Source of the DNA: Sulfitobacter sp.
GTDB lineage: Bacteria > Pseudomonadota > Alphaproteobacteria > Rhodobacterales > Rhodobacteraceae
DNA: 64,000 bases
Assembly: GCA_013002405.1 (NCBI GenBank)
Contig: JABDKA010000049.1
Location: 16,979-80,978, forward strand
Reading direction: 5' to 3'
The notes below the pieces were generated by a model, which saw only the letters and a list, made by a program, of their open reading frames with translations, did not search any database and was not told the origin of the DNA. A program made the position numbers and the translations under genes. This document shows positions 1 through 64,000 of this stretch, in pieces (positions within the stretch are counted from its first letter, which is position 1; each line of letters starts with the position of its first letter).

Positions 1-1419
1 AGCGCGCAACGCGTCGCTCATGATGCGTTGGGGCGTGACATCCAGACCGTAGAAAGCGCCCCGATGATGCCCGGTGATTTCCGCGGTGGCGAGAGGCGTG
101 GAAACCTCCTTGAAGACCACCAGTTTGGCAAGTTCGGGGAAGTAGGCTTTGAACTGCGCGAAGAGAGTTTCTTCCAGCTGGCTCTTGAAGGCCCGGTAGT
201 CCTCACCCCGCGCCTGTGACGGAAGTTCGCCCCATCGGGCCACGGTCGACCAGTCCGTCCAGGCTATCAGTTCGCCCGCATGCTTTTGTCGGGGTCCCGG
301 ATCGTGCGAGGGATCCTTGAGAGAGGCGAAAGAAACGAACATCGCTGGCGGCTGACCCTTGGGCGCGTCCGTCCAGATTGCATCGACCTCTCCCGTTGGA
401 TACAGCCAATGGTTCGACCGTGTCGCCCCCGCCGCCTCAATATCGCCTTCAAAGCCCAAAAAGAGGCTGAAGTGCGCGATGGAGGCTGGAAGGGAAAGGA
501 TTTCCGCGCGCCAATCCTCCGGTCCGCATCCGTCGGGGAGGAGGGTGTTCACGGTCTCACGCGCGCCAATGCTTGAAATCACGACGTCGGATCGAAACTC
601 CTCGCCATCTGCGGTTCGCACCCCATAAACCCGGTCGCCTTCGATCAGCAGACTTTCCACCGACACCCCTGCGCGGGCATCCCCGCCTGCCTTTGTAATC
701 GTCGGCAGGATGTGGTCCGCGATGGCGGCCCCGCCGCCGACCGGATACCAGGCTCCACAATCCAGGTAGGAGCCCGAGATGAGTGCGTGCAACGCAAAGC
801 TTGCCTTGCTCGGCCGCCCGCCGTGATCGGCCCACTGTGCGGCAAAGGCGGCGGCCAGCAGGGGATTGGATGTGATTTCGTCGATCACCTCCTGGGTAGT
901 CCGGCCGCACCAGCGTTCAGTGGTCCGGCTGTTCCACCACCGGAGCGCGGTGGCCGCAAGCTCCGGCATCGTCCGCGTCGGAAAGACACCCATGGCCGCA
1001 TCGCGCCCGGCCTTCAGGGCGGCCGTCCAGGCCTCGATCGCCTCAATCTCATCCGGAAACCGTTCCTTGAAATCCAGTTCCTGCGCCTCGTAAGGCCGCG
1101 ACAGCTGCAGTGGCGGGGCATCGCCGATGTGCAGATTGTCATAGACGGCACCCAGAGGTGCAAACTCAATGGGCGTGTCGGACAGCCAGTCGATCAAATT
1201 GCGCATAGGCTCGCCCGGCGCGACACCGCTGAGGTAATGAATGCCCGCGTCCCAACTGAAACCCTCGCGGCTGAAACTGTGGGTCAGGCCACCGAGCTTT
1301 TGGTACTGCTCAAGCACCAGAACCCTTTTCCCAAGTCGTGACAGGACGGCGGCGGCGCCCATTCCCCCCATGCCCGATCCAATGACGATGGCGTCCCAAT
1401 TCTCCTTTTCGGTCTTCAT
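1..1419 (-). CDS. Phytoene desaturase/retinol saturase-like FAD-dependent oxidoreductase (3' end truncated by window edge)
   Basis: Minus-strand reading from ATG at 1419: MKTEKENWDAIVIGSGMGGMGAAAVLSRLGKRVLVLEQYQKLGGLTHSF..., a Rossmann GxGxxG FAD motif of the CrtI type; the frame stays open to position 1, so it is absent from the ORF track. Confidence 0.85.
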   Translation of the reverse strand, partial: MKTEKENWDAIVIGSGMGGMGAAAVLSRLGKRVLVLEQYQKLGGLTHSFSREGFSWDAGIHYLSGVAPGEPMRNLIDWLSDTPIEFAPLGAVYDNLHIGDAPPLQLSRPYEAQELDFKERFPDEIEAIEAWTAALKAGRDAAMGVFPTRTMPELAATALRWWNSRTTERWCGRTTQEVIDEITSNPLLAAAFAAQWADHGGRPSKASFALHALISGSYLDCGAWYPVGGGAAIADHILPTITKAGGDARAGVSVESLLIEGDRVYGVRTADGEEFRSDVVISSIGARETVNTLLPDGCGPEDWRAEILSLPASIAHFSLFLGFEGDIEAAGATRSNHWLYPTGEVDAIWTDAPKGQPPAMFVSFASLKDPSHDPGPRQKHAGELIAWTDWSTVARWGELPSQARGEDYRAFKSQLEETLFAQFKAYFPELAKLVVFKEVSTPLATAEITGHHRGAFYGLDVTPQRIMSDALRA

Positions 1420-1566
1420 TCTGAAATCCCTTCTCTGTGGCGCAATACTGAAATGATATTCAGGAAATAGATGTCGGATGTTCGCGGCATTTAACCGAAA
1501 GAAGCGACCGGCACATTTGATCGACGTCAATTCGGGGTGGTGTAGAAACAAGCGCGCCTTGCCAAA

Positions 1567-2718
1567 TCAGATAATGACGTCTGGCAGGTCCTTGGGATGG
1601 TGCGTGATCGCCTCAAAACCATCGTCGGTCACGATAAAGCTGTCGCCGACCTGGGCGCGGAAGCTGTCGACCGTGACGGAACCGTCGATGGCAAAGACCA
1701 TGCCCGGCTGCAGGGTCGTTCTGTCGCCGGTGACCAGCTGCGGCTTTTCCAAAAAGCTGAAGCCGGTCGCACGCCCGCAGCGGAAGGGATAGTCATACCC
1801 GGCGCTCTGGATCACATCGGCATAGGCGGTGTGCACGCTTTCCGCCGTCACACCGGGGCGCAGGGCAGCAAGGGCAGCCCGCTGGCTTTCCACCGCAACG
1901 CCATAAACCTGCGCCTGGGATTTGTCTGCGATTTCCCCGATCCAGAAAGTGCGGTCAAAACCCAGCTTGAACCGGTGGAAGTTCGTCATGCCGCAGAAAC
2001 ACAGAAAGACCGGCTCGCCCTTCCTCATGATGCGGGTTGAGGCACGGTGGTGGGTTTTGGTGATTTCGGGGCCAGAGGCCATGATCTGCAGGAAATGCGT
2101 GTTGGGCGACATATCCGCATCATCGTAGTGGGCCGAGAGCAATTCAGCCGCCTTTCGGGTGCCCGCCTCGGAGGTTGCGAGGGCCACTTCGTATTCGGGC
2201 ACGCCGTCTCCGATAGCCGCGCGCCCGGCGGCCATCATGGCCCCGGCCACTTCGCCCGCGTGCCGGGCGAGTTGCAGCTCTTCGTTTGACTTGATCATCC
2301 GCATGTCCGCCAGCAACGGAGTGACGGTGGTCAGGCGCTTGGATGGGATCAGATCGCCAAGGTACGCACGCACAAGGGGCGGCATCTGATCCGGCTCGAT
2401 CCCGATCTTGGCCGCTCCCTTGGCGATCTGGGGCAGTTCGGCGCGCCATTCGCCACCCATGCCGTCATTCCAGGGCGCGATGCGGTCGACACGGGCCGCT
2501 GACCGAGCAGCGTTGAAGTCAAGGTTGGGGGTGATCAGCAGCGTCTCGCCATCACGTGGGATGGCCAGGATGGTCGGTCTGCCGAACTCCATATGCAGGT
2601 AGTCGTAGTAGCCTGTCAGGTAATAGACGTTGTCGTCATCGGTGATGAGCGCCACATCGATGCCCGCCTCTTGCAGACGTGCGCGGAAAGCCTGCTGTCG
2701 GGTTTGATAGTCCGTCAT
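1567..2718 (-). CDS. M24-family (creatinase/aminopeptidase P fold) hydrolase
   Basis: 383 aa ORF; N-terminal creatinase-like domain (ALITDDDNVYYLTGYYDY) and C-terminal pita-bread region (GFDRTFWIG, GRATGFSFLEKP, LQPGMVFAIDGSV). Confidence 0.85.
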   Translation of the reverse strand: MTDYQTRQQAFRARLQEAGIDVALITDDDNVYYLTGYYDYLHMEFGRPTILAIPRDGETLLITPNLDFNAARSAARVDRIAPWNDGMGGEWRAELPQIAKGAAKIGIEPDQMPPLVRAYLGDLIPSKRLTTVTPLLADMRMIKSNEELQLARHAGEVAGAMMAAGRAAIGDGVPEYEVALATSEAGTRKAAELLSAHYDDADMSPNTHFLQIMASGPEITKTHHRASTRIMRKGEPVFLCFCGMTNFHRFKLGFDRTFWIGEIADKSQAQVYGVAVESQRAALAALRPGVTAESVHTAYADVIQSAGYDYPFRCGRATGFSFLEKPQLVTGDRTTLQPGMVFAIDGSVTVDSFRAQVGDSFIVTDDGFEAITHHPKDLPDVII

Positions 2719-2821
2719 CCCTTTTTCTCCGCTGCCGATAGAGTCGCGCAGACCAAGAGTGCGTGAGGTTTAGCAGAGATGACAGCTTTTTCTAAAGGAG
2801 CACGGCACCGGGCCACCGCCT

Positions 2822-4201
2822 TCAGTTGATGCTGATCACCCTCTCTGGGTTCTCACCTTTCGCGGTTTCGCAGGCATCCGGCGCCGAATTGCAGAACATC
2901 ACGGTCCGTCCGGTAAGTTGCCTGATCCGCTCCAAAATGGCGATTTCCTTCTGAATGAAGGCTTTGCGCGCGGAATCCATCTCACTCACCTTGCCGGTCA
3001 GGTAGATCTGACCTTGGACGGCTGAAACACGTTCCGCAATCGCCTGCGTGTCTGACTGCCAGTCCCGGTGGGTGCTGAATTGCATGAAGGTAAGCTGCAG
3101 GTGAAAGGCGGCGACAAGCAGGAGAAGCTTTGGTGTGATCTGCCGGTGGTCTGCAGCGTCTCGGTGCAGGATGATTGCCGCGCGGACCACGATCAGGGCG
3201 TAGAAGACCCAGGCGAAGATGAAGGCACGGGGTGGGGTGATCACGCCGAGTTTGAGAACCTGCACCACGATCAGCGCAATGCCCATCCAAAGACCCGCAT
3301 GTAGATATAGAGCCTCAAGCCGCGCTCTCTTGACCAGCACCAGGGTGGCGCCGCCGAACAGGGCGATATGGAAAAAGAGCGCGGGCTGGAAATCGAAGGT
3401 TGAGCGGTCAAAGAAATGGGCAAAGGACTGGAGGATCAAAGGAATATTCGTGATCAAACCATTGAGGTCGGCGGCGGGCGTACCCTCGCGCCATTCGGCC
3501 GGGGGGACGCCAAAGACGCCATGGACCTGCCAGTTGATCGCGAATGCTGTCAGAACGGCCAGGACAAAGCTTGTCGTGAAGAGGCTGAGAAGACCGAAGA
3601 GGTCGAGGAAGGACCTTCTGTAGGTGCGGGCCAGGCATACCGCCAGCAGCAGAAGCGGGTAGGTCGTGTAGGCCAGGAAGGTGAGCGTGACGAAGAGGGG
3701 CAGCAATGCGCGATGGGTGCGGACCGAAAGGGTGCAGCCGAGTGCGGCGTAAAGCGCGACAAGGGCAAGCCCCGGAATGAGTGTGTTGAACCAGAGCGCG
3801 ATCAGGGAGGCCGATGGGGCCACGAGCACGATCAGGGCAAGAACCGCGGCGAACCAGGGGGAGCCGTCCCTGCCCATCGCCACCACGCCGATGGCGGCGG
3901 CAAAGAGCGCCCATAGGGCCTGGTAGACCGCGAAATTCAGCCAGGCGGGTGTCACGATCTCTCGCAGATGCCAGAGGTAGTTGACCCAACGTCCTTCGTG
4001 CAGGGTTTTGGGCCAGAAGGCGTCCGGCTCAGCGAAGAAGGCGGGATAATCATCGTGTCGGATCAGGGGATCCGCTATCGTGGGGAGCGAGATCAGCAAG
4101 ACACCGATCAGGGCCACGACAAACGTGGGCCAGAGCCGAACACCCTCCCGTTCTGCTTCGGTGGGTGCGTAGTCCGTCGAATAGGTAGCGGCGTGCGTCA
4201 T
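2822..4201 (-). CDS. Polytopic membrane glycosyltransferase, GtrII/GT-C-like
   Basis: Multi-TM protein starting MTHAATYSTDYAPTEAER; early acidic DD motif (IRHDDYPAFF); start overlaps the methyltransferase stop (ATGA-type) in a gtrA/gtrB cassette; the longer ORF start at 4327 is probably spurious. Confidence 0.7.
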   Translation of the reverse strand: MTHAATYSTDYAPTEAEREGVRLWPTFVVALIGVLLISLPTIADPLIRHDDYPAFFAEPDAFWPKTLHEGRWVNYLWHLREIVTPAWLNFAVYQALWALFAAAIGVVAMGRDGSPWFAAVLALIVLVAPSASLIALWFNTLIPGLALVALYAALGCTLSVRTHRALLPLFVTLTFLAYTTYPLLLLAVCLARTYRRSFLDLFGLLSLFTTSFVLAVLTAFAINWQVHGVFGVPPAEWREGTPAADLNGLITNIPLILQSFAHFFDRSTFDFQPALFFHIALFGGATLVLVKRARLEALYLHAGLWMGIALIVVQVLKLGVITPPRAFIFAWVFYALIVVRAAIILHRDAADHRQITPKLLLLVAAFHLQLTFMQFSTHRDWQSDTQAIAERVSAVQGQIYLTGKVSEMDSARKAFIQKEIAILERIRQLTGRTVMFCNSAPDACETAKGENPERVISIN

Positions 4202-4971
4202 GCAAGCTGGCCGGTCGGGTTGGATTTGCGCCGGGCGCGTGCTGCGATGATCTTGGCGCGGGTTTGCGCGATACGGGTGACGGTCCCTTCGGGAAGGTGT
4301 GACACCAGCGCCCGGCGCAGTTTCCAAAGTGCGTCGCCGCCATTTTCAACCGCCTGACCGGCGGGCACTTCGCAGGCCAGAACTTCCGCTGGCAGACCCC
4401 TCCGGCCAGCCTCATTTACGTACAAGATGGCGTTAAAACGGTACCAGGGTTCAACCTCTTGTGCGCCTTTGAGCCGTGGACGTAGACAATCGAAGGCGGT
4501 GTAGCCGCGCGTGGCGAAGAGATCCTGCCAGAAGGAAAGCGGCTGTTCGTTGACGTGAAATTCTCCGCCCTGACCGGTTACGGCCGCAGAGAAGAGGACG
4601 CGGTCAGAGGCGCGGGTGAGGCTGTCAACAAGCGTTTCCGAGGCGGAGGTTGGCAGGTGTTCGCCCACCTCAAGGCTTTGCGCCAAGTCGAAGAGGCGGC
4701 CTGTCTCAACCGGTTTTGTAAGATCGGCGGCCAGAAAGCAGTCCTTGGGCACCGCAAGCTGCGTGCGATCGACGTAGTCACCGTCGACGGCCAGCACTTC
4801 GCCTGCGCCGAAGTTCTGCCATTCGTTCAGCCAGACGCCGCGGCCGCTGCCCAGATCCAGTACGCTTGCGGGTTCGATCCAGGGGCCCAATTCGCCGATG
4901 AGTCGCTGCGCGGAGCGGCGCGCGCCCTCATCGATGTAGTCGAAAAAGGTGTTGTTATAGATATGTGTCAC
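4198..4971 (-). CDS. Class I SAM-dependent methyltransferase
   Basis: VLDLGSGRGVWLNEW SAM motif I; GTG start at 4971 overlaps the GtrA stop (GTGA); the longer ORF to 5172 overlaps gtrA and is less likely. Confidence 0.8.
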   Translation of the reverse strand: MTHIYNNTFFDYIDEGARRSAQRLIGELGPWIEPASVLDLGSGRGVWLNEWQNFGAGEVLAVDGDYVDRTQLAVPKDCFLAADLTKPVETGRLFDLAQSLEVGEHLPTSASETLVDSLTRASDRVLFSAAVTGQGGEFHVNEQPLSFWQDLFATRGYTAFDCLRPRLKGAQEVEPWYRFNAILYVNEAGRRGLPAEVLACEVPAGQAVENGGDALWKLRRALVSHLPEGTVTRIAQTRAKIIAARARRKSNPTGQLA

Positions 4972-5369
4972 GACAATTTCTCCGTTTGATTGGGATCCCT
5001 GCCAAAGACCCAGAGTGACATTAGAATGAAGTTCTGTAGGGGAAGGATAACCGTGACCATCAAGGCGGATACGCCATCGCTTAGGCCAAGGTGCGGCCCG
5101 ATCCATCCGGTGACGAGCGCGGAGGTCAGGAAGCCCAGCCCGATCATCACGCTGAAACGCAGAAACTGCCAACTGTCGGCCAGCTTGCGGTCGAAGGTGA
5201 AGGCCGCCTGCCCGATATACTGAACCGCCACGGCCAGTCCGAATGCTAGCGCGTTGGCCAGCGCCTGCGCGACCCCAAGGTGCAGCAGCACCAGATAGGC
5301 CAGCACATAAAGGCCGGCAACGCCCACACCCACCAGGGCAAACCGCACCATGGTCCCACCCGTGCGCAT
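4968..5369 (-). CDS. gtrA: GtrA family membrane protein (putative lipid-linked sugar flippase)
   Basis: 133 aa, four predicted TM segments, FALVGVGVAGLYVLAYLVL...VQYIGQAAFTF typical of GtrA; adjacent to gtrB. Confidence 0.85.
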   Translation of the reverse strand: MRTGGTMVRFALVGVGVAGLYVLAYLVLLHLGVAQALANALAFGLAVAVQYIGQAAFTFDRKLADSWQFLRFSVMIGLGFLTSALVTGWIGPHLGLSDGVSALMVTVILPLQNFILMSLWVFGRDPNQTEKLS

Positions 5370-5371
5370 CG

Positions 5372-6346
5372 TCAGGCCCGCTTTCTCAGCGGTGTGGGCT
5401 CATTGATCTGCGCTTCCTCGGCTCCGTTCGCCTCGGCATGCTCGGACTTGTAGTAAAGCGGACGACCCTTCGCTTCGATATAGAGGCGGCCGATGTATTC
5501 CCCCATAATACCCAAGGTGAGGAGTTGGATCCCTGAAAAGATGCTGATCGCCAGGACGATGGAGGCCCAACCGGGTGCCGTCTGGTAGACGATCAGGGAG
5601 TGAAGCACGTAGATCATCATCAGCGCGGAAAACCCGAGGCTGAAGAAGGAAAGGCGCGTCGCCAGTTTCAGCGGCTTGGTCGAAAATGCGGTGATGGCGT
5701 CCGTGGCAAAGCGCAGCATCTTGCGCAGCGGATATTTCGTCTCGCCCCATTCGCGGCCCGCGCGGGTGTATTCGATGCCGATCTGGCTGAATCCGACCCA
5801 GGCGAACATGCCGCGGATAAACCGTGCGCGTTCCGGCATGGCGAGAACAGCGTCCAGCGCGCGTCGGCTGACAAGGCGGAAATCACCGGTGTCGCGTGGT
5901 ATTTCGATATCCGACATGATGTTCAGAAAGCGGTAAAAGCCGTAGGCGGTGACCCGCTTGAAAAGCGTCTCGCCCTTCCGTTCAATCCGGCGTCCGTAGA
6001 CGACATCGTGACCCCGGTCCATCATTTGCATCATGTCGGCCAGAAGCTCGGGTGGATCCTGAAGATCCGCGTCCAGCATGAAGATCCGCTCGCCCTTCGC
6101 CGCCTCTAGACCTGCGGTAAGGGCAACCTGATGCCCGCGATTGGCGGAAAGGCGCAGACCGGCCAGTTGCGGGCAGGTCTTGCGGGCCTCTTCGATGGCC
6201 TGCCAGGTGCCGTCCGTGGAGCCGTCATCGACCAGAATGATCTCGGCCTGCTTCCCGTAAACGGCCGTCGTCTCATAGAGCCGAACCACCAGATGCGGGA
6301 TCGACTCCTGTTCATTCATGCAGGGTACGACAACGGAAAGTAACAT
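5372..6346 (-). CDS. gtrB: GtrB-like bactoprenol glucosyltransferase (GT2)
   Basis: SVVVPCMNEQESI, ILVDDGSTDGTW, MLDADLQDPPEL, two C-terminal TM helices, GEYIGRLYIEAKGRP. Confidence 0.92.
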   Translation of the reverse strand: MLLSVVVPCMNEQESIPHLVVRLYETTAVYGKQAEIILVDDGSTDGTWQAIEEARKTCPQLAGLRLSANRGHQVALTAGLEAAKGERIFMLDADLQDPPELLADMMQMMDRGHDVVYGRRIERKGETLFKRVTAYGFYRFLNIMSDIEIPRDTGDFRLVSRRALDAVLAMPERARFIRGMFAWVGFSQIGIEYTRAGREWGETKYPLRKMLRFATDAITAFSTKPLKLATRLSFFSLGFSALMMIYVLHSLIVYQTAPGWASIVLAISIFSGIQLLTLGIMGEYIGRLYIEAKGRPLYYKSEHAEANGAEEAQINEPTPLRKRA

Positions 6347-6725
6347 GCTCAGCCCTTTGGGGTTCTATCGCAGGACCAAATTTAGGGATGGTTTGTGTCC
6401 CAAATTGGGCTTGGATTGGGCGATACTCTGAAACAGTTTGTCTTTCATTTGGAAACGACGCTTTGAATTTGCCCGGTCCGTCGTCACACGCACACCTTCA
6501 TGGACCCTCGAGCGGTGTCGAGTGACCCTTCTGACAATTAGAAATAGGCAGCAAGTAACTGGGAATGCAGGGGGAGGTCACAAAAATAATTCCTAAATAG
6601 ATATATATTTCAATGGTTTGATCTCATTATCAGGCAACTACTGCACATTTTTTTGAACCATTTTTTCTTACAGTCGTTGTTTTCCCAACACCGCCTTGAT
6701 GGCGTAGAAATGAAAGGAACTAGAG

Positions 6726-7007
6726 ATGAAGACAGGACTCGCAATCGCAGGTGTCGTTGTTGTCGCCGCCGTGGCCGCCGCAGGTTTCTACATGGTCGAC
6801 ATCGACCAAACCCAGGAAACGCGCCTGCCGGACGTTGAAGTCACCGTCGAAGACGGCCAAATGCCCAAGTTCGACGCTGAGGTAGGTTCGGTGAGTGTCG
6901 GGCAGGAAGAGGTGACCGTCGAGGTGCCTGAAGTCAATGTGACGATGGAAGAAGAGACCGTCACGGTCCCGAAGATCAGCGTCAATCCGCCAAGCGACGA
7001 CAGCTAA
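6726..7007 (+). CDS. Small acidic, Val-rich protein of unknown function with N-terminal TM/signal segment
   Basis: 93 aa: MKTGLAIAGVVVVAAVAAAGFYMVDIDQTQ... then repetitive VEVTVEDGQ/EEVTVEVPEVNV/EETVTVPKISV; SD-like AAAGGAA upstream and a rho-independent terminator just downstream. Confidence 0.8.
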   Translation: MKTGLAIAGVVVVAAVAAAGFYMVDIDQTQETRLPDVEVTVEDGQMPKFDAEVGSVSVGQEEVTVEVPEVNVTMEEETVTVPKISVNPPSDDS

Positions 7008-7031
7008 CCGCAAATTCAGAACACTTTGAGA

Positions 7032-7057
7032 AGCCCCGCCAATCGGCGGGGCTTTTT
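7032..7057 (+). terminator. Rho-independent terminator after the small acidic protein
   Basis: AGCCCCGCC-AATC-GGCGGGGCT followed by TTTT. Confidence 0.85.
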
Positions 7058-7154
7058 GCTGTGGGAAGGGCATGCCAAAGGTAGTCGTGGCATCGTCCGG
7101 CCACTTCACGCTATCAATGTCCTGCGCACTTTGCCCCAGCGGCAGGAGACCCGC

Positions 7155-10100
7155 TTGACCCGGCTTTTTTCATCCAAAGACCGTCCCATGCACCTCGGCC
7201 CCTATCCGGTGGAAAAGCTGCGCCGGATGGTTGCCCTTCCGGACCTCGGAAAGGTCCCGCCGATGGTGCCGCTGAGCTTTGATCGGCCGGAGGATCCCTT
7301 TTCCATCGTCAATGCGATGCGGGAACATCAGGCGATGCTGGACACGATCCGGGGCGGATTGGTGAATGGGGTGATAGCGGTCACTCCTGACGATCCGCTA
7401 GAGCGCGCGAACCACCTGAAATCATTTGGTTACTTTGCCGACGCCGCTGTCGTTGGGACCTGCCTCTTGCCTGAGGCGGCGCTTCTGGAAAGGCCGATTA
7501 TCAATCCGGATGTGGCGCAGCTGGCAGAAGACTTACAGACAAAGCAGACCAAGACACTGGCCTCGGGCATCGACATGATCATGGCTGATCTCAAGGAATC
7601 CGCTGCTGCCGAGCTGCCGGGAATTGAGGGTCACAGCCACGCGATTGTCTTTCTCTACGAAAACCCCCGTGAGGTCCGGACGGATGAGCCCGGGATCTGC
7701 TGGATCAGGGACGCGCAGGCCCACCGGGCCGGTCTGCTTGCCGCAGAAACGGCCTGCGTGATCGCCAATTACCTGCGGTTGCTGGGGCACGATGCGCGGG
7801 GGCATACGGTATCGGCAAGCGATGTTGACCTGGGCAAGCTGGCGGTCGCTGCGGGTCTGGCGACGGTCGAGAAGGGCGCTTTACACCACCCCTACATCAG
7901 AGACCGCTTTGGTCTGGCGGCCGTGACCACCAGCTTTGAGATTGCGCCGGACCAGCCGCTTGCGTCGCTCGCGGATCAGCCCGGCTCGGCCTTTGGCATT
8001 GGTTGGCGCATGGCGGGCTCGGCCCCCAAGAACGCGGGTAATGCGGTCCCCTATGCCAAGCGCCGCTTCGTTGACGGTGCCCAACCGTTCGAGCGGCTCA
8101 AGCGGGTGGATGAACCCACGACATACATCGATGAGGCGCAGGTTGCCCGGGTGCCCAAACGCACCGACATGTTCGCCCGCGCACAGTTCGGCGACATGGG
8201 CAAGAAGCTGCAGGAAAGCGCAACTGGCGGGCACTACGTGCGCAAGGCGGCACCCTCCATGGCACAGCGCCGGGCACTTGGCGCTTTCGTTCTGTTGCAG
8301 GACGGGACGCCTGCGGAAGAAAAGCAAGAGATCGAGCCGCAGACAGCCGCTGACCTGATCAAGGCGACCAGCTATTTCCTGGGAATCGACGCGGTCGGTA
8401 TATCCCGTTGTCCCGACTGGACCTGGTACAGCCACGACGCCCGGGGAGAGGTCATTGACCCGCCGCACGATCAGGCCATCAGCATGGTGGTCGATCAGGG
8501 ATATGAGACCATGGAAGGCTCCTCGGGCGATGACTGGATCGCCGTGGCACAGTCCATGCGTGCCTATCTTCGGTTTTCATTGCTGGGCGGTGTGATCGCC
8601 AAGCAGATTCGAAACCTGGGCTACAGCGCCAAGGCCCATACGGTGATGGATGGTGAGGTTCTGCAGCCGCCGCTGCTGCTCTTGTCAGGGTTGGGAGAGG
8701 TCAGCCGCATCGGTGAGGTGATACTCAACCCCTATCTGGGGCCACGGTTGAAGTCCGGCGTTGTCACGACCGACCTGCCGATGGCGCACGACAAGCCCAT
8801 TGATTTCGGCCTGCAGACCTTTTGCGAAAGCTGCAACAAATGCGCGCGGGAATGTCCTGCGGGGGCCATCACGGCAGGTCCCAAGCTGATGTTCAACGGC
8901 TACGAAATCTGGAAATCAGACAGCCAGAAATGCACGACCTACCGGATCACCACCGAAGGCGGCGCAATGTGCGGGCGCTGCATGAAGACCTGCCCCTGGA
9001 ATCTTGAGGGCATTTTCAAGGAAAGACCTTTCCGGTGGGCCGCGATGAACGTACCGCAACTGGCCCCCGCACTGGCCCGGTTGGACGATGCGGTGGGCAA
9101 CGGGGGGCTGAACCCGGTCAAGAAATGGTGGTGGGACCTGGAGATCAGGGAGGATGGCGGCTACCGCCCCACCACCAAGCCCGTGAACCGGCGCGATCTG
9201 CAGCGCGATCTTGATCTGAAGTATGAGGATCAGACCCTGGCCGTCTATCCTGCCCCCCTGGCCCCGCACCCCTATCCCTATCCCTTCCCCATGGACCGCG
9301 AGGCGGGGATCCAGGCCTATCAGGCGATGGTCAGCGCGGATGAGCACCGGAGGCGCCGGGCCCAGGGAGACGAGAGGGTGCTGCACAAATACACCGCACG
9401 TGATGAAAGTCCCGTGCTTGAGGTTGAGATCACCCGGGCGGAGGAAATGGCCGACGGGGTGACCAAGTATGAGTTCCAACTGACGGATCGGGGCGATCTG
9501 CCAGTCTGGGAGGCGGGCGCGCACCTCGATCTTGTGGTCGCGCCGGAATACCTTCGGCAGTATTCGATGTCCGGCGATCCGGCAGACCGGAGCCGCTATC
9601 AGATCGGAGTTCTGCGAGAGGAGGCCGGGCGGGGCGGCTCCAAACTGCTGCACCGTATCTTTGACGTCGGTCGGCGCATCTTCATCTCGCGGCCGATCAA
9701 TCACTTCGCGCTCGACCCCTCGGCGACGAAGGTCTTCCTCATGGGTGGCGGGATCGGGATCACCCCGATGATCGCCATGGCCCAGACCCTGCACCGCGAA
9801 AGGCGCGAGTTCGAGATGCACTATTCGGGCCGCTCTCGTAACCAGATGGGATACCTGAAAGATCTGGACAGCTTTGAGTGGTCCGATCGGGTGCATTTGC
9901 ACATCAGTGATGAAGGCACGCGGCTGGACCTGGCGCGGTTCTTTGACCGCTACAATGAAGGTTGGCACGTCTACACCTGCGGGGCGGATCGCTACATGAC
10001 CGCGGTACTGGATGCGGCGGAACGGGCGGGCTTTCCCGAAGGGGCGCGGCACCTGGAATATTTCTCCGTTCCCGAGGTCCCCGAGTATGAGAACCATCCC

Positions 10101-10361
10101 TTCAAACTGCGTCTTGCTTCAACCGGTGAGACACTTGATGTCCCGGCTGACAAGACAGCCGCTGAGGTGCTGATTGCCCATGGTCATCCTGTCGACATGA
10201 AGTGCGATGATGGCATCTGCGGTGTCTGCCGCTGCGGGGTCATCGCGGGAGAGGTCGAGCACCGCGATTTCGTCCTTTCGGCGGTGCAAAGGAAGGACGG
10301 CATGATCCTGTGCCAATCGCGCGCCCTCGCAAAAGACGGTGAGATCACGCTCGACCTTTGA
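7155..10361 (+). CDS. Fused catabolic-type reductive dehalogenase: corrinoid/2x[4Fe-4S] RdhA module + FNR-like flavin reductase + plant-type [2Fe-2S] ferredoxin
   Basis: CESCNKCARECPAGAI and CTTYRITTEGGAMCGRCMKTCPW iron-sulfur motifs; RQYSMSGDP and GGGIGITPMIAMA reductase motifs; C-terminal CDDGICGVCRCGV...C ferredoxin motif. Start set at TTG 7155 (AGGAG at 7144-7148) because the ORF-track start at 7026 runs through the terminator; ATG 7188 is an alternative. Confidence 0.88.
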   Translation: MTRLFSSKDRPMHLGPYPVEKLRRMVALPDLGKVPPMVPLSFDRPEDPFSIVNAMREHQAMLDTIRGGLVNGVIAVTPDDPLERANHLKSFGYFADAAVVGTCLLPEAALLERPIINPDVAQLAEDLQTKQTKTLASGIDMIMADLKESAAAELPGIEGHSHAIVFLYENPREVRTDEPGICWIRDAQAHRAGLLAAETACVIANYLRLLGHDARGHTVSASDVDLGKLAVAAGLATVEKGALHHPYIRDRFGLAAVTTSFEIAPDQPLASLADQPGSAFGIGWRMAGSAPKNAGNAVPYAKRRFVDGAQPFERLKRVDEPTTYIDEAQVARVPKRTDMFARAQFGDMGKKLQESATGGHYVRKAAPSMAQRRALGAFVLLQDGTPAEEKQEIEPQTAADLIKATSYFLGIDAVGISRCPDWTWYSHDARGEVIDPPHDQAISMVVDQGYETMEGSSGDDWIAVAQSMRAYLRFSLLGGVIAKQIRNLGYSAKAHTVMDGEVLQPPLLLLSGLGEVSRIGEVILNPYLGPRLKSGVVTTDLPMAHDKPIDFGLQTFCESCNKCARECPAGAITAGPKLMFNGYEIWKSDSQKCTTYRITTEGGAMCGRCMKTCPWNLEGIFKERPFRWAAMNVPQLAPALARLDDAVGNGGLNPVKKWWWDLEIREDGGYRPTTKPVNRRDLQRDLDLKYEDQTLAVYPAPLAPHPYPYPFPMDREAGIQAYQAMVSADEHRRRRAQGDERVLHKYTARDESPVLEVEITRAEEMADGVTKYEFQLTDRGDLPVWEAGAHLDLVVAPEYLRQYSMSGDPADRSRYQIGVLREEAGRGGSKLLHRIFDVGRRIFISRPINHFALDPSATKVFLMGGGIGITPMIAMAQTLHRERREFEMHYSGRSRNQMGYLKDLDSFEWSDRVHLHISDEGTRLDLARFFDRYNEGWHVYTCGADRYMTAVLDAAERAGFPEGARHLEYFSVPEVPEYENHPFKLRLASTGETLDVPADKTAAEVLIAHGHPVDMKCDDGICGVCRCGVIAGEVEHRDFVLSAVQRKDGMILCQSRALAKDGEITLDL

Positions 10362-10504
10362 CCTTCCGATAAGGGCATTTCACCTCCTGTTTAATTTGCC
10401 CGGGCCACGATGCCGGTCAAAGCAACCAGTTCTGCTCGGGTCGCCGCGTGGCTTCAGATGCAGGGCCGCAATCAAGGATTTGCCTAAACGCGGCGAGGAT
10501 AAAT

Positions 10505-11145
10505 ATGAACACGCCGAACACCCTGTCGAGCTTTGTTGACCGGATGCCGACCAGCACACTGGAGCAGTGTAATCGGGAAGAGATCCACCTGTCCGGTCCC
10601 ATTCAGGAAGGTGGAGCCCCTGTCCTGCTGGTTCGGAAAAAAGCGCCAAATCGTTGGGGTTTCGAAGGACCTCGATGCCTTTCTGCCCCGCAACCCGCCG
10701 AGCTGCTTTCCCGTCCCCTCATGACACCGGGTGCCGGTCTGGCGGATAAGATCGATGCAGTTGAAGGCGAGCAGCAGGTCCTGCACGGGGTTCTTGAATT
10801 TGGTTTTCCCCGGGGTGGCGTTGAATAGGCCACCGTCCCCCACCTGCACGATGGCAAACGGACCATCGAATTTCTGCCGAATCACAGACCCTCAGCCAAG
10901 GCGGTGCGGAGCAAGATGCGGCTCTGCGGATCAGGCTGGACGTCCACGCCGAGAACGACAAAATGGTCGAGGTCGCGGTGACGGACACTGATCTTGGCAT
11001 TCCTGCGGAGCTTGCGGAGAATGTGATGAAGCCAATGCAAAGGCTGCACAGTCCGGCCGCGTCATTGGGGGATTGGGTCACGGCCTTCTGCAAAGGCACC
11101 GGGGCATCGCCGCCGTCCCCCCAAATCGGTGGATCCCAATCAGCA
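10505..11145 (+). pseudogene. Degenerate bacteriophytochrome/light-sensor histidine kinase: PAS2-domain remnant joined to a HATPase_c remnant, with frameshifts, a stop and a large internal deletion
   Basis: STLEQCNREEIHLSGPIQEGGA resembles the phytochrome N-terminal 'CxREPIHIPGxIQPHGxL'; KKRQIVGVSKDLDAFLPRN lies in a second frame, then AELLSRPLMTPGAGLADKI back in the first; HDGKRTIEFLPN in a third; VEVAVTDTDLGIPAELAENVMKPMQRLHSP resembles the HATPase G1/F boxes. Confidence 0.65.
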
Positions 11146-11146
11146 T

Positions 11147-12589
11147 TCAGCCCGCACCAAAAGCATCCCGCGCAACCTGAGCTGTGACCAGCAGGCCGGT
11201 TTCCATATTGGTGAACTCCAACCGGCCACCGTGCAAAGCCACGATCTCGGAGGCGATGGACAGGCCCAGCCCCACACCCCGCTCCTTCGTCGCGCCGTGG
11301 CCGCGCATGAAGGGCAGGATCACCCGGTCCAACTGATCCGGCTCGATGCCGGGCCCGAAATCGCGGACACTGACCTTGAGCGTGCTCTCCGTATCCGGAC
11401 CCACCTCAACTACCGCGCGGCCGCCGTATTTCAGTGCATTGTCGATCAGGTTGGAAAAGGCGCGCCGCAGCTTGTCCGGCTGCCCCCGCATGAAGCACTG
11501 GTTGTCCGCGCGCACCCGGACATCTTCGGCAGCGGCAAAGATTGACCCGGCAGAGCGCAGATCAACCTCTTCGGGTGCGATGAATTCTACATTTCGCCCC
11601 ACATCGCGGTAGTCATTCACGAGGCTTTCCAGAAGGGAGACAAGCGAGAAGCGCAGGCTTTCTTCCTCCTGCGCGCCGATGCTGAGCAAATCCAACGCAC
11701 CGTCGATGATGCCGGTGATCTCATCCAGGTCCGCTTCGAACCTCTCGTGGAGTGCCGGATCCTCAAGCAATTCGGTGCGCAGCCGCATCCGGGTCACAGG
11801 CGTGCGCAGATCGTGCGAGATGGCCGCAAGCCCGCGGGACTTGCGTTCCTGTTCGTTGCGGAACTGTTCGGTCAGATGGTCAATCCGGTCCCCGATCATC
11901 AGCGCTTCGGTCGAGGCGAGGGGCGGCATGGGGCGCGTGGCCAATCGCCGGATGGCAAGCCGTTGGAAGGGCGCGGCGAGGTTCACGGCCAGCGGCAGAA
12001 AGAGCGAAAGGCCAATCGCGAAACCGGCAACGCCAAGGAGTGCTGTGAGGGTCTGGCTGAACCGGTCCTGCCAGAGACGTGGCGCGTCGATGAAAAGAAC
12101 GTCACCGCCCGGCAGGAACAGCACCAGGCGCGTCTCCTGATCCTGACGGGCAATCGCCTTGGACAGGGCGGCAAGACGGTCCGCGGCGGAAAGGGTGCTG
12201 TCCCCGGTCTGCAGCGCCTGGGGCAGTTTGGCGGGCTGATCAAACCTGATGGCTGCACGGTAGCGGGTCTCATCCAGCTCCAGGATCAGGGGAACGGTGG
12301 CGGTCGGCAGGGCCTCCGGCAGGCTGCGGCGGCGTTCGACCGTATAGGGCGCCCGGGTGTAACTGCCTGGGGCATTCAGGGATTTCGCTGTTTCGCGCCG
12401 GATGATTTCGGCCAGAACCTCACCCGATGTTTCTGCCTCGTTCAGCGCGCTGCCGCGTTTGTTGAAATTGTATACGGACAGCCCCGTTATGACCGCGCCC
12501 GCAACGTAGGCGACCAGCACAAGCAGTGGAAGGCGTTGCGCCAGCGCCTGCGGCAGAAGGCCGATCATGCTTGGGATTGGCCCCTTCAC
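11147..12589 (-). CDS. Two-component sensor histidine kinase (HAMP + HisKA + HATPase)
   Basis: AISHDLRTPVTRMRLRTELL H-box; RRAFSNLIDNALKYGG N-box; VRDFGPGI, GVGLGLSIASEIVALHGG; downstream of the response regulator. Confidence 0.92.
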   Translation of the reverse strand: MKGPIPSMIGLLPQALAQRLPLLVLVAYVAGAVITGLSVYNFNKRGSALNEAETSGEVLAEIIRRETAKSLNAPGSYTRAPYTVERRRSLPEALPTATVPLILELDETRYRAAIRFDQPAKLPQALQTGDSTLSAADRLAALSKAIARQDQETRLVLFLPGGDVLFIDAPRLWQDRFSQTLTALLGVAGFAIGLSLFLPLAVNLAAPFQRLAIRRLATRPMPPLASTEALMIGDRIDHLTEQFRNEQERKSRGLAAISHDLRTPVTRMRLRTELLEDPALHERFEADLDEITGIIDGALDLLSIGAQEEESLRFSLVSLLESLVNDYRDVGRNVEFIAPEEVDLRSAGSIFAAAEDVRVRADNQCFMRGQPDKLRRAFSNLIDNALKYGGRAVVEVGPDTESTLKVSVRDFGPGIEPDQLDRVILPFMRGHGATKERGVGLGLSIASEIVALHGGRLEFTNMETGLLVTAQVARDAFGAG

Positions 12590-12590
12590 C

Positions 12591-13301
12591 TCAGCGCAAC
12601 TTTTTCAGCTCTGCGGCGAACTGGTAGCCCTTGTTGCGCACCGTGCGGATGAAATCCGCGCCATGGACGGCCCCTGACAGCTTCTTTCGCAGGCGGCTAA
12701 CCAATATGTCGACACGGCGGTCTTCGGGTCCCAGCTCCATCTCGAATATTCGCCGCCCGATCACTTCACGGCTGACAGGATCGGGGGAGGCGCCAAGGAG
12801 AAGCGTGATAAGCTGGTATTCGGTCGAACTGAGGGGAACGTGCGTGTTGTCCGGGCTCTGTAATTTCTGGTTTGCCATATCCAGCATCCAACCGGCAAAG
12901 CCAACCGTCCCGGAGAGGCGCCTTTCCGTGCTCTCCCGGCTGCGACGAAGAAGTCCGTTGATGCGGGCCAGCAGTTCGCGCGGGTTGAAGGGCTTTTCAA
13001 GGTAGTCGTCAGCGCCCAATTCGATGCCCTTGATCCTGTTGGCATCCCCCCGCATCGCCGACAGGATGATCAGCGGCACATCGGACTGCCCGCGCACCCA
13101 TCTGCAAAAGGACAGGCCATCCTGCCCGGGCAGCGTGATGTCGACGATGAACAGATCAAACCCGTCCAGGCCCTGACGCTGGCCCGATTCCGCCGTGTCT
13201 GACACCACGCATTCAAAGTCGCGCTTCTTCAGGTAGGTGGATAGAAGCGAGGAGATTTCGGCGTCATCCTCGATGATGTGAACACGGGGCAAGGGTGTCA
13301 T
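12591..13301 (-). CDS. OmpR/PhoB-family response regulator (GltR-like context)
   Basis: MTPLPRVHIIEDDAEISSLLSTYL; DLFIVDITLPGQDG receiver; winged-helix VDILVSRLRKKL...FIRTVRNKGYQF; ATG 13301 with GGAGGGG SD. Confidence 0.93.
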   Translation of the reverse strand: MTPLPRVHIIEDDAEISSLLSTYLKKRDFECVVSDTAESGQRQGLDGFDLFIVDITLPGQDGLSFCRWVRGQSDVPLIILSAMRGDANRIKGIELGADDYLEKPFNPRELLARINGLLRRSRESTERRLSGTVGFAGWMLDMANQKLQSPDNTHVPLSSTEYQLITLLLGASPDPVSREVIGRRIFEMELGPEDRRVDILVSRLRKKLSGAVHGADFIRTVRNKGYQFAAELKKLR

Positions 13302-13443
13302 CCCCTCCTCTGGGATCTGGTCTGGTGAGGCTATCAGCATCCAGTGCGATACAAAATGTAACAAATCCAACCGGTACGGGTGGCGCTGTTTTTGCCTAAG
13401 GTTGCGCAGGCTCAACAGCCCAACACGATTCTGGGAGGAACAC

Positions 13444-14697
13444 ATGACATATTTTTCGAAAGCGCTGGTCAGCGCCGTTGCCCTGACCGTTGCAATGGCC
13501 GCTCCGGCCAAGGCGGACCCCAAGGCCGAGGTGCTCCACTATTGGACATCCGGTGGTGAAGCCAAGGCGGTGAAGGCGCTGCAGGAGGCATTTGCCGCCC
13601 GCGGTGGCGAATGGATCGACGCACCGGTGGCCGGTGGCGGCGGTGACGCGCAGGCGGCCGTTCTGCGGGCGCGCGTGCTGGCTGGCGATCCGCCAGCGGC
13701 CGTACAAATCAAGGGCCCCAATATTCAGGAGTGGGCCGAGGCCGGTGCACTGGCAGACCTGTCCGATGTGGCAGAGGCCCAGAACTGGGACGCGGTGTTG
13801 CCCCAGACCATTCAGGATATCGTCAAGTACGAAGGCAACTACGTGGCCGTTCCGGTGAACGTACACCGGGTTGACTGGATCTGGGCCAACCCCGAGGTGC
13901 TGGCGAAGGTTGGTGCCGACGTGCCGACAACATGGGACGAATTCAACGCGACAGCGGACAAGCTGCTGGCGGCCGGGATCATCCCTCTGGCCCACGGCGG
14001 ACAGCCCTGGCAAGACGCGACTGTCTTTGAAACCGTTGTGCTGGGCATCGGCGGTGTGGACTTCTACCGCAAGGCGCTGGTGGATCTGGACATGGACGCG
14101 CTGGGCTCTGACACGATGGTCGCGGTCTTCGACCAGATGCGCAAAATGCGCGGCTATGTGGACCCCGACTTCCCGGGCCGCGACTGGAACCTGGCGACGG
14201 CCATGGTGATGCGCGGTGAGGCCGCCATGCAGATTATGGGCGACTGGGCCAAGGGCGAGTTTGCCGCAGCAGGGTTGGAGCCGGGCAAGGACTATGTCTG
14301 CGCGCCGACACCTTCCGAGGGGGGCTACCTACTCAACTCTGACAGCTTCGCGATGTTCAACGTCTCTGGCGCGGACCAGGTGGAAGGCCAGAACCTTCTG
14401 TCCGAACTGATCCTCGGAACCGAGTTCCAGGAGACATTCAACCTCTTCAAGGGCTCCATTCCCGCCCGTACGGACGTACCGCGTGGTGAGTTCGACGCCT
14501 GTGCAATCAAGTCGATGGATGACATGGTTGCGGCGGCCGACGGCGGTACCCTTCTGGGCTCCATGGCGCACGAGATCGCACAGGCCGGTGCCGTCCGCGG
14601 CGCCTTCATCGACGTGGCCACGGCCCACTTCAACTCGGACATGTCCTCTGAAGAAGCGGTCGAAAAGCTGGTCTCTTCGATCAAGCTCGCGATGTAA
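13444..14697 (+). CDS. ABC transporter sugar (probable glucose/mannose) substrate-binding protein
   Basis: Signal peptide MTYFSKALVSAVALTVAMAAPAKA; VLHYWTSGGEAKAVKALQEAF family-1 solute-binding features; GtsA-like; followed by two permeases and an ATPase. Confidence 0.92.
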   Translation: MTYFSKALVSAVALTVAMAAPAKADPKAEVLHYWTSGGEAKAVKALQEAFAARGGEWIDAPVAGGGGDAQAAVLRARVLAGDPPAAVQIKGPNIQEWAEAGALADLSDVAEAQNWDAVLPQTIQDIVKYEGNYVAVPVNVHRVDWIWANPEVLAKVGADVPTTWDEFNATADKLLAAGIIPLAHGGQPWQDATVFETVVLGIGGVDFYRKALVDLDMDALGSDTMVAVFDQMRKMRGYVDPDFPGRDWNLATAMVMRGEAAMQIMGDWAKGEFAAAGLEPGKDYVCAPTPSEGGYLLNSDSFAMFNVSGADQVEGQNLLSELILGTEFQETFNLFKGSIPARTDVPRGEFDACAIKSMDDMVAAADGGTLLGSMAHEIAQAGAVRGAFIDVATAHFNSDMSSEEAVEKLVSSIKLAM

Positions 14698-14772
14698 GCC
14701 TTCTCCCAACGCGGCCTGGCCTCATTCGGGGTCGGGCCGCGCACCTTTACAGAGGTCGAGGAGAGGACAGTC

Positions 14773-15669
14773 ATGTCACGCCCCCCCATTCCCTTTACGG
14801 ATCGCATCGCCCGGGCGCTGCCGCAGATCGTCGTGGCCCCTTCATTTGCCGCGATCCTGTTCTTCGTCTACGGCTTTATCGCCTGGACCGGTTATATCTC
14901 GATGTCCAAGTCGAAGATGCTGCCAAACTACGATTTCGTCGGCATTCGTCAGTACTGGCGTCTTTTTCAGATGGACCGCTGGTCAGTCGCGCTGGAAAAC
15001 CTCTTCATCTTCGGATTCCTTTTCATCGCGGTCGCCATCGTCATCGGCTGTCTGCTGGCTGTCCTGCTGGATCAGCGCATCCGGGCCGAAGGTTTCATCC
15101 GCACCATCTATCTCTACCCGATGGCGATTTCCTTTATCATCACCGGAACGGCCTGGAAGTGGATCATGAACCCATCGCTGGGTCTGGAAACGGTCGTGCG
15201 CGGCTGGGGCTGGGAAAGCTTCCGCTTTGGCTGGACCAACGATGAAACGCTCGCCGTTTACGCGCTGGTCATGGCCGCCGTCTGGCAAAGCGCGGGCTTC
15301 GTGATGGCGCTGTTCCTCTCCGCCCTGCGGTCGGTCGATCAGGACATCATCAAGGCGGCGAGCCTGGATGGCGCTTCCCCCTGGAAAATCTACACCCGCA
15401 TCATCTTGCCCTCCATGAGGCCTGTCTTCATGTCGGCCGTGGTGATCCTGGCCCACCTTGCGATCAAGAGCTTCGATCTGGTCGTGGCGCTCACCGGCGG
15501 CGGTCCTGGCTATGCCTCAACCCTGCCCGCAAATTTCATGTACGAGATGACCTTCCGCCGGAATGAGATCGGCGTGGGTGCGGCCTCTGCCATGGTAATG
15601 CTGGCGACGGTGGCGGCGATCATGGTGCCCTACCTTTATTCTGAATTGCGGGGGAAGAAGCATGTCTGA
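14773..15669 (+). CDS. Sugar ABC transporter permease
   Basis: Multi-TM, EAA loop DIIKAASLDGASPWKIYTRIILPSMRP. Confidence 0.93.
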   Translation: MSRPPIPFTDRIARALPQIVVAPSFAAILFFVYGFIAWTGYISMSKSKMLPNYDFVGIRQYWRLFQMDRWSVALENLFIFGFLFIAVAIVIGCLLAVLLDQRIRAEGFIRTIYLYPMAISFIITGTAWKWIMNPSLGLETVVRGWGWESFRFGWTNDETLAVYALVMAAVWQSAGFVMALFLSALRSVDQDIIKAASLDGASPWKIYTRIILPSMRPVFMSAVVILAHLAIKSFDLVVALTGGGPGYASTLPANFMYEMTFRRNEIGVGAASAMVMLATVAAIMVPYLYSELRGKKHV

Positions 15670-16546
15670 TCACACCTACTCCCCCGCCCAAGGCCAGTCC
15701 GTCCTCTGGATGCGGCTCTTGCTTTGGGCGCTGCTGATCCTCTTTGCGATCTGGTTCCTGCTGCCTGCCTATGTGGTCGTTGGAACCTCGCTCAAGGATC
15801 TTGAGGAAATCCGCGGGGGCTCACTCCTTGCCCTCCCGCATGAGCTGAACTTCAGCGCCTGGAAACATGCCTGGAACGAGGCCTGCATCGGTGTCCGGTG
15901 CACCGGGTTGGAGCCGTATTTCTGGAACTCCGTCTTCATGGCCCTTCCGGCTGTCTTCATCTCAACCCTGCTGGGTGCGCTGACGGGTTATGCCCTGACC
16001 AAGTTTCAGTTTCGCGGGGCCAACATGATTTTCGCGCTGATCCTCTTTGGCTGTTTCGTGCCCTTCCAGGTGGTGATCCTGCCCATGGCTCAGACTTTGG
16101 GACGGCTGGGCATCACCAACACTGTCTATGGTCTGATCCTGGTTCACTCGGTCTATGGTCTGGCCTTCACCACGCTTTTTTTCCGCAACTACTATGTCAC
16201 CATTCCCGATGAACTGGTGCGCGCGGCTACCATCGACGGGGCGGGGTTCTTCACCATCTTTCGCCGGATCATTCTGCCCCTGTCACCACCCATCATCGTG
16301 GTGTCTGTCATTTGGCAGTTCACCCAGATCTGGAACGATTTCCTCTTCGGGGCCTCCTTCACCACCGGCGGCGCGCAGCCCATCACGGTGGCGATGAACA
16401 ACCTTGTGAATACCACCACGGGCGTCAAACAGTACAACGTCGATATGGCCGCGGCCCTGATCACCGCCGCGCCCACGCTTTTCGTCTATATCGTCGCGGG
16501 CCGCTATTTCGTGCGCGGGCTGACGGCGGGATCGGTCAAAGGATAA
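15662..16546 (+). CDS. Carbohydrate ABC transporter permease
   Basis: Multi-TM, EAA loop [27 protein letters not shown]; overlaps upstream permease. Confidence 0.93.
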
Positions 16547-16550
16547 TCTC

Positions 16551-17669
16551 ATGGCTTCTCTGACAATCAAGAACGCGGTCAAACGCTACGGCAACGTCGA
16601 GGTTCTCAAGGGCGTCGATATCGACCTTGAGGATGGAGAGTTCCTGGTGCTGCTCGGGGCCTCCGGCTGCGGCAAATCCACCCTGTTGAACATGATCGCG
16701 GGGCTGGAAAGCGTGACCGAAGGTGAGATCATGATTGGTGACCGGGTCATCAACGACGTCCATCCCAAGGACCGCGACATCGCGATGGTGTTCCAGTCCT
16801 ACGCGCTTTACCCCAACATGTCGGTTGGCAAGAACATCTCCTTCGGGCTGGAAATGCGCGGCGTGCCCAAGAAGGAGCGGGACCAGGCGGTGCAGGAGGT
16901 GGCGAAGATGCTGCAGATGGATCACCTGCTGGACCGCAAACCGTCACAGCTTTCCGGTGGTCAGCGGCAGCGGGTGGCCATGGGCCGCGCCTTGGTGCGG
17001 CGGCCTGAGGTATTCCTGTTCGACGAACCGCTTTCAAACCTTGACGCCAAGCTGCGCCTTGAGATGCGGACCGAGATCAAGCGCCTGCACAAGCGGCTGA
17101 ATGCGACCATGGTATATGTCACGCACGACCAGATCGAGGCGCTGACGCTGGCCGACCGTATCGCGATCCTGAAGGACGGTGAGGTCCAGCAACTGGGCAC
17201 CCCGGCTGAGATTTATGACCGTCCGGTGAATATGTTCGTTGCTGGCCTTGTCGGCTCACCACCGATGAACTTCATTGAGGCGACGGTGGTGCGCACCGAT
17301 AGTGGATACGCCGCTGAGGTCATGGTCCGCGCCGCAGGGGCGGATCAGACAGTCCTTCTCGACCTTGATGCGCAGGCGGCGGATGTCTCTGACCGGGTGG
17401 GGCGAAAGATCATCGTGGGATTGCGCCCCGAAGCGATCACCCAGGCCGGTCAAAAGGCGGGCGGCGATGCACAAAGCTTTCCCTCCGACATCGACGTGAC
17501 CGAGGCAACGGGGGCTGACACGCTTTGCGTGCTGCACTGGAATGGCAAGGAAGTCATGGCGCGGGTCAGTTCCGGCTATGCCCAGATCATCGAAGGGACG
17601 ATGGATTTTGCCGTGGACATGAGCCGCGCGAGCCTGTTCGATCCAGAAACCGAGAAGCGGCTGGACTGA
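16551..17669 (+). CDS. Sugar ABC transporter ATP-binding protein (MalK/UgpC family)
   Basis: GASGCGKST Walker [34 protein letters not shown]-terminal TOBE-like region. Confidence 0.95.
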
Positions 17670-17693
17670 CCCCGCACCGGTCGGGAGGCGAAG

Positions 17694-18668
17694 ATGTGGC
17701 ACCTTGTTGCGGATGTGGGCGGTACGAACATGCGGCTTGCGGCCCTGTCGCCGGAAGGCGCGATATTGGAGCAGTGCTCCTTCGCCAGCGCCGATGCGCA
17801 GACGGTGCCTGACGCCTGCGCCGCATTCATTTCGGGGCGCGGCGCCGATCCGGCCTGGATCGTGGTGGCGGCGGCGGGTCCGGTTCGGGAAGGTGCGGTC
17901 AAGCTGACGAATGTGCACCAGACCCTGACGGAGGCGCAGTTGGCTGCGATTTGCCCGTCGGCCACCGTCCGCATTCTGAATGATTTCGAGGCGGCGGCCT
18001 GGTCACTGGCGACAGTCAGCCAGAAAGACGTGGAAATGCTTCGGGGTGCCTTGGACAATCGGAAGGCACCCCGTCTGATCATCGGTCCCGGGACGGGGCT
18101 GGGCGTGGGTGCCTTGATCTGGGCGCAAGGTCAGCCGCAGGTAGTCGCAGGCGAGGGCGGTCACGTGAGCCTGGCCCCTCGAACCTTTGAGGAAAGCCCC
18201 TATTTCGAGGCGCTTGTGGCCGCCCAGCCAGATTTCCGCATCGGCAACACCCTCGCTGTTGAGGCGGAGGCGATCCTGTCGGGGACCGGCATGCCCCACT
18301 TCTACCGCGCCATTGCGCAGGTGGAGGGGCAGGCGGCACCGCTTATCGGATCAGGGGAAATCTTTGCGGCCGCACGCGACAGACGTGACGGAGCGGCAGT
18401 GCGAGCAGTGACGCTTTTTCGGGACTACCTCGGCGGACTTGCAGGCGATCTGGGGCTGGCCTTCGGGGCCTGGGGCGGCATTTTCCTCACCGGCGGTGTG
18501 GCTCAGTCAAACCGCTGGCTCTTTGACGACGCTTTTCTGTCGGCGGTGAACGCGGGCGGACGGCACACTGCCTGGCGCGAGCGGTTGCCCGTCTGCCTTT
18601 ACCAGGATGCAAACTTTGGCCTGCTGGGCGCACGAAACTACATCGCGGCGCGGGAGCGGGGGGCATGA
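17694..18668 (+). CDS. glk: Glucokinase
   Basis: LVADVGGTNMRLAAL ATP-binding motif; LIIGPGTGLGVGALI; AGEGGHVSLAPR. Confidence 0.88.
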   Translation: MWHLVADVGGTNMRLAALSPEGAILEQCSFASADAQTVPDACAAFISGRGADPAWIVVAAAGPVREGAVKLTNVHQTLTEAQLAAICPSATVRILNDFEAAAWSLATVSQKDVEMLRGALDNRKAPRLIIGPGTGLGVGALIWAQGQPQVVAGEGGHVSLAPRTFEESPYFEALVAAQPDFRIGNTLAVEAEAILSGTGMPHFYRAIAQVEGQAAPLIGSGEIFAAARDRRDGAAVRAVTLFRDYLGGLAGDLGLAFGAWGGIFLTGGVAQSNRWLFDDAFLSAVNAGGRHTAWRERLPVCLYQDANFGLLGARNYIAARERGA

Positions 18669-19687
18669 GCCCTATCAAGGTGGGTCTTCTGGGCTACGGC
18701 ATGGCGGGCCGGGTGTTCCACGCGCCCCTGATCATGACAGAGCCGCGGATGGAGTTGGTAAGGATCGGCAGCCGGACCTTCGCCGACAAGAAATTGCCAG
18801 AGGGCGTAACGGCTGGCGCCATCGATGCGGTCATTGACGATCCCGAGATTGACCTGATTGTCATCGCCACGCCCAACGACAGCCACGCGCCACTGGCCAG
18901 GCGCGCGCTTGCGGCGGGCAAACATGTAGTGGTGGATAAGCCTTTTGCCCTGTCGGCAGAGGAAGCCGTTTCTGTGATCGAAGCAGCGCGGGAGGCGGAT
19001 CGTCTGCTCAGCGTTTTTCAGAATCGTCGCTGGGACGGTGGCTTTCTAACCGCGCAAATGGCGCTGTCAAAGAATCGTCTGGGCGAGGTCAGCTATGCCG
19101 CCCTGCATTTTGACCGCTACAGCCCGGTGATAAAAAATCGCTGGCGGGAGCAGGCAGTTCCGGGGTCGGGGGTACTTTACGATCTGGGGCCCCATCTTCT
19201 GGATCAAATCCTTTGTCTCTTCGGCAAGCCGGACGCCATCACCGCAACCCTCGCCGCGCAGCGTGAGGGAGCTATCGTGGACGACTTTTTTCACATCACC
19301 TGTGGCTTCGGTGCCCGACAGGTGGTGGCCCACGCCAGCGCTCTCATGCCTGACCACGGCCCGCGCATCGCGCTTTACGGCGATAGGGCGACGCTCTTTC
19401 AGTACGGCTTTGACGGGCAGGAAGGGGCACTCAAGGAAGGTCGCGCGCCGGACGATCCGGGCTGGGGTGAGACGCCGGGTAGTACGGTTATTCAGGTAGG
19501 GCCCGATGGGACTGAGACGGAGTTGGAGCCGCGCAAAGGCGCTTACGAGGCCTACTACGCGAACGTTGCCGCAGCCATCCTTGATGGTGCCCCGCTGGAG
19601 GTGACGCCCGATCAGGCGCTGACGGTAATGCAGATGCTGGACGCCGCCCGATTGAGTGCGGAGACGGGTCGCCGTGTGACGCTCTAA
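18665..19687 (+). CDS. Gfo/Idh/MocA family oxidoreductase
   Basis: VGLLGYGMAGRVFHAPLI Rossmann; HVVVDKPFALSAEEA (KP motif); overlaps glk stop. Confidence 0.92.
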   Translation: MSPIKVGLLGYGMAGRVFHAPLIMTEPRMELVRIGSRTFADKKLPEGVTAGAIDAVIDDPEIDLIVIATPNDSHAPLARRALAAGKHVVVDKPFALSAEEAVSVIEAAREADRLLSVFQNRRWDGGFLTAQMALSKNRLGEVSYAALHFDRYSPVIKNRWREQAVPGSGVLYDLGPHLLDQILCLFGKPDAITATLAAQREGAIVDDFFHITCGFGARQVVAHASALMPDHGPRIALYGDRATLFQYGFDGQEGALKEGRAPDDPGWGETPGSTVIQVGPDGTETELEPRKGAYEAYYANVAAAILDGAPLEVTPDQALTVMQMLDAARLSAETGRRVTL

Positions 19688-20328
19688 GCCAGTCCTGCCG
19701 CGGCGCGGGCCAGCTCTTCGATCCCTTCCCAATCGCCCTTTTCCATCAGATCCCGCGGCGCGACCCAGCTGCCGCCGGCGCAGATGACGTTGGGCAGGGA
19801 AAGATAGTCGGCGGCATTGACCGTGCTGACGCCACCCGTGGGGCAGAAACCGATCTGCGGGAGCGGGGAGGCGAGCGATTTCAGAAAAGGCACGCCCCCG
19901 GCAGCTTCGGCCGGGAAGAATTTGAGCATATCGTAACCGCGTTCCAACAGGCGCATCGCTTCGCTTGCGCTGGCAGCGCCGGGTAGAAGGGGCAGTTCGG
20001 CCGCCTCGCACGCGTGCAGCAGGCGGTCTGTGGCACCCGGCGAAACGGCAAACACCGCGCCCGCGTCGCGCGCCGCTATGACATCATCGGGGGTCAGGAC
20101 AGTCCCCGCCCCGACATGACCGCCGGGGACCTTCGCCATCTCGGCGATGACTTCGAGTGCGGCTGGTGTGCGGAGGGTGACTTCCAGGGCTGGTAATCCG
20201 CCCCGGATCAATGCTTCGGCCAGGGGCCGGGCATGGGCGGGTTCGTGAACCACCAGCACCGGAACGATCGGGGCCAGGGCACAGATTTCGCGCGCGCGGG
20301 CGCTGGCCTCGTGAGGTTGCAGGGTCAT
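19684..20328 (-). CDS. eda: 2-keto-3-deoxy-6-phosphogluconate aldolase
   Basis: GGLPALEVTLRTPAALEVI, VGAGTVLTPDDV, LKFFPAEAAGGVPFLKSLASPLPQIGFCPTGGV; overlaps edd. Confidence 0.95.
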   Translation of the reverse strand: MTLQPHEASARAREICALAPIVPVLVVHEPAHARPLAEALIRGGLPALEVTLRTPAALEVIAEMAKVPGGHVGAGTVLTPDDVIAARDAGAVFAVSPGATDRLLHACEAAELPLLPGAASASEAMRLLERGYDMLKFFPAEAAGGVPFLKSLASPLPQIGFCPTGGVSTVNAADYLSLPNVICAGGSWVAPRDLMEKGDWEGIEELARAAAGLA

Positions 20329-22139
20329 GCCATCTCTCCAAAAACGCTCGCACCGGTTTCGGCTGTACCGACCGCGCTGCGGAAGGCGGCAAACAATTCG
20401 CGTCCAGTGCCGAAGCTGTTGGGCGACAGATCGACCGTGGCGGCAGGCCGGTCCAGCACACCTTCGGTGAGGATCTCCAACTGCCCGCTATCCGCATCCA
20501 GACGCAGCCGGTCACCGTCACGCAATTTTGCAATGGGTCCACCGCTGGCCGCCTCCGGGCAGACATGGATCGCGGCGGGCACCTTGCCCGAGGCGCCGGA
20601 CATGCGCCCGTCGGTCACAAGAGCGACCTTCAGGCCGCGCCCCTGCAGGATCGACAGAAGCGGTGTCAGGGCATGCAGTTCGGGCATGCCGTTCGCCTGG
20701 GGGCCCTGAAAGCGGACCACGACGATGGTATCGTCCGTGAACTCACCCGCTTTGAAGGCGGTCTTGACCGCCTCCTGATCCGAAAAGACCCGGACGGGCG
20801 CTTCGACGATATGGTGTTCTGGTGCGACCGCAGAAACCTTGATCACCGCACTGCCAAGGGAACCAGTCAGTTGCACAAGCCCGCCGGTGGACTGAAAGGG
20901 GTCGGAGGCAGGGCGCAGGATCTTGTCATTCAGGCTTTCGCCCGCGCCCGCTTCCCAGGTCAGTTCACCATCTCTGAGCCTGGGCTCCTGCGTGTAGCGG
21001 TGCAGGCCATCCCCGGCCACGGTACGGGTGTCGGGATGCAAAAAACCGCTCTCAAGCAGGGAGCCGATCATGTAGCCCAGGCCGCCGGCTGCGTGGAAGT
21101 GGTTCACATCCGCCAGTCCGTTCGGATAGACCCGCGCCATCAGGGGTACGGCGGCGGAGATGTCGGCGAAGTCCTGAGCTTCCAGAATGATGCCGCCCGC
21201 GCGCGCCATTGCGATGAGGTGGATCAGCAGGTTGGTGGACCCGCCCGTGGCCATCAGGCCCACAATGCCGTTGACGAAGGCCTTTTCATCCAACACCTCA
21301 CAAACCGGTGTATATGCATTGCCAAGCGCGCTTAGCTCAAGCGCGCGCTGCGCACCGGCGCGGGTGAGTGCTTCGCGCAGGGGCGTGCCGGGGTTGACGA
21401 AGCTTGCGCCGGGCAGATGCAGGCCCATGAACTCCATCAGCATCTGGTTGGTATTCGCCGTGCCATAGAAGGTGCAGGTGCCGGGGCCGTGGTAGGCGGC
21501 CATCTCGGCGGCCATCAGCTTGTCCCGCCCGCATTCGCCAGCGGCGAATTCCTGGCGTACCTTAGCCTTTTCATCGTTGGCCAAGCCGCTGGTCATTGGC
21601 CCCGCGGGCATGAAGACTGCTGGAAGGTGGCCGAAAGTCTGCGCGGCGATGACAAGGCCCGGCACGATCTTGTCGCAGACGCCCAGAAATACGGCTGCGT
21701 CAAAGGTGTTGTGGCTAAGCGCGACACCCGTCGCCATCGCAATCACGTCGCGGGAGAAGAGGCTCAGCTCCATACCCGCCTCCCCTTGCGTGACCCCGTC
21801 ACACATGGCCGGCACGCCACCGGCGACCTGCGCGGTGCATCCTACGTCGCGTGCCGCTATCCGGATCAGATCGGGGTAACTCTCAAACGGCTGGTGGGCT
21901 GACAGCATGTCGTTGTAGGCGGTGACGATGCCCAGATGGGCCGCACGTCCCCCGGCGAGGGCCGCCTGATCGTTCCCCGTCGCGGCATAGGCGTGGGCCT
22001 GACCGCTGCAGGAGAGATGCGCCCGGGAGGGTCCCTTGGACTGGGCGGCCTTCATGCGGCCCAGAAAGATCCCACGCGGCTTTTCGCTGCGCGCGATGAT
22101 GCGGTCGGTTACCTCTACGATCTTGGCGTTCAAAGCCAT
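20325..22139 (-). CDS. edd: Phosphogluconate dehydratase
   Basis: IlvD/Edd family: GIVTAYNDMLSAHQPFESYP, MCDGVTQGEAGMELSLFSRDVIAM, GLMATGGSTNLLIHL. Confidence 0.96.
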   Translation of the reverse strand: MALNAKIVEVTDRIIARSEKPRGIFLGRMKAAQSKGPSRAHLSCSGQAHAYAATGNDQAALAGGRAAHLGIVTAYNDMLSAHQPFESYPDLIRIAARDVGCTAQVAGGVPAMCDGVTQGEAGMELSLFSRDVIAMATGVALSHNTFDAAVFLGVCDKIVPGLVIAAQTFGHLPAVFMPAGPMTSGLANDEKAKVRQEFAAGECGRDKLMAAEMAAYHGPGTCTFYGTANTNQMLMEFMGLHLPGASFVNPGTPLREALTRAGAQRALELSALGNAYTPVCEVLDEKAFVNGIVGLMATGGSTNLLIHLIAMARAGGIILEAQDFADISAAVPLMARVYPNGLADVNHFHAAGGLGYMIGSLLESGFLHPDTRTVAGDGLHRYTQEPRLRDGELTWEAGAGESLNDKILRPASDPFQSTGGLVQLTGSLGSAVIKVSAVAPEHHIVEAPVRVFSDQEAVKTAFKAGEFTDDTIVVVRFQGPQANGMPELHALTPLLSILQGRGLKVALVTDGRMSGASGKVPAAIHVCPEAASGGPIAKLRDGDRLRLDADSGQLEILTEGVLDRPAATVDLSPNSFGTGRELFAAFRSAVGTAETGASVFGEMA

Positions 22140-22171
22140 ATCAGGGGTCCTTTCGGTGGATTCTGGTAATT

Positions 22172-22183
22172 GTTAGCGCTAAC
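22172..22183. promoter_or_regulatory. Candidate LacI-family operator upstream of edd-eda
   Basis: 12-bp perfect palindrome GTTAGCGCTAAC with central CG, about 33 bp upstream of the edd start codon. Confidence 0.6.
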
Positions 22184-22232
22184 TATCACCATAACGAAGG
22201 GTCTGGCAACGGATTAAGGGCGATCTCCCTCA

Positions 22233-24002
22233 TCAGGTGAGGCGAAGGAAGACCGTGGCCAGTCCGATGAGAAGAAGGACCAGCCGCATCGGCAGCGCGG
22301 CCCGGCCGATGAGCGCGAAGGAGAGACAGGAAAGACCAACGCCGACCTGCGCAAAGGAGAAGAGGGCAGTCAGAGGTGCGCTGGTCAAGCGGATCAGGCT
22401 GTCATGCACAATCATGCTCAAGGGTATGACGTAGAGCCCGACGCCAAGGGCCATGGCTGTCAGGGCCACCTTGAGCCAGTTTTCCCCGATCATGCCGGCC
22501 GCGATGAAGACAGCCCCGCAGACCGGGGGCGTAATAGTCGACAGGAGCGCAAACCAGAAGACGAAAAGGTGCGCCTGCAGGGCCTGCAGACCAAGCTCGA
22601 TCAGGGCGGGCCCCGCGACGGAGACACAGATCACGTAGGCGGCGGTGGTCGGCACTTCCATCCCGAGGATCAAACAGGCAAGTGCCGTCAGCAAAAGCGC
22701 GGGCCAGAGCGCGCCACCGGAGCCGGACAGGATGACGGAAGTGATCTTGACCCCCAGACCGGTGATTCCCAGCACGCCGATGATGATCGAGGCACAGATG
22801 ATGATCGCCGCAATCATGGCGACCTGAGAACCGGCGTTGATCAGTGTGTCGCCCAGTCGGCTGAGCCCCTGGCGCAGGTCGATCACGGGCCGCGCATCGA
22901 CGAAAAGCGCGGCAGTTCCGGCAAATATGGCGAGGGCGGCAGCATACTGCGGAGTGAAGCCAAGGACGAACATTGCGCCCAGCAGAACGGTGAAGGGAAC
23001 GAGGAAAAAGGCGGAGGTGATGAACACCGCGCGCCGGTCGGGTCTTTCATCCACTGGCACGCCCTTCAGTTCGAACCGTTGCGCGTAGGCGTTGATGCCC
23101 ATCCAGACGGTCAGGAAATAGAGTATTGCGGGCAGAAGGGCAGCCAGCATGATTTCAACGTAAGGCACACCCGTCAGTTCCACCATGACAAAGGCCCCGG
23201 CCCCCATCAGCGGCGGCATGATTTGCCCACCCGAGGAGGCGACGGCCTCAACCGCCGCCGCCAGCCGTTTTGGGTATCCCAGCTTGGTCATGGCAGGCAG
23301 CGTGATCGCCCCGGTGGAGGCGACATTGGCCGAGGCCGAGCCCGAGATGGAGCCGAAGAGCGCCGATGAGAGAACCGAGACCTTCGCGGCACCCCCCGTC
23401 AGCCGCCCCGCGGCGGCGGAGGCGAGGTTCATGAAACCCTGTCCCGCTTCACCCGCGTTCAGCACTGTGCCGAAGATGACAAAGATCGCCACCACGCCCA
23501 CCGAAACACCCGTCAGGCTGCCCCAAAGGCCACCTTCCGCCGCGACCAGCGTGCCAAGAAAACTGCGCAGGGGCGTGCCCGCGTGTCCGAATTCACCAGG
23601 TATGTGCTGTCCGAAGAGGCCGTAGAGAAGGGCCGCCAGCGCGACCAGCGGGAGGGGCCAGCCAATCATCCGCCGCGCGCCTTCCATTGCGATGAGAAGC
23701 AGGGAAACGGCAAGGATCACCTGAAAGCGGTCCTCAAGGAAACCGTATTGATTGCGCAGGACCTGGTGGTTCACTGCCACCCAGAGGCAGCCCGCGATGC
23801 CAACAGCGGCGATCGCCAGCCCGCTCCACCTGTGAAAGGAGGTCCGCGCGGCAAAGATAAAGACCCAAGGCAGGATCAGCGCCATGTGCAGGGGCCGCGC
23901 CACCAGGTTGGGCACCAGACCGTAGAAAATCAGCCCGATGTGAAAGAAGCACGTCAGGGCACCAAGGCCGATCCAGAGGGGCCTCAAGGGGCTGTCGGTC
24001 AT
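22233..24002 (-). CDS. TRAP transporter fused small+large permease (TAXI type, DctQM-like)
   Basis: Very hydrophobic 589-600 aa; GSISGSASANVASTGAITLPAMTKLGYPKRLAAAVEAVASSGGQIMPPLMGA DctM motif. Confidence 0.92.
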   Translation of the reverse strand: MTDSPLRPLWIGLGALTCFFHIGLIFYGLVPNLVARPLHMALILPWVFIFAARTSFHRWSGLAIAAVGIAGCLWVAVNHQVLRNQYGFLEDRFQVILAVSLLLIAMEGARRMIGWPLPLVALAALLYGLFGQHIPGEFGHAGTPLRSFLGTLVAAEGGLWGSLTGVSVGVVAIFVIFGTVLNAGEAGQGFMNLASAAAGRLTGGAAKVSVLSSALFGSISGSASANVASTGAITLPAMTKLGYPKRLAAAVEAVASSGGQIMPPLMGAGAFVMVELTGVPYVEIMLAALLPAILYFLTVWMGINAYAQRFELKGVPVDERPDRRAVFITSAFFLVPFTVLLGAMFVLGFTPQYAAALAIFAGTAALFVDARPVIDLRQGLSRLGDTLINAGSQVAMIAAIIICASIIIGVLGITGLGVKITSVILSGSGGALWPALLLTALACLILGMEVPTTAAYVICVSVAGPALIELGLQALQAHLFVFWFALLSTITPPVCGAVFIAAGMIGENWLKVALTAMALGVGLYVIPLSMIVHDSLIRLTSAPLTALFSFAQVGVGLSCLSFALIGRAALPMRLVLLLIGLATVFLRLT

Positions 24003-24053
24003 GGGGAAATCCGGATTTGGCCCCGCCCTTCGCATGGGGCAGGGCCTGGTTCC

Positions 24054-25010
24054 TTACATGTGCGCGTCGCTCAAGGCAGCGCCGATTTCCTTGTAGTACT
24101 CAACAGCACCCGGATGGATCTTGTTGGTGATATTGCTCAGCATGTCCGTGCTGACCCCGGCCCACCAGGCCGCATCACCGGCCATCTTGCCCTTGTTCTC
24201 CCAGTACGTCTTGGTCAGCGTGTAGGCGGTTTCATCATCCATCTTGGAGGTCGTGTAGGCCACCACCGGCAAGGAGGTCGTGACGATGTCGCTCTTTTGC
24301 CCCGCGTAGGTGCCCGCAGGGATGACCAGCCGCGTCCGCTTGGACTGCGCCACCTGATCGTCGGTGAGCGAGATGACGTTGACCCCCGTCGATGCCGCCG
24401 CCTCGATCACGTTGGGCGCGGGGTAGGAGCCTGCGGTCACAAAACCGTCGATCTGGCCGTTTTTGAGCGCATTCACGGCATTGGAAAGCTCCGAATCCGC
24501 CATTTTCACCTTCCCCTCCAGACCAAAGAGCCCAAGGTACTTGGCCCCCTCGCGCGCTCCGAATGAACCGGAGCCAAGCAGGATCGTCTTGCCCTCCATC
24601 CCGGCGAAATCGGTCACGCCGCTCTCCTCTGACATGACAAAGTGCATCGTCAGCGAGGGAATGGGGAAAAGCGCGCGGATCTCATCAAAGGCCGGATCGC
24701 CCTTCCCCTCGAACATTGCCTTGCCACCCTGGGCCAGTCCCACCAGCGCGGGCGGCGTGGTAAAGACATAGTCGCCCCCGCGAGCGCGCACCTCCATCAC
24801 GTTCTGAACCGACCCCTGGCTTTCTTCGACGGTGACGTTGATCTCTCCGTCAGTGCCCGCCTTCATGGCTTCGGCCAGTTGAACGCCCATCTGGTAGTAG
24901 GACGAAGTACTCTTGGCGGACTTGTAGGTGACGCGGGTTTCTGCCCATGCGGCGGAGCCAAAGGCGATGGCGGTTGCGGCCGCAAGGCCAAGTGTTCTTG
25001 CGAAAGTCAT
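24054..25010 (-). CDS. TAXI family TRAP transporter solute-binding subunit
   Basis: Signal peptide; VTYKSAKSTSSYYQMGVQLAEAMKAG; GSGSFGAREGAKYLGLFGL; adjacent to the fused permease. Confidence 0.92.
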   Translation of the reverse strand: MTFARTLGLAAATAIAFGSAAWAETRVTYKSAKSTSSYYQMGVQLAEAMKAGTDGEINVTVEESQGSVQNVMEVRARGGDYVFTTPPALVGLAQGGKAMFEGKGDPAFDEIRALFPIPSLTMHFVMSEESGVTDFAGMEGKTILLGSGSFGAREGAKYLGLFGLEGKVKMADSELSNAVNALKNGQIDGFVTAGSYPAPNVIEAAASTGVNVISLTDDQVAQSKRTRLVIPAGTYAGQKSDIVTTSLPVVAYTTSKMDDETAYTLTKTYWENKGKMAGDAAWWAGVSTDMLSNITNKIHPGAVEYYKEIGAALSDAHM

Positions 25011-25174
25011 GTGATCCTCCCAATCATTAAGGCGCTACACTGCGATCTGCGGTGACGAAGGGCAAGTCCGGGGTACGGGCCCGAGCAAATCCGCATCCGC
25101 GCATGCCGGGGCCTTGCCAGTATGGCGCGCCGAAGATAGGCAGAAATGAACCGACGCCGGGGAAAGGATACCGC

Positions 25175-26029
25175 ATGACCGACGATCCAAAGACACTCGT
25201 TTCAACCGACTGGTTGGCCAAACACCTCAAGGATCCCGACATGCGCGTCCTTGACGCTTCCTGGTATCTGCCCGACGCGAACCGCGATGCGAAGGCCGAA
25301 TACGATGCCGCCCACATTCCCGGCGCGCGCTTCTTCGACATCGATGAGATCTCGGATGCCCGCTCCTCCCTGCCGCACATGGCGCCGCCGGTGGAAAAGT
25401 TCATGTCGCGGATGCGCGCGATGGGCGTGGGTGACGGGCATCAGGTGGTGGTCTACGACGGCGACGGTCTGCTCTCGGCGGCACGGGTATGGTGGCTCTT
25501 CCGGCTGATGGGTCAGGAAAACGTTGCGGTGCTGGACGGCGGTCTGCCCAAATGGGTGGCCGAAGGGCACCCGACCGAAGATATGCCACCCATCGCGCGG
25601 GACCGTCACATGACTGTCCGGCTGCAAAACCAGCTGGTGCGGGATGTCACGCAGGTCGCACAGGCGTCAAAGCTGGGCGATCCGCAGATTGTCGACGCCC
25701 GCTCCACCGCGCGTTTCAAAGGGGATGCACCCGAGCCGCGAGAAGGACTGCGCGCCGGTCACATCCCCAAGTCGCGCAATCTGCCCTACGCCGACCTTCT
25801 GAATGATGATAAGACAATGAAGTCCACCGACGCGCTGCGCAGCGCATTCGAGGCGGCGGGTGTCGACCTGGAACGTCCGGTCATCACCACCTGCGGATCA
25901 GGCGTGACCGCCGCGATCCTGGTTCTCGCGCTGGAGCGTTTGGGCCACCATGACTGGTCCCTTTATGATGGATCCTGGGCCGAATGGGGGGCCTTCCCCA
26001 CCGTGCCCGTCGCAACCGGAGAAGCCTGA
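25175..26029 (+). CDS. sseA: 3-mercaptopyruvate/thiosulfate sulfurtransferase
   Basis: Two rhodanese domains; active-site CGSGVTAAI; VLDASWYLPDANRD; ATG 25175 with GGAAAGGA SD. Confidence 0.92.
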   Translation: MTDDPKTLVSTDWLAKHLKDPDMRVLDASWYLPDANRDAKAEYDAAHIPGARFFDIDEISDARSSLPHMAPPVEKFMSRMRAMGVGDGHQVVVYDGDGLLSAARVWWLFRLMGQENVAVLDGGLPKWVAEGHPTEDMPPIARDRHMTVRLQNQLVRDVTQVAQASKLGDPQIVDARSTARFKGDAPEPREGLRAGHIPKSRNLPYADLLNDDKTMKSTDALRSAFEAAGVDLERPVITTCGSGVTAAILVLALERLGHHDWSLYDGSWAEWGAFPTVPVATGEA

Positions 26030-27213
26030 TGCTGGAAAACCTGCAAGCGCAACCTGCCGACAAGATCCTCATGCTGATGCAGATGTACCGTGAGGACCCC
26101 CGCGATACCAAGATCGACCTTGGCGTCGGCGTCTACAAGGATGCCAGCGGCCTTACCCCGATCATGCGCGCCGTCAAAACGGCCGAACAGCGGATCTGGG
26201 AGAGTCAGGATACCAAGGTCTACACCGGTCTCATCGGTGATCCGGCCTTTGGCGATGCGATGGTGTCGCTGGTTCTCGGAGAGGCAGTGCCGCGCGACAG
26301 GGTCGCAGCGGCGGCGACACCCGGCGGCACGGGCGCCGTGCGTCAGGCCTTCGAAATGATCCGCATGGCCAACAAGGACGCGCGGATCTTCGTTTCTGAT
26401 CCGACCTGGCCGAACCACCTGTCGATCCTGAAGTATCTGGGGATGGAGATGGTCCCCTATCGCTATTTCGACGATGAGACACGCGGTGTGAACTTCGACG
26501 GCATGATTGCCGATCTGAAACAGGCCAAGAAGGGTGACGTGGTTCTCCTGCACGGCTGTTGTCACAACCCGACCGGCGCAAATCTCAACAGCTCCGAATG
26601 GGATCAGGTGATCGAGGTACTGCTTGAAACCGGCGCGATGCCGATGATCGACATCGCCTACCAGGGGTTCGGCGATGGCCTGGACAATGACGCCGCCGCA
26701 ACCCGCAAGGTGGCCGCTGCCGTGCCGGAATGCCTGATCGCGGCAAGCTGTTCGAAAAACTTCGGCATCTACCGGGAACGCACCGGGCTCCTGATGGCGA
26801 TCGCTGCCGACCCGGGGGCGCGCAAGCTGAACCAGGATACGCTCGCCTTCCTCAACCGTCAGAACTACAGCTTCCCGCCAGATCACGGCGCGCGGATCGT
26901 TACCACGATCCTGAACGATGCTGACCTGCGGGCGGACTGGGCGACAGAGCTGGAGGAGGTCCGCAATTCCATGTTGGGTCTGCGTCAGCAACTGGCGGAT
27001 GAATTGCAGCGGCAATCGGGCTCCAACCGTTTCGGATTTCTCGCCCAGCATCGCGGAATGTTCTCGCGGCTTGGCACGACGCCCGACAAGGTGGAGGCGT
27101 TGCGGGAAAAGCACGGGATCTACATGGTGGGCGACAGCCGCATGAACATTGCGGGCCTGAACCAGCAAACCATCCCGATCCTTGCCAAGGCCATCGTCGA
27201 CGTCGGTATCTGA
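26029..27213 (+). CDS. Aromatic amino acid / aspartate aminotransferase (class I PLP)
   Basis: DKILMLMQMYREDPRDTKIDLGVGVYKD; LLHGCCHNPTGANL; SCSKNFGIYRERTG PLP lysine motif. Confidence 0.93.
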   Translation: MLENLQAQPADKILMLMQMYREDPRDTKIDLGVGVYKDASGLTPIMRAVKTAEQRIWESQDTKVYTGLIGDPAFGDAMVSLVLGEAVPRDRVAAAATPGGTGAVRQAFEMIRMANKDARIFVSDPTWPNHLSILKYLGMEMVPYRYFDDETRGVNFDGMIADLKQAKKGDVVLLHGCCHNPTGANLNSSEWDQVIEVLLETGAMPMIDIAYQGFGDGLDNDAAATRKVAAAVPECLIAASCSKNFGIYRERTGLLMAIAADPGARKLNQDTLAFLNRQNYSFPPDHGARIVTTILNDADLRADWATELEEVRNSMLGLRQQLADELQRQSGSNRFGFLAQHRGMFSRLGTTPDKVEALREKHGIYMVGDSRMNIAGLNQQTIPILAKAIVDVGI

Positions 27214-27335
27214 CCCGAACAGCCAGGGGCCGGACCTTAGCCTTCGCCGGCACCCGGCCCCGCTCCATTTTGCCAAAAATACTCAGTCCTGCAGGCGCAA
27301 CCCTTGCGCTCTTGGAGCTTGAGGACCGACACAGA

Positions 27336-27368
27336 AAAAGGGCCCGAAGCAAAGCTCCGGGCCCTTTT
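27336..27368. terminator. Bidirectional rho-independent terminator between convergent aminotransferase and amtB
   Basis: AAAAGGGCCCGAAGC-AAA-GCTCCGGGCCCTTTT, a 15-bp stem with one mismatch and A/T tracts on both sides. Confidence 0.9.
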
Positions 27369-27390
27369 CTAGATTTCTGAAAGGTGCCAA

Positions 27391-28707
27391 TCAGCCCTTG
27401 GAGAAATCGGGGTAGGCTTCCATGCCCAACTCCGAGGTGTCGAGACCGTTGATCTCCGCCTCTTCGCTGACCCGGATGCCCATGACGGCCTTGAGGATGA
27501 ACCAGACGATCGCTGCGGCCACGAAGGTGAAGACACCGTAGGCGACGATACCGGTCAGCTGTGTGACAAGCGATGCTTCGCTGTTATAGAAGACCACCGC
27601 GATGGTGCCCCAGATGCCCGCAAAGAGGTGAACCGGGATCGCACCGACCACATCGTCGATCTTGAGTTTGTCGAGCATCGGGACTGTAAAGACCACGATC
27701 ACACCACCGATGGCACCGATCCAGAGCGAACCGAAGAGCGAGGGCGCCAGAGGTTCGGCCGTGATCGACACGAGGCCCGCCAGACAGCCGTTCAGAACCA
27801 TGGTCAGGTCGACCTTGCCGTAAACGACCTGGGTCAGGATCAGGGCTGCGACGGCGCCGGATGCGGCGGCCATGTTGGTGTTGGCAAAGATGCGGCCCAC
27901 ATCGGTGATGTCGCCCACGGTGCCGGCAGCCAGTTGCGAGCCACCGTTAAAGCCGAACCAACCCAGCCACAGGATGAACGTACCCAGTGTGGCAAGCGCG
28001 AGGTTGGAGCCGGGGAAGGGGTGAACCCTGCCGTCCTTGTACTTGCCGATACGCGGCCCGAGGATCAGCGCACCTGCCAGAGCGGCCCAGCCACCCACGG
28101 AGTGTACGATCGTGGAACCGGCGAAGTCGGAGAAGCCCATTTCGCTCAGCCAGCCGCCGCCCCACTGCCAGGAGCCGGAAATCGGGTACATGATGCCGGT
28201 CAGTACCACGACGAAGATCAGGAAGGGCCAGAGCTTGATCCGCTCAGCCAGGGCACCCGACACGATGGAAGCCGTTGCAGCCACGAACATCAGCTGGAAG
28301 AAGAAATCCGATGCGACCGATGCATAATCAAGCGAGGCATCCGCCGCCGCCAGACCCACGGGCTCAAGCGAAGTGGGGACGAAGTTGAAGGCAAAGTAGC
28401 CGTTGAAGTCGCCCGGATACATGAGGTTGAAACCAACCAGCCAGTACATGATCGCAGCAATCGAGAAGAGCGCGATGTTCTTTGTCAGCTGCATCGTCAC
28501 GTTCTTGGAGCGCACGAGACCGGCCTCGAGCATGGCAAATCCTGCTGCCATCCAGAAGACCAGGAAACCGCCCACCAGGAACAGGAGGGTGGTCATGATA
28601 TAGGGCCCGATTTCGTCAAAACTCGGAGCCGCATCTTGCGCCAACGCGAAGGTCGGCAAGATCGCGACCGCACCGGCGAGGGGGATGAGATATGTCTTTT
28701 TCATCAT
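27391..28707 (-). CDS. amtB: Ammonium transporter
   Basis: MKKTYLIPLAGAVAILPTFALAQ..., AMLEAGLVRSKNVTMQLTKN, GGWAALAGALILGPRIGKY, VHLFAGIWGTIAV. Confidence 0.96.
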   Translation of the reverse strand: MMKKTYLIPLAGAVAILPTFALAQDAAPSFDEIGPYIMTTLLFLVGGFLVFWMAAGFAMLEAGLVRSKNVTMQLTKNIALFSIAAIMYWLVGFNLMYPGDFNGYFAFNFVPTSLEPVGLAAADASLDYASVASDFFFQLMFVAATASIVSGALAERIKLWPFLIFVVVLTGIMYPISGSWQWGGGWLSEMGFSDFAGSTIVHSVGGWAALAGALILGPRIGKYKDGRVHPFPGSNLALATLGTFILWLGWFGFNGGSQLAAGTVGDITDVGRIFANTNMAAASGAVAALILTQVVYGKVDLTMVLNGCLAGLVSITAEPLAPSLFGSLWIGAIGGVIVVFTVPMLDKLKIDDVVGAIPVHLFAGIWGTIAVVFYNSEASLVTQLTGIVAYGVFTFVAAAIVWFILKAVMGIRVSEEAEINGLDTSELGMEAYPDFSKG

Positions 28708-28719
28708 TTCGTCCTTTGA

Positions 28720-31533
<2,814 letters not shown>

Positions 31534-31648
31534 TCCGGATTGCACGACCGTCGCAAGCGATTCTTAAGCAAGCTGTGGTTTAGCTATGTCTGTGGGGCGC
31601 CCGCATCTGTCGGGTTTCTGCCAGGTGTGCAAGGACCAGTGATTGCCG

Positions 31649-33385
31649 ATGGATGCGCAAAAGCTTCGTGAGGGAAGAAGGGAACTGCGTCGGCTGAGCG
31701 GTAGCTTCCGTGCCTCCTTTTGGGTGGTGGCGTGCTTCAGCTTCGTCGCCAATGTCCTGATGCTGTCGGGACCCATCTACATGCTGCAGGTCTATGACCG
31801 GGTGCTCAGCTCCGGCTCGGTTGAGACATTGCTCGCACTTTCGCTTTTGCTACTCTTTCTCTACCTCATCATGGGCACGCTGGATGTTGCCCGCAGCCGC
31901 ATCTTGACGCGGATAGCGGGGCAACTGGAGAGGAAGCTTCGCCAGAGGGTGTTTGAAGCGATTCTGAAGCGTTCCGCGCTGGGCCCAAGTGAGCGCGCGG
32001 CGGGTTCGCTGGAGGACCTGAGCGCCCTTCAGCGCATGGTGGCCGCACCGGCTGTCGGGGCCCTTTTCGATCTGCCTTGGGCGCCTCTTTTCTTTGCGGC
32101 GATATTCATCTTTCATCCTCTTCTGGGGCTGCTTGCGGTCTTTGGTGCCCTCTGCCTTGCCGTCATCACGCTGGCCAACCAGTTACTTTCCAGGCGCGGG
32201 CAGGCTCAGGCCTTGAGGGTTGGCGCCAAGGCCGATGCGCTTGCGGCGCAACTGAAGGTGGAGGCCGAGGTCGTGCAAAGCCTCGGCATGCGGCGCGCGG
32301 CCTTCGGGATCTGGAGCAGTCACCGGTGTGATGCCCAGAAAGGTGAGCTTCGGTCAGCAGAAGTCGGCGCAGGCTTTTCCGCGGTGACACGGTCCATGCG
32401 GCTGGCGCTGCAGTCCGCGATTCTGGGTCTGGGTGCCTGGCTGGTTCTGCGCGGGCTGATGACACCGGGCGGCATGATTGCGGGGTCGGTTCTCATGGGA
32501 CGCGGGCTTGCACCGATTGAGACGCTTTTGAATCAGTGGTCCACCCTGCAGCGGGGCCTGACGGGCTGGCGACATCTGGCAGAACTTTTGGGCCGGGTTC
32601 CGGACCCCGGGCCCCGAACCGCATTGCCCAAGCCCCGCGCGCGTTTGTCGGCGGAGGGGGTGACGATTGTGCCGCCGGGTGAAAGCCGTGCAGGCCTGCG
32701 CGGCATCAGCTTTGACCTGGAACCAGGGCAGGCGCTGGGCGTCATCGGGCCCTCGGGTGCCGGCAAGTCCACACTCGCGAGGGCGCTCACCGGGGTCTGG
32801 CCGCCCAGGGCCGGCACGATCAAGCTGGATGGGGCCCCAATCAGCCAATACGGGGCCGAGACGCTGTGCCGCTACATCGGCTATCTCCCGCAACGCCTTC
32901 AGCTTTTCGACGGGACATTGGCGCAGAACATCGCGCGGCTGGCATCCGACCCTGATGCGGAGAGGGTCGTCGCCGCGGCCCGGATGGCCGGGGCGCATGA
33001 GATGATCCTGGATCTGCCCGATGGCTATGACACACCGGTCGTTGGTGGGCAGGTGCGTCTGTCAGGCGGGCAGATCCAGCGGATCGGTTTGGCCCGCGCG
33101 CTTTACGATGATCCGGTGCTGGTCGTGCTGGATGAGCCGAATTCGAACCTTGATAACGCCGGATCAGTGGCGCTCAACGCCGCGATCCGGCAGCTCAAGG
33201 ATCTTGGGCGCGCCGTTCTGATCATGGCCCACCGGCCTGCCGCGATCCAGGAATGTGAGATGTTGATGGTGCTCGACAAAGGTGCGCGGGCGGCCTTCGG
33301 GCCGAAGGATGAGGTGCTGGCGGGCATGGTGCGCAATGTCTCCGCCCTGCGCGGGGCACCACTCAAGACCGCGGGGGCTGGCTGA
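31649..33385 (+). CDS. Type I secretion system permease/ATPase (PrtD family)
   Basis: N-terminal TM domain; GPSGAGKSTLARALTG Walker A; LSGGQIQRIGLARAL; VLVVLDEPNSNLD. Confidence 0.92.
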   Translation: MDAQKLREGRRELRRLSGSFRASFWVVACFSFVANVLMLSGPIYMLQVYDRVLSSGSVETLLALSLLLLFLYLIMGTLDVARSRILTRIAGQLERKLRQRVFEAILKRSALGPSERAAGSLEDLSALQRMVAAPAVGALFDLPWAPLFFAAIFIFHPLLGLLAVFGALCLAVITLANQLLSRRGQAQALRVGAKADALAAQLKVEAEVVQSLGMRRAAFGIWSSHRCDAQKGELRSAEVGAGFSAVTRSMRLALQSAILGLGAWLVLRGLMTPGGMIAGSVLMGRGLAPIETLLNQWSTLQRGLTGWRHLAELLGRVPDPGPRTALPKPRARLSAEGVTIVPPGESRAGLRGISFDLEPGQALGVIGPSGAGKSTLARALTGVWPPRAGTIKLDGAPISQYGAETLCRYIGYLPQRLQLFDGTLAQNIARLASDPDAERVVAAARMAGAHEMILDLPDGYDTPVVGGQVRLSGGQIQRIGLARALYDDPVLVVLDEPNSNLDNAGSVALNAAIRQLKDLGRAVLIMAHRPAAIQECEMLMVLDKGARAAFGPKDEVLAGMVRNVSALRGAPLKTAGAG

Positions 33386-34671
33386 TGGGCGAGAGTGCTA
33401 ACGGGACTTCGATCTTTGGCCCGGTCCTTGCAGGGTTCATTGCGATCCTTATCTTTGGCGCCGGTCTTCTGCTTTGGGCCACGCAAAGCCGAATCTCGGG
33501 CGCGGTCGTCGCCGATGGAACGGTCCGGACGACAAGGGCACACCAGCTGATCCAACACCAGACGGGTGGCATCGTCTTGTCAGTGCGGGTCACCGAAGGG
33601 GACAGCACCAGGAAAGGCGATCCCCTGCTAGAGCTGGATCCCAAGTCGCTGCAGGCGGCGCTGTCATCGGTTGAAAACCGGATCGTCAGCCAGCGGGCGC
33701 GCCTATCCGCCGAACGCGGGCGCGCACCGCTGCTTGAGTTTGATGCGGCCACGCTTGATCTGGCCGCGACGCGCACGAACGGCATGACCCCGTTGCATCA
33801 TGAGATGCAGCTTTTCGAAGCCAAGAAAGCAGCCCGTGCGGCAACCGCGAGGCACTTTGCCGAAAGGCGCGCACAGATCAGAACACAGCGAAAGGGCCTT
33901 TCTTCGCGCAAGGCCGCCCTGGCTGAGCAGTTGGAGTTGGCCCGCCGCGAACGCCGCGATCAGGACGATCTGCTGAGCAGGGGACTGGTGGCTGCAAGGC
34001 CGGTCAACGCGCTCCGGCGGGAGGAAGTAAGGCTTGTCGGTGCAATGGGAGAGCTTCGGGCGACGCAGGATGCCTTTACGGCCCAGTTGCGGACGCTCAC
34101 GGCGGAGGAGGCCGCGCTTGATACGGAAGTCGCCCAGCGCACGGCAACGGCACTTGTCGCGGCCGGAGAAGAGGTGGTTGCCCTTGAGGGCCGCGCGCGG
34201 GAGCTGAGGCGGCAGATCGCGGGCCTTGTCATCCGTGCCCCTGCTGCGGGAATCGTACATGCCCTGCGGGTGGAGACGCCCGGTGCCGTCATCCGCCCCG
34301 CAGAACCGATAATGGAGATTGTCCCCGCCACGGGCCGCAGCCGGATTTCCGCTCACGTCTCTCCTGCCGACATCGATCAGGTCTATCCCGGTCAACCGGT
34401 CAAGGTGCGGCTATCGGGGCTCAACCAGCGCATCACGCCCGAACTGGAAGGCCTGGTCACGCAAATATCGGCCGATACAGTCGTGATCGGGGACGGCAGC
34501 CCGCCGCGCTACCGGGTGACGGTCCGGCTGCCCGCACAGCAAAAGGGCGATCCGGTCCTGCTTCCAGGCATGCCCGCGCAGCTGTTCTTTCAGACCGAAT
34601 CCCGCTCCCCGCTGGCCTATCTGATACAGCCGCTTACGGACTATTTCGCCCGCGCCCTGCGGGAAAGCTGA
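33385..34671 (+). CDS. HlyD-family type I secretion periplasmic adaptor
   Basis: Single N-terminal TM; ADGTVRTTRAHQLIQHQTGGIV; VIRAPAAGIVHALRVETPGAVIRPAEPIMEIVP; coupled to the ABC gene. Confidence 0.92.
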   Translation: MGESANGTSIFGPVLAGFIAILIFGAGLLLWATQSRISGAVVADGTVRTTRAHQLIQHQTGGIVLSVRVTEGDSTRKGDPLLELDPKSLQAALSSVENRIVSQRARLSAERGRAPLLEFDAATLDLAATRTNGMTPLHHEMQLFEAKKAARAATARHFAERRAQIRTQRKGLSSRKAALAEQLELARRERRDQDDLLSRGLVAARPVNALRREEVRLVGAMGELRATQDAFTAQLRTLTAEEAALDTEVAQRTATALVAAGEEVVALEGRARELRRQIAGLVIRAPAAGIVHALRVETPGAVIRPAEPIMEIVPATGRSRISAHVSPADIDQVYPGQPVKVRLSGLNQRITPELEGLVTQISADTVVIGDGSPPRYRVTVRLPAQQKGDPVLLPGMPAQLFFQTESRSPLAYLIQPLTDYFARALRES

Positions 34672-34743
34672 GACAGGTCTTTTCGTTTCCATGCATCGGC
34701 GCTAGCGTCCGCGCACCCGCAGTTGATCCAAGGATACAGTCCC

Positions 34744-35202
34744 ATGCGCATTACCGACCGTTTGTCCGAACTTGGCGTGACCCTGCCCGACGCGCCCGCG
34801 CCCGCCGCCAATTACGTGCCCTTCGTTCAGGTGGGCAATCTGGTCTTTGTGTCCGGTCAGATCTCCAACGGGCCGGACGGACTGATAACTGGAAAACTGG
34901 GTGATGACATGGCGGTTGAGGCAGGTGCCGCCGCCGCCAAAAGCTGCGCGATCAGTCTGCTGGCGCAGGTCAAGGCGGCCTGTGGTGGGGACATCGAGCG
35001 GCTTCAGAGGGTAATCAAATTGACGGGTTTCGTGAACTCCACCCCCGATTTCACCGATCAGCCCAAGGTCATCAACGGCTGCTCCGATTTCCTGGTCGCG
35101 GCACTGGGAGAGGCGGGCCGCCATTCCCGCTCTGCCGTCTCCGCGCCGTCTCTGCCGCTGGGTGTCGCGGTTGAGATCGAGGGGATCTTTGAGGTAAAAT
35201 GA
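34744..35202 (+). CDS. RidA/YjgF family protein
   Basis: NYVPFVQVGNLVFVSGQISNGPDG; LPLGVAVEIEGIFEV. Confidence 0.9.
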   Translation: MRITDRLSELGVTLPDAPAPAANYVPFVQVGNLVFVSGQISNGPDGLITGKLGDDMAVEAGAAAAKSCAISLLAQVKAACGGDIERLQRVIKLTGFVNSTPDFTDQPKVINGCSDFLVAALGEAGRHSRSAVSAPSLPLGVAVEIEGIFEVK

Positions 35203-35960
35203 CACTCGCTTCTGTCTTCCTTCGCAGGCCCTTCGCCCACCGGGGGCTGCACAATGTGGAAGATGGCCAACCCGAGAACAGCCTGGCCGCCTTTCGCGCT
35301 GCCATCGCAGGTGGGTACGGGATTGAGCTGGACCTGCAGCTTAGCGCCGATGGCGCCGCGATGGTGTTTCACGATTATGCGCTGGACCGTCTGACCCACG
35401 AAAAGGGGGCTGTGCGGTTGCGCAAGGCCGCAGAACTCGGGGCGACTCGATTGAAAGGCGGGGATGAGGGTATCCCGACCCTCATGGAAGTGCTGTCGCT
35501 GGTGGCAGGCCGCGCGCCAATGCTGATCGAGTTGAAGGATCAAGATGGTGGCATGGGGGATGACCTGGGCCCGCTCGAAGCGGCGGTAGCAGCCGCGCTC
35601 GCGGACTACGAGGGTCCCGCGGCGGTGATGTCCTTCAATCCAAACTCCGTGGCGCGGCTGGCTCAACTCGCGCCGCAGGTGCCCCGTGGGATCGTCACGG
35701 ACCCCTATAGGTACAACGAGTGGCCCCTGCCCGAGGCGACCTGCGACCGGCTGCGGGAGATACCGGATTACGACCGGGTCGGGGCGACCTTCATCAGCCA
35801 CGACGTCAATGACCTGGGCCGTCCGCGGGTCGCCGAACTGAAGGCAGCGGGCGCCTCGATCCTCTGCTGGACGGTCCGTTCCGCCTTGCAGGAGGCGGAG
35901 GCGCGCAGGATTGTCGACAACATTACCTTCGAAGGCTATGCCGCCGCTCTGCCCGCTTGA
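35199..35960 (+). CDS. Glycerophosphodiester phosphodiesterase family protein
   Basis: FAHRGLHNVEDGQPENSLAAFRAAIAGGYGIELDLQLSADG catalytic motif. Confidence 0.93.
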   Translation: MTLASVFLRRPFAHRGLHNVEDGQPENSLAAFRAAIAGGYGIELDLQLSADGAAMVFHDYALDRLTHEKGAVRLRKAAELGATRLKGGDEGIPTLMEVLSLVAGRAPMLIELKDQDGGMGDDLGPLEAAVAAALADYEGPAAVMSFNPNSVARLAQLAPQVPRGIVTDPYRYNEWPLPEATCDRLREIPDYDRVGATFISHDVNDLGRPRVAELKAAGASILCWTVRSALQEAEARRIVDNITFEGYAAALPA

Positions 35961-36008
35961 TTCCGCGCCGCAGAGCTACAGATAGAGCGGCAGTCGCGAA
36001 GGCAGAGC

Positions 36009-37196
36009 ATGAACGCACAGGAAGTCGAGATCAGGGTCGTTCCCCACCTGTCCGAAATCGGGCAGGAGGTCTGGGACAGCTGTGCCTGCCCCGAGGCCGC
36101 CGATGGCGGTCCGCCGCTTGATCCCTTTACCACCTTCCGCTTTCTGTCAGCACTTGAGGAAAGTGGCAGCGTCGGGCCCGGTACCGGCTGGAAACCCCAG
36201 TATCTGCAGGCCAGCATCGCCGGTGAGGTGATTGCGGTCGCACCCCTTTACGCAAAGTCGCACAGCCAGGGGGAGTACATCTTTGATCATAGCTGGGCAC
36301 ATGCCTACGAACGGGCGGGCGGACGCTATTATCCCAAGTTACAGATTGCGGTACCGCACACGCCCGCAACGGGGCGCCGTTTCCTGGTGCGACCGGGGTT
36401 CGAGGAAAGTGGAACGGCCGCGCTGATACAGGGTGCCGTGCAATTGACCGAAAACAATGCGTTGTCCTCACTGCACGTGACTTTTTGCACGGGCGATGAG
36501 GCACGGCGCGCGGAAGAGATTGGTTTGATGGCGCGCAAGAGCCAGCAGTTCCACTGGCGCAACGACGGCTATGCGGATTTTGACGCCTTCTTGGCCACGC
36601 TCAATTCCCGCAAGCGCAAGAATATCCGCAAGGAACGCGCGCAGGCTCAAAACTTCGGCGGGACGATCCGGACCTTTTCGGGCGACGATCTGCAACCCGA
36701 ACACTGGGACGCCTTCTGGCGCTTCTACCAGGATACCGGCGCGCGCAAGTGGGGCTCGCCTTACCTCACACGGCAGTTCTTTGACCTTGCTCAGGAACAT
36801 CTGCGCGACGACGTCGCCCTTGTCCTGGCCGCGCGCGAGGGGCGCTGGGTGGCCGGTGCACTGAATTTTGTCGGGCGAGAGACGCTCTATGGCCGCTACT
36901 GGGGCTGTACCGAGCATCATCCCTGCCTGCATTTCGAGTTGTGCTATTATCAGGCCATCGACATTGCCATCGCGCGCGGCCTCAAGACCGTTGAGGCCGG
37001 CGCGCAGGGCGAACACAAGCTGGCGCGCGGCTATCTGCCGACGCCCACCTGGTCCCTGCATTGGATGCGGGACGAAGGCTTTGCCAACGCGGTTGCTGAC
37101 TATCTTGAGGCAGAGCGGAACGCGGTGGATCAGGAGATTGAAATCTTAACCGATTATGGGCCGTTCAAGCGCGCTCACGTGGAGGAACAGGAATGA
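36009..37196 (+). CDS. GNAT-fold N-acetyltransferase / FemAB-like 'peptidogalycan biosynthesis' (DUF482) family
   Basis: [62 protein letters not shown]. Confidence 0.85.
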
Positions 37197-37501
37197 CCGA
37201 GAAATTGAGCGAAGAGACCCGGCACACCGTTTTGCAGCCCTTGTTCGCTACCGGCTGGCAGATGGTCGAAGGACGGGATGCGATCGAAAAGGAGTTCGTC
37301 TTTGACAATTTTGTCGATGCCTTTGGCTGGATGACCCGTGCGGCCATCTACGCAGAGAAATGGAATCACCATCCGGAGTGGTTCAATGTTTACAAGACCG
37401 TCAAAGTGAGGCTAACGACCCACGACGCTGGGGGCCTGAGCGCATTGGACGCGAAATTGGCCCGCAAAATGGATGGGCTTGTTGGGGCGAACGCGAACTG
37501 A
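37193..37501 (+). CDS. phhB: 4a-hydroxytetrahydrobiopterin dehydratase
   Basis: [50 protein letters not shown] signature. Confidence 0.92.
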
Positions 37502-38361
37502 TGGACGAACAAATTAACGATGTGCTGCGCACGGAGATCTGGCAGGGCAAGTCCCTCGGTGATCTGTTGACGCTTGAATTCCTGGCCAGTGCGGCGGGGT
37601 CTGTGATGGCTGCGATCCTGATCCTGATATTGGGCTGGATTGTCTCGAAATGGTTGCAGACCCGGGTGCAGAACCTGGGGAAGAGAAACAAGCATCTCGA
37701 TGAGATGCTCTTTGATTTCCTGGCCTCCGTCGTCCGCTACGTGGTGCTGGGCTTTACGGCGCTTTTTGTCCTCAACACCTTTGGGGTGCAGACAACCTCC
37801 GTTGTGGCCCTCGTCGGTGCGGCCGGTCTGGCCATCGGTCTGGCGCTTCAGGGCACCCTTTCGAACGTGGCCGCGGGGGTCATGCTGATCCTTTTCCGCC
37901 CGATCAAGGTTGGTGATTTTGTTGAGGTCGCGGGCAAGATGGGAACGGTCAAACAGATCAACCTGAACTTCACTGAACTGGCGGACCTCTCGAACGTCCA
38001 TGTGGTTGTCCCGAACTCAGAGGTCTGGGGGAACATCATCACCAACTATTCCGTGAACGAGACGCGGCGCGCGGAATGGACCTTTGGTGTGGGCTATGGG
38101 GCGAACCTGAAGACGGCCGAAGATATCATTCGCGAAACAATTATGGCCGACGACCGGGCGCATGCGGAACCTGCTCCCTTCATCCAGGTGACTAACTTGG
38201 GGGACAGTTCGGTCGATTTTCTCGTACGGGTCTGGTGCAGCGCCGGAGATTACTTTGCCTTCAAGGCCGACATGACCCGCAAGGTCAAAGAAGCGCTGGA
38301 CGCAGGCGGTGTGGACATTCCCTTCCCCACGCGGACCTTCATTCAGGCAACCGCAGACTAA
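37501..38361 (+). CDS. Small-conductance mechanosensitive channel (MscS family)
   Basis: VALVGAAGLAIGLALQGTLSNVAAGVMLILFRPIKVGDFVEVAGKMGTV. Confidence 0.94.
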   Translation: MDEQINDVLRTEIWQGKSLGDLLTLEFLASAAGSVMAAILILILGWIVSKWLQTRVQNLGKRNKHLDEMLFDFLASVVRYVVLGFTALFVLNTFGVQTTSVVALVGAAGLAIGLALQGTLSNVAAGVMLILFRPIKVGDFVEVAGKMGTVKQINLNFTELADLSNVHVVVPNSEVWGNIITNYSVNETRRAEWTFGVGYGANLKTAEDIIRETIMADDRAHAEPAPFIQVTNLGDSSVDFLVRVWCSAGDYFAFKADMTRKVKEALDAGGVDIPFPTRTFIQATAD

Positions 38362-38366
38362 GCAAC

Positions 38367-38393
38367 GAGGTCCCGGACCTGATCCGGGACCTC
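38367..38393. repeat. Palindromic extragenic element
   Basis: GAGGTCCCGGA-CCTGA-TCCGGGACCTC, 11-bp perfect inverted repeat just after mscS. Confidence 0.75.
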
Positions 38394-38408
38394 CTGCGCA
38401 GATCACAG

Positions 38409-38431
38409 GCCCCGGACAGGTCCGGGGCTTT
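38409..38431 (+). terminator. GC-rich hairpin, probable terminator between mscS and peroxiredoxin genes
   Basis: GCCCCGGA-CAGG-TCCGGGGC followed by TTTCC. Confidence 0.55.
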
Positions 38432-38438
38432 CCTTCGG

Positions 38439-38927
38439 CTACATATTGTCCAACAGCGATTCACCGCCCGACACGTCGCAAACGCCGGGGCTTTCCTCGG
38501 GCTGGAATAGCGAAACCTTGCCGTCCTCCACCAGCATCGCGTACCGCTTGGAGCGGGCGACCAGACCCGCAGGCGGCGCGTCAAAATCCATTCCGATGGC
38601 CTTGGTGAACTCGGACTGCGCGTCGGCCAGCATGGTGATGCCTGCCGCTGTGGCCCCCGTGGCCTCGCCCCAGGCCTTCATCACGAAGGGATCGTTGCAG
38701 GAGATGCAGATGATCTCTTCCACGCCCTTGGCATCGAACTGGTCCTTGGTGCGTACGAAGCTGGGCACATGGGCGGAATGGCATGTGGGCGTGAAGGCCC
38801 CCGGCACGGCAAAGACCACAACCTTGCGGCCCTTGACCTTGTCCGAAATCTTGACCGGCGTTGGTCCTTCCGCGCCCATTTCAACAAGCGTTGCGTCAGG
38901 CAGGGTGTCCCCTTGGGAAATTGTCAT
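38439..38927 (-). CDS. Peroxiredoxin (Prx5/AhpC-TSA family)
   Basis: VVVFAVPGAFTPTCHSAHVPSFV catalytic motif; ICISCNDPFVMKAW. Confidence 0.94.
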   Translation of the reverse strand: MTISQGDTLPDATLVEMGAEGPTPVKISDKVKGRKVVVFAVPGAFTPTCHSAHVPSFVRTKDQFDAKGVEEIICISCNDPFVMKAWGEATGATAAGITMLADAQSEFTKAIGMDFDAPPAGLVARSKRYAMLVEDGKVSLFQPEESPGVCDVSGGESLLDNM

Positions 38928-39015
38928 GGCGTATCCTCTCATCTGATTGTCATTATCCTCAGGCTGCATATAGGTTCCCGTTCCATAGGCGACCAGTCAA
39001 AAGAGGGGGCACTAG

Positions 39016-40224
39016 ATGAGGCACGTCGTGGTGATCGGGGCTGGACAGGCCGGGGCCTCCTGCGTGGCCAAGCTGCGCAACACCGGTTTTGACGGGCACA
39101 TTACCCTGATCGGCGAAGAACCGGTGCCACCCTACCAGCGCCCCCCGCTGAGCAAGGCCTACCTGCTGGGAGAGATGGCGGTAGAAAGGCTTTTTCTCAG
39201 GCCCGAGAGCTTTTACGCGGAACAGGACATCACCCTGCGCACCGACGCGTCCGTGACCGCAATCGACACGGGTGCGCGCAGGGTTCACCTTGGGGATGAA
39301 GTGATTGCCTATGACGAACTGGTCCTGACCACCGGGTCGGAGCCGAACCGCCTGCCCGCCGCGATCGGCGGCGATCTCGACGGTGTCTTCACCGTCCGCG
39401 ACCTTGGAAATGTCGATGCGGTAGCACCCTACTTTGAAGAAGGTGCGCGGGTGCTGATCGTCGGGGGCGGATACATCGGGCTTGAAGCGGCGGCCGTAGC
39501 GGCAAAACGCGGGTTACAGGTTACCCTGATTGAGATGGCCCCCCGTATCCTGCAAAGGGTTGCGGCGCCGGAAACGAGCGATTTCTTCCGCGTCCTGCAC
39601 CAGCGCCACGGCGTGGATATACAAGAGGGTATCGGCCTGAAACGGCTCACGGGTGAGGGGCACGTCACGGCAGCGGAACTGAGTGACGGCAGCAGGCTTG
39701 AAGTGGACCTTGTCATCGTCGGTGTCGGTATACACCCCCGTACGGAATTGGCCGAGGCCGCGGAACTTGAGATCGACAACGGCATCAAGGTGGATGACCG
39801 GGGCCGAACATCGGTCCCCCACATCTGGGCCGCCGGGGACTGCGCCTCCTTTCCCTACCGCGGTCACCGCATCCGTCTGGAATCGGTGCCTCATGCCATC
39901 GAGCAGGCGGAATGTGTGGCCGAAAACATTCTGGGCGCAGCCAAGGCCTATGTGGCCAAGCCCTGGTTCTGGTCCGATCAGTATGACGTGAAGCTGCAGA
40001 TTGCGGGGCTGAACAGAGGCTACGATAAGATTGTGACCCGGCAGTCTGACGCGGACAGCGTGTCCTTCTGGTACTATCAGGGTGATACCCTTTTGGCCGT
40101 CGACGCCATGAATGATCCGCGCGGCTACATGGTGGGCAAAAGGCTGATTGAAAGCGGGAAATCCCCCGCGCCGGAGGCCATTGCGGACACCGGGACGGAC
40201 CTCAAAAGCCTGCTGCGGCCGTGA
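39016..40224 (+). CDS. NAD(P)/FAD-dependent oxidoreductase (ferredoxin/rubredoxin reductase-like)
   Basis: VVIGAGQAGASCVAKLRN; PYQRPPLSKAYLLGEM; VLIVGGGYIGLEAAAVA; VPHIWAAGDCASFP. Confidence 0.93.
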   Translation: MRHVVVIGAGQAGASCVAKLRNTGFDGHITLIGEEPVPPYQRPPLSKAYLLGEMAVERLFLRPESFYAEQDITLRTDASVTAIDTGARRVHLGDEVIAYDELVLTTGSEPNRLPAAIGGDLDGVFTVRDLGNVDAVAPYFEEGARVLIVGGGYIGLEAAAVAAKRGLQVTLIEMAPRILQRVAAPETSDFFRVLHQRHGVDIQEGIGLKRLTGEGHVTAAELSDGSRLEVDLVIVGVGIHPRTELAEAAELEIDNGIKVDDRGRTSVPHIWAAGDCASFPYRGHRIRLESVPHAIEQAECVAENILGAAKAYVAKPWFWSDQYDVKLQIAGLNRGYDKIVTRQSDADSVSFWYYQGDTLLAVDAMNDPRGYMVGKRLIESGKSPAPEAIADTGTDLKSLLRP

Positions 40225-40775
40225 GGATCATCGCGGGGCGGTTTCGCGGTACGGCCCTGGCTGCTGTCGGGAAGGGAGACGCCGACGCGCACCTGCGGCC
40301 GACGTCCGACCGGGTACGCGAAAGCCTCTTTTCCATGCTGACCCACCGTGACGTGATCGAAGGCGCGCGGGTGCTGGACCTTTTTGCGGGCACCGGCGCG
40401 TTGGGGTTGGAGGCGCTGTCGCGCGGTGCGCGGGAGGTATGCTTTGTCGAAAGCGGCCGCGTGGGTCAGCGGTTGATCCGGGAGAACATCGAAAAGCTGC
40501 GCGTGGAGAAGGAGACCACCCTGATGCGCAACGATGCGACCAGGCTGGGGGCCTGGCCCAATGCGCCCTTTGATCTGGTCTTCCTCGATCCGCCTTACGG
40601 CAAGGGCATGGGGGAACGGGCGTTGGCCGCCTTGCGGGACGGTGGTTGGATAACGGCGGAGGCACTGGTGGTCTGGGAAGAGAATGCGCCCATGGCAGCG
40701 CCCGATGGGTTTGAGCGGGTCGAGACGCGCAAATATGGCGATACGCACATCACCCTGCTTGAGCTTGCCACCTAG
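40221..40775 (+). CDS. rsmD: 16S rRNA (guanine(966)-N2)-methyltransferase
   Basis: MRIIAGRFRGTAL...RPTSDRVRESLFSML; LDLFAGTGALGLEALSRGA; DLVFLDPPYG. Confidence 0.95.
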   Translation: MRIIAGRFRGTALAAVGKGDADAHLRPTSDRVRESLFSMLTHRDVIEGARVLDLFAGTGALGLEALSRGAREVCFVESGRVGQRLIRENIEKLRVEKETTLMRNDATRLGAWPNAPFDLVFLDPPYGKGMGERALAALRDGGWITAEALVVWEENAPMAAPDGFERVETRKYGDTHITLLELAT

Positions 40776-41980
40776 CCCGCGCGAATGGCGTCGGCCAGCC
40801 GTGCGATCCCCGCGTCGATCTGAGTGTCATTCGCCAGAGAAAAACTCAGCCGCAGGGTGTTCGCGTTAGAGCGATCCGCAAAGAAGGCCTGCCCCGGCAC
40901 AAAAGCCACTCGCTGGCGCGCCAATGCAGAGCGCAGCAGGGCGCCCCCGTCCATGCCACGTGGCAAGGTCAGCCAGATGAACATGCCCCCATCGGGCCGG
41001 GTCCAGGACACGCCATCGGGCATATGGGTTTCAAGGGCGGTCAGCATGGCATCGCGGCGGGCCTTGTAGGTATCGCGCAGTTTGGCGGTGTGGGTTTCAA
41101 AGATGCTGCGGGCCACGTGGTTGATGGCCATCTGGTTCAGGCTGGCGCTGTGCAGATCGGCGGCCTGCTTTATCAGCACCAATTGAGAGACCACCTGGCT
41201 GGCCCCGCACACCCATCCCACGCGCAGGCCGGGTGCCAGTGTCTTTGAAAAACTCCCGCAGTAAAGCGTTCGACACGCTTCAATGCTGCCCTTGCGCGCG
41301 ATCTCAAGCGCCAGCATCGGCGGGACAGGCTCCCCGTCATAGCGCAACGCCTGATAGGCGGCGTCTTCGATCACCGCAATGTCCAGGCTGTCCGCAAGCG
41401 ACAGCACCTCTTCCCGAGCGGCCAGGTCCAGGGTTTCGCCAGTGGGATTGGCAAAGTCGACGGAGGCATAGGCGAATTTCACCCGGCCACCGTTTTCAGC
41501 AGCCCTTTGAGCGTAATCCTCCGCCGATCGATTGCCGCCCGGAGTGAGCCGGTCAAAGTGGGGCTCGTAGGCATTGAAGGCCCCCAGGGCGCCCATGTAG
41601 GTGGGCCAGCATACCAGTGCGGTATCCCGGGGCGACAGCATCAGCTTGCCCAGGTAATCAAGCGCCTGTTGCGAGCCCGAGGTGATCAGGATGTTGTCAC
41701 GGGTGCAGGGAATGCCAAGCTTACCCATCTCTGCAATGATCCAGTCCCGCAGGGGGGCGTACCCTTCGGAAACGGAATACTGCAGGGCCAAGGCGGCACT
41801 GCCGGGTGAAAGCGCTTCCGTCATCGCGTCCTGAAAGGCATCCGTGGGGAAAAGAGCAGGGTCGGGAATGCCACCCGCGAATGAGATAATGCCAGGCTGA
41901 TCAAGCAGCTTGAGCAGTTCGCGTATCTCGCTTGCCTTCATTTGGTTCATACGGGTGGCAAAGATGTCGCGCCAATTCAT
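40772..41980 (-). CDS. PLP-dependent aminotransferase (2-aminoadipate transaminase-like, class I/II)
   Basis: IISFAGGIPDPALFPTDAF; ILITSGSQQALDYLGKL; CGSFSKTLAPGLRVGWV. Confidence 0.92.
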   Translation of the reverse strand: MNWRDIFATRMNQMKASEIRELLKLLDQPGIISFAGGIPDPALFPTDAFQDAMTEALSPGSAALALQYSVSEGYAPLRDWIIAEMGKLGIPCTRDNILITSGSQQALDYLGKLMLSPRDTALVCWPTYMGALGAFNAYEPHFDRLTPGGNRSAEDYAQRAAENGGRVKFAYASVDFANPTGETLDLAAREEVLSLADSLDIAVIEDAAYQALRYDGEPVPPMLALEIARKGSIEACRTLYCGSFSKTLAPGLRVGWVCGASQVVSQLVLIKQAADLHSASLNQMAINHVARSIFETHTAKLRDTYKARRDAMLTALETHMPDGVSWTRPDGGMFIWLTLPRGMDGGALLRSALARQRVAFVPGQAFFADRSNANTLRLSFSLANDTQIDAGIARLADAIRAG

Positions 41981-42117
41981 GTCAGAATCTCTTCCCTATT
42001 TCCGGCAGCACAGCATAGAAGGAAATATATGGCAATAATTATTACCTATATCGGTCACAATCGTGCGACTGGCGGTTCCGGATTGGAAAAAGGTGAGGCC
42101 AAGCCTATCCTAGGCCC

Positions 42118-42309
42118 ATGACCGACGCGACCTATCTTGATCACCACTACGCTCGCGCCGCTGCCCGGCAGCAAGAGGACATGGTGCACCTGCCCACGCC
42201 ACAGGCTTTCGCGGCGCCGGTTTTCATCCACGACTGCGTCACCCCGCTGGCGGGAGAGACGGTGCTGTCGCTGCTGATGAAACGAATGATGGCCGGGGAT
42301 CAGCCGTAG
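42118..42309 (+). CDS. Small hypothetical protein (63 aa)
   Basis: ORF in an otherwise free gap, 3' end overlaps convergent map by about 10 bp; no recognised motif. Confidence 0.35.
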   Translation: MTDATYLDHHYARAAARQQEDMVHLPTPQAFAAPVFIHDCVTPLAGETVLSLLMKRMMAGDQP

Positions 42310-43124
42310 GTCGGATGGAACTTGCCTGCCGGTGAGAGAGTGAAGATCTCGCACCCTCCTTCGGTCACACCCACCGAATGTTCGAACTGAGCCGACAGTG
42401 ACTTGTCCCGGGTCACGGCGGTCCAGTCATCGGCCAATGTCTTGGTCTCCGCGCGGCCAAGGTTCACCATGGGCTCAATGGTAAAGAACATGCCCGGCTC
42501 AAGCGTGGCCCCGGTGCCGGGGCGGCCATAGTGCAGCACGTTGGGCGGTGCGTGGAACACGCGGCCCAGACCATGGCCGCAGAAATCCGTAACGACGGAC
42601 ATGCGATGGCTTTCTACGAAGGACTGGATGGCGTGCCCGATGTCGCCGAAGGTGTTGCCGGGTTTCACAGCCTCGATGCCCCGCATCAGGCTGTCGTGGG
42701 TCACCTGGATCAGACGTTCTGCCTTGCGGGACAATTTGCCTGCAACGTACATCCGGCTCGTGTCGCCGAACCAGCCGTCGACGATTACGGTCACATCGAT
42801 ATTCAGGATATCGCCGTCCTTCAGCTTCTTGTCGCCGGGGATACCGTGGCAAACCACATGATTGACCGAAATGCAGCTGGCATGCTGATAGCCTTTGTAT
42901 CCTATGGTCGCCGATTTTGCGCCCGCCGCTTCGACCCTTTCCTCGATGACGCGGTCAATTTCGCCCGTTGTCTGACCGACAAAGACATGCTCAGCGATCT
43001 CATCGAGTATGCGGGCGGCAAGTGCCCCCGCGGTATGCATGCCCGCAAAGTCAGATGGATCGTAGATACGGATGCCGTCCTTTGTACGACGGCCACGGTG
43101 CAGTTCGTTCACCGGGGTCTCCAT
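42300..43124 (-). CDS. map: Type I methionine aminopeptidase
   Basis: IRIYDPSDFAGMHTAGALAARILDEIAEHV; CISVNHVVCHGIP; DGDILNIDVTVIVDGWFGDTSRM; GHGLGRVFHAPP; ATG 43124. Confidence 0.95.
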   Translation of the reverse strand: METPVNELHRGRRTKDGIRIYDPSDFAGMHTAGALAARILDEIAEHVFVGQTTGEIDRVIEERVEAAGAKSATIGYKGYQHASCISVNHVVCHGIPGDKKLKDGDILNIDVTVIVDGWFGDTSRMYVAGKLSRKAERLIQVTHDSLMRGIEAVKPGNTFGDIGHAIQSFVESHRMSVVTDFCGHGLGRVFHAPPNVLHYGRPGTGATLEPGMFFTIEPMVNLGRAETKTLADDWTAVTRDKSLSAQFEHSVGVTEGGCEIFTLSPAGKFHPTYG

Positions 43125-43143
43125 TCGTTTTCTCCCTGACTGT

Positions 43144-43857
43144 TTATCTTGCCGGGCCGCGCAGGGCCAGAGGGGCGGCCAATTCGACGCCCCGAGGGCT
43201 GATATGGGTGCCGATGCAAAGCGTTTCCACCCCTGCGGCATACGCTGCAGCGTGGGCCTGTGCATAGCCTGGGTCAATATCGCGGGCTAGATCAACCTCC
43301 CCGCAGTCGGTGCGTTGCACAAGATAGAGCAATACCGCCCGGTGTCCGGCCTGCGCCATTTCGGCCAGATTGCCAAGATGTTTCGCGCCCCGCGTGGTCA
43401 CGCTGTCGGGGAACTCGGCCAGCCCCGGCTGGCGGCACAGGGTCACGGATTTCACCTCAAGGTAAGCATCCGGCAGGCCCTCCTCTTGCAGGAGAAAGTC
43501 GATGCGAGAGCCTTCCGCGTACTTCACTTCGGGCCTTACAGTTCGGTAGGCGCGCAGTGCGTCGATCTGACGGGCCTCAAGCGCCGCCCGCACCGCGCGG
43601 TTGGGCAGGCCCGTATCCACACCCGTGAAATGACCATTCTCGTGGTCCACCAGGCGCCAGCCGTATCTGAGCTTTTTTCTGGGATCATCGTTGGGCTCAA
43701 GCCAGATTCTGGTACCAGGCTCCGCCAGTCCCATCATTGAGCCGGGGTTGGCGCAGTGAGCCACCACCTCGCATCCGTCCTCAAGCGTGCAATCGGCCAG
43801 GAACCTCTTGTAGCGGCGAATGAGACGGGCGGGCACAAGTTCAGTTTGAAAGCGCAT
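43144..43857 (-). CDS. sfsA: Sugar fermentation stimulation protein SfsA
   Basis: MRFQTELVPARLIRRYKRFLADCTLEDG; VVAHCANPGSMMGL; YLEVKSVTLCR. Confidence 0.95.
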   Translation of the reverse strand: MRFQTELVPARLIRRYKRFLADCTLEDGCEVVAHCANPGSMMGLAEPGTRIWLEPNDDPRKKLRYGWRLVDHENGHFTGVDTGLPNRAVRAALEARQIDALRAYRTVRPEVKYAEGSRIDFLLQEEGLPDAYLEVKSVTLCRQPGLAEFPDSVTTRGAKHLGNLAEMAQAGHRAVLLYLVQRTDCGEVDLARDIDPGYAQAHAAAYAAGVETLCIGTHISPRGVELAAPLALRGPAR

Positions 43858-43904
43858 GGGGCGCGGCCTATACCGTGAGAGCGCCGCGCTCAAGGAGTTA
43901 GCCG

Positions 43905-44624
43905 ATGACCAATCCCACCGCCGCCATGATCGTGATCGGGGACGAGATCCTGTCGGGCCGGACCCGTGACAGCAACATGCACCATCTGGCCGGTGAACTG
44001 AGCGAAGTGGGCATTGATCTGAAAGAGGTCAGGGTGATCGGCGATGACCGCGGCGTGATCATCGCCGCCGTGCAGGCCCTGTCAAAGGCCTTTGATCATG
44101 TCTTCACGAGCGGCGGAATCGGGCCGACCCACGATGACATCACCGCCGATTGCATCGCGGCTGCCTTCAACCGTGCTATTGACGTTCGCGACGACGCGCG
44201 GTCCATCCTCGCGGCCTTCTACGAAAAGAACGGGACGGACCTGAACACCGCCCGCCTGCGCATGGCGCGGATTCCCGAGGGGGCTGAACTGATCGAAAAC
44301 CCCGTTTCCGCCGCGCCCGGCTTCAAGCTGGAGAATGTGCATGTCATGGCCGGGGTGCCCTCGGTTTTTCAGGCCATGGTAGCCTCTGTCCTGCCAACAC
44401 TGACTGGCGGCGCCAAGCTGATCAGTGAGACGCTTCGGATCGAGCGGGGGGAGGGTGATATCGCGGGCCCGCTGGGCGAGGTTGCGGAGGCTCACCCGGC
44501 CCTGTCGATTGGGTCCTACCCGTTTCAGCGCAACGGTGTCTTTGGTGCACATGTGGTGATCCGCGGCAATGACGCGGAGGATATCAACTCCGCGATGAGC
44601 CAGCTAAAGGCCATCTTTGGATGA
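43905..44624 (+). CDS. Competence/damage-inducible protein CinA-like (MoaB/molybdopterin-binding domain)
   Basis: AAMIVIGDEILSGRTRDSNMHHLAGEL; HVFTSGGIGPTHDDIT; VHVMAGVPSVFQAM. Confidence 0.93.
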   Translation: MTNPTAAMIVIGDEILSGRTRDSNMHHLAGELSEVGIDLKEVRVIGDDRGVIIAAVQALSKAFDHVFTSGGIGPTHDDITADCIAAAFNRAIDVRDDARSILAAFYEKNGTDLNTARLRMARIPEGAELIENPVSAAPGFKLENVHVMAGVPSVFQAMVASVLPTLTGGAKLISETLRIERGEGDIAGPLGEVAEAHPALSIGSYPFQRNGVFGAHVVIRGNDAEDINSAMSQLKAIFG

Positions 44625-45340
44625 CACCTGACTTGCGTAAATTACTGGCCGTATGTGAAGGCACATGGCCCCCCGCGCGGCGGTGGGAAGGTGACGGCTT
44701 CATCCTGCGGGACGGTCAGGGTGGGGGTCAGCGGGTTTCCGCAGCGACTGCAACCGGACCTGCCGACACGGCCCGGATCGAGGCGGCGGCCGAAGCCATG
44801 CGGCAGATCGGCCAGCGCCCGCTGTTTCAGTTGCGCGATGATGAAACGGCCTTTGCGGCCCAGCTTGAGGCGATGGGCTATGTCGCCAAGGACCCAACCT
44901 TGGCCTATTCCCTCCCGATTGAGAGATTGACCGATGTTCCCATCCCCCGTGTGACCGCTTTCACGATTTGGGAGCCGCTCGCCATCATGCGCGAGATATG
45001 GGCGACCGATGGCGTCGGACCGGAACGTCTGGCCGTCATGGACCGCGCGGCCTGCAAGACCGGCGTTCTGGCCCGCTGGAACGAAAAACCCGGCGGCGTG
45101 GCCTACGTTGGGGTGTATGAAGGGGTGGCGATGGTGCATGCGCTGGTTGTCCTGCCGCACCAGCGCAGGCAGGGGGTCGCGCAATGGCTGATGCGTGCGG
45201 CCGCCTTTTGGGCGCAGGGGCAGGGTGCGATGCACATGTCGGTCCTCTGCGTGGCGGCGAATGAGCCGGCCAACAAGCTTTACCGCGCACTGGGCTTCAC
45301 GCCCGCGGGCGGATACCATTACCGTGTGAAACCAGACTGA
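44621..45340 (+). CDS. GNAT family N-acetyltransferase
   Basis: MVHALVVLPHQRRQGVAQWLMRAAAFWA acetyl-CoA binding; SVLCVAANEPANKLYRALGF. Confidence 0.9.
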   Translation: MTPDLRKLLAVCEGTWPPARRWEGDGFILRDGQGGGQRVSAATATGPADTARIEAAAEAMRQIGQRPLFQLRDDETAFAAQLEAMGYVAKDPTLAYSLPIERLTDVPIPRVTAFTIWEPLAIMREIWATDGVGPERLAVMDRAACKTGVLARWNEKPGGVAYVGVYEGVAMVHALVVLPHQRRQGVAQWLMRAAAFWAQGQGAMHMSVLCVAANEPANKLYRALGFTPAGGYHYRVKPD

Positions 45341-45350
45341 AGGATCCGTC

Positions 45351-45920
45351 ATGGCCAAAGATATGCCCACCGCCCTCAACCTGCCCATGGCCGATCCGCT
45401 GCCGGAAGCGACGCAGAAGTATTTCGATGTCTGTCAGGAAAAGCTCGGGATGGTCCCCAACGTCCTGCAGGCCTACGCCTTTGACGTGGAGAAACTCAAT
45501 GCCTTTACGGCCATGTACAATGACCTGATGCTGGGCGACAGCGCACTGAGCAAACTGGAGCGCGAGATGATCGCGGTGGCCGTTTCCTCTTACAACAAGT
45601 GCTACTACTGTCTGGTGGCCCACGGAGCCGCGGTGCGCCAGCTTTCGGGCGATCCTGAACTGGGTGAGGCGCTGGTGATGAACTACCGCGTTGCCAAGAT
45701 TGACGCGCGGCAGCGGGCCATGCTGGATTTCGCGGTCAAACTGACACGCGAGAGCGCCGCCGTCGAGGAGGCCGACCGGGAGGCGCTGCGCGCCCAGGGG
45801 TTCACGGACCGGGACATCTGGGACATCGCCAGCGTCGCGGGCTTTTTCAATATGACGAACCGGGTGGCCAGCGGCACCGATATGCGGCCGAACCCGGAAT
45901 ACCACGCACAGGCCCGATGA
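45351..45920 (+). CDS. Peroxidase-related / AhpD-like carboxymuconolactone decarboxylase family protein
   Basis: KLEREMIAVAVSSYNKCYYCLVAHGAAV CxxC motif. Confidence 0.92.
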   Translation: MAKDMPTALNLPMADPLPEATQKYFDVCQEKLGMVPNVLQAYAFDVEKLNAFTAMYNDLMLGDSALSKLEREMIAVAVSSYNKCYYCLVAHGAAVRQLSGDPELGEALVMNYRVAKIDARQRAMLDFAVKLTRESAAVEEADREALRAQGFTDRDIWDIASVAGFFNMTNRVASGTDMRPNPEYHAQAR

Positions 45921-46861
45921 TCCGCGCGGCGCTTGCGTTTTTTCTTTTGGCGGCCCCGGCCGCGGCGCTGGAGCTGGAGCTTCCCCCGACCGCGCGCCAG
46001 ACGGTTGAGCGCAACACCGCCGCAGATATCTATGCCGCGCCGTCCGGCGTCTTTGACGGTGACAAGGTGCCAACCTTGGCGGTTGAGGGGGAGATACGCC
46101 GTGCGGCATGGCGGCTCGACTCGCCCGGCCTTACACCCTTGCAGGTGATGCGCCCACTGCGGGCGCAGGTCCAAGCCGCAGGCTATGACCTGGTTCTCGA
46201 TTGCACCAGCAGCGCTTGCGGCGGCTTTGATTTCCGCTTTGCGACCGAGATTCTGCCCGGGCCCAACATGTACGTGAATTTGCGGGCCTACCATTTCGTC
46301 ACCGGCATCAAATACCTAGACGACGTGCCGCAGGACGTCATTACGATCCTGGCAAGCACCTCTGCCACCTCAGCCTACGTGCAGGTTGTCCGTGCCCAGC
46401 CCGCGGATGTGCCCGCAGGCGAACCTTCTGCTGCGCGGATTGATCCGCCCAGGCCCGTGCCTGCCGCACCCGATCCGGTCGGGAGGGAAAATCTGTCCGG
46501 GCAAATACTCGGTCAAGGATACGCGGTTTTGGAAGGGCTCGATTTCGCAAGCGGCAGTACGGATCTGGGTCCGGGGCCCTTCGCCGCGCTTGAGGCGCTT
46601 GCGGCCTTTCTGCGGTCGCGGCCCGAAACCCGTATCGCGCTGGTGGGCCACACCGACACGATTGGTGGGCTGCAGCCGAATATCTCCATCAGCCGTGCGC
46701 GTGCTCAGTCTGTCCGCGCGCGCCTGATCGACGGCTACAAGATTGATCCCGCACGGCTTGATGCGGAGGGGATGGGTTACCTCTCCCCCATCGCCAGCAA
46801 TCTGGAGCCTTCGGGACGCGAGGCCAACCGCCGGGTCGAGGCGGTGATCCTTACCGAATGA
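45917..46861 (+). CDS. OmpA family protein
   Basis: Signal peptide; C-terminal RIALVGHTDTIGGLQPNISISRARAQSVRARLI...LEPSGREANRRVEAVI. Confidence 0.92.
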   Translation: MIRAALAFFLLAAPAAALELELPPTARQTVERNTAADIYAAPSGVFDGDKVPTLAVEGEIRRAAWRLDSPGLTPLQVMRPLRAQVQAAGYDLVLDCTSSACGGFDFRFATEILPGPNMYVNLRAYHFVTGIKYLDDVPQDVITILASTSATSAYVQVVRAQPADVPAGEPSAARIDPPRPVPAAPDPVGRENLSGQILGQGYAVLEGLDFASGSTDLGPGPFAALEALAAFLRSRPETRIALVGHTDTIGGLQPNISISRARAQSVRARLIDGYKIDPARLDAEGMGYLSPIASNLEPSGREANRRVEAVILTE

Positions 46862-46865
46862 CATG

Positions 46866-46897
46866 AAAAAGGCCCCGATACGCAAAGGCACCGGGGC
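46866..46897 (-). terminator. Rho-independent terminator for the LysR gene
   Basis: On minus strand GCCCCGGTGCC...CGGGGC followed by CTTTTT. Confidence 0.75.
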
Positions 46898-46928
46898 TGA
46901 GGTCACACCGAGGGGAAAGTGGTGTTCC

Positions 46929-47834
46929 TTACCAGTCCGTTGGGCCCTTGTCGGCAAAGGCGTGGACCAGAAAATCAATAAAGGCGCGGACCTTCGGCTG
47001 GGTAAAGCGGCCCGGCGGATAGACCGCGTAGATGCCTTGGGTCTCAAGCGGGAGATCGGGGATCGCGTCTTCGACCAGCCCCTTGTCCATCGCGTCGGCG
47101 TAGAGAAAGCTGGGCAGGTAGGCGATGCCAAGGCCCGAGATGGCGGCATTCAGCAGGCTTTGCCCGTCATTGACCGATAGCCATCCGGCCGTGCGTACCT
47201 GCCGCTTTTCGCCCGAGGGGGCGGTCAGTTTCCAGACATTACCGCTCGATTGGTTGGAATAGTGCAGCAGCTTGTGATTGTTCAGATCGTCGATTTTTTC
47301 GGGTCGCCCGTATTCCTCGAAATACTTCGGGCTGGCGATCATCCGCTTGGTCGTCTCGGTCAGCTTGCGGGCACGCAGGGTGCTGTCTTCCAGCTCCCCG
47401 ATGCGCACGGCCATGTCAAATCCCTCTGAAATCAACTCAACGTAGCGGTTATTGAGGACCATGTTCACGGTGATGTCGGGAAACTCGCTCAGGAATTCGG
47501 ACAGGGCGGGGGAGAGATGGTTCACGCCAAAATCCGTCGCCACCGAAATACGCAAGAGGCCGGAAGGGGCCGACTGCATAGAGGTGACCAGCGCGTCGGC
47601 TTCGCCTGCGTCATTCAGAACGCGGCGGGCGCGGTCATAATAGGCAAGGCCGATCTCCGTCGGGCTGACCCGGCGGGTCGTCCGGTTGAGAAGGCGTGCA
47701 CCCAGGCGCGCTTCCAGCGATGAGACATGCTTGGAGACGGCGGATTTCGAAATCCCCATCTTTTTTGCGGCATCGGTAAACCCGCCCTGATCCACGACCG
47801 TGGCAAAAGCTTCCATTTCTGTAAGGCGGTCCAT
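46929..47834 (-). CDS. LysR family transcriptional regulator
   Basis: MDRLTEMEAFATVVDQGGFTDAAKKMGISKSAVSKHVSSLEARLGARLLNRTTRRVSPTE HTH. Confidence 0.95.
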   Translation of the reverse strand: MDRLTEMEAFATVVDQGGFTDAAKKMGISKSAVSKHVSSLEARLGARLLNRTTRRVSPTEIGLAYYDRARRVLNDAGEADALVTSMQSAPSGLLRISVATDFGVNHLSPALSEFLSEFPDITVNMVLNNRYVELISEGFDMAVRIGELEDSTLRARKLTETTKRMIASPKYFEEYGRPEKIDDLNNHKLLHYSNQSSGNVWKLTAPSGEKRQVRTAGWLSVNDGQSLLNAAISGLGIAYLPSFLYADAMDKGLVEDAIPDLPLETQGIYAVYPPGRFTQPKVRAFIDFLVHAFADKGPTDW

Positions 47835-47970
47835 TGCCGTTCCTTTCGCGTTCCTGCTTCAAGGATCGTAGATGCCAAGTAATTCAGGCAGCATCGGGGC
47901 GCTGCTGCGACAGTAGGAAGGTAATTGATGGATCGTATCGGGGCCGGAAACAGGGAAACAGGTGTTTCCG

Positions 47971-48912
47971 TCAGAGCCAGCGGACCAGTCTCAGGACCGC
48001 TACCATCAGGACGCCAAGGGCGACCATGGCCAGACAAAGCATGGTGAAGGCCGCGGGATGATCCACACCGGGCATCCCTGCGACATTCACGCCGAAGAGA
48101 CCCGTCAGGAATCCGAGCGGCAGGAATACGGACGCCGCGACAGACAGAACGTAGCCATGGCGGGCCTGACGCTGGGCTACGTTTGCATCGTGCTCCTCCT
48201 GCACGGACACCAGCCTGTCGCGCAGTTCGTCCAGTTCCTCAACCGAAATGATCGCGCGGTTGGCCAGTTCGTGCAGTTTCAGCGCGATGTCACCCGGGAT
48301 CAGGGACATATCGAGCCCGGCCAACCGTCCCAGGGCGACACGTTGCGGATCAAGGTAGCGTCTGAGCCGTATGACTGCGCGTCGGTTCACGGGCAGTTCG
48401 CGCGGCACGGGCGTATTCTTGTCCTCAAGGTCCGCCTCGAAGAACTCCGCCAGCCGGTCGATGCTTTCCACGTGCTTCTGCACACGGTCTGTCAGTCTCG
48501 CCACCAGTGTTTCAAGGAACATCGCAGGGTTTTCCGGGGCCTTCCCCTGCTCCACCTCCGCCCGGATCTCGTTGAAGGCAAAGACCTTGTTACGGCGCAC
48601 GGTGATCAGAAGGTTTTCTTGCACGTACATACGGATTGAAATCATCTCGTCCGCGTCCATGCCTTCGTTCATGTTAATGCCGCGGAGGTTCAGGATCAGT
48701 CCATCGCGGAATTGATCACACCGGGGCCGGGTCTGGTTCTGCACCAGCGATCCGGCAGGCACTTCGTGCAGGTTGGCGTAGGCCCAGGGTTCCAGATCGG
48801 GATCGGACAGGTCGAAGTGCCACCAGCGATAACCTTCCTCTCCGCAAAGCGCATCGTCGGTTACCGCCTCTGCGCGGCCGTCGGGATAGATGTCAAAGAC
48901 GCAGATCGCCAT
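47971..48912 (-). CDS. CorA/ZntB-like divalent metal transporter
   Basis: C-terminal FLPLGFLTGLFGVNVAGMPGVDHPAAF (GxN motif) and two TM helices. Confidence 0.92.
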   Translation of the reverse strand: MAICVFDIYPDGRAEAVTDDALCGEEGYRWWHFDLSDPDLEPWAYANLHEVPAGSLVQNQTRPRCDQFRDGLILNLRGINMNEGMDADEMISIRMYVQENLLITVRRNKVFAFNEIRAEVEQGKAPENPAMFLETLVARLTDRVQKHVESIDRLAEFFEADLEDKNTPVPRELPVNRRAVIRLRRYLDPQRVALGRLAGLDMSLIPGDIALKLHELANRAIISVEELDELRDRLVSVQEEHDANVAQRQARHGYVLSVAASVFLPLGFLTGLFGVNVAGMPGVDHPAAFTMLCLAMVALGVLMVAVLRLVRWL

Positions 48913-48953
48913 ACCGCCACCCTGTCGCGAAATCAGGGTGGCGGCAATGGGGT

Positions 48954-51041
<2,088 letters not shown>

Positions 51042-51104
51042 TCACGCGCTACGCCGCGTCATCGGCGGCATGGGACGGCATATCGGAGGCGGAGGCAAGG
51101 GCAG

Positions 51105-51572
51105 ATGATTCAGATCGATTTGCGCAACCCGGACGGAAGCGACGACGCGGCCATCGCGCACCTCATATACGACGCCATCCACCAAGGGCGCAGTCTCTAT
51201 ACAGCCGAGGAGAGGCAGGCCTGGATGCCTGCGCCGCACAGCGGTGAGGCGTGGTCGAAACGGCTGGCGGCGCAGCGGGTGTTTCTGGCACGCAATGGGA
51301 AACGCGTCATTGGGGCGATGACCCTCAAGGGCGACTACATTGATCTGGCCTACGTCGCGCCTGCCCGTCAGGGACAGGGCCTTTTCAGGCGGCTGTTCGA
51401 GTTACTTGAAACGGAGGCGCGACGCGCGGGCATAAGACGGCTGACCACCCACGCCAGCCTCATGGCTCAGCCCGCCTTTCTGGCGGTGGGCTTTCGTGTT
51501 ATCCGACACGAAAAGATCGCCCAGAGTGGCCAGATGCTGGCCCGCGCGGAGATGGAGAAAGACCCACTATGA
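51105..51572 (+). CDS. GNAT family N-acetyltransferase
   Basis: [27 protein letters not shown]. Confidence 0.9.
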
Positions 51573-52051
51573 GCCCCGAAGAAATTGCCCGTCTGCCCTA
51601 CCGCCCCTGCGTTGGCGTGGTGCTGCTGAATGAGGAGGGGCTGGCCTTTGTCGGTCAGCGCAAGGACCGCTTTCAGGAAGCCTGGCAGATGCCGCAGGGC
51701 GGCGTCGACAAGGGCGAAGATCCAAGGGATGCGGCCCTGCGCGAACTTGAAGAGGAAACCGGCGTGACCCGTGATCTGGTGACCATCGAGGCAGAGACCG
51801 CAGGCTGGGTCCCCTATGATCTGCCGCACGAAATTGTGCCGGAGATCTGGAAAGGCCGCTTTCGCGGGCAGGAGCAGAAATGGTTTCTGATGCGTTTTCA
51901 CGGTCAGGATGCGCAGGTCAACATCGAGACGGCGCACCAGGAATTCTCAACCTGGCGCTGGATGCCGGTGGAGGAACTGGTGGACCGGATCGTGCCCTTC
52001 AAACGCGACGTCTACCGCGCTGTGCTGAAGGAATTTGAGGATCATTTGTGA
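51569..52051 (+). CDS. rppH: RNA pyrophosphohydrolase (Nudix)
   Basis: [24 protein letters not shown]; Nudix box [23 protein letters not shown]. Confidence 0.95.
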
Positions 52052-52530
52052 AACCTCTGCTGATCCTCCTTTTGGCCCTGGCGCCTGTGCCCGCATTGGC
52101 GCTTTCCTGTCTCAAGCCATCGGTTGAACGGAGCTTTAACCAGTATGATGAGGCGGCAGAGAGCTACCTTATCGTCCACGGTCGGCTGACGCTCGATGAA
52201 GGCCTTCTGCCGAAGACCGCATTCGGGCAGGGGTCACCTCCAAAAATGACGATGATCCCGGGCCGTCTGGTCGGCAAATCACTTTCCAAGGCGGGGTTCG
52301 AATTGCCTTTCGAACGTGATGTGACCTTGGAGGTCGCCTGTTTTGGCCCCTGGTGCGGCAGCTTGGAGAATGGCGCGGATGTGCTGGCCTTCGTGCGCAA
52401 GGATCAGGCGGGTTACGCGATCGACATCAACCCCTGCGGCGGCGCAGTTTTTTCAGCGCCTCACCGCAAGCTGCTCAAATCGGTCGAGCGGTGCATGAGA
52501 GGCGGCCCCTGCGAGCCCGACATGTATTAG
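52048..52530 (+). CDS. Secreted Cys-containing hypothetical protein
   Basis: 160 aa, signal peptide [20 protein letters not shown], six cysteines after cleavage; ATGA-type overlap with rppH. Confidence 0.8.
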
Positions 52531-53117
52531 CGGATCAGGGGATAATGTGGACCTGCGTCTTCCGGCAAGAGCCCCTCAAGACGCGGATCATCGCCAATCT
52601 CTATCTGGCGTCTGTAGGGACTAAATCCGCTGCGCTGATAGAAGGCCAGGGCCTGCGGACTGTCGATGGTGCAGGTATGGACGTGAAGCCGGTTGATGGG
52701 CCGTGACCAGGCAATCTCAATCGCGCGGTCCATCAGGTGGCCCCCGGCGCCCGTGCCGATCAGGGCCGATGTCAGGCCGAAGAAGGCCAGTTCGCATTCT
52801 CCCTCCTGACGGAAGTCGAGCTCCAGCAGCGCCTCATCCCGGCCATCCCTGCTTAAGGTAAAGAGTAGCACATTGGGATCACCCAGGATGGCCATCAGGT
52901 CCTTATCCTGCAACAGAAGTCGGCTGGTCCAAAGCCATTCGGACCCCACGCGTTCAAAGATATCCCGGTACCAGGCCAGATCGGGGATTACTTCAAGAAA
53001 TGTGATGCCCTCTGCCAGAGGTGCGCCCCGCAGCGGTGCGGGGGCGGTCATCTCCAGATGCGTGACGACCATGGCCACCTTGCCCGCAGGCAGATCGTGC
53101 AGGCCGTCCGTAATCAT
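52527..53117 (-). CDS. GNAT family N-acetyltransferase
   Basis: FFGLTSALIGTGAGGHLMDRAIEIAW; QALAFYQRSGF. Confidence 0.88.
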   Translation of the reverse strand: MITDGLHDLPAGKVAMVVTHLEMTAPAPLRGAPLAEGITFLEVIPDLAWYRDIFERVGSEWLWTSRLLLQDKDLMAILGDPNVLLFTLSRDGRDEALLELDFRQEGECELAFFGLTSALIGTGAGGHLMDRAIEIAWSRPINRLHVHTCTIDSPQALAFYQRSGFSPYRRQIEIGDDPRLEGLLPEDAGPHYPLIR

Positions 53118-54109
53118 CCCTCGATCAGCCCCTCGGACCGGAAAACCGCCAGCATATCGGTCTGGGGGCGGGGCCCGATGTGGCGGATCACCTCGCCCGC
53201 GCAGAGGTTGCCCATGCGCGCGCAGGTTTCCAGATCCCGCCCGTATGACAGACCGTAGAGGAAGCCCGCGGCGAACTGGTCGCCTGCGCCGGTTGCGTCC
53301 ACCGGGGTGACGGGCGTCACCGGGACATCGACCCTCTCGCCGCCACGGATGACGGTGACCCCCTCTGCTGATCGCGTGCAGACCACGATGGGGCAGATGT
53401 CAGTCGTGCGCGAAATGGCCTCTTCGATGTCTTCCGTCTCGAACAGGGACCGCAGCTCAGCCTCGTTCCCGATGACGAAATCCAGATCATGTTCGATCAG
53501 TGACAGGAAATCGGCCCGGTGGCGTTCCACGCAGAAGGGATCAGATATGGCGATCCCCGCCTTGCCGCCGCTCTGTGTCGTATCGCGGGCGGCTTCGCGG
53601 AAGGCTGTTTTCCCCGCATCGTGATCAAAGAGATAGCCTTCGAGGAACATCAGCTTGGCATTTCCGGCCACATCCTCGGGCACGTCGTAGGAGGTCAGGC
53701 CGGTGGAGATGCCCAGGTAGGTGTTCATCGATCGTTCGCCATCGGGTGTCACGAAGATCATTGAGCGAGAAGTGGGCGTATCGTGTTCCCTGACTGGCGG
53801 GTTGACGAAGTCGATTCCGTGATCGGCCATGGCTGAGGCGTAGAATTGTCCCAGCGCGTCGTCGCGCACACGCCCGATAAAGGCCGTTTCCATCCCCAAC
53901 GCACCGGCCCCGGCGATTGTGTTGGCCACCGATCCACCGGGGGTCTGAACACGCTCATTCATGGCGGCATAGAGGACCTCGGCCCGGTCCTGTTCGACCA
54001 GCTGCATGATCCCCTTTTCGATCCCCATGTTGTCTAGAAACCAGTCGTCAATCTGGCTGATAACGTCGACAACGGCATTGCCGATGCCCACAAGTTCGTA
54101 ACGCTTCAT
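53114..54109 (-). CDS. PfkB-family carbohydrate/adenosine kinase
   Basis: GGSVANTIAGAGALG; TPVDATGAGDQFAAGFLYGL PfkB signature. Confidence 0.95.
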   Translation of the reverse strand: MKRYELVGIGNAVVDVISQIDDWFLDNMGIEKGIMQLVEQDRAEVLYAAMNERVQTPGGSVANTIAGAGALGMETAFIGRVRDDALGQFYASAMADHGIDFVNPPVREHDTPTSRSMIFVTPDGERSMNTYLGISTGLTSYDVPEDVAGNAKLMFLEGYLFDHDAGKTAFREAARDTTQSGGKAGIAISDPFCVERHRADFLSLIEHDLDFVIGNEAELRSLFETEDIEEAISRTTDICPIVVCTRSAEGVTVIRGGERVDVPVTPVTPVDATGAGDQFAAGFLYGLSYGRDLETCARMGNLCAGEVIRHIGPRPQTDMLAVFRSEGLIEG

Positions 54110-54750
54110 TCGGTTTTATCCTCAAAGGGGCAGAGATCGTGGATGATGCAGGTCTTGCACAGCGGCTTGCGCGCCTTGCAATGGTAGCGGCCGTGCAGGA
54201 TCAGCCAATGGTGCGCGTGCTGCTGAAAGTCGACCGGGATATTGTCCTCAATCGCGCGCTCCACGGCATCGACCGTCTTGCCGGGGGCGATGCCCGTGCG
54301 GTTCCCGACGCGGAAGATGTGGGTATCCACTGCTTGCGCGGGATAGTGCCACCACATATTCAGCACCACGTTCGCCGTCTTGCGCCCGACACCGGGCAGG
54401 GATTGCAGGGCGGCACGGGAATTGGGCACCTCACCGCCGTACTTATCGACAAGGATCTGGCTCAGCTTCATGACGTTCTTAGCTTTCTGCCGGAATAGAC
54501 CGATGGTCTTGATATGTTCGGTCAATCCGTCAAGACCCAGGTCCAGCATCTTTTGCGGCGTATCGGCCACCGCAAAAAGCGCCTTCGTGGCCTTGTTCAC
54601 GCCTGCATCCGTCGCCTGTGCCGACAGAGCCACGGCCACCACCAGCGTGTAGGCGTTGGTATGATCAAGCTCACCCTTCGGCTCTGGATCCGCCGCGTGA
54701 AAGCGGGTGAAGATCTGTCTGATCGTGTGATAATCGCGCTGCTTTGCCAT
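54106..54750 (-). CDS. nth: Endonuclease III
   Basis: LVVAVALSAQATDAGVN; LPGVGRKTANVVLNMWW HhH; CxxxxxxCxxCxxxxxC Fe-S cluster (CKARKPLCKTCIIHDLC). Confidence 0.96.
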   Translation of the reverse strand: MAKQRDYHTIRQIFTRFHAADPEPKGELDHTNAYTLVVAVALSAQATDAGVNKATKALFAVADTPQKMLDLGLDGLTEHIKTIGLFRQKAKNVMKLSQILVDKYGGEVPNSRAALQSLPGVGRKTANVVLNMWWHYPAQAVDTHIFRVGNRTGIAPGKTVDAVERAIEDNIPVDFQQHAHHWLILHGRYHCKARKPLCKTCIIHDLCPFEDKTE

Positions 54751-54845
54751 GGGCATGGTATGGGGCGATATGCCACCAAGGGCAAGGCAGGGCTTTGCGC
54801 ATCTTTCGGGTCGCGGGAAAGGGGCCGGACGACTAGATTGAGGGT

Positions 54846-55721
54846 ATGAATGATCTTGCTTCTCTCTCCTCCACCGGCTCCGAACAGGGCTATCACTTTA
54901 CCATCATGCGGCGTGCGATTGACCTAATTGATGCGGCCGAGGAACCTCTGTCGCTCGAAGAGCTTGCCGCCCTGATGCAGATGTCGCCCGCCCATTTCCA
55001 GCGGCTCTTTTCGCGCTGGGTGGGTGTCTCTCCCAAGCGTTACCAGCAGTACCTGATGCTGGGGCAGGCCAAAAACATGCTACGCGACAATGCCACGACG
55101 CTTTCTGCCGCCCATGAGGTGGGCCTGTCCGGAACCGGAAGGCTCCACGATCTTTTCCTGCGATGGGAGGCGATGAGCCCCGGAGACTATGCCCGTCAGG
55201 GCGCGGGGCTGACCATCTGCTGGGGCTGGTTCGAAAGCCCCTTCGGCTCTGCGCTGGTCACAGGGACAGAGAAGGGCATCTGCGGCCTCGCCCTTGCCGC
55301 TGAGGTGGGCGAAGAGGCGGCAATGGAAGACCTGAGGGGCCGCTGGCCCAAAGCGCGCTTCGTGGAGGATCCGGTGATGCTGCGGCCCTGGGTGCAGACG
55401 GCCTTTGGGGCGCAGGACGGTAGCCTTGAGAAGGCACCGCTTTACCTCATCGGGGCACCCTTCCAGATCAAGGTCTGGGAGGCCCTTCTGAATATCCCCT
55501 CAGGCCATGTGACGACCTATTCAGATATCGCCAATGCCATCGGGGCCCCCAAGGCGGTGCGGGCCGTCGGTACGGCAGTGGGCCGCAATCCGGTCTCCTG
55601 GCTGATCCCCTGCCACAGAGCCTTGCGTAAATCAGGTGCCTTGGGCGGCTATCACTGGGGCCTGCCCGTCAAGCGGACCATGCTGGCATTTGAGGCCGCT
55701 CGGGCCGAGGCGGAGGCCTGA
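54846..55721 (+). CDS. Ada-like bifunctional protein: AraC HTH + methylated-DNA-[protein]-cysteine S-methyltransferase
   Basis: AHFQRLFSRWVGVSPKRYQQYLM HTH; VGRNPVSWLIPCHRALRKSGALGGYHWG active site; no N-terminal Ada Zn-binding domain. Confidence 0.94.
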   Translation: MNDLASLSSTGSEQGYHFTIMRRAIDLIDAAEEPLSLEELAALMQMSPAHFQRLFSRWVGVSPKRYQQYLMLGQAKNMLRDNATTLSAAHEVGLSGTGRLHDLFLRWEAMSPGDYARQGAGLTICWGWFESPFGSALVTGTEKGICGLALAAEVGEEAAMEDLRGRWPKARFVEDPVMLRPWVQTAFGAQDGSLEKAPLYLIGAPFQIKVWEALLNIPSGHVTTYSDIANAIGAPKAVRAVGTAVGRNPVSWLIPCHRALRKSGALGGYHWGLPVKRTMLAFEAARAEAEA

Positions 55722-55836
55722 TGCGCGGGAAGTCGCCGATACAATTTTCCCCCTGAAAAGGGTTTAGGCATCGCATATATACCGCCTGTACCAAGACGCC
55801 TCGCCCGAACGGGGCCCCTTAATGAAAGCAGTATCT

Positions 55837-56511
55837 ATGAAGACGACCAAAGTAACCCTTGCCGCCGCACTGGCGGGTATCATGACGCTTGGGGCCTGTA
55901 CGCAACCGGGCGGCGGAATCCTGGCCCAGCCGGGTGATCCAAACCAACGTACCAAGAACGGCGCACTGATCGGTGCCGCCTCGGGCGCTGTAATCGGCGC
56001 CCTCTCAAAAGGCGATGGAAACCGGGGTGATGGCGCCCTTGTCGGTGCCGTTGTTGGTGGTGCCCTGGGGGCCGGTGTCGGCTATTCGCTGGACAGGCAG
56101 GCGGCAGAGCTGCGCCAGCAGCTTGATGACAACATCGTCATTACCAATACCGGTGACCGCCTGATCGTGACTTTGCCGAACAACCTGCTCTTTGCTGTGG
56201 ACAGCACGATTGTTGGCCCAACCCTGCAGGGCGACCTTGCCGCACTGGCGCGAAACGTGAAGATCTACCAGAACTCCACCCTGCAGATCGTGGGCCATAC
56301 CGACAGCGACGGTGACGCGAGCTATAACCAGACGCTCTCCGAAGGCCGCGCGCGTTCGGTTGCCAACGTGCTGATCGCCAACGGCGTGTCGTCGGGCCGT
56401 CTGCAGACCTTTGGCCGGGGCGAAAGCCAGCCGATCGCCAGCAACCTGACACCCGAGGGCAAGGCCCGGAACCGCCGGGTTGAGATCGTGATCCTGCCCA
56501 ACGCGGCCTGA
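55837..56511 (+). CDS. OmpA-family outer membrane lipoprotein (YfiB/glycine-zipper type)
   Basis: Lipobox LGAC; glycine zipper GALIGAASGAVIGALSKG; LQIVGHTDSDGDASYNQTLSEGRARSVANVLI; ATG 55822 is an alternative start. Confidence 0.92.
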   Translation: MKTTKVTLAAALAGIMTLGACTQPGGGILAQPGDPNQRTKNGALIGAASGAVIGALSKGDGNRGDGALVGAVVGGALGAGVGYSLDRQAAELRQQLDDNIVITNTGDRLIVTLPNNLLFAVDSTIVGPTLQGDLAALARNVKIYQNSTLQIVGHTDSDGDASYNQTLSEGRARSVANVLIANGVSSGRLQTFGRGESQPIASNLTPEGKARNRRVEIVILPNAA

Positions 56512-56535
56512 TCCTTATTTGACTTCGCAAAGAGA

Positions 56536-56575
56536 GGAGCCTCCGGGGAAATCCCCGGGGGCTCCTTGCCTTTTG
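56536..56575 (+). terminator. Rho-independent terminator after OmpA lipoprotein
   Basis: GGAGCCTCCGGGG-AAAT-CCCCGGGGGCTCC followed by TTGCCTTTT. Confidence 0.75.
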
Positions 56576-56629
56576 GCGAAAGGGACCAAGTTCTAACCAA
56601 ACGCCAATTACAGACGGAACAACAGCCCC

Positions 56630-57166
56630 ATGACTGCCCCCAAGCTTTTAGGTCTCTCCGGTTCTCTGCGCGCAGGCGCGACCAACACCAAACTGCTTCA
56701 AGCCGCCGCGCGCCTGTTTGGTGAAAGCGACTTCACCCTCGCCGATATCAATTTCCCACTTTACGATGCGGATGATGAGAATGCCCAAGGTGTGCCGGAA
56801 GCGGTCAAAACCGTGGCCCAGCAGATCGACGACGCCGATGCAGTCATCATTTCGACACCGGAATACAACAAGGGGCCTTCGGGCGTGCTGAAAAACGCGC
56901 TGGACTGGATCAGCCGCACCGACGGTAATCCGTGGGAGGGCAAGCCCCTTGCCGTGATGTCCGCCGCCGCGGGCCGCGCAGGCGGTGAGCGTGCGCAAAT
57001 GATCCTTCGCGGGTTCATGGTGCCTTTCCGTACCCGCATCCTCCAGGGGCCGGAGATTCACCTGGCGGACAGCCGCAACCAATTCGATGAGGACGGTCAT
57101 CTGAAAAGCGATATCTACGTTAAGGATCTGACCAACCTGATGACCAGCCTGCGCGAGGCGATCTAG
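56630..57166 (+). CDS. NADPH-dependent FMN reductase
   Basis: LLGLSGSLRAGATNTKLLQAA; STPEYNKGPSGVLKNALDWISR. Confidence 0.93.
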   Translation: MTAPKLLGLSGSLRAGATNTKLLQAAARLFGESDFTLADINFPLYDADDENAQGVPEAVKTVAQQIDDADAVIISTPEYNKGPSGVLKNALDWISRTDGNPWEGKPLAVMSAAAGRAGGERAQMILRGFMVPFRTRILQGPEIHLADSRNQFDEDGHLKSDIYVKDLTNLMTSLREAI

Positions 57167-57573
57167 CCACGCTTCTCCGCGATCTCGATCAGGTTGCCGT
57201 CGGGGTCCCGCAGATAAATCGAAATCAAGGGTCCCGTGGCGCCGGTGCGCGGCACGGGGCCTTCTTCAATCGGGATACCCAGGCGTTCCAGATGGCTTTG
57301 CCAGTTCTCCAGCGTCGTTGCCGTTAGAAAGCAAAGGTCGGCACTGCCTGCAGTCGGATGGTTGGCTTTGGGCTCAAACTCCGCTCCGCGTTGGTGCAGG
57401 TTGATCTTCATCTCGCCAAACATCAGTGCGCGCCGGGTTTCGCCCGTCGCTGTCAGAAAGGCCTCATGCTGCATCCCAAGCGCCTCCTCATAAAAAAGTT
57501 GCGTTGCGGCCATGTCGGCGACAGTCAGCACCAGATGATCAAGTCCGGTCAGGGCGGGTTTCGATTGCGGCAT
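57163..57573 (-). CDS. VOC (glyoxalase/bleomycin resistance) family protein
   Basis: LDHLVLTVADMAATQLFYEEALGM; IYLRDPDGNLIEIAE. Confidence 0.92.
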   Translation of the reverse strand: MPQSKPALTGLDHLVLTVADMAATQLFYEEALGMQHEAFLTATGETRRALMFGEMKINLHQRGAEFEPKANHPTAGSADLCFLTATTLENWQSHLERLGIPIEEGPVPRTGATGPLISIYLRDPDGNLIEIAEKRG

Positions 57574-57600
57574 GGGACCTCTCTCACGTAATCAGGCACC

Positions 57601-58398
57601 ATGCAGACTGACCAAATCAAAAGCCTCCGTCAAAGTGATGTGCTGGATCCCGCGCGCTCGGCCGCGATGCAGGTGATGTTTGGACAGCCAGGCACGCTGA
57701 CAAGTGGGGATGCCCTGCCGCCCTTCTTTCATCAGCTCTACTTCTGGCAACCTGAGCCCCCCGCGCGCCTTGGCCGGGATGGGCATCCGAAGGTCGGCGG
57801 CCTGATCCCCGACATGCGGCTGCCAAGGCGGATGTGGGCGGCGGGGCGGTTGGCCTTTCACACACCCCTGCGATTGGGCCGGGCGGCGGAGCGGGTCAGC
57901 GTCTGTGAAAAGAGCGCGCACAAAGTGGGGCGCAGCGGGCCCCTTGGCTTCGTGACGCTTCGGCACGAGATCTGGCAGGACGGGGCGCTGTGCGTGACTG
58001 AATGGCAAGACCTCGTCTACCGCGAGGATCCCTCACCCGACGCGCCGAAACCGCTAGCTCCGGCCGCGCGCAAGGATGCGGAGACACACGAGGAGATCAC
58101 CTTCGACAGCACGCTGCTCTTTCGCTACTCCGCGCTGACCTTCAACGGTCACCGCATTCATTATGACCTCGACTATGCCCGCGACGTCGAAGGCTATGCA
58201 GGCCTTGTGGTGCACGGGCCTCTGCTGGCGCAGCTTCTGATGCTGAAAGCAGAGCGGGAGTTGGGGCCGCTAAAGACCTTCGGGTTTCGGGCCACCGCAC
58301 CCCTGATGCATTTCGAGACGGCGACGCTGTGTCGGAACGGTCGTGATCTTTGGGTCGCTGGCCCTGACGGGCGTCAGTGCATGGTGGCGAAGGCCTAG
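57601..58398 (+). CDS. MaoC/HTD2-like acyl-CoA (mesaconyl-C4-CoA hydratase-like) hydratase
   Basis: LLFRYSALTFNGHRIHYDLDYARDVEGYAGLVVHGPLLAQLL. Confidence 0.85.
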   Translation: MQTDQIKSLRQSDVLDPARSAAMQVMFGQPGTLTSGDALPPFFHQLYFWQPEPPARLGRDGHPKVGGLIPDMRLPRRMWAAGRLAFHTPLRLGRAAERVSVCEKSAHKVGRSGPLGFVTLRHEIWQDGALCVTEWQDLVYREDPSPDAPKPLAPAARKDAETHEEITFDSTLLFRYSALTFNGHRIHYDLDYARDVEGYAGLVVHGPLLAQLLMLKAERELGPLKTFGFRATAPLMHFETATLCRNGRDLWVAGPDGRQCMVAKA

Positions 58399-59432
58399 AG
58401 ATTGTCCTCTACCCTTAAACCCACCGGGATTCCGTCCGTGCCCTCCAGCACCAGGTCCACCATCACCTCCGCCACCTTCGGGGCCATCCCGAAGCCGATC
58501 TTGAAACCGCCGTTGGCGACAAAGTGACCGGGCCGGTTCGGCCAGGGCCCCAGCATGGGCGCGCGTGTACGTGCGCGGGGGCGGACACCGGCCCAGCGGT
58601 CGATCACCTGTGCGTTGCGCAGGGCCGGGACGGCGATACGGGCCGCCTCGATCACGGCGTCAAGCTGGGCGTCCGTGGAGGCACCATCGTCGAACTCCCT
58701 TTCCGAGGTGGAACCGACGGCCACCGTGCCATCGAGATGCGGGATGATGTGGACACCTTGGGCGAAAAGCTGCGGCAGGCCGCGTGCGTCGTAAGCGAGG
58801 AGGGCGGCCTGCCCCTTGATCCCCGCGCCCATGCTGCGCCGGTGACCGGCGCTCAGGTCGGCCAACCCGGCGGCCCCGGTGGCCCATAGCGTCTGGCCCG
58901 ACGCCTCAGCCTCGGTACGTATCTCAACGCCCTTCCCGGCGAGTGCCGCGACCAGCGCGGCGCATCCCTGGCGCGGATGCAGATGGGCGCTGAGGCTGTC
59001 GCGGATCAGCCAGCTGGAGGGACTGTGCGGTGCCCAATGAGTGTCAAGGGCGGGGATCACCTCCCAGGTCGCGTGATCCTGCCAGAGGGCAAGCGCCGTT
59101 TCCGCCCGCAGTCGGGCCAACGCAAGCGCCGCCTCATCCGCAATGGGTTGCAGCCGTCCGGCGCGCGCGTAGCCCGAGGTTACGCCGCCCGCGTCCGACA
59201 CGTCACGCCAGAAGCTTTCAGCCATCAGCAAGCTGTCCAGTTGGAAGGCCTTCTTGGCGTTCCAGTTCTCGGGCACGTGCGGAGCAAGCGCGCCGACGAT
59301 GCCGCCGCTGCTGCCCGCAGCGGGGCCGAAGGGGTCCACCACCTGCACCCGTGCGCCCCGCCGGACGGCAACCCAGGCGATGGACAGGCCGAAAATACCT
59401 GCCCCCCTGATTGTCAGATCGTAGCTTGCCAA
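58395..59432 (-). CDS. FAD-dependent oxidoreductase (DAAO fold; MnmC oxidase-domain-like)
   Basis: (TTG)ASYDLTIRGAGIFGLSIAWVAVRRGARVQVVDPFGPAAGSSGGIVGALAPH; TTG 59432 inferred because the longer ORF overlaps divergent mnmD. Confidence 0.85.
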   Translation of the reverse strand: MASYDLTIRGAGIFGLSIAWVAVRRGARVQVVDPFGPAAGSSGGIVGALAPHVPENWNAKKAFQLDSLLMAESFWRDVSDAGGVTSGYARAGRLQPIADEAALALARLRAETALALWQDHATWEVIPALDTHWAPHSPSSWLIRDSLSAHLHPRQGCAALVAALAGKGVEIRTEAEASGQTLWATGAAGLADLSAGHRRSMGAGIKGQAALLAYDARGLPQLFAQGVHIIPHLDGTVAVGSTSEREFDDGASTDAQLDAVIEAARIAVPALRNAQVIDRWAGVRPRARTRAPMLGPWPNRPGHFVANGGFKIGFGMAPKVAEVMVDLVLEGTDGIPVGLRVEDNL

Positions 59433-59481
59433 GCCGCATCCCTTCGCGCAAATCTGCCGCCACCTTGTAGGCGTTACATCC

Positions 59482-60156
59482 GTGCAGAACCAGAGCGATC
59501 CGATAGAGTGGCGCGAGGGGGATATCCCCGTCTCGACCCGCTTTGATGATCCCTTTTTCAGCCTTGAAGATGGTGTGGCCGAGACGGAGCACGTATTTCT
59601 TGACGGCAACGATCTGCCCGCGCGTTTTGCGGAAGGGTTCCAGATTGCTGAGCTGGGCTTTGGCACCGGCCTGAATCTGCTGGTTGCCTGGGATGCCTGG
59701 GTGACTTCGGGCCAAGCGGGGCCGCTCCGTTTCACCTCCTTTGAGGCCTATCCGATGCAACCGGACGACATGCGGCGCGCCCATGTCGGTTTTCCGTCTT
59801 TCGCCGGGAAGCGGGACGCACTGGCGGCGGTTTGGGACGGACAGGGCGGCCGTTTCGAACTGCCAGCTCTGCACCTCGAAGTCATCTTTGGCGACGCGCG
59901 CGAGAGCTTGCCGCGCTGGGAGGGAAAGGCGGACGCCTGGTTTCTGGATGGCTTTGCCCCGGCAAAAAACCCCGAGCTTTGGACGGCGGATCTGATGCAG
60001 GCCGTGGCGGATCACACCAAACCGTGTGGCACCTTTGCCACCTATACCGCCGCCGGGGCCGTCCGCCGCGCGCTGGACGGGGCAGGGTTCGAAGTGGCGC
60101 GCACCCCCGGCTACGGCCGCAAACGCCACATGAGCCGCGGCAGGCTGCGGGGATGA
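59482..60156 (+). CDS. mnmD: tRNA (5-methylaminomethyl-2-thiouridine)(34)-methyltransferase MnmD
   Basis: PVSTRFDDPFFSLEDGVAETEHVFLDGNDLPARF; IAELGFGTGLNLL; AWFLDGFAPAKNPELWT. Confidence 0.93.
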   Translation: MQNQSDPIEWREGDIPVSTRFDDPFFSLEDGVAETEHVFLDGNDLPARFAEGFQIAELGFGTGLNLLVAWDAWVTSGQAGPLRFTSFEAYPMQPDDMRRAHVGFPSFAGKRDALAAVWDGQGGRFELPALHLEVIFGDARESLPRWEGKADAWFLDGFAPAKNPELWTADLMQAVADHTKPCGTFATYTAAGAVRRALDGAGFEVARTPGYGRKRHMSRGRLRG

Positions 60157-61055
60157 GCCAGGGAAATAACACGCCCCTTGGCATTGGCCTGATGGTGGCG
60201 ACCACCTTTGTCTTTGCCCTTCAGGATGGCCTATCCCGCCATCTGGCGTCCGAATATAACGTGTTGATGGTGGTGATGATCCGGTACTGGTTTTTTGCCG
60301 CCTTCGTAATCGCCATTGCCCGGCGCAAGGCAGGGGGCATCGGGGCTGCGGCACAGACCAGTCAGCCCATTCTGCAGGCATTCCGGGGCCTTTTGCTGGC
60401 GGCTGAAATCTGCGTGATGGTGGTGGCCTTCACAATCCTGGGGTTGGTGGAAAGCCACGCGGTCTTTACCTGCTATCCCTTGCTGGTGGCCGCCCTGTCC
60501 GGGCCGGTGCTGGGGGAGCGGGTTGGCTGGCGACGCTGGGCCGCGATCGCTGTTGGGTTTGTCGGGGTGCTGATCATCCTGCAGCCGGGCATGACCGTCT
60601 TCGATCCAGCGGCGATTGTCCCGCTGATCTCGGCGGCCATGTTCGCGCTCTACGCTCTGCTGACCCGCTATGCCGCGCGGCAGGACAGCGCGGCCACCAG
60701 CTTTTTCTGGACGGGAACGGTGGGTGCCCTTGCGATGACGGCTGTGGGGCTATGGTTCTGGGAACCGATGACGGGACCGGACTGGTTCTATATGGCCTGC
60801 CTCTGTGTGACCGGCGTGTCAGGCCATTGGCTGCTGATCAAATGCTACGAGGTGGCCGAGGCCAGCGCGGTACAACCCTTTGCCTATCTGCAACTGGTCT
60901 TTGCAGCGCTCATCGGGATTAGCCTTTTCGGGGAAACGATCCGGACGAATGTTGCCATCGGGGCCGGTCTGATCGTGGCGGCAGGGCTATTCACCTTCTG
61001 GCGTGAAAGGCAGCAACGTCTTGCCCACCAGTTCTTGGGAAAAGGGAACGGGTAG
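60153..61055 (+). CDS. DMT family (EamA) transporter
   Basis: About 10 TM segments; MSQGNNTPLGIGLMVATTFVFALQDGLSRHL; start overlaps mnmD stop. Confidence 0.92.
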   Translation: MSQGNNTPLGIGLMVATTFVFALQDGLSRHLASEYNVLMVVMIRYWFFAAFVIAIARRKAGGIGAAAQTSQPILQAFRGLLLAAEICVMVVAFTILGLVESHAVFTCYPLLVAALSGPVLGERVGWRRWAAIAVGFVGVLIILQPGMTVFDPAAIVPLISAAMFALYALLTRYAARQDSAATSFFWTGTVGALAMTAVGLWFWEPMTGPDWFYMACLCVTGVSGHWLLIKCYEVAEASAVQPFAYLQLVFAALIGISLFGETIRTNVAIGAGLIVAAGLFTFWRERQQRLAHQFLGKGNG

Positions 61056-62951
61056 GGGGTCTTGGCCCAGTCGCGCGCGGTAGATGGGCAGGCTCTCGGT
61101 CACCCGCATGATGTAGTTCTGCGTCTCCCGGAAGGGCACCATCTCAATCCAGTCCACCACGTCGATGTCGCCCCGGCGCGGATCACCGAAGCGTTCCATC
61201 CATTGCGGCGGTCTGGCCGGACCTGCGTTGTAGGCGGCAGAGACCATGACCACATTGCCGCCAAAACGCCCCGCCATCTGGGAAAGGTAAGTCGCCCCAA
61301 GCCGCGCGTTGTAATCTGGATCGGCGGTCAGACGATCGGTGGTATGCAGCGCGCTGATCGCAAGGTCGCGTGCAACGTCATTTGCCGTGCCGGGCATCAG
61401 CTGCATCAGGCCCCGCGCCCCAGCGCCGCTGATCACAACGGGGTCGAACTCGCTCTCCCTCCGGGCGATGGCGAGTGACATTTCGGGGGCCATTGGCAGG
61501 TCCATTTCGATGAGCGAATGAAGCGGATAGTAGGGTGCGGCCACCGTTAACCCCCGGCGGGCGGCACGCTTGCCGATCATCACGGCCAGGTGGGGCTGGT
61601 CGATGTCGATGGCCGCTTGCCCCAGCAGGGCAATGTCCTCTTCAACCAACTGGTCGGTGAGATGGGTCCAGAACCGCTCTGCCAGGGTCAACTCACCCGA
61701 TGCCTGCAGCAGGATCCCCGCCCGGAAAAGCGGATCACGCGCCAGCGGGCTGGTGCGCCAGTCCTGCGCGGGGCGGGCGCCCTCCAACTCAGGGTCGAAG
61801 GGGACGCTTGCCTTTTCGGCGGCCAGTAGGCCGTAAAACGAGGTCTGGAATTGCGCCCCCGCGCGGTAGGCGACGGAGGCTGCCTCGGGATCGCCAATTG
61901 CCTCCAGTGCGCGGCCCTGCCAGTACCCCGCACGGCCCTGCGATATGGGGGAGCGCACCGCGGCATCGTGGTTGAGGAAATGTTGGTAGGCCGCCCGCGG
62001 GTCTTTGAGAAACCGCAGCGCAATGTAGCCCGACAGCCATTCAAGATCGGCATAGTGGCTGCCTTCGGTCAGAAAATGCAGGGAGGCCAGTTGGTAGGCG
62101 CGTCCCGTATCTCCATCGCGCATCTCATCACGGGCCAGGGCCCGTCGGCGGTTGGCCCAGGCCTCGGGGCGCCCCAAAGCCTCAGCACTGGTTGAGCGGG
62201 CGAGCAGCAGTTCCTTTGCGCCTTCGGTGAAGCCTTTTCGGATGCGCCACTCAAACCGGTCATGCGCCAGCCCGGGGTCTTCAAGCACGCCTTTGGGCAG
62301 GGCGTCTATCATCTTGTTCACGTCCCCCTGCCGCCTTTGCAGGGCGATGCGCGTCTCTGCAAGCGCCTTTGCGTCTTCACTGACAAGGTCGAACATCTGT
62401 CGGGCCGCACCCCGGTCCCTTTCCCAAAGCATGGCATCAAGGCGGGCACCGTGATGCGGTTTGAGAAATTCTGCGTGGGCCTCCAAAAAGGCTTCCTGCT
62501 CCTCGGCGTACATGGGCTCCGTCCGCCAGGTCAGAACGATGCGCTCCTCTGCCTCAGCGCCCTGTCCCGCGCGCTTCAGGGCTGCCGCGTAGGCCAGAAC
62601 CCCTTCGGGTGTCTGCGGTTCCTGTTCCGCGAAAAAGGCAAGGAGCGTTGCGTCATCCTCTTTGATCGCAACCCGCTCCGCTTGCCTGCGCAGGTATCCC
62701 AAGCCGGGCCAATCGGCCCGCCGTTTAAGAAAATCCTGCACCTCCACGAAGCTGCCCCGCCCGGCGCGCAGGCGGTGCCATTCGATGATATCGGCGGCGA
62801 CGGGCCCGTCCCGGGCCGCGATCCGGCCGGCGTTTTCCCAACTCCCGTTCCGAAGTGCCTCCATCGCCCTTTCCAGCGGACGCGGACGTTCCGCCAGGGC
62901 TGGCAAGGCCAGCACCAAAAGCATCATGAGGGTCATCAGAATCCGTGACAT
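60987..62951 (-). CDS. Soluble lytic murein transglycosylase
   Basis: MSRILMTLMMLLVLALPALAERP signal peptide; ARRESEFDPVVISGAGARGLMQLMPGTA; YNAGPARPPQW; ATG 62951 (or 62960); ORF extension to 63995 is antisense to dapA. Confidence 0.94.
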   Translation of the reverse strand: MSRILMTLMMLLVLALPALAERPRPLERAMEALRNGSWENAGRIAARDGPVAADIIEWHRLRAGRGSFVEVQDFLKRRADWPGLGYLRRQAERVAIKEDDATLLAFFAEQEPQTPEGVLAYAAALKRAGQGAEAEERIVLTWRTEPMYAEEQEAFLEAHAEFLKPHHGARLDAMLWERDRGAARQMFDLVSEDAKALAETRIALQRRQGDVNKMIDALPKGVLEDPGLAHDRFEWRIRKGFTEGAKELLLARSTSAEALGRPEAWANRRRALARDEMRDGDTGRAYQLASLHFLTEGSHYADLEWLSGYIALRFLKDPRAAYQHFLNHDAAVRSPISQGRAGYWQGRALEAIGDPEAASVAYRAGAQFQTSFYGLLAAEKASVPFDPELEGARPAQDWRTSPLARDPLFRAGILLQASGELTLAERFWTHLTDQLVEEDIALLGQAAIDIDQPHLAVMIGKRAARRGLTVAAPYYPLHSLIEMDLPMAPEMSLAIARRESEFDPVVISGAGARGLMQLMPGTANDVARDLAISALHTTDRLTADPDYNARLGATYLSQMAGRFGGNVVMVSAAYNAGPARPPQWMERFGDPRRGDIDVVDWIEMVPFRETQNYIMRVTESLPIYRARLGQDPLPVPFSQELVGKTLLPFTPEGE

Positions 62952-63086
62952 CACTTGCATTTCCCGTCCGTCCAAGGCTAGAGCCTTGCACCATATGGCC
63001 TGCCACGCCGAGCGCAAATCACTTCGCGGTGGCCCGCCGATCATCCAGTCCGACATCCCGTCGGCCAGCACAGAAGGAGCGTGCCC

Positions 63087-63962
63087 ATGTTCAAAGGTTC
63101 TATGCCTGCCCTCGTCACGCCGTTTCGCAACGGCGAGCTGGATCTGGAGACATTGAAAAAGCTGGTCGAGTGGCACATCGGTGAAGGCTCCAACGGGCTG
63201 GTGCCGGTGGGGACCACGGGCGAATCGCCGACCCTGTCGCACCGGGAACACGAGACTGTCGTGGAAGAAGTGGTCAAAGCCGCCGCGGGCCGCATTCCGG
63301 TCATCGCCGGGGCCGGATCCAACAATACCGTGGAATCCATCCGCCTGGCCCGCCACGCCGAAGAGGTGGGGGCCGACGCGATACTGGTTGTCACACCCTA
63401 CTACAACAAGCCCACGCAGCGCGGGCTGGTCGCTCACTTCACGGCGATCCACGATGCCTGCAACCTGCCCATCGTGATCTACAATATCCCGCCGCGTTCG
63501 GTCATCGACATGAGCCCGGCAACGATGGGAGAGCTGGCCAAGCTGCCGCGGATCATCGGCGTCAAGGACGCCACCGGCGATCTGGCGCGGGTCAGTGCCC
63601 AGCGGATCACCTGCGGGCCGGACTTCGTCCAGCTTTCCGGTGAGGATGCTACAGCCCACGGTTTCAACGCGCAGGGCGGTGTGGGCTGCATTTCTGTCAC
63701 TGCGAACGTGGCGCCCAAGATGCTTTCTCAGATGCAGGCGGCCTGTGCGGCGGGCGACTATGCCAAGGCGCTTGAGGTTCAGGACCGGTTGATGCCACTG
63801 CACCAGGCCATCTTTACCGAGCCGGGTCTGGTCGGCGTGAAATACGCCATGTCGCGGCTTAATCTTTGTTCGGACGAAGTGCGACTGCCGCTGACGGGTC
63901 TGTCGGATGACACCAAAAAGCTGGTCGACAATGGCCTGCGCCAAGCGGGTTTGATGAACTGA
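63087..63962 (+). CDS. dapA: 4-hydroxy-tetrahydrodipicolinate synthase
   Basis: [63 protein letters not shown]. Confidence 0.97.
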
Positions 63963-64000
63963 AACCTGCCCATGGGGTGGGCAGTGGCGTGGCACAGGGG

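Follow-up and report, generated by a model that had tools for sequence, protein, structure and literature searches.

The window analyzed here, a 64,000-nucleotide stretch from a Sulfitobacter sp. genome, raises the question of what lies between two intact genes: a fusion of a reductive dehalogenase with an oxidoreductase/2Fe-2S part upstream (7026-10361, + strand) and a convergent EnvZ-like histidine kinase downstream (11147-12589, - strand), both considered here only as flanks. The original prediction read the interval between them (10362-11146) as the remnant of a bacteriophytochrome, a biliverdin-binding red/far-red sensor histidine kinase in which light alters the chromophore and hence kinase autophosphorylation. 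The analysis presented here indicates that the interval does contain a dead bacteriophytochrome gene, almost certainly of the HisKA/HATPase_c type, with a true extent slightly inside the predicted one (approximately 10505-11113, + strand). The source assembly is a draft (252 contigs, 3.6 Mb, 90% complete), and the genus also includes Sulfitobacter sediminilitoris, whose strain JBTF-M27 carries the intact bacteriophytochrome used as the reference (L036, also L044; 743 aa; NZ_JAABNT010000004.1).

The main test was a purpose-written frameshift-aware local alignment of window positions 10440-11200 against intact full-length relatives. The remnant matched the reference with a score of 293, compared to a mean of 44 (s.d. 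6.6, maximum 65) for 100 dinucleotide shuffles, and it clearly matched six intact relatives, with scores of 225-302 compared to 38-54 for reverse-complement controls. Each half was also significant on its own against the reference, with scores of 222 for PAS2 and 100 for HATPase, where the best of 300 shuffles reached 67 and 50, respectively. These scores establish the homology and bear out the prediction of a PAS2 domain joined to a kinase end. Single-frame Pfam scans of frames A and C gave no match, and Pfam PAS_2 matched the stitched PAS2 piece weakly and under the cut-off (E 0.21). When the same piece was compared to all PDB sequences, 46 of the 51 rows, including all of the top 44, were bacteriophytochromes or fluorescent proteins derived from them (best E 0.0011). 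For the stitched HATPase piece on its own, PDB matches were only weak and mixed, and this piece was therefore re-tested against the full-length relatives. A tblastn search of the remnant's own genome with an intact protein returned two pieces at this locus, with E values of 2e-20 (one TAG inside) and 1e-6. A DNA search of a plasmid collection with the remnant gave no match, and a literature search found no paper on the decay of this phytochrome gene.

Many proteins share the HATPase fold, the neighboring gene downstream itself encodes a histidine kinase, and the two pieces sit in different frames; two unrelated fragments might therefore abut here, one a phytochrome PAS2 domain and the other the HATPase of another histidine kinase, such as a copy of the neighbor. 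This explanation is very improbable, as both halves prefer the same phytochrome subfamily over the other kinases tested by frameshift-aware alignment. The HATPase half scored 98-105 with three members of the subfamily of the PAS2 half, but the adjoining kinase gave only 49, and scores against other phytochrome kinases were 32-62. In addition, both halves lie on the same strand and in the same order as in the intact gene.

Read as a single decayed gene, the remnant begins at an ATG (10505-10507) shortly preceded by a Shine-Dalgarno-like GAGGA (both within 10494-10507, + strand), and its initial M pairs in the alignment with that of MSAPRSLTHFFD in the Pseudophaeobacter homolog (L045); the upstream positions 10362-10504 are intergenic DNA. 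The first part of PAS2 (10505-10645, + strand) lies in frame A, as defined by frameshift-aware alignment to L036 and L045 and by the PDB matches. Its biliverdin-binding position is occupied by a Cys (10568-10570; LEQCNREEIHLSGPIQ); this column is invariant in the six intact relatives, and the Cys is kept in the remnant, as had been predicted. Frameshift-aware alignment assigns a brief segment of PAS2 (IVGVSKDLDAFL; 10647-10686, + strand) to a different frame, with a frame slip on either side. The first of these slips had been assigned to an A6 run near 10640; this run (10637-10642) is a plausible site, but the exact position is ambiguous over approximately 20 nt around it. The remaining PAS2 (10687-10927, + strand) returns to frame A, contains the predicted stop as an in-frame TAG at 10826-10828, and ends with HLHDGKRTIEFLPN; frameshift-aware and DNA alignments both support it, the final 96 bp of PAS2 (10832-10927) being 71% identical in DNA sequence to the S. 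sediminilitoris gene. Frameshift-aware alignment then identifies a deletion junction (10913-10930, + strand) at which approximately 508 codons, comprising GAF, PHY, HisKA, and the start of the HATPase, are gone compared to the reference, corresponding to the loss of about 1.5 kb at approximately 10925 with a change of frame. The HATPase core (VEVAVTDTDLGIPAELAENVMKPMQRLHS; 10928-11052, + strand) follows in a third frame, whose open stretch covers at least 10891-11185, and was recognized by frameshift-aware alignment, tblastn, and the half-by-half scores. The last piece recognizable by frameshift-aware alignment (GLGHGLLQRHRG, resembling GLGLAICQRIVNAHGG; 11053-11113, + strand) lies past another frame slip, and no C-terminal end of the kinase was recognized in the alignments to relatives. 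In reference coordinates, the remnant retains PAS2 residues 12-146, skips 508 residues, and resumes with HATPase core residues 655-713. All of the peptides quoted in the original prediction were present in the frames it gave, and the reported absence of GAF, PHY, and HisKA holds when the remnant is set against intact PAS_2-GAF-PHY-HisKA-HATPase_c homologs. Because GAF and PHY are present in the intact relatives and absent here, the sequence is a remnant of the bacteriophytochrome family and not a functioning member of it.

The disabling changes comprise the slips between approximately 10627 and 10687, the TAG at 10826, the deletion, the slip near 11052, and the loss of the C-terminus. An intact gene might appear broken in this way through assembly or sequencing error, and both the draft state of the assembly and the position of one slip near the A6 homopolymer are in keeping with such an error. 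Single frame slips could indeed be sequencing errors, but such errors do not readily account for the large deletion or the TAG. The breaks are of several kinds, 7 of 37 family-invariant positions are substituted, the genes on both flanks are intact, and a tblastn search found the lost middle region of this subfamily nowhere else in the assembly, all of which makes error a highly improbable source of the whole pattern. Two kinase fragments on contigs 42 and 244 partly match the phytochrome kinase end; these lie at contig ends and were discounted as truncated by the assembly. The gene would instead have been lost by ordinary decay within this lineage, with the internal deletion placing the HATPase core directly after the end of PAS2 and the frame slips, the TAG, and the loss of the C-terminal end completing the breakage. 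Since the junction bases 10913-10930 can be read as either flank, it is suggested, though not proven, that the deletion ran between short similar stretches. No working sensor would be expected from this locus; translation from the ATG at 10505 would end after 107 residues, yielding a scrambled part of PAS2 with no GAF, PHY, or kinase. That this fragment is still made and serves some residual role is exceedingly doubtful. The chance that the phytochrome likeness is accidental and that an antisense or overlapping frame of the interval codes for a genuine but unrelated protein is negligible, as the open frames of 61-133 aa found on both strands have no Pfam match at E<=10, long chance open frames are usual in GC-rich DNA, and the likeness lies far above all shuffles.

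A PHY-domain search of the genus recovered ten phytochromes in seven genomes, the S. sediminilitoris reference among them, and the subfamily to which the remnant belongs is rare: of 397 genomes sampled across the family, 7 carry it. Its intact relatives are L036, L045/L049, L048, L050, L052, and plasmid copies in Leisingera and Ruegeria TM1040, found in varied gene neighborhoods that include the plasmids of the latter two genera. The S. sediminilitoris protein has the architecture PAS_2-GAF-PHY-HisKA-HATPase_c. The suggestion of an HWE kinase was not upheld; the relatives carry both HisKA (PF00512) and PF02518 and are of the HisKA/HATPase_c type, and the HATPase half scored only 32-45 with the HWE-type phytochromes (L022, L034, L035, L037b, and L038). 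In the S. sediminilitoris JBTF-M27 gene, the PAS2 and HATPase regions are collinear with those of the remnant and 41% of the retained residues are identical, but the gene is intact and located near rpsD rather than beside a dehalogenase gene, whereas the remnant is frameshifted and lacks 508 residues. The plasmid copies (Leisingera caerulea/aquaemixtae and Ruegeria sp. TM1040) belong to the same subfamily, with approximately 52% identity to the reference and frameshift-aware scores of 241 and 218 against the remnant and, unlike the remnant, they are mostly intact. In TM1040, the gene following the plasmid copy is annotated as a biliverdin-producing heme oxygenase, and a homolog occurs at the same place beside the Pseudophaeobacter copy (E 3e-15), but no heme-oxygenase remnant was found at window positions 9000-16000. 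Two subfamily copies on Leisingera plasmids (L100:1257-3479 on NZ_CP081034.1 and L101:1480-3704 on NZ_CP081088.1) are annotated in two to three pieces, as if frameshifted, while the phytochrome gene is whole on sister plasmids; these split copies represent either recurrent decay or sequencing error. In a divergent subfamily member (L054; G345, contig 4), NLSNQHNAQAHPVGMIQ replaces LxxCDxExIHLSGxIQ. The PAS2 cysteine thus seems to be missing, and the usual covalent attachment of biliverdin may therefore not occur in this protein.

Contig 67 of the same genome carries a second, intact bacteriophytochrome (L022:2414-5553, - strand; 856 aa) with the architecture PAS_2-GAF-PHY-HWE_HK-Response_reg. 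It has the same photosensory module but, unlike the remnant's family, an HWE kinase and a receiver domain. The possibility that the remnant is a decayed copy of this gene was rejected, as the two score only 57 by frameshift-aware alignment. Describing the remnant as a lost light sensor overstates the loss; given the intact HWE-type protein, red-light sensing as such has probably been kept. A gene of 190 aa overlaps the contig 67 phytochrome gene by four bases and, judged by position alone, may encode a divergent heme oxygenase; a family search and a PDB search give no support for this assignment.

The loss had been described as recent, which is not established by these data, given several independent breaks, changes at invariant positions, and no intact relative closer than approximately 43% identity over the retained residues. 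Among the 37 columns invariant in the six intact relatives, the remnant keeps 30, compared to 84-97% of invariant columns kept by each intact protein when left out in turn. Decay by substitution is moderate and structural decay heavy. The nearest intact relatives are only about 41-43% identical over the retained residues and a tree of these residues places the remnant without support (48%), so that the time of loss is only loosely bounded and may or may not be recent. In the same tree, the remnant's branch is only moderately longer than that of its neighbor (0.97 compared to 0.76).

The upstream dehalogenase fusion has a strong homolog in 54 of the 62 genomes of the genus; the 1111-aa protein combines a TIGR02486 part (189 bits, cut-off 160) with a C-terminal flavin/2Fe-2S reductase part, a layout that presumably resembles the aerobic self-sufficient reductive dehalogenases of the NpRdhA/BhbA type. 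Downstream, window positions 11147-18668 hold an EnvZ/OmpR-like pair beside a sugar ABC transporter (UgpC-like ATPase) and a glucokinase-like gene. This region looks like an accessory block, since none of the other 61 genomes of the genus contains a homolog of the EnvZ-like kinase at E 1e-80. A comparison of the same locus in sister strains had been proposed as a check; ten congeners contained neither an intact phytochrome nor a remnant within approximately 8 kb on either side of the dehalogenase gene. A simple reading is that this lineage acquired the gene by transfer and later lost it, and ancestral presence with loss in the sisters could also account for the distribution.

The locus is an ordinary pseudogene of a known kind, well supported, and it raises no general question. 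It illustrates that a stretch blank to gene finders can contain a recognizable remnant. Within the Roseobacter group, this phytochrome subfamily is patchily distributed on both chromosomes and plasmids, and the remnant is a small but clear example of a lineage that has lost one light-sensor kinase while retaining another.
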